Positions 1-16,242 of a stretch of DNA of 16,242 nt are shown one piece after another. Position numbers and translations under genes: made by a program. The DNA is from a bacterium (GTDB lineage Bacteria; Tectomicrobia; Entotheonellia; Entotheonellales; Entotheonellaceae): the NCBI GenBank assembly GCA_027294925.1, contig JAPULM010000236.1:1-16242 (forward strand). The letters are read 5' to 3'. Positions within the stretch are counted from its first letter, which is position 1. Each line of letters opens with the position of its first letter. The notes under the pieces are model-generated. The model saw only the letters and a program-made list of their open reading frames with translations. It was not told the DNA's origin and made no database searches.

Positions 1-328
1 CCAGCCGCGGGTAAAGTTGCGACAGGGTGTCATACGCCAACCCCCAGTCAGCCATGTCTCCGGGACGGAAGGACTCGACCAGCACATCCGCCTCGCCGGT
101 GAGTTGGATGGCTTGCTCGCGGCCTTCTGTCGTGCTGAGATCCAGCACAATGCCTTTCTTCCCGCGGTTCCATGAAATCCAAGCGGGCTGAAAACGGAAA
201 GGATCTCCGCCGGGAGGTTCCACCTTAATCACCTCGGCCCCGTAGTCGGCCATTACCAAGGTGCAGATGGCTCCTGGCATCCCCAATGAGAAATCCAGGA
301 CGGTTAGGCCTGTACATGGTCCTGCCAC
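1..328 (-). CDS. CaiB/BaiF family III CoA-transferase, N-terminal part (runs off the window)
   Basis: The first 109 codons of a family III CoA-transferase, which moves CoA between acyl groups in organic-acid catabolism. The start is taken as GTG at 328 because a GGGGGAGG ribosome site lies just upstream and the family's N-terminus follows at once: GLTVLDFSLGMPGA, then ADYGAEVIKVEPPGGDPFR, WNRGKKGIVLDLS and ADVLVESFRPG. These are the usual family blocks in the usual order. The catalytic Asp region lies beyond the left edge and cannot be judged. It is a different gene from the complete CoA-transferase at 6827-8044, and the substrate is unknown. The family call is firm. Confidence 0.88.
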   Translation of the reverse strand, partial: MAGPCTGLTVLDFSLGMPGAICTLVMADYGAEVIKVEPPGGDPFRFQPAWISWNRGKKGIVLDLSTTEGREQAIQLTGEADVLVESFRPGDMADWGLAYDTLSQLYPRL

Positions 329-750
329 GATTCACCTCCCCCTTCAGGTGTATGCGCGCCCGTTTCGCGAAGCATCTGTCCTATCCCTTCGGTACGCAAC
401 GGTCTTTCCAGCAAGTTTGCCGGACATACTTGGCTCGGGATTCCCCAGTTCGGCTGGCTCTTGACTTTGGAATCGCCTTGATCGTAGCCCAAGCCAGATG
501 GCGAGACTGAGTATGCAGCCCATTAAAGATGCGTGTCAACCTCACACCTCTGCCTAGACTTCCCAGATCAAACTGACTCCCCTGAGCATAGCACCATCTG
601 ACGGATAGGAATTCCAGTGCGACCAGGTAAGGCTAGGCGTATGCGAGATCCTAACACATCCTGAGCGACACATTCAGGTTCCGTCCGTTGCTTGCGCCAT
701 CGGCGCAAGCTAAAATAGCTTTTGGCTCGAGGCTCAAGGGCTGACGCATT
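329..750. other. intergenic stretch without a recognised gene
   Basis: About 420 bases between the divergent side of the CoA-transferase and the end of the SDR pseudogene. No open frame here resembles a protein family I know. The only clear structure is a hairpin at 690-710, followed by a smaller AGCTA/TAGCT stem and a short T run. Confidence 0.5.
690..710. other. perfect 9-bp hairpin
   Basis: Arms GCTTGCGCC and GGCGCAAGC are separated by the 3-nt loop ATC. On the plus strand it is followed by a second small stem (AGCTA-AAA-TAGCT) and TTT. No intact plus-strand gene ends just upstream, and on the minus strand (the direction of the cupin/SDR unit) no T run follows. It may be a relic or weak terminator, or a protein-binding palindrome. 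Confidence 0.45.
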
Positions 751-1117
751 TCATCTCGTCGCAAGTACTTGCTCCAGCACTGCATCGACACTCACCCCCT
801 GCTGCTGCGCCCGAACCACCATCCGATCCTCAAGCGTCTCGGTCATCGTGAGGGTCGGGTAGGTGGCATTGACGTTGATCCCCGAGGGCCACAAGTTGGA
901 TGATGTCGTCGGCCCGCGCCATATCAGCTACAAACGGAAAGATTCGCTGTCCGGTCTCCTGCGCCAATTCAGCTGCTACTGCCTGTATGGACGCTTGCGT
1001 GCGGCTACAGATGGCACAGTCAACACCTTCGCGTGCCAACTGCCGCGCAATCGCCTTGCCAATCCCTCGGCTACCGCCGGTCACCAGCGCCCTTTTTCCC
1101 TTCAGTTGTAGGTCCGT
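751..1117 (-). pseudogene. short-chain dehydrogenase/reductase pseudogene (start codon lost, middle deleted)
   Basis: The N-terminal Rossmann segment of an SDR is clear: DLQLKGKRALVTGGSRGIGK with the TGxxxGxG cofactor motif, then REGVDCAICSRT and a FVADMAR Asp block. At the expected start (1117-1115) the codon is ACG, one transition from ATG, with an in-frame TAG only two codons upstream. After about 75 residues the frame is lost. A second frame then gives a C-terminal-type segment, INVNATYPTLTMTETLEDR, followed by RAQQQGVSVDAVLEQVLATR and a stop at 751. About 110 residues carrying the Asn-Ser-Tyr-Lys catalytic set are missing. It lies 6 bp downstream of the cupin at 1124-1669 and was probably once co-transcribed with it. 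Confidence 0.85.
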
Positions 1118-1123
1118 GGGTCC

Positions 1124-1669
1124 CTAGCCTTTGCTCATTTCCCGGACATACTCAGAAAGCCGGTTGATGTCGTAAGGTTCGCACGCTTGCGTATGCGGGT
1201 TCCATATGCTGCGGCCCTCCCGGGCCACGATGTCACCACCATAGACGTGAATGGCATACGACTTACGATCGAGCGGGTTGGAGATGGCATGAATGGTGTG
1301 CGCATCGAGCAGCGCCACGTCGCCCGTCCCCAGGAGGCGTCCACCAACCCGATCGAGACCGTCGCTGCCTTCTTTGTAAAAGACATTCTGTTCCTCGCCA
1401 TCGTACACGCCGATGACCGCCCACATGCAATGATTGTGAGCCGGTGTCTTGAGGCCCGGGCCGTTGCTCACGTCCAGTACGGTCAGCGTGTTGGAGCGAA
1501 AAATTGCCGCGTCTCCAATCGACTTGGCATTTGCCGTGGGTGCAAATGCCGCTCGCAAACCCACCGCATCGGCGATCGCCTCCTGAACCAGCGCTTCAAC
1601 GACGGTGGCGGGATTCGACTCGCGTAGCGCCTCCTGGCATTGGGCAATAAAGGTATCAAGGTTGAACAT
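1124..1669 (-). CDS. cysteine-dioxygenase-like cupin (thiol dioxygenase family), copy 1
   Basis: A 181-residue single-domain cupin related to cysteine/3-mercaptopropionate dioxygenases, which use non-haem Fe(II) and O2 to make sulfinic acids. Visible signatures are PAHNH (His78, His80), GxYDGEEQNVFY (Glu92/93) and HAISNPLDRKSYAIHVYG (His127, His141), the pattern of the 3-His dioxygenase fold. Length is slightly under the roughly 200 residues of bacterial Cdo. ATG at 1669 is preceded by GAGGAGGAG. The substrate is not fixed by sequence; cysteine, another thiol or a non-thiol ligand are all possible. It is the first of three related but divergent cupins in the window, and a promoter with a possible operator lies just upstream. 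Confidence 0.85.
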   Translation of the reverse strand: MFNLDTFIAQCQEALRESNPATVVEALVQEAIADAVGLRAAFAPTANAKSIGDAAIFRSNTLTVLDVSNGPGLKTPAHNHCMWAVIGVYDGEEQNVFYKEGSDGLDRVGGRLLGTGDVALLDAHTIHAISNPLDRKSYAIHVYGGDIVAREGRSIWNPHTQACEPYDINRLSEYVREMSKG

Positions 1670-1717
1670 ACACGCTCCTCCTCTGTAGGCGGCTTTCTGC
1701 CGGCAAGGTCAGGGTAA

Positions 1718-1734
1718 GTTCTGCATAATGAAAA
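1718..1734. promoter_or_regulatory. candidate operator (GTTYTGCATAATGRAA type)
   Basis: GTTCTGCATAATGAAAA lies immediately downstream of the -10 box that would drive cupin copy 1, covering the expected transcription start. A near-identical 17-mer, GTTTTGCATAATGGAAC, is at 3043-3059. Looser versions are at 8291-8307 (upstream of cupin copy 2) and 15384-15400. The GTT...AAC half-sites suit a dimeric regulator such as the IclR protein encoded at 12954-13772. That link is inference. Confidence 0.4.
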
Positions 1735-1737
1735 GCA

Positions 1738-1766
1738 ATTGTATTTTGTAGAATCAAAAAGATCAA
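1738..1766 (-). promoter_or_regulatory. sigma70-type promoter for cupin copy 1
   Basis: On the minus strand, TTGATC (1766-1761), a 17-nt spacer, then TACAAT (1743-1738). The predicted start is near 1731, about 60 nt before the ATG at 1669 and inside the candidate operator. Confidence 0.6.
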
Positions 1767-1784
1767 GACGGGTCTTGACACGCT

Positions 1785-1910
1785 GCTTCGGTGCGCGTCA
1801 TTCCCAGTGAGTACCTGTCCTACCCGATTAACCCTGCCGAGTAGCAGGCCCGTTACCGAGAAGCCTTCGACCTCATCATCAAGGCTCTCACCACGGTGGG
1901 CACGTTCGTA
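1785..1910 (+). pseudogene. luciferase-like (LLM) flavin monooxygenase fragment
   Basis: The frame reads RVIPSEYLSYPINPAE, then an in-frame TAG at 1842, then QARYREAFDLIIKALTTVGT. This matches the style of the EYLSYG...ESRARFEEAFDLI region of bacterial luciferase-like monooxygenases. Only about 40 residues remain, with no start and a stop in the middle, so this is a gene relic. The identification rests on a short motif and is moderate. Confidence 0.5.
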
Positions 1911-2179
1911 CGATGTCGTATGGCATCTGCAATGGCCCCTTCAGTTTGGCAGGTACAGAATGTGTCGTGCGGCATACAGGCAACGCCAGAGGTAACCACG
2001 CTTAGTGTTTCACCGTGGGGGCGTGCGCTCAGCTTGTGAGCGCCAACGATCGCTCCCATTAGGGCTTGACAAGATCAGCTGAAACGATAAGATCCCTTCA
2101 AGAATTTGGAAATCGATTTTACTATATAAAACAGATAAGAACAACTGCAACCATCGGGCTCGGAGGTCATGTTATTATC

Positions 2180-2245
2180 ATGCGTGCAGCACCCTTTCAG
2201 CACTTGTTCACGCCTTATACCATCGGCTCCATGACCGTGCGCAGG
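2180..2245 (+). pseudogene. N-terminal relic of an old-yellow-enzyme-type oxidoreductase
   Basis: ATG followed by FQHLFTPYTIGSMTVRR resembles the start of NADH:flavin oxidoreductases of the old yellow enzyme family (FxxLFxPxxIGxMxxxNR). The similarity ends after about 22 residues, where the Asn-Arg and TIM-barrel body should follow. The region 1911-2179 before it shows no gene I can recognise. Confidence 0.45.
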
Positions 2246-2292
2246 TGGGGTGCCGTATGTAGGAGTCTATTGACAGAAAGGAGAAGCGCATC

Positions 2293-2934
2293 ATGACCGA
2301 TGTCGCCATACTCGATCACGCCTATCATTTTACCATGCAACGTTTGCTGACCACCGGACAGGCCCCGCACTATACCGAGTTAGCGGCCGAGCTGGGGTCA
2401 ACCATGGAGGAAGGCAAGCAGCAACTGCACGATTTAATCAACTCGGGGATCCCGGCCTGGGTGCATCCGGATACCGACTACATCGTCTCCTTTGCCCCGT
2501 TTCACAACCTGCCGACGCAGTACCGCATCAGCATCGACGCAGAACAAAAATGGTTTGCCCAATGAGGCTTTGAAGCGCTGGCAGTCTGCTGGCTCTTCCC
2601 GGGCAAAACCATCCACATTGCCACGCCCTGTCTCGATTGCGGCGACCCGATGAGCGTGGAGGTCCAGGATGGCCGCATCCTGCGCGCCGATCCCGAGACG
2701 ATGGTGGGGTACTGTAGTAGTGAAATCGGCGGACCGCCTGAAAATCGAGCCTGGCGTTGAAGCCGCATGAACCTCTTCCGGTCGGAAGAGCACGCTCGGC
2801 AATGGGCCCTGTACGACGCGGCGTACGACGCCAATCTGCAGTCCTTGGCGGCCTACATGGAACGGTTTAGTGGTGAGCGTTTCCGCGCCCGTATTCGCCC
2901 CGACTACATCTCCTGGCTGCGGGCGCAGCCGTAG
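2293..2934 (+). CDS. MerB-family (organomercurial lyase-like) protein with two in-frame TGA codons, predicted double selenoprotein
   Basis: Read through TGA at 2563 and 2758, this frame gives 213 residues, matching the 212-218 usual for alkylmercury lyase. Residues 10-60 form a helical winged-helix-like N-terminus. The catalytic part is VSFAPFHNLPTQYRISID, then WFAQ-U91-GFEALAV, PCLDCGDP (Cys113, Cys116), and AWR-U156-SRMNLFRSEEH. In E. coli plasmid MerB the matching segments are YAWC96ALD99TL, SSHC117AATGAP and SFC159CHVHFF, so both TGAs sit on the two catalytic cysteines. Asp99 is replaced by Glu94. MerB cleaves the C-Hg bond using these thiols and the acid. Each TGA has a SECIS-like hairpin (separate entries), and no other stop or shift occurs. 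ATG 2293 follows AAGGAG. No selA/B/C/D or merA/merR gene is in the window. Alternatives are a decayed MerB, or a homologue acting on another substrate. Confidence 0.85.
2566..2598 (+). promoter_or_regulatory. SECIS-like hairpin after TGA 2563
   Basis: Bases 2577-2583 (GCUGGCA) pair fully with 2587-2593 (UGCUGGC), two pairs being G-U, around the loop GUC. A lower GAAG/CUUC stem (2572-2575 with 2595-2598) closes it beyond a C-U mismatch. The loop starts 18 nt after the TGA, as in E. coli fdhF, whose apex is GCA-GGUC-UGC; here it is GCA-GUC-UGC. This is the kind of element SelB reads to insert selenocysteine. Confidence 0.78.
2761..2790 (+). promoter_or_regulatory. SECIS-like hairpin after TGA 2758
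   Basis: A perfect 7-bp stem, CUCUUCC (2773-2779) with GGAAGAG (2784-2790), closes the loop GGUC (2780-2783). As I recall it, that is the same apical tetraloop as E. coli fdhF. The loop begins 19 nt after the TGA. There is no bulged U in the stem, unlike fdhF. The hairpin overlaps codons for LFRSEE. Confidence 0.78.
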
Positions 2935-2992
2935 GTCGTGAGGTGTCGGAACGGACTGGCGCCATCGACACCAAACGCTTGTCCGCCAGATG

Positions 2993-3070
2993 CGAATTAA
3001 GGCTTGCTATTTTATCAGGAAAGGTTTAGATGGCAAGATTCAGTTTTGCATAATGGAACTTTATATCCGT
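2993..3070. repeat. dispersed 78-bp repeat, copy A (with operator-like 17-mer at 3043-3059)
   Basis: This segment aligns without gaps to 15334-15411 at roughly 70% identity, and the differences are mostly transitions. The best-kept core is GAAAGGTTTA (3018-3027). It contains GTTTTGCATAATGGAAC, almost the same as the 17-mer at the cupin copy 1 promoter. It lies between the MerB-like gene and the sulfite-oxidase remnant/TPR gene, so it could be an upstream regulatory region copied to two loci. Confidence 0.55.
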
Positions 3071-3153
3071 GCGCGACTGCTGCACTCATTTTTCCACCTA
3101 GCGGCATGACCATGGAGGCAAAACCGCCCAAGACAGAGGAGACCTTGATATGA

Positions 3154-3392
3154 CGCGTGGAGGTGAGTGTGGATGGTGGGCAGAGCTGGCACGACGCCCA
3201 CCTCGAGGAGCCACGAGAGACATGGCTGTGGGTGCGCTGCTTCTACCTGTGGGACGGTGGATCAGTCGGGTGCGTACCGCATCATGGCCCGGGCCACCGA
3301 TAAAGCCGGCCGCACGCAACCGCAAGACGCCGTGGAATTTCCAGCGCAAGCATTTCGATGGCATCATTCCGGTTGAGGTGAACGTCGAATAG
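3154..3392 (+). pseudogene. sulfite-oxidase-type Mo-co dimerisation domain remnant (frameshifted)
   Basis: Three consecutive frames give one C-terminal domain: RVEVSVDGGQSWHDAHLEEP, a TWLWVRCFYLW block, then AYRIMARATDKAGRTQPQ, and finally PWNFQRKHFDGIIPVEVNVE with a stop at 3392. This is the Mo-co dimerisation domain of sulfite oxidase family proteins (VEVSxDGGxxW ... RAxDxxGxxQP ... N). The molybdopterin-binding domain with its Cys ligand is absent, and a TGA precedes the first block. At least two frameshifts show it is dead. It is a further sign of past sulfur oxidation at this locus. Confidence 0.8.
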
Positions 3393-3508
3393 GCCCAGGT
3401 CCGCAAGCCATGCAGCCTCGTCTGTTGGAACACGCCATGACCTAGCAAATTCTCCAGTGGCTGGCAGGACAGAATCGTTAACCATAAAGGGGTCAGAGGA
3501 GATGCGGC

Positions 3509-5176
3509 ATGGATAGCTATTTCAATCTCGGTAGTTATCATCGACCGATTACCACGAACTCCTCAGAGGCACAGATCTGGTTCGATCGGGGGTTGAATTG
3601 GAGCTACGCGTTTCATCGCGAAGAGGCGCTACGTTGCTTCGAAAAGGTCATCGCACTCGACCCGGATTGCGCCATGGGGTATTGGGGGATCGCCTACGTG
3701 ACCGGACCGTATTACAACAGCCCCTGGGATAAGTTTCCCCGACGCATGCTGCCCGGCGTTATTGAGAAGGCCAACCACCACATACGCGAAGCTCAAACAC
3801 GAGCCGCTCATACCTCGCTTGTTGAGCAAGCCATCATCAATGCACTGATCGTCCGTTTCCCAACCCCGACATGTGAGGATGATGCGTTATATAGCCAATG
3901 GGATGATGCGTATGCTCACGCCATGCGTGACGTATATGTCCGATTTCCCGATGACAATGACGTGTGTGCCCTGGCGGCTGAAGCCCTGATGTGCCGTACA
4001 CCCTGGCAGCTGTGGGATTTAGATAAGCGTACCCCCGCCGACGGAGCGGATACGGCCGAGGCGTTGGCCATCATCACCGACACCGTTCAACGCATGGCTG
4101 ATGCAGGCGAAACGCCCCACCCGGGTCTGCTGCACTTCTATATCCACATCATGGAGATGTCACCTGAACCGGAAAAAGCGTTACAGGCGTCTCATACATT
4201 ACGAACACTCGTTCCGGATGCCGGCCATCTGGTTCATATGCCTTCGCACATCTACATTCTCTGTGGCGAGTATCAGAAGGCACTCGAAACCAACGTCGAA
4301 GCGGTGCTGGCTGATGACAAATATGTTGCCGAGCACAGCGAACTCGGCATGTCAACCATCTATCGCCTGCACAACGTCCATTTCCAAGTTTACGCGGCAC
4401 TATTCCTGGGCCAATATGAAAAGGCCCTGCGTGCGGCGGAGCAGATTTGGGAAACAGTGACGCCCGCTGCGCTGCGCCACGAAAACCCGATACTCGCGAA
4501 CTATTTGGAAGCGTATTACGGTATGAAGGTCCATGTGTACATTCGCTTTGGCAAGTGGCAGGAGATCATTGATGCTCCTATGCCGGACGATCCACAGTTG
4601 TTCGTGATGACGACTGCGCTATGGCATTATGCCAAAGGCGTGGCTTACGCGGCGACAGGCAACGTGGAGAAGGGGGCGGTGCAGCAGAAACGATTCATGG
4701 CGGCATGGGAGAAGGTTCCTGAACGGCGCCTCATCTTCAATAATGAATGCCGTGAGGTGCTGAAGGTGGCTGATGCGATGTTGGCCGGCGAGCTTGACTA
4801 CCGTCGTGAAAACTATGACGACGCCTTTGCCCATCTGCGCCGCTCCGTTGAGTTATACGATGGCTTGAACTACACCGAGCCCTGGTCCTGGATGCAACCC
4901 CCGCGCCATGCGCTAGGCGCTCTGTTGATGGAGCAAGGTCTTGTTACCGAAGCGGCTCAGGTTTATAGAGCCGACCTGGGATTGGATGACACCCTGGTCA
5001 GACCGTCACAACATCCGGGCAACATCTGGAGCTTGCACGGCTATGCCGAATGTTGCCAACGGCTAGAGAAGCCTGAGGAAATGGCAATCATCGAGCGACA
5101 ATTAGCTACGGCGCAGGCGATGGCGGATATGACGGTCAGTTCTTCCTGCTTCTGCCGTCAGGCGGACACTGGATAG
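3509..5176 (+). CDS. TPR-repeat protein with C-terminal Cys-Phe-Cys tail
   Basis: A 555-residue protein rich in tetratricopeptide helices. Examples are IWFDRGLNWSYAFHREEALRCFEKVIALDPDCAMGYWGIAY-type repeats near residues 22-70, GEYQKALETNVEAVLAD near 250-275, GQYEKALRAAEQIW near 300-315, and helical pairs up to about 540. A recurring His-rich block (HFYIHIMEMS, HMPSHIYI, residues about 210-255) and the tail SSCFCR near the C-terminus recur in this type of soluble TPR protein, as I recall it. No signal peptide is seen. ATG 3509 follows AGAGGAG. The repeats suggest protein-protein or scaffold roles, and the CFC tail could bind metal or form a disulfide. The function is not known. Confidence 0.85.
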   Translation: MDSYFNLGSYHRPITTNSSEAQIWFDRGLNWSYAFHREEALRCFEKVIALDPDCAMGYWGIAYVTGPYYNSPWDKFPRRMLPGVIEKANHHIREAQTRAAHTSLVEQAIINALIVRFPTPTCEDDALYSQWDDAYAHAMRDVYVRFPDDNDVCALAAEALMCRTPWQLWDLDKRTPADGADTAEALAIITDTVQRMADAGETPHPGLLHFYIHIMEMSPEPEKALQASHTLRTLVPDAGHLVHMPSHIYILCGEYQKALETNVEAVLADDKYVAEHSELGMSTIYRLHNVHFQVYAALFLGQYEKALRAAEQIWETVTPAALRHENPILANYLEAYYGMKVHVYIRFGKWQEIIDAPMPDDPQLFVMTTALWHYAKGVAYAATGNVEKGAVQQKRFMAAWEKVPERRLIFNNECREVLKVADAMLAGELDYRRENYDDAFAHLRRSVELYDGLNYTEPWSWMQPPRHALGALLMEQGLVTEAAQVYRADLGLDDTLVRPSQHPGNIWSLHGYAECCQRLEKPEEMAIIERQLATAQAMADMTVSSSCFCRQADTG

Positions 5177-5575
5177 CAAAGATCGCCTCGGCGTATGGCG
5201 CCGTAAACTCCCGGCCACGCGTTCTTCCGGCGTTCTCTGTTCCAATCCAAACATGGTTAAGTCGGACTGCACCCAGCCGGACACCACATTGATGCCACAG
5301 CGTCCGCCACTGATGCGGTTGACGTCGTTGACCATACGTCGTGCCGCCACAATGGGATGAAAAACGTGCGTATGGATGGTGGGAAAGAGCCGGATACACT
5401 CGGTGACTGCGGCTGGCGCCCCGTCATGATGGTCATCGATTCAAAGCGCTGCCCCTGGAAATCCAACCTACCGCCCAACGTGCTCCAGCGCGCCCCTGCT
5501 AGCAGAAAATCAAACCCCGCTGCTTCAGCAAACGGCGCCACCCAGCGGTTATAGTCCCACCTTAAGGCCGACGCG
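5177..5575 (-). pseudogene. luciferase-like flavin monooxygenase pseudogene
   Basis: On the minus strand, WDYNRWVAPFAEAAGFDFLL, then GARWSTLGGRLDFQGQRFES, is followed by a one-base frameshift near 5430. The next frame reads ECIRLFPTIHTHVFHPIVAARRMVNDVNRISGGRCGINVVSGW. The ISGGR...NVVSGW block is typical of the alkanesulfonate/dimethylsulfone-type LLM monooxygenases. The frame then shifts again to EFTAPYAEAIFAIQ, a segment that normally lies far downstream, so an internal deletion is likely. The start is lost. It converges on the TPR gene end. If the subfamily is right it was another organosulfur gene, but that is uncertain. Confidence 0.75.
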
Positions 5576-5666
5576 GCGCCATGCCCTTACTTTTTCTGTT
5601 CAGCTTTGCGGGCCATATCCATCGCCATCACGATGTTGAGGGTTCATATTCCATAGGCTAAAAGTA

Positions 5667-5702
5667 TTTCCTGATATGTGAAACGAATTTCACGTCAGGG
5701 AA
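5667..5702. promoter_or_regulatory. long interrupted palindrome
   Basis: GTGAAA-CGAA-TTTCAC forms the core (5678-5693). Outer arms TTTCCTGA (5667-5674) and TCAGGGAA (5695-5702) also pair, with one mismatch. There is no T run, so an operator is more likely than a terminator. It lies about 215 bp before the promoter at 5916. Confidence 0.45.
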
Positions 5703-5915
5703 TCCGATGTCAAAAGCTTCGCGGCCTGATGGGTCCGTCAAAAAATCTGCATTTGCATGACTTTCCAAGGCCTACTGGAGCCGGCCCCTTGACCATCCGC
5801 TGGTGTGCGTAGCCCGGTGGATAGCCACTTTGAGGTTCTGCCTAAGGGCCTCTATTATAATCGGTCCATCAGACGGGTATCTGGGAAATGTTGGACATAC
5901 TGAAGGCCTTGGAGC

Positions 5916-5943
5916 TTGACGTGATTTTTTTTCGTAGGATAAT
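5916..5943 (+). promoter_or_regulatory. sigma70-type promoter for the hydratase/CoA-transferase operon
   Basis: TTGACG (5916-5921), a 16-nt spacer containing a T run, and GATAAT (5938-5943). It would give a leader of about 95 nt before the ATG at 6045. Confidence 0.55.
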
Positions 5944-6044
5944 CTTTCCAAAGACAGGTAGGCACGGATAAGCGTCGAGGATGTGTTCCATGTTCGGCCG
6001 ACACCTTGCGGACTCAAGCACCGAAACAGGAGGAGAGCTTTGTC

Positions 6045-6812
6045 ATGGCGACAGGAGAGATGGTTCTTTACGAAGTCAGGGATCACATCGCCTGGATCAC
6101 CCTGAATCGCCCCGAGAAGAGAAACGCGATCAACCGAGCGATGCGTAAGGAATTGGGCGATGCATACACCGACGTCAAATACAACCCCGATGTCTGGATT
6201 GCGATCCTCACCGGGAATGGGAAAGTGTTCTGCGCCGGCAAGGATCTCTTGGAGAAGGCACCGGAAAACGACGGGGAGGTGCTCTCCAACGATGACCTCT
6301 ATGATCTTCAGCGCAGCATCTACAAGCCGATCATCACCGCCTTGAACGGGCCTTGTTACGCCCAGGGGGCCGGCGCCACCCTGAACGCCGACATCGTCAT
6401 CATGTCGGAGCGGGCCTCCTTCGGTTGGCCCCAGGTGAAACGCGGCATCTCCTCGGTCAGTGGTCCGAGCCTGCTGCCCGAGGTGATCCCCTGGCCGCAG
6501 GCGATGGGTTATCTGATGCGCGGCGTGCCGATTCCTGCCGAGGAATGCCTGCGCTGGGGCCTCGCCAACGAGGTCGTTCCCCACGAGGCGTTGCTTCCCA
6601 CCGCCGAGCGGTGGGCAAAGGAGATCCTGGAGAGCGCGCCGATAGCGGTTCGGGCGATCAAGGAAGCAGCGCGGCGCGGGCAGGGATTGTCCACCCAAAG
6701 CCGCCAGAATCTGGCGCGCGATGTCGCCAACCGGATTCTGTCGAGCGACGATGCAAAGGAGGGGATTTTGGCCTTCAAGGAAAAACGCGCGCCTGTCTGG
6801 AAGGGCATGTAA
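6045..6812 (+). CDS. enoyl-CoA hydratase/isomerase (crotonase) family protein
   Basis: A 255-residue crotonase-fold protein acting on an acyl-CoA. The start ATG 6045 is chosen because ACAGGAGGAG lies just upstream; an in-frame start at 6006 lacks this. Both oxyanion-hole segments are present: FCAGKDL (residues 62-68) and QGAGATLNADIV (107-118). In classic hydratases the block ASFGxPE supplies a catalytic Glu, but here it is ASFGWPQVKRG with Gln130, and the second Glu region (SSVSGPSLLPEV) is also unlike rat crotonase. So it may not be a true hydratase; isomerase, hydrolase or another crotonase chemistry is possible. The stop lies 14 bp before the CoA-transferase ATG, so the two form an operon. 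Confidence 0.88.
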   Translation: MATGEMVLYEVRDHIAWITLNRPEKRNAINRAMRKELGDAYTDVKYNPDVWIAILTGNGKVFCAGKDLLEKAPENDGEVLSNDDLYDLQRSIYKPIITALNGPCYAQGAGATLNADIVIMSERASFGWPQVKRGISSVSGPSLLPEVIPWPQAMGYLMRGVPIPAEECLRWGLANEVVPHEALLPTAERWAKEILESAPIAVRAIKEAARRGQGLSTQSRQNLARDVANRILSSDDAKEGILAFKEKRAPVWKGM

Positions 6813-6826
6813 CGGGAGAGTGAAAA

Positions 6827-8044
6827 ATGGATGAGCCGGACAATAGCGCCAGCGAGGCTATACGGGTGTCGGAGAATTCGCAGAAGGGTGGCATCCCGCT
6901 CGGCGGCGTGCGTGTTCTCGACCTGAGCCAGATCATCGCAGGACCCTTCTGCACAACAATCCTCGCTAATCTCGGGGCCGAAGTCGTCAAGTTGGAGCCG
7001 CCGGGCGACGGGGAAGAAATGCGCCTCATCGGCCGCTACAAGGGTCGCGAGGCACACGAGGATTATTTCAACGCCAACAACTATAGCAAGAAGAGCATTG
7101 TCCTCGATCTCAAGGATGCGGACGGCCTGGCCACCGGGCGGGAGCTGGCGAAACGCGCCGATGTCCTGGTGGAGAACTTCGCGCCCGGCACGGTGAAGCG
7201 CCTGGGCATGGGCTGGGACGACCTCCATCCCCTCAACCCGCGGCTCATCTACTGTTCCTTGTCAGGATTCGGCCAGACCGGGCCCTACAGCGACCGTCTG
7301 GCCATGGACCCGATCATCCAGGCGGTGTCCGGGGTAATGAGTGTCACCGGGTGCCCGGACGGTGAGCCGACGCAGATCGGGGCGCCGCTGGCGGATGTCA
7401 TCGCCGGCATGTTCGCCGCCCATGCGGTCCTGGGCGCTCTGTTGGCGCGCCAGCGCGATGGGGAGGGCCGGTATATCGACCTCAGCATGCAGGCGGCGAT
7501 GATCGCCGTTCTCGGCCCCCGCATGGGGGAGACGCTGCAGGCCGGAATCTCGCCACAGCGCATCGGCAACCAAAACCCGATGCGGGTACCGTCGGACGTT
7601 TATCAGACCAAGGACGGCGTTCGTATCTTCATCATGGTGCAGAATGACCGAAACTGGGAGCCCTTCTGCCGAGCGCTCGATTGTCCCCACTGGCTTGACG
7701 ATCCGCGTTTTACCACTAGTCAGTTACGAGCGCAAAACCGCCAGCAGATCGACAAACTGGTCATTGATCGATTCGCCGACTGGCTAGCGGAGGACTTGAT
7801 CTCGCGGCTCGAGTCCGAGCGCGTGCCCTTCGCACACGTGAACAACTACGCCGAGGCGCTCGCCGACCCGCAGATCCACCACCGCGGCCAGATTCGCGCC
7901 CTCGACCACCCGACCGCCGGGCGAATCCGCGTCACCGGGCCGCCCTGGATCATGACGGGAAAGCAGGCCGAGGTCAGGCCACCCCCCCTGCTCGGTCAAC
8001 ATTTGACAGAAGTGCTGCGCGACTGGCTGGGCTGCAGCGATTAA
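6827..8044 (+). CDS. CaiB/BaiF family III CoA-transferase
   Basis: A complete 405-residue family III CoA-transferase. Blocks in order: GGVRVLDLSQIIAGPFCT (residues 26-43), LGAEVVKLEPPGDG, NNYSKKSIVLDLKD, ADVLVENFAPGTVKRLGMG, YCSLSGFGQTGPY, then IGAPLADVIAGMFA with the expected nucleophilic Asp190. The C-terminal half has FIMVQNDRNWEPFC and HRGQI. Length is typical. ATG 6827 follows CGGGAG. It would move CoA to a carboxylic acid that the upstream crotonase-family enzyme then processes. The acid is not identifiable from sequence. It is not a duplicate of the partial CoA-transferase at the left edge. Confidence 0.92.
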   Translation: MDEPDNSASEAIRVSENSQKGGIPLGGVRVLDLSQIIAGPFCTTILANLGAEVVKLEPPGDGEEMRLIGRYKGREAHEDYFNANNYSKKSIVLDLKDADGLATGRELAKRADVLVENFAPGTVKRLGMGWDDLHPLNPRLIYCSLSGFGQTGPYSDRLAMDPIIQAVSGVMSVTGCPDGEPTQIGAPLADVIAGMFAAHAVLGALLARQRDGEGRYIDLSMQAAMIAVLGPRMGETLQAGISPQRIGNQNPMRVPSDVYQTKDGVRIFIMVQNDRNWEPFCRALDCPHWLDDPRFTTSQLRAQNRQQIDKLVIDRFADWLAEDLISRLESERVPFAHVNNYAEALADPQIHHRGQIRALDHPTAGRIRVTGPPWIMTGKQAEVRPPPLLGQHLTEVLRDWLGCSD

Positions 8045-8425
8045 GCAATTGAGCGGTCATGTCGGATTTTGTCACCATGCTGCCGGTCACGCGTTTTATG
8101 GCGCTTTCCGGTCCCCTTGTCGTACGGTGTGTGACACAGGTGAACAGCGCAGTGGCAAAGAACGCGGCGGTGCCGACGTCCATGTCCGAGCAAAAGGCCA
8201 TCCACTTTACAGGAGATGGTACCTTCAACACCTTAAATCTGTCTCGGAGCTTGCATTTTGTGTTCGGAAGAGTTTAAATAATGAAATCACGTATCGCATG
8301 ATGAAATTCGATAGGGTTACCGATTGGCGAATTAACTGGCTTGACATGGCATTCTGCAAACCGTACGTTTGCAGGGCGGGTGCTGCGACGGCGACACTCG
8401 CATTTGACAGAAGGAGATGATCACA
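8045..8425. other. intergenic region upstream of cupin copy 2
   Basis: No family-like protein in any frame. At 8291-8307, GTATCGCATGATGAAAT matches 12 of 17 positions of the operator-like 17-mer at 1718. A promoter-palindrome combination lies at 8341-8374. The end of the leader (ATTTGACAGAAGGAGA) closely resembles the leader just before the MerB-like gene (ATTGACAGAAAGGAGA). Confidence 0.45.
8341..8374 (+). promoter_or_regulatory. promoter with overlapping perfect palindrome
   Basis: TTGACA at 8341-8346, with a weak -10 (TACGTT, 8364-8369) 17 nt on. A perfect inverted repeat, CTGCAAAC-CGTAC-GTTTGCAG, spans 8354-8374 and would cover the -10. That layout suits repression by a dimeric regulator. 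Transcription would run into cupin copy 2. Confidence 0.5.
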
Positions 8426-9040
8426 ATGGCACAACAGACATCTGTGGTGACGGTATCGCGTCAGGCGGTGATTGACGAGATGATTTGCCGAGTTCGCGCC
8501 GTGGCGCAGAACAACGACATTACCCGGGAGACGTTGGAGGACATCAAGGCCGAAATGGTGCAGGTGGCCAAGCGCAAAGAGCTGTTTCCCTTAGCCGATT
8601 TTCAACCGGAAGGTGAAGCGCCAGGTCGTCAGCCCATGCAACTGCTGCACAAGGATGATGACGGCCAACTTGCACTGTATATGTCCACATCCGTCTCGGA
8701 GCAAAAACCGCCGCCGCACAATCACGCCACCTGGGCCGTGATCGTGGGGATTCAGGGCGAAGAACACAATTGGATTTTCGAGCGTACCGATGATGGTTCC
8801 GTGCCGGGCAAGGGCACGGTGCGTGTCGTAGAAGAGCGCGTGGCAACGCCTGGAACCGGCGTGGCCTTGATGCCCGAGGACATTCATAGCATGCAGGGCA
8901 AGCCCGAAGCGGGCGGTCGTTTGACGTTTCATTTGTATGGCGTCAGCACCAATTTGCAAACCGGGCGAGTGGCCTATAATGAAGCCGATGGCACCTACCG
9001 GCTGTTCCCGCCGGGACGTGAGAATCAAACCGTGGCGTAG
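8426..9040 (+). CDS. cysteine-dioxygenase-like cupin, copy 2
   Basis: A 204-residue cupin of the thiol-dioxygenase type. The start at 8426 is preferred over the in-frame ATG at 8417 because AAGGAG then lies 9 nt upstream instead of touching the codon. The metal site reads PPPHNHATWAVIVGIQGEEHNWIF (His98, His100, Glu112/113), followed by MPEDIHSMQGKPE (His154) and FHLYGV (His169). A helical N-terminus of about 60 residues precedes the barrel. It shares the HNHxxWAV block with the other two cupins but little else, so the three are old paralogues or separately acquired. An Fe(II) thiol or related dioxygenase is likely; the substrate is unknown. Confidence 0.85.
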   Translation: MAQQTSVVTVSRQAVIDEMICRVRAVAQNNDITRETLEDIKAEMVQVAKRKELFPLADFQPEGEAPGRQPMQLLHKDDDGQLALYMSTSVSEQKPPPHNHATWAVIVGIQGEEHNWIFERTDDGSVPGKGTVRVVEERVATPGTGVALMPEDIHSMQGKPEAGGRLTFHLYGVSTNLQTGRVAYNEADGTYRLFPPGRENQTVA

Positions 9041-9154
9041 GAGGGGCGTGACGACATCATCGATCCCGCCGACACGCGCCAAGTGTTGATCAGCGGCCTG
9101 GAAATGGCCCTGCACCGCCGCCAGCCAGGTTTTAAACACCCGATTTATCTATGA
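9041..9154 (+). pseudogene. C-terminal relic of an acyl-CoA carboxylase carboxyltransferase
   Basis: Directly after the cupin stop and in the same frame: DDIIDPADTRQVLISGLEMALHRRQP, ending HPIYL and a stop. The DxIDPxDTRxVL signature is the C-terminal end of propionyl/methylcrotonyl-CoA carboxylase beta-type subunits. About 36 codons remain of a roughly 520-residue protein. A second relic of the same family sits at 12520-12847. Confidence 0.75.
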
Positions 9155-9164
9155 TGTGAGCCTC

Positions 9165-9728
9165 TCATTGTTCCTTGACGAAAAACGGTGTCTCGATATT
9201 CTTCTCCACATCGAATTGCGAGCGTCCAGTGTGGTTGAGATGTATGCCGTAGATGTGCAGGGACACGGTGACGTTCTCGGTGTCATTCGTCACACTGTGG
9301 ATTTCGTGCGGCAGAAACGCCACGATTTCTCCCAGGCTGAAGACCTTTTCGCCGTTCCATACCACTTCAGCATAGCCGGGACGCGAGCCGTCATCCAGGC
9401 GTTTCCAGAACGTATTCGTTTCCAGACCATCAACGCCTGACACCACGGCCCAGGTGCCGTGATTATGCGGCGGGGCGCCACGGCCGGGGAGCCAGGCAAT
9501 AGCGAAGACCGCCAGCGTGTGATCAGACTCTTCGTGTAACAGATGGACGCCAAACCCTTGCTCGGAATCGCACCTGTACAGGTCGGCCGTGAGCCAATTT
9601 TTGGACCTGGCCAGGCATTGGGCCAATGGGCTCACCCTGTTGATGATCTCTTGATCATCGTGCGCCTCGCTTGTAATGGTCCGTAAATTCTGTACGAAAT
9701 CGGAAAGTGTATAGGTCGTGATTGACAT
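9165..9728 (-). CDS. cysteine-dioxygenase-like cupin, copy 3
   Basis: A 187-residue thiol-dioxygenase-type cupin. Metal-site blocks: GAPPHNHGTWAVVSGVDGLETNTFW (His88, His90, Glu103), FLPHEIHSVTND (His144) and VSLHIYGIHL (His158). ATG 9728 follows CAGGAG. It is transcribed toward copy 2 (tail to tail, 10 bp from the carboxyltransferase relic) and follows the rhodanese at 9792-10238 by 63 bp on the same strand, so rhodanese and cupin are probably one unit. Such a pair suggests sulfane sulfur or a sulfinate product being passed on, but the true substrate is not visible. Confidence 0.86.
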   Translation of the reverse strand: MSITTYTLSDFVQNLRTITSEAHDDQEIINRVSPLAQCLARSKNWLTADLYRCDSEQGFGVHLLHEESDHTLAVFAIAWLPGRGAPPHNHGTWAVVSGVDGLETNTFWKRLDDGSRPGYAEVVWNGEKVFSLGEIVAFLPHEIHSVTNDTENVTVSLHIYGIHLNHTGRSQFDVEKNIETPFFVKEQ

Positions 9729-9791
9729 TGGTGTGAATCTCCTGAAGCTAATCGTTGCCGTTGTATATTGCCATGCAGTAAACCGGCACTG

Positions 9792-10238
9792 TCACACCGC
9801 GGCAGCGATGACGTCAAATCCCGCCTCTTTCCAGGCGGCTCTGCCACCGATGAGGTCAGACACCTCGGTTCGGCCATGTTGAGTCAGGATGCCGGCAGCG
9901 ATTGCCGAGCGGTAGCCATTAGCGCAGTGAATAGCGACAGGACGAGCAGGAGGGATTTCGTCGAGTTGTCGCTTCAGGCGATTCAGGGGAATATGCAGGC
10001 TCCCATCAATATACTTATCGTGGTGTTCATTGACAGTGCGCCCGTCGAGAACGATCGGAGGGGTGGGCGAGGGAAGCTGAGTAGCAAGCTCTGCGGGTGT
10101 GCGTCGCGCCATACATCGGACCGGATCGGGGCGCGTAGCAAGAGCCTGTGCGCCATTGGCAAGGTACCCTACCACACGATCGAAACCGACACGGCCCAGG
10201 CGCATCAGACAGCCGAGATAATATTGTTTTAACAGCAT
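9792..10238 (-). CDS. rhodanese-domain protein (resembles the C-terminal part of persulfide dioxygenase-rhodanese fusions)
   Basis: A 148-residue protein with one rhodanese domain (about residues 47-148). The active-site loop is HCANGYRS with Cys105, and LIGGRAAWKEAGFDV ends the domain. ATG 10238 is chosen because AAAAGGAG lies just upstream. The first 34 residues (YYLGCLMRLGRVGFDRVVGYLANG) resemble the linker before the last rhodanese domain in metallo-beta-lactamase persulfide dioxygenase fusions, where GYxxVxGYLxGG is common. The gene may be the surviving C-terminal piece of such a fusion, now with its own start. The CxxGYRS loop suggests an active sulfurtransferase handling sulfane sulfur. 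Cupin copy 3 follows downstream. Confidence 0.85.
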   Translation of the reverse strand: MLLKQYYLGCLMRLGRVGFDRVVGYLANGAQALATRPDPVRCMARRTPAELATQLPSPTPPIVLDGRTVNEHHDKYIDGSLHIPLNRLKRQLDEIPPARPVAIHCANGYRSAIAAGILTQHGRTEVSDLIGGRAAWKEAGFDVIAAAV

Positions 10239-10339
10239 GCGATTCTCCTTTTCTGCATATTTCCTGCCACTTCCCCGCCGCGACAACCAAATCGATTATC
10301 GGCAAGCACTGGGTCAGCAAGACGGACTTTTGTGGTCAT
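10229..10339 (-). CDS. possible 36-aa small protein overlapping the rhodanese start
   Basis: ATG at 10339 follows a strong AAGGAGGAG site. The frame begins MTTKVRLADPVLADNR, contains three Cys, ends CC, and overlaps the first bases of the rhodanese gene. I recognise no family. It could be a leader peptide that couples translation to the rhodanese, or the stump of a deleted gene. Support is the ribosome site alone. Confidence 0.35.
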   Translation of the reverse strand: MTTKVRLADPVLADNRFGCRGGEVAGNMQKRRIACC

Positions 10340-10642
10340 CGTCTCCTCCTTACGCTATAAACATGGGCCTACAATATGGGCCGACCAGCAGTAAGCAAGC
10401 TTGCATGATCGCCAACTCACGCTTCGAGGTGACCCTCGTGTACTTCCGTATCGTCCGGAAGTCACATACAATCATATACCTTCCATGGACAAGAACGCCA
10501 TAATCACGGTAGATCGACGCAGGGCCATCCAGTTCTCCGCCCTACGTAGCCGACAAAACCCCATCACCTGGGCACTTAGGCTTTTGGCGTATTTAGACAC
10601 CCACAGCGACCCCAAATCTGAAAAACTGCTTGACCCTGGTGG
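10340..10642. other. intergenic region between divergent rhodanese units
   Basis: No family-like protein seen. A hairpin at 10442-10462 has arms ACTTCCG and CGGAAGT with a 7-nt loop. GGGCCTACAATATGGGCC (10365-10382) carries two GGGCC direct repeats. The region separates the minus-strand rhodanese/cupin unit from the plus-strand promoter at 10643. Confidence 0.4.
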
Positions 10643-10671
10643 TTGACTTTGAACGACCGCCGATGTATCAT
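10643..10671 (+). promoter_or_regulatory. strong sigma70-type promoter for the 64-aa ORF and tandem rhodanese
   Basis: TTGACT (10643-10648), an exact 17-nt spacer and TATCAT (10666-10671). The predicted start near 10679 leaves a short leader before ATG 10695. Confidence 0.65.
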
Positions 10672-10694
10672 GCTTTTCCGCCATTATCCTTTAT

Positions 10695-10889
10695 ATGGAT
10701 GCGCCAGGCATTCGCGAGGAACTCTACCAGCACGCCCGGCGCCAAGGGGGCGATTGGCTACTGCATGAGCGGCACGTTCGTCACGGCTACTCCTTCCCAG
10801 TGTGGCTGACCTACCAGCGGGCCGGGGCAGATCGCAACTGGGAGCGTATTTTTGCCATGTTCCACCGTCAGATCCCCGCGTCCGCGTAA
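10695..10889 (+). CDS. small hypothetical protein (64 aa)
   Basis: The frame reads MDAPGIREELYQHARRQGGD, then WLLHERHVRHGYSFPVW and NWERIFAMFHRQIPASA. It is rich in Arg, His and Trp, with amphipathic helical character at both ends and no membrane segment. It sits about 16 nt after a good promoter start and 18 bp before the tandem rhodanese, so it is probably transcribed with it. No convincing ribosome site is seen. It could be a real small protein or the C-terminal relic of a larger enzyme. I do not recognise the family. Confidence 0.45.
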   Translation: MDAPGIREELYQHARRQGGDWLLHERHVRHGYSFPVWLTYQRAGADRNWERIFAMFHRQIPASA

Positions 10890-10907
10890 CTTAAGAAAGG
10901 CACTGTC

Positions 10908-12488
10908 ATGGCCCAGAAGATATCGCCGCAAGCCCTGCACGATCTCCTGCAAGGCAACGCCCCGTTTGCCCTCATCGACGTGCGCGAAGCGGGTGAACAC
11001 AACAGTTCGCACATCCCCGACTCCAGCTTGATTCCCCGCCGCTGCCTGGAATTTCAGATGGCTAGCGCTGTGCCGGTGCAACAGGTGCAGGTGGTCTTGT
11101 ATGACGACAATGGGGACCGCGCCGACTTGGCCGCATCGACCCTCGAGGCGATGGGCTACATCCAGGTGTTGGTTCTGGATGGCGGCATCAACCGGTGGAC
11201 CACGCAGGACTATCCGACTGAGTGGGGCAGCAACGTCATCAGCAAAGATTTTGGGGAAAAGATGGAGGTGGTGCACCACGTGCCCGAGATTGAGGCGACG
11301 GAGTTGCACGAACGCATCGAACGGGGCGACAAGCTGGTCATTCTGGATACTCGCACCCCGGAAGAGTACCAGCGCTTTTGTATTCCCGGCGGCCGCAGTG
11401 TTCCCGGCGGCGAATTGGCGCTGCGCATTACCGACATTACGAAGGATCTGGATGCGGACACCACGGTGATTGTCAACTGCGCCGGCCGTACCCGTAGCAT
11501 CATCGGCACCCGAGTGCTGCAGAGAATGGGACTGCGCAATCTCTACGGCTTGAAAAACGGCACCTCGGGTTGGTTATTGGCCGGCTACCAACTGGAAACG
11601 GGAGCCGACCGCTTGGACCTGCCCGAGCCGTCTGCCGCAGGTTTAGCGGCAGCCGAAGCCTATGCCGATCGTCTGGCCGCTGAAGACGGGGTGCGCAACG
11701 TTGATATCCCGAGCCTCCGGAAGATGTTGGACAAACGGCAGCGGGAGATCGTCTACTTCATTGATGTGCGTACGATCCGGGAATACGAGACGGGCCACAT
11801 TCCCGGCTTCCGCTGGTTCCCTGGCGGTCAGGTGGTGCAACGCTCCGACGACGTGCTGGCAGCCAAACATTGCCCGGTGGTGTTTGCCTGCGATGGCAAG
11901 GCCCGAGCCACGATTACCGCTTCCTGGTATCGGCAGTTCGGCTTTGAGGAGGTGTTCGTGGTGCAGGGCGGCACCAGGGCCTGGGCCGCGGCGGGCTTGT
12001 CTCTGGAAGCAGGGGTTGTTGAACCGACACCCTTTGGCCTGGCACAAGCCAGGCAGCAGGTACCGCACCTCTCTCCGCAATCCTTGCAGGCTGCCCAGCC
12101 TCCGGTGGTGCTCTTTGTGGACACCAGCCAGGACTTTGCCCGTAGCCATGTACCGGGTGCCCGTTGGCTCTCCCGCAGCTTCCTGGAACTGCAAATTGGC
12201 ACGATGGCGCCGTCAAAAGAAACCGCCATTGCCGTCACTTGCAGCGATGGCCGTAACGCCGCACTGGCTGGCGCCACTTTGCAAGCGTTGGGCTATGCAA
12301 ATGTCTCGGTGCTGGAGGGTGGTATGGACGCTTGGCAACAGGCCGGTCTGCTGGTTGAAAGCGGACTCTCCGGGGTGATGCAACCGCCAACAGACGTGGT
12401 GGCGTCAGGACCGGATCGCAACTACGCCGACATGGCCAATTACCTGCGCTGGGAAACCGCCCTGGGCGAGAGGTACGCCACGTCATAG
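10908..12488 (+). CDS. four-domain tandem rhodanese sulfurtransferase
   Basis: A 526-residue cytoplasmic protein made of four rhodanese domains, roughly residues 5-110, 125-230, 255-365 and 385-480. Each has the ALIDVRE/GHIPG-type entry motif and a closing GG...W motif. The active-site Cys is present in domain 2 (NCAGRTRS, Cys191), domain 3 (ACDGKARA, Cys328) and domain 4 (TCSDGRNA, Cys445). In domain 1 the position is Asp66 (LYDDNGDRA), so that domain should not carry persulfide. Rhodaneses move sulfane sulfur from donors such as thiosulfate or persulfides to acceptors; several domains in a row suggest relay or multi-acceptor use. ATG 10908 follows AAGAAAGG. It shares a promoter with the 64-aa ORF and diverges from the other rhodanese/cupin unit. 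Confidence 0.92.
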   Translation: MAQKISPQALHDLLQGNAPFALIDVREAGEHNSSHIPDSSLIPRRCLEFQMASAVPVQQVQVVLYDDNGDRADLAASTLEAMGYIQVLVLDGGINRWTTQDYPTEWGSNVISKDFGEKMEVVHHVPEIEATELHERIERGDKLVILDTRTPEEYQRFCIPGGRSVPGGELALRITDITKDLDADTTVIVNCAGRTRSIIGTRVLQRMGLRNLYGLKNGTSGWLLAGYQLETGADRLDLPEPSAAGLAAAEAYADRLAAEDGVRNVDIPSLRKMLDKRQREIVYFIDVRTIREYETGHIPGFRWFPGGQVVQRSDDVLAAKHCPVVFACDGKARATITASWYRQFGFEEVFVVQGGTRAWAAAGLSLEAGVVEPTPFGLAQARQQVPHLSPQSLQAAQPPVVLFVDTSQDFARSHVPGARWLSRSFLELQIGTMAPSKETAIAVTCSDGRNAALAGATLQALGYANVSVLEGGMDAWQQAGLLVESGLSGVMQPPTDVVASGPDRNYADMANYLRWETALGERYATS

Positions 12489-12519
12489 CCAACGGTGGCC
12501 ATCAGCCGAGCCCGGCATA

Positions 12520-12847
12520 TCATCGAACACTTGGCGGAAGATACCGTCCAACGTGCCATTGGCGCGTATCGCGGGGATCTATCATATCTTCTACACCAAA
12601 CGCCTCTGCCGTGCGCAGCGGTGAATTCATCGCTAGGAGTTCGGCTTCAAGTTCTTGCTGACGTTTAGCAGGATCGGGCGCCTGGGCAATCTCACGCCGG
12701 TATACCACCGCCGCACCATCCTCGATAGGCAGCGAGCCCCACTCGGCCGATGGCCGGCTTGCCGGCGTCGTGTTGGCGCTGCACCCGCTCCGGCCCACCG
12801 AGTTCTCGGGCCAGGGCATGGCGCCGTTGCAGTTCCTCGACTTCGGG
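12520..12847 (-). pseudogene. acyl-CoA carboxylase carboxyltransferase pseudogene with large internal deletion
   Basis: The minus strand starts with an N-terminal-type helix, PEVEELQRRHALARELGG then PERVQRQHDAGK, as in propionyl-CoA carboxylase beta subunits. The frame then shifts near 12730 and jumps to the C-terminal region: AAVVYRREIAQAPDPAKRQQ, then EAFGVEDMIDPRDTRQ. About 400 residues between them, including both CoA/biotin-binding halves, are gone. After DTRQ the sequence degenerates to a stop at 12520. It is related to, but not identical with, the relic at 9041-9154. Confidence 0.8.
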
Positions 12848-12855
12848 TTGCCAAC

Positions 12856-12884
12856 TTCGGATTTTGGAATTCGGATTTCGGATC
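12856..12884. repeat. degenerate ATCCGAA heptamer-type tandem repeat
   Basis: On the minus strand, units ATCCGAA, ATCCGAA, TTCCAAA and ATCCGAA follow each other. Similar short CCGAAAT/ATCCGAA arrays are known from intergenic DNA in several bacterial groups, such as Planctomycetes, from memory. It lies just upstream of the carboxyltransferase pseudogene. Confidence 0.5.
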
Positions 12885-12953
12885 TGTAATAGCCGTCCGA
12901 CGCGATTCCGCCACCATTGCTGTCTGTTATGTCATACTCATGATCTCCTGTAG

Positions 12954-13772
12954 TTAAAGGGTTGTATCGTCTGATACAGTTTGCGGGCGATAGCCCAGCG
13001 TAAAAGAAATTTCCTGCGCCACTTGCATGACTTGCTTGCCCATCGCCTTCAAGACACCGTGCGTGAGGCGCTGGGACGGCCCCAGCACGCCAAGGGTAGC
13101 GACTGTCTTGCCGCTCCAATCTCGAATCGGAGCCGCAACCGCTGAGGCGCCGGATGAGCGTTCTCCACGGCTTACGGCATAACCGCGCTTGCGGGTGGTA
13201 TGCAATTCCTCTCTAAGCTGTTCAGCATCAGTCAGGGTATTGGGCGTGATGGCGGTTAGAGCGAGACCAGACAGAAGCGCTTGCAATTCCGTTTCCGGTA
13301 GAAAGGCCAATAGGGCTTTGCCAGGCGCTCCGACGTGAAGCGGCGCGGTTAGGCCCACCGTATGAGAATATTTAATATCCTGCCCGCTTTCCAACTCCTC
13401 AACACATAAGCGTTTATCGCCCATACGGGTATAGAGACTGACGGTTTCGTTGGTGTCCTGCCGTATGCGCTCTAGATAGGGGTGACATACGGCGCGTAGA
13501 TTCTGTTGGCGTAGAACCACCCATGACAGTTCAACCACCCCAGGGCCGAGACTATACAGCTGGCTGTCGGGATCAGACACAATCAAACCTTTTTTCCTGA
13601 GCAAGGCCAGGAGGCGATGTGCAGTACTCTTATGTAGGCCGACTCGCTCACTGACATCGGTCAGGCGAAGCTGGGTATGTTCAGAGTCGAAGCAGAAGAG
13701 GATGTCGATGGCTTTCTCAACTGACGTCGCCGGCGCCGGCGTGCCGGAATGCGTTATTGCCTTATCTTGCAT
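12954..13772 (-). CDS. IclR-family transcriptional regulator
   Basis: A 272-residue IclR regulator. The winged helix-turn-helix is at about residues 17-80 (SVEKAIDILFCF, LRLTDVSERVGLHKSTAHRLLALLRKKGLI). The effector-binding domain follows from about 95 to 260 (YLERIRQDTNETVSLY, HVGAPGKALLAFLP, RGYAVSRGERSSGASAVAAPI). These blocks are standard for the family, and the length is typical. ATG 13772 has a GAGG 12 nt upstream, a modest site. IclR proteins bind short palindromes near promoters of catabolic genes and respond to small organic acids. The amidohydrolase lies 165 bp upstream on the same strand, behind a terminator. The 17-mer motif at 1718, 3043, 8291 and 15384 is a candidate binding site, by inference only. 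Confidence 0.92.
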   Translation of the reverse strand: MQDKAITHSGTPAPATSVEKAIDILFCFDSEHTQLRLTDVSERVGLHKSTAHRLLALLRKKGLIVSDPDSQLYSLGPGVVELSWVVLRQQNLRAVCHPYLERIRQDTNETVSLYTRMGDKRLCVEELESGQDIKYSHTVGLTAPLHVGAPGKALLAFLPETELQALLSGLALTAITPNTLTDAEQLREELHTTRKRGYAVSRGERSSGASAVAAPIRDWSGKTVATLGVLGPSQRLTHGVLKAMGKQVMQVAQEISFTLGYRPQTVSDDTTL

Positions 13773-13850
13773 ACGCAGCCATTAAACCTCATCTTTGGTA
13801 ACCCTGCTGACGTCGATATAAAATCCTGCGCCAGCCTTAAGCGTGGTGAT

Positions 13851-13884
13851 AAAAACGGCTGCCTGCCGTGCTAAGCAAGCAGCC
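13851..13884 (-). terminator. intrinsic terminator after the amidohydrolase
   Basis: On the minus strand, GGCTGC-T-TGC pairs with GCA-G-GCAGCC around an 8-nt loop, followed directly by GTTTTTATC. It lies about 54 bp after the amidohydrolase stop and separates it from the IclR gene. Confidence 0.75.
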
Positions 13885-13937
13885 CACCGAGCCTATAGTG
13901 TCGCTCAGCGGGCCTGCTCGACATGGCTAGCAGTCGC

Positions 13938-15164
13938 TTAATCGGCGACCGGCACGGCCGCGTGGCGACCTTTGACTTCTGCTGCTGCAGCGGCCTTCTC
14001 AAAGTGCTCATCGGTAAAGTTGTAGAGGCCCGCGCCGCCCATAAAAATCTGCGCGGCAGTTTCCCGCGACGCATGGTTCAACAAATTGTTGGAGACATTC
14101 GGAAAGTTGGAGTCAAAATGCGGGTAGTCCGTTGAAATACACATGCGATCCGCCCCAATCAGCCCGGCCGTCGCTTCGATTTCCGGTTCGCTGCCCTCCA
14201 CCGCAGCCCAGCAGTTGCGGCGAAAATATTCCTTCGGGGTGAGGGACAGATAGGGCGAGTGCGAATCATGGTATTGCGGGTAATCCCACTCGATGCGGGT
14301 CAACAGCCCGGGCACCCATGAGTTTTGCGCTTCGAGAAAACCGACCCGCAACGTCGGGTGGAATTCAAATACGCCACCAATGATCATGGCGATTAACGCC
14401 TGTTGCATCTCGATCCAGTGACTGGCGACGTGGCGATAGAAACGGTTTTCGCCGTACAGCGTGTTCATATAGGAGTACTGGGCGCCAGTACCTTCGTGAA
14501 AGCCCAGGGTAACGTCAAGTTCTTCGTGCAAGTTGTACAGGGGGGTCCAGTAATTGGAGTGCCAGTAGTGGCCATTCACCAGGTTGGGGCGCAAGAAGGA
14601 ACCAACCGCGCCCAGCTCTTTGACGCAACGCACCAATTCCCGGCAGGCCAGGTTGACATTGTGGAAGGGAAGCATGGCGACAAATTTGAGTTGCTCCGGG
14701 CTGTATTGGCAAAAATCATGGATCCAGTTGTTGTAAGCTTGGCACAGCGCCAGAGAAAGGTTGGGGTCCAGATTGTTGCGGGCAATCAGACTAAGGCCGG
14801 TGGTCGGATAGAGCACGCCAATGTCAACGCCTTCAATCTCCATTCCCATCACTTGTGCCTCGGCATTGTATTGACGCTCGATGGCAAAGTCCAGACGGCC
14901 CTCTTCAGCGATTCTGGAGCCCGACAGGGGCTGTGAGGTGTTGCGGTCCGTCAGAGGCTGGTTAGGTTTGCGATATTTTTGCAAATCCACGTCCATTGAG
15001 GTGGGAATACCGTCGATCACAATCGCGCCGCGACAGGGTTGCCCGTCAGCATCAACCTGCCAGTTGACCCGATCCTTGTATTGCGGATCAAGATACCTGG
15101 CAAATAGGTCTGGCGGTTCCATAATGTGCATGTCGCAGTCTACGAACCTGAGCCCGTCTTTCAT
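13938..15164 (-). CDS. amidohydrolase family 2 (PF04909-type) metal-dependent hydrolase
   Basis: A 408-residue TIM-barrel amidohydrolase. The start ATG 15164 is chosen for the AAGGAG site 7 nt upstream; an in-frame start at 15233 would add 23 residues without one. The N-terminal metal motif is VDCDMHIMEPPDLF (His13, Glu16). The central GFHEGTG carries His223, and the late ISTDYPHFDSNFPN supplies Asp346 and His349. The family includes decarboxylases and hydrolases of aromatic and other acids, with one divalent metal. Length and spacing match the subgroup starting DxDxHxxEP that is abundant in large environmental genomes. The substrate is unknown. The gene stands alone, with its own terminator, next to the IclR regulator, which may control it. 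Confidence 0.92.
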   Translation of the reverse strand: MKDGLRFVDCDMHIMEPPDLFARYLDPQYKDRVNWQVDADGQPCRGAIVIDGIPTSMDVDLQKYRKPNQPLTDRNTSQPLSGSRIAEEGRLDFAIERQYNAEAQVMGMEIEGVDIGVLYPTTGLSLIARNNLDPNLSLALCQAYNNWIHDFCQYSPEQLKFVAMLPFHNVNLACRELVRCVKELGAVGSFLRPNLVNGHYWHSNYWTPLYNLHEELDVTLGFHEGTGAQYSYMNTLYGENRFYRHVASHWIEMQQALIAMIIGGVFEFHPTLRVGFLEAQNSWVPGLLTRIEWDYPQYHDSHSPYLSLTPKEYFRRNCWAAVEGSEPEIEATAGLIGADRMCISTDYPHFDSNFPNVSNNLLNHASRETAAQIFMGGAGLYNFTDEHFEKAAAAAEVKGRHAAVPVAD

Positions 15165-15333
15165 GATATTCTCCTTATAAAGAATGAAGCGTTGGGGGAT
15201 TGATGCGCCACTAGTATGCCTGACATTGAGCATCTTTCGACCTCTGCCTATCGTGCATGACGATGCAATCTGAGCGCATCTCGCGACAGGTCAACTGTTG
15301 ATGTCTAAGGCCACTAGTGGAAACACCAGAATA

Positions 15334-15411
15334 CGAGTTAAGGCCTGTCATTTTACCAAGAAAGGTTTAAATAGTAAAACTAAATTCTTTATGGTAGAAC
15401 ACCATGTCCGT
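15334..15411. repeat. dispersed 78-bp repeat, copy B (with operator-like 17-mer at 15384-15400)
   Basis: Partner of 2993-3070, in the same orientation. It keeps TTAAGGC, ATTTTA, GAAAGGTTTA and the closing TCCGT. The internal ATTCTTTATGGTAGAAC matches 10 of 17 positions of the 3043 motif. It lies in the 277-bp gap between SthA and the amidohydrolase, upstream of the latter, and the rest of that gap shows no gene. Confidence 0.55.
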
Positions 15412-15441
15412 AACCGCGAGTTGAAATCCCTCCGTGCCTGA

Positions 15442-16242
15442 TCAGATCATGCGATTGACGCCATCGAATGCGGCTGTTTTATAGGCTTCAGCCAGTGTCG
15501 GGTAATTGAACACGGTGTTGATGAAATAGTCGATTTTCCCATGTACGGCCAGCACTGCTTGGCCGATATGCACCAGTTCGGTGGCTCCTTCGCCAATGAT
15601 GTGCACCCCCAGCAATTCACGGGTTTCGAGGTGGAAGATCAACTTCAACAAGCCGGCACTATCTCCAATAATCTGACCGCGTGCAATTTCGCGATAATCC
15701 GCCTTGCCAATCTCATAAGGAACCCCTTCATCGGTCAAATCTTCTTCCGTGCGCCCGCAAGTAGAAATCTCAGGGATGGTGTAAATGCCATAGGGGAAAA
15801 GTGCGGGCACACTGTCGGTTTTCAAGCCGAAGGCGTGGGCGGAGGCCAGACGGCCTTGTTCCATAGAGGTGGATGCCAAGCTGGGAAACCCGATCACATC
15901 GCCAACGGCATAAATATGCTCGACGTTGGTCTGAAAATGATCGTTGACATCGAAACGCCCTCGATCGTTCAATTGAAGCCCTGCTGCGTCCACCTTGAGC
16001 TGCTCGGTCGAGCCGGTGCGGCCAATACTGTAGAGCACCTTCTCGGTCAGGATCTCCTTGCCGCTATCCAGATGGATACGGACATGTTTGCCCCGTTCAT
16101 CATCATATTTTTCGATTTTGCTGACTTCTTCCCCCAGCCGGAGAGTGGCGCGATTTTGGCGCAGATGATGGATCAGGGCGGCGGTGATTTCAGCATCAAT
16201 AAATGATAGCAAGCGCGGACGTTTGTCCACCAGCGTGACCCG
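15442..16242 (-). CDS. sthA: soluble NAD(P)+ transhydrogenase, C-terminal part (runs off the window)
   Basis: 267 codons of a flavoprotein pyridine nucleotide-disulfide oxidoreductase, entering at the right edge. Visible are the NAD-domain segment TLVDKRPRLLSFID, VLYSIGRTGST, the FAD motif IYAVGDVIGFPSLASTSMEQGR, and the dimerisation domain with IPEIST, LLGVHIIGEGATELVHIGQ, and the end TVFNYPTLAEAYKTAAFDGVN. The long HIGQAVL...NYPTLAEAY ending matches SthA and not lipoamide dehydrogenase or mercuric reductase; the MerA C-terminal Cys pair is absent. SthA balances NADPH and NADH in the cytoplasm. The redox-Cys region that is changed in SthA lies outside the window. No terminator is evident after the stop. 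Confidence 0.9.
   Translation of the reverse strand, partial: RVTLVDKRPRLLSFIDAEITAALIHHLRQNRATLRLGEEVSKIEKYDDERGKHVRIHLDSGKEILTEKVLYSIGRTGSTEQLKVDAAGLQLNDRGRFDVNDHFQTNVEHIYAVGDVIGFPSLASTSMEQGRLASAHAFGLKTDSVPALFPYGIYTIPEISTCGRTEEDLTDEGVPYEIGKADYREIARGQIIGDSAGLLKLIFHLETRELLGVHIIGEGATELVHIGQAVLAVHGKIDYFINTVFNYPTLAEAYKTAAFDGVNRMI

What the first reader, a model, noticed from the sequence alone, without database searches (positions are those of the whole stretch)
2293..2934. Organomercurial-lyase homologue with both catalytic cysteines encoded by TGA: predicted double-selenocysteine MerB
The frame is open for 213 residues except for two TGAs, at residues 91 and 156. Aligned by eye to MerB, these fall at Cys96 and Cys159, the two thiols that attack and hold mercury. 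Other landmarks (PCLDCG at Cys117, Glu94 at Asp99, MNLFRSEEH) keep register across both TGAs. A decaying gene would not be expected to gain its only two stops at the two catalytic Cys codons, both as TGA and each with a SECIS-like hairpin. Selenols bind Hg more tightly than thiols, so the chemistry makes sense. I cannot check whether such a protein has been described.
Basis: partly seen in the sequence, partly recalled or inferred. Interest (0 to 1): 0.95.

Follow-up and report, generated by a model that had tools for sequence, protein, structure and literature searches.

The report
Double-selenocysteine organomercurial lyase family
The gene's protein has the predicted fold of a mercury-detoxifying enzyme (MerB) and carries UGA at exactly the two codons where MerB has its mercury-attacking cysteines, a pattern shared by relatives found in 16 other genomes; both UGAs are likely read as selenocysteine, so this would be an enzyme predicted to break carbon-mercury bonds with two selenium atoms, of a kind that cysteine-based gene surveys would miss.

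The parts
2293..2934 (+). MerB-like coding sequence, 213 residues, with Sec predicted at 91 and 156; stop TAG
2279..2283 (+). AGGAG, likely ribosome-binding site, 9 nt before the ATG
   Evidence: sequence; GGAG in the 22 nt before the start in 27 of 32 genes, window included
2563..2565 (+). TGA codon 91, predicted Sec, MerB Cys96 column
   Evidence: TGA in 22 other genes, Cys in others
2577..2593 (+). First SECIS-like hairpin (GCUGGCA-GUC-UGCUGGC)
   Evidence: Leu codon CTG in 22 of 22
2572..2574 (+). Glu94 codon, at the MerB Asp99 column
   Evidence: nearly invariant in the family alignment
2629..2631 (+). Cys113 codon (PCLDCG), MerB Cys117 column
   Evidence: invariant in alignment A3
2758..2760 (+). 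TGA codon 156, predicted Sec, MerB Cys159 column
   Evidence: TGA in 14 of 14 genome-contig loci and in 32 of 32 genes; Cys in P0073
2773..2790 (+). Second SECIS-like hairpin (CUCUUCC-GGUC-GGAAGAG)
   Evidence: 99.2% of cells paired, three pairs with two-sided changes

Best explanation
The gene encodes a protein of predicted MerB fold whose codons at the two MerB catalytic-cysteine columns are both UGA, and each UGA is likely decoded as selenocysteine through a SECIS-like hairpin just downstream, giving an enzyme predicted to cleave carbon-mercury bonds with two selenols. The proposed cycle is all inferred from MerB chemistry: Sec91 and Sec156 selenolates (the roles of Cys96 and Cys159) would capture R-Hg+, Glu94 (the place of Asp99) would shuttle the proton that breaks the C-Hg bond, R-H would leave, and Hg(II) would stay bound between the two selenols until cellular thiols or an unknown partner remove it. 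Shown: the second position is TGA in nearly all relatives seen, while the first switches between Cys and TGA.
Against: The window's genome is not held. selB was not found in one double-TGA host, G022 (4 of 8 candidates scored), and tRNA-Sec not in 4 of 16 (144 candidates per genome scored). In that phylum selB is common anyway (263 of 297), so it is weak evidence there. The first hairpin shows no covariation and its shuffle signal over 20 double-TGA genes is weak (mean z -0.81; controls -0.59 to +0.38). For the second helix two of five measures are reached by shuffles (11 of 500 for pairs with two-sided change, 81 of 500 for pair types). The nearest tree neighbour, P0015, has Gly at column 91. 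Asp99 is replaced by Glu. No mer match over cut-off in the window proteins scanned, no conserved neighbour that explains it, and MerA over cut-off in only 4 of 29 hosts. Substrate and activity are untested.
Confidence: 0.72

Rival explanations
1. It is a double-selenocysteine protein of MerB fold, but its job is not C-Hg cleavage: the two selenols serve as a redox pair (diselenide) or bind another soft metal or metalloid, or act on another organometallic compound.
For: No mer match over cut-off in the window proteins scanned, MerA over cut-off in only 4 of 29 hosts; Glu instead of Asp at the proton-shuttle column; a review thinks most uncharacterised prokaryotic selenoproteins are redox proteins (PMC13188914, section 7, parts 1 and 2 read).
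Against: TGA sits at exactly the two mercury-ligand columns of MerB, in two distant MerB lineages, and double-TGA hosts in one phylum are enriched for hgcA (11/15 versus 74/282; not corrected for kinship).
Confidence: 0.25
2. The TGAs are real stops: a decaying merB-like gene, or one that makes 90- and 155-residue truncated products.
For: The neighbourhood holds a short SDR fragment; 67 of 76 short database relatives end exactly one residue before column 156; one relative, L012, has a TAG at codon 11 and L047 is a short piece.
Against: Both TGAs recur at the same columns in 22 other genes, the stretch downstream stays conserved in protein and codons, and the other 32 genes show no further stop before residue 185.
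Confidence: 0.03
3. UGA is read as another residue (for example Trp, under code 4), as one database seems to have translated 42 of the 120 listed relatives.
For: 42 listed relatives carry Trp at both columns, which I take to be UGA read under code 4; their DNA was not seen.
Against: Other relatives have Cys at these columns, TGA ends 3 of 11 window ORFs and 10 of 35 family genes, and hosts carry selA and mostly tRNA-Sec.
Confidence: 0.01

Closest known systems
Organomercurial lyase MerB (PDB 3F0O/3F2F) and MerB2 (5C17)
   Same: Fold; positions of both mercury ligands and Cys117, and the F-x-S stretch after the second one
   Different: Both catalytic Cys columns are UGA; Glu for Asp99; 17-22% identity in the structure alignments; below NCBIfam MerB cut-offs (45.3 of 193 and 35.5 of 200 bits); no mer match over cut-off nearby
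SaoL, MerB-like organometallic lyase of the SAO system (NF040728)
   Same: MerB superfamily and a Sec; in L078 and L079, both over the SaoL cut-off, the Sec lies at the MerB Cys159 column by motif, like codon 156
   Different: SaoL has Cys at the Cys96 column and one Sec, in a CU pair (PMC13188914 Table 1); this protein scores 43.1 bits against a cut-off of 140
'Organic mercuric lyase MerB2' in a 2020 list of prokaryotic selenoproteins (PMC7435645 Table 4)
   Same: A MerB-type protein listed as a selenoprotein; may be SaoL, this family or another
   Different: A bare table entry in the passages I saw: no sequence, Sec number or position
Distant double-TGA MerB lineage (L084, L085, L087-L091, L093), found here
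   Same: TGA at both MerB cysteine columns, hairpin with GGUC 19 nt after the second TGA
   Different: Keeps Asp at the Asp99 column and sits far away in the tree
Metal-binding double selenoprotein MbdU (NF045648) and other two-Sec families of the 2026 list
   Same: Two Sec in one bacterial protein (PMC13188914 Table 1)
   Different: Another family: the NCBIfam scan of this protein matched only the two MerB models and SaoL

Membership tests
Canonical MerB (Cys96, Asp99, Cys159 as in PMC8261052; Cys117 added in PMC12874090; passages read) | Two catalytic thiols at columns 96 and 159 | tested here: not met
   Both codons are TGA; met only if Sec is accepted in place of Cys
Canonical MerB (Cys96, Asp99, Cys159 as in PMC8261052; Cys117 added in PMC12874090; passages read) | Asp at column 99 | tested here: not met
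   Glu94, nearly invariant in the family
Canonical MerB (Cys96, Asp99, Cys159 as in PMC8261052; Cys117 added in PMC12874090; passages read) | Cys at column 117 | tested here: met
   Cys113
Canonical MerB (Cys96, Asp99, Cys159 as in PMC8261052; Cys117 added in PMC12874090; passages read) | Organomercurial lyase activity | not testable with these tools
   needs protein
PF03243 MerB superfamily | Pfam gathering score | tested here: met
   69.4 bits versus 27
PF03243 MerB superfamily | MerB fold | tested here: met
SaoL (NF040728) | curated score cut-off 140 bits | tested here: not met
   43.1 bits
SaoL (NF040728) | Cys at 96 column, CU at 159 column | tested here: not met
   TGA at 96 column, the residue before 156 is Arg
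Bacterial selenoprotein | In-frame TGA at a column where homologues have Cys, with conserved flanks | tested here: met
   both columns
Bacterial selenoprotein | SECIS-like hairpin just downstream of each TGA, with G in the apical loop | tested here: met
   first hairpin without covariation; no bSECISearch run
Bacterial selenoprotein | selA/selB/selC/selD in the same genome | not testable with these tools
   window genome not held; relatives' hosts; selD not searched

The most novel reading that the evidence does not exclude
Nature has built the organomercurial lyase active site with selenium at both mercury ligands, in at least two separate MerB lineages, and this Sec/Sec enzyme is a hidden demethylation arm of microbes many of which themselves make methylmercury (hgcA carriers), invisible to surveys that require MerB cysteines.
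Probability: 0.45. Interest if true: 0.93.

Novelty: new variant of a known kind. Interest (0 to 1): 0.85.

Why it matters
Replacing both catalytic thiols of one enzyme by selenocysteine is unusual: the 2026 inventory says that the vast majority of 119 prokaryotic selenoprotein families have one Sec and a small subset two or three (PMC13188914, section 7). Two selenols at a mercury site would test what selenium adds to Hg-C cleavage and how tightly bound Hg is released. It also bears on the mercury cycle: at least one survey discarded merB without Cys96, Asp99, Cys117 and Cys159 (PMC12874090 passages) and so would drop these genes; 67 of 76 short database relatives end one residue before column 156, and the standard code would cut the window's protein at residue 90. 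PMC8261052 (passages) asks how MerB can work in organisms without MerA; 25 of 29 hosts here lack a MerA over cut-off. If the lyase is real, methylmercury breakdown in such organisms has been undercounted.

Tried and rejected
Decay of an ordinary merB: rejected, because both TGAs recur at the same columns in other genomes. Sequencing error for TGC/TGT: rejected for the same reason. Variant code (Trp): rejected, see rivals. SaoL membership: rejected. The Rfam scan of the window gave three matches, all below their gathering scores and none a SECIS. Conserved neighbours were sought in 35 loci, ORFs called by a simple length rule: apart from the gene itself, only one cluster (ABC-transporter ATPase by eye) recurs, in 3 of 35. 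Selenocysteine machinery as evidence inside the double-TGA phylum: of little weight (263 of 297 have selB). In one search the tRNA-Sec cut-off was also passed by 5 of 14 control genomes; at E 1e-10 only 2 of 14, and the best hits of the 13 hosts are all below that. The hgcA association is one phylum, not corrected for kinship or genome size, and I looked at it; none of the 13 Cys/TGA hosts has an hgcA match; three genomes (G060, G090, G155) are in both double-TGA host sets. Three plasmid merB-type stretches were fetched as an outgroup, but my script's motif did not pick them up, so the tree has no canonical MerB. That tree was a quick search with long rows flagged (L081, L079, L084), and in it database proteins with Trp were counted as double-TGA. 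L057 (double TGA) was missed by the motif and is not in the hairpin counts; that motif required TGA at column 156, so its 37 genes say nothing on how often TGA stands there. L086 and L092 were fetched but not parsed. Host lineage: the neighbouring TPR protein is 86% identical to an unnamed protein; among the 120 listed of 7820 hits the best one whose shown name gives an organism is Candidatus Entotheonella palauensis at 65%; not settled. A second structure job was not used.

Papers: PMC13188914 passages and parts 1 and 2 of 3 of section 7; PMC9312934, PMC12013277, PMC7435645, PMC11639659, PMC8261052, PMC4525700 and PMC12874090 passages; PMC2398784 one passage, PMC5029168 no hit for mercur, MerB or lyase. 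Haft and Gwadz 2023 and Haft and Tolstoy 2025 are not held and known only from the review's citation. Searches for a Sec-containing MerB: full lists (6, 4, 4, 1, 1, 1 papers), capped lists.

Full report

The pattern recurs. A protein search gave 393 relatives, of which 120 are listed. Of these 120, 74 have Cys at column 91 and are short; 42 have Trp at both columns, which I take to be TGA translated under code 4 (their DNA was not seen); 1 is short with Gly (P0015), 1 short with Trp (P0077), 1 has Cys at both (P0073) and 1 is odd (P0116). Of the 76 short ones, 67 end exactly one residue before column 156 without indels, 8 two or four residues later (consistent with the small insertions seen in some relatives) and 1 earlier. 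At DNA level, 14 of 14 genome-contig loci have Cys at column 91 and in-frame TGA at column 156. In 297 genomes of one phylum, 17 carry a match with 21 places: 19 have two TGAs, 1 has one, 1 (G032) is a short piece without. In 251 genomes of another phylum, 3 match with 5 places: 3 with two TGAs, all in one genome, and 2 with one. In 249 genomes of a third, 1 matches, with one TGA. So there are 22 double-TGA genes besides the window, in 16 genomes. In 32 main-family genes examined together (20 double-TGA with the window, 12 with one TGA), every in-frame stop before residue 185 is TGA at one of the two columns; L012 (a TAG at codon 11), L014 (no 5' part) and L047 (short piece) were left out.

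SECIS-like hairpins. After TGA156, 37 aligned genes keep a 7-pair helix with a 4-base loop, GGUC in 35 and GUGC in 2: 99.2% of cells pair and no shuffle of 500 reached that; three pairs have two-sided changes (11 of 500 shuffles reached three) and the number of pair types is not unusual (81 of 500). After TGA91, 22 aligned genes keep a helix around (G/A)GUC or CGUG; 6 of its 7 pairs never vary, so covariation says nothing. Codon choice does: after TGA91 the stem's Leu codon is CTG in 22 of 22, while the Leu codon five positions on is CTG in 2 of 22; in Cys91 genes with Leu there it is CTG in 5 of 8. After TGA156, Ser is TCG 35 of 35 (background 0.30), Leu CTC 30 of 30 (0.31), Arg CGG 35 of 37 (0.33). 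The rows are related, so these counts are not independent. Synonymous-shuffle energies: mean z -1.94 (20 double-TGA genes) and -1.55 (13 Cys/TGA genes) after TGA156; -0.81 and -0.39 after column 91; nine control offsets -0.59 to +0.38; the window itself -2.64 and -2.95. In the window GGUC starts 19 nt after TGA156 and GUC 18 nt after TGA91; in E. coli fdhF GGUC starts 18 nt after TGA140.

Machinery. Of hosts with Cys91/TGA156, 13 of 13 held genomes have tRNA-Sec (best hits 65-79 bits) and selB over cut-off (L009's genome not held). selA is over cut-off in 28 of 28 hosts searched, 1 of 14 controls. In double-TGA hosts tRNA-Sec was found in 12 of 16 (capped candidates) and selB in 14 of 15 (not in G022; G694 not searched). 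Since 263 of 297 genomes of that phylum have selB, this is a consistency check there, not a proof. selD was not searched. The window's genome is not held.

Wider family. Two loci over the SaoL cut-off (L078, L079) have Cys at the Cys96 column and Cys-TGA at the Cys159 column by motif, so the known SaoL Sec is the counterpart of codon 156. Four loci (L094-L097) have Cys at both columns. Eight loci (L084, L085, L087-L091, L093) form a distant lineage with TGA at both columns, Asp kept at column 99, and a GGUC hairpin 19 nt after the second TGA. On a quick tree of 71 rows the state at column 91 changes repeatedly: the double-TGA label needs 10 changes, at least 6 forced by starred branches. The window groups with Cys91 genes and a few double-TGA ones; its nearest neighbour P0015 has Gly there.

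Function. No mer family passes its cut-off among the window proteins scanned (10 with Pfam, 7 with NCBIfam; the ORF 15442-16230 scores 141 of 454 for MerA and fits a transhydrogenase better). One neighbour cluster recurs in 3 of 35 loci, otherwise none. MerA over cut-off is present in 4 of 29 hosts. hgcA (E up to 1e-60) is present in 11 of 15 double-TGA hosts against 74 of 282 other genomes of that phylum, Fisher p = 0.0003, and in 5 of 8 hosts of the distant double-TGA lineage against 80 of 289, p = 0.046; kinship is not controlled and the sets overlap. In MerB the two cysteines and Asp99 hold Hg and move the proton (PMC4525700 passages). Selones, as small lyase mimics, cleave Hg-C bonds faster than sulfur analogues (PMC11639659, one passage). 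By analogy I predict a Sec/Glu/Sec site doing the same. How Hg leaves so tight a site is the main open point.

Novelty. Searches for MerB or organomercurial/alkylmercury/mercuric lyase with selenoprotein or selenocysteine (capped lists in 19, 35, 44, 82) led to SaoL, one Sec (PMC13188914, PMC9312934), and to a bare entry 'Organic mercuric lyase MerB2' in a 2020 table of prokaryotic selenoproteins (PMC7435645). That entry may be SaoL, this family or another. I found no report of Sec at the Cys96 column or of a two-Sec MerB; two key papers by Haft and colleagues are not held, and other papers of those lists were not opened. Two-Sec proteins of other families are known. I therefore file this as a new variant of a known kind.

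Noticed in passing
L084, L085, L087-L091, L093 (centre of each locus): A distant MerB lineage also has TGA at both cysteine columns but keeps Asp at column 99, suggesting a second origin of a double-Sec site.
   Followed up: partly
L094-L097: Cys/Cys relatives with motifs like KWFGECPVE ... CD-NYFF or KWYGECAVE ... CD-NSFF; a separate MerB-like family of unknown role.
   Followed up: no
window 830-1084 (-): Fragment of a short-chain dehydrogenase (PF00106, 84 residues), apparently a broken gene.
   Followed up: partly
window 1124-1669 (-), 8417-9040 (+), 9165-9728 (-): Three ORFs without Pfam or NCBIfam match that look alike by eye (HNH...W stretch; cysteine-dioxygenase look is recalled, not tested), near rhodanese genes at 9792-10286 (-) and 10908-12488 (+, four rhodanese stretches): a possible sulfur-metabolism cluster.
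   Followed up: partly
window 15442-16230 (-): Part of a flavoprotein closest to Si-specific NAD(P)+ transhydrogenase (387.8 bits, cut-off 465), reaching the window end; MerA scores far lower.
   Followed up: partly
L047 (G032): A short relative whose match ends after residue 82, in a genome with hgcA; truncated or assembly-broken.
   Followed up: no
L012, codon 11: A relative with the family's TGA156 also has a TAG at codon 11: a later start, decay or an error.
   Followed up: no
P0015: Nearest relative of the window in the tree has Gly at column 91, one base from TGA if the codon is GGA; its DNA was not seen.
   Followed up: no
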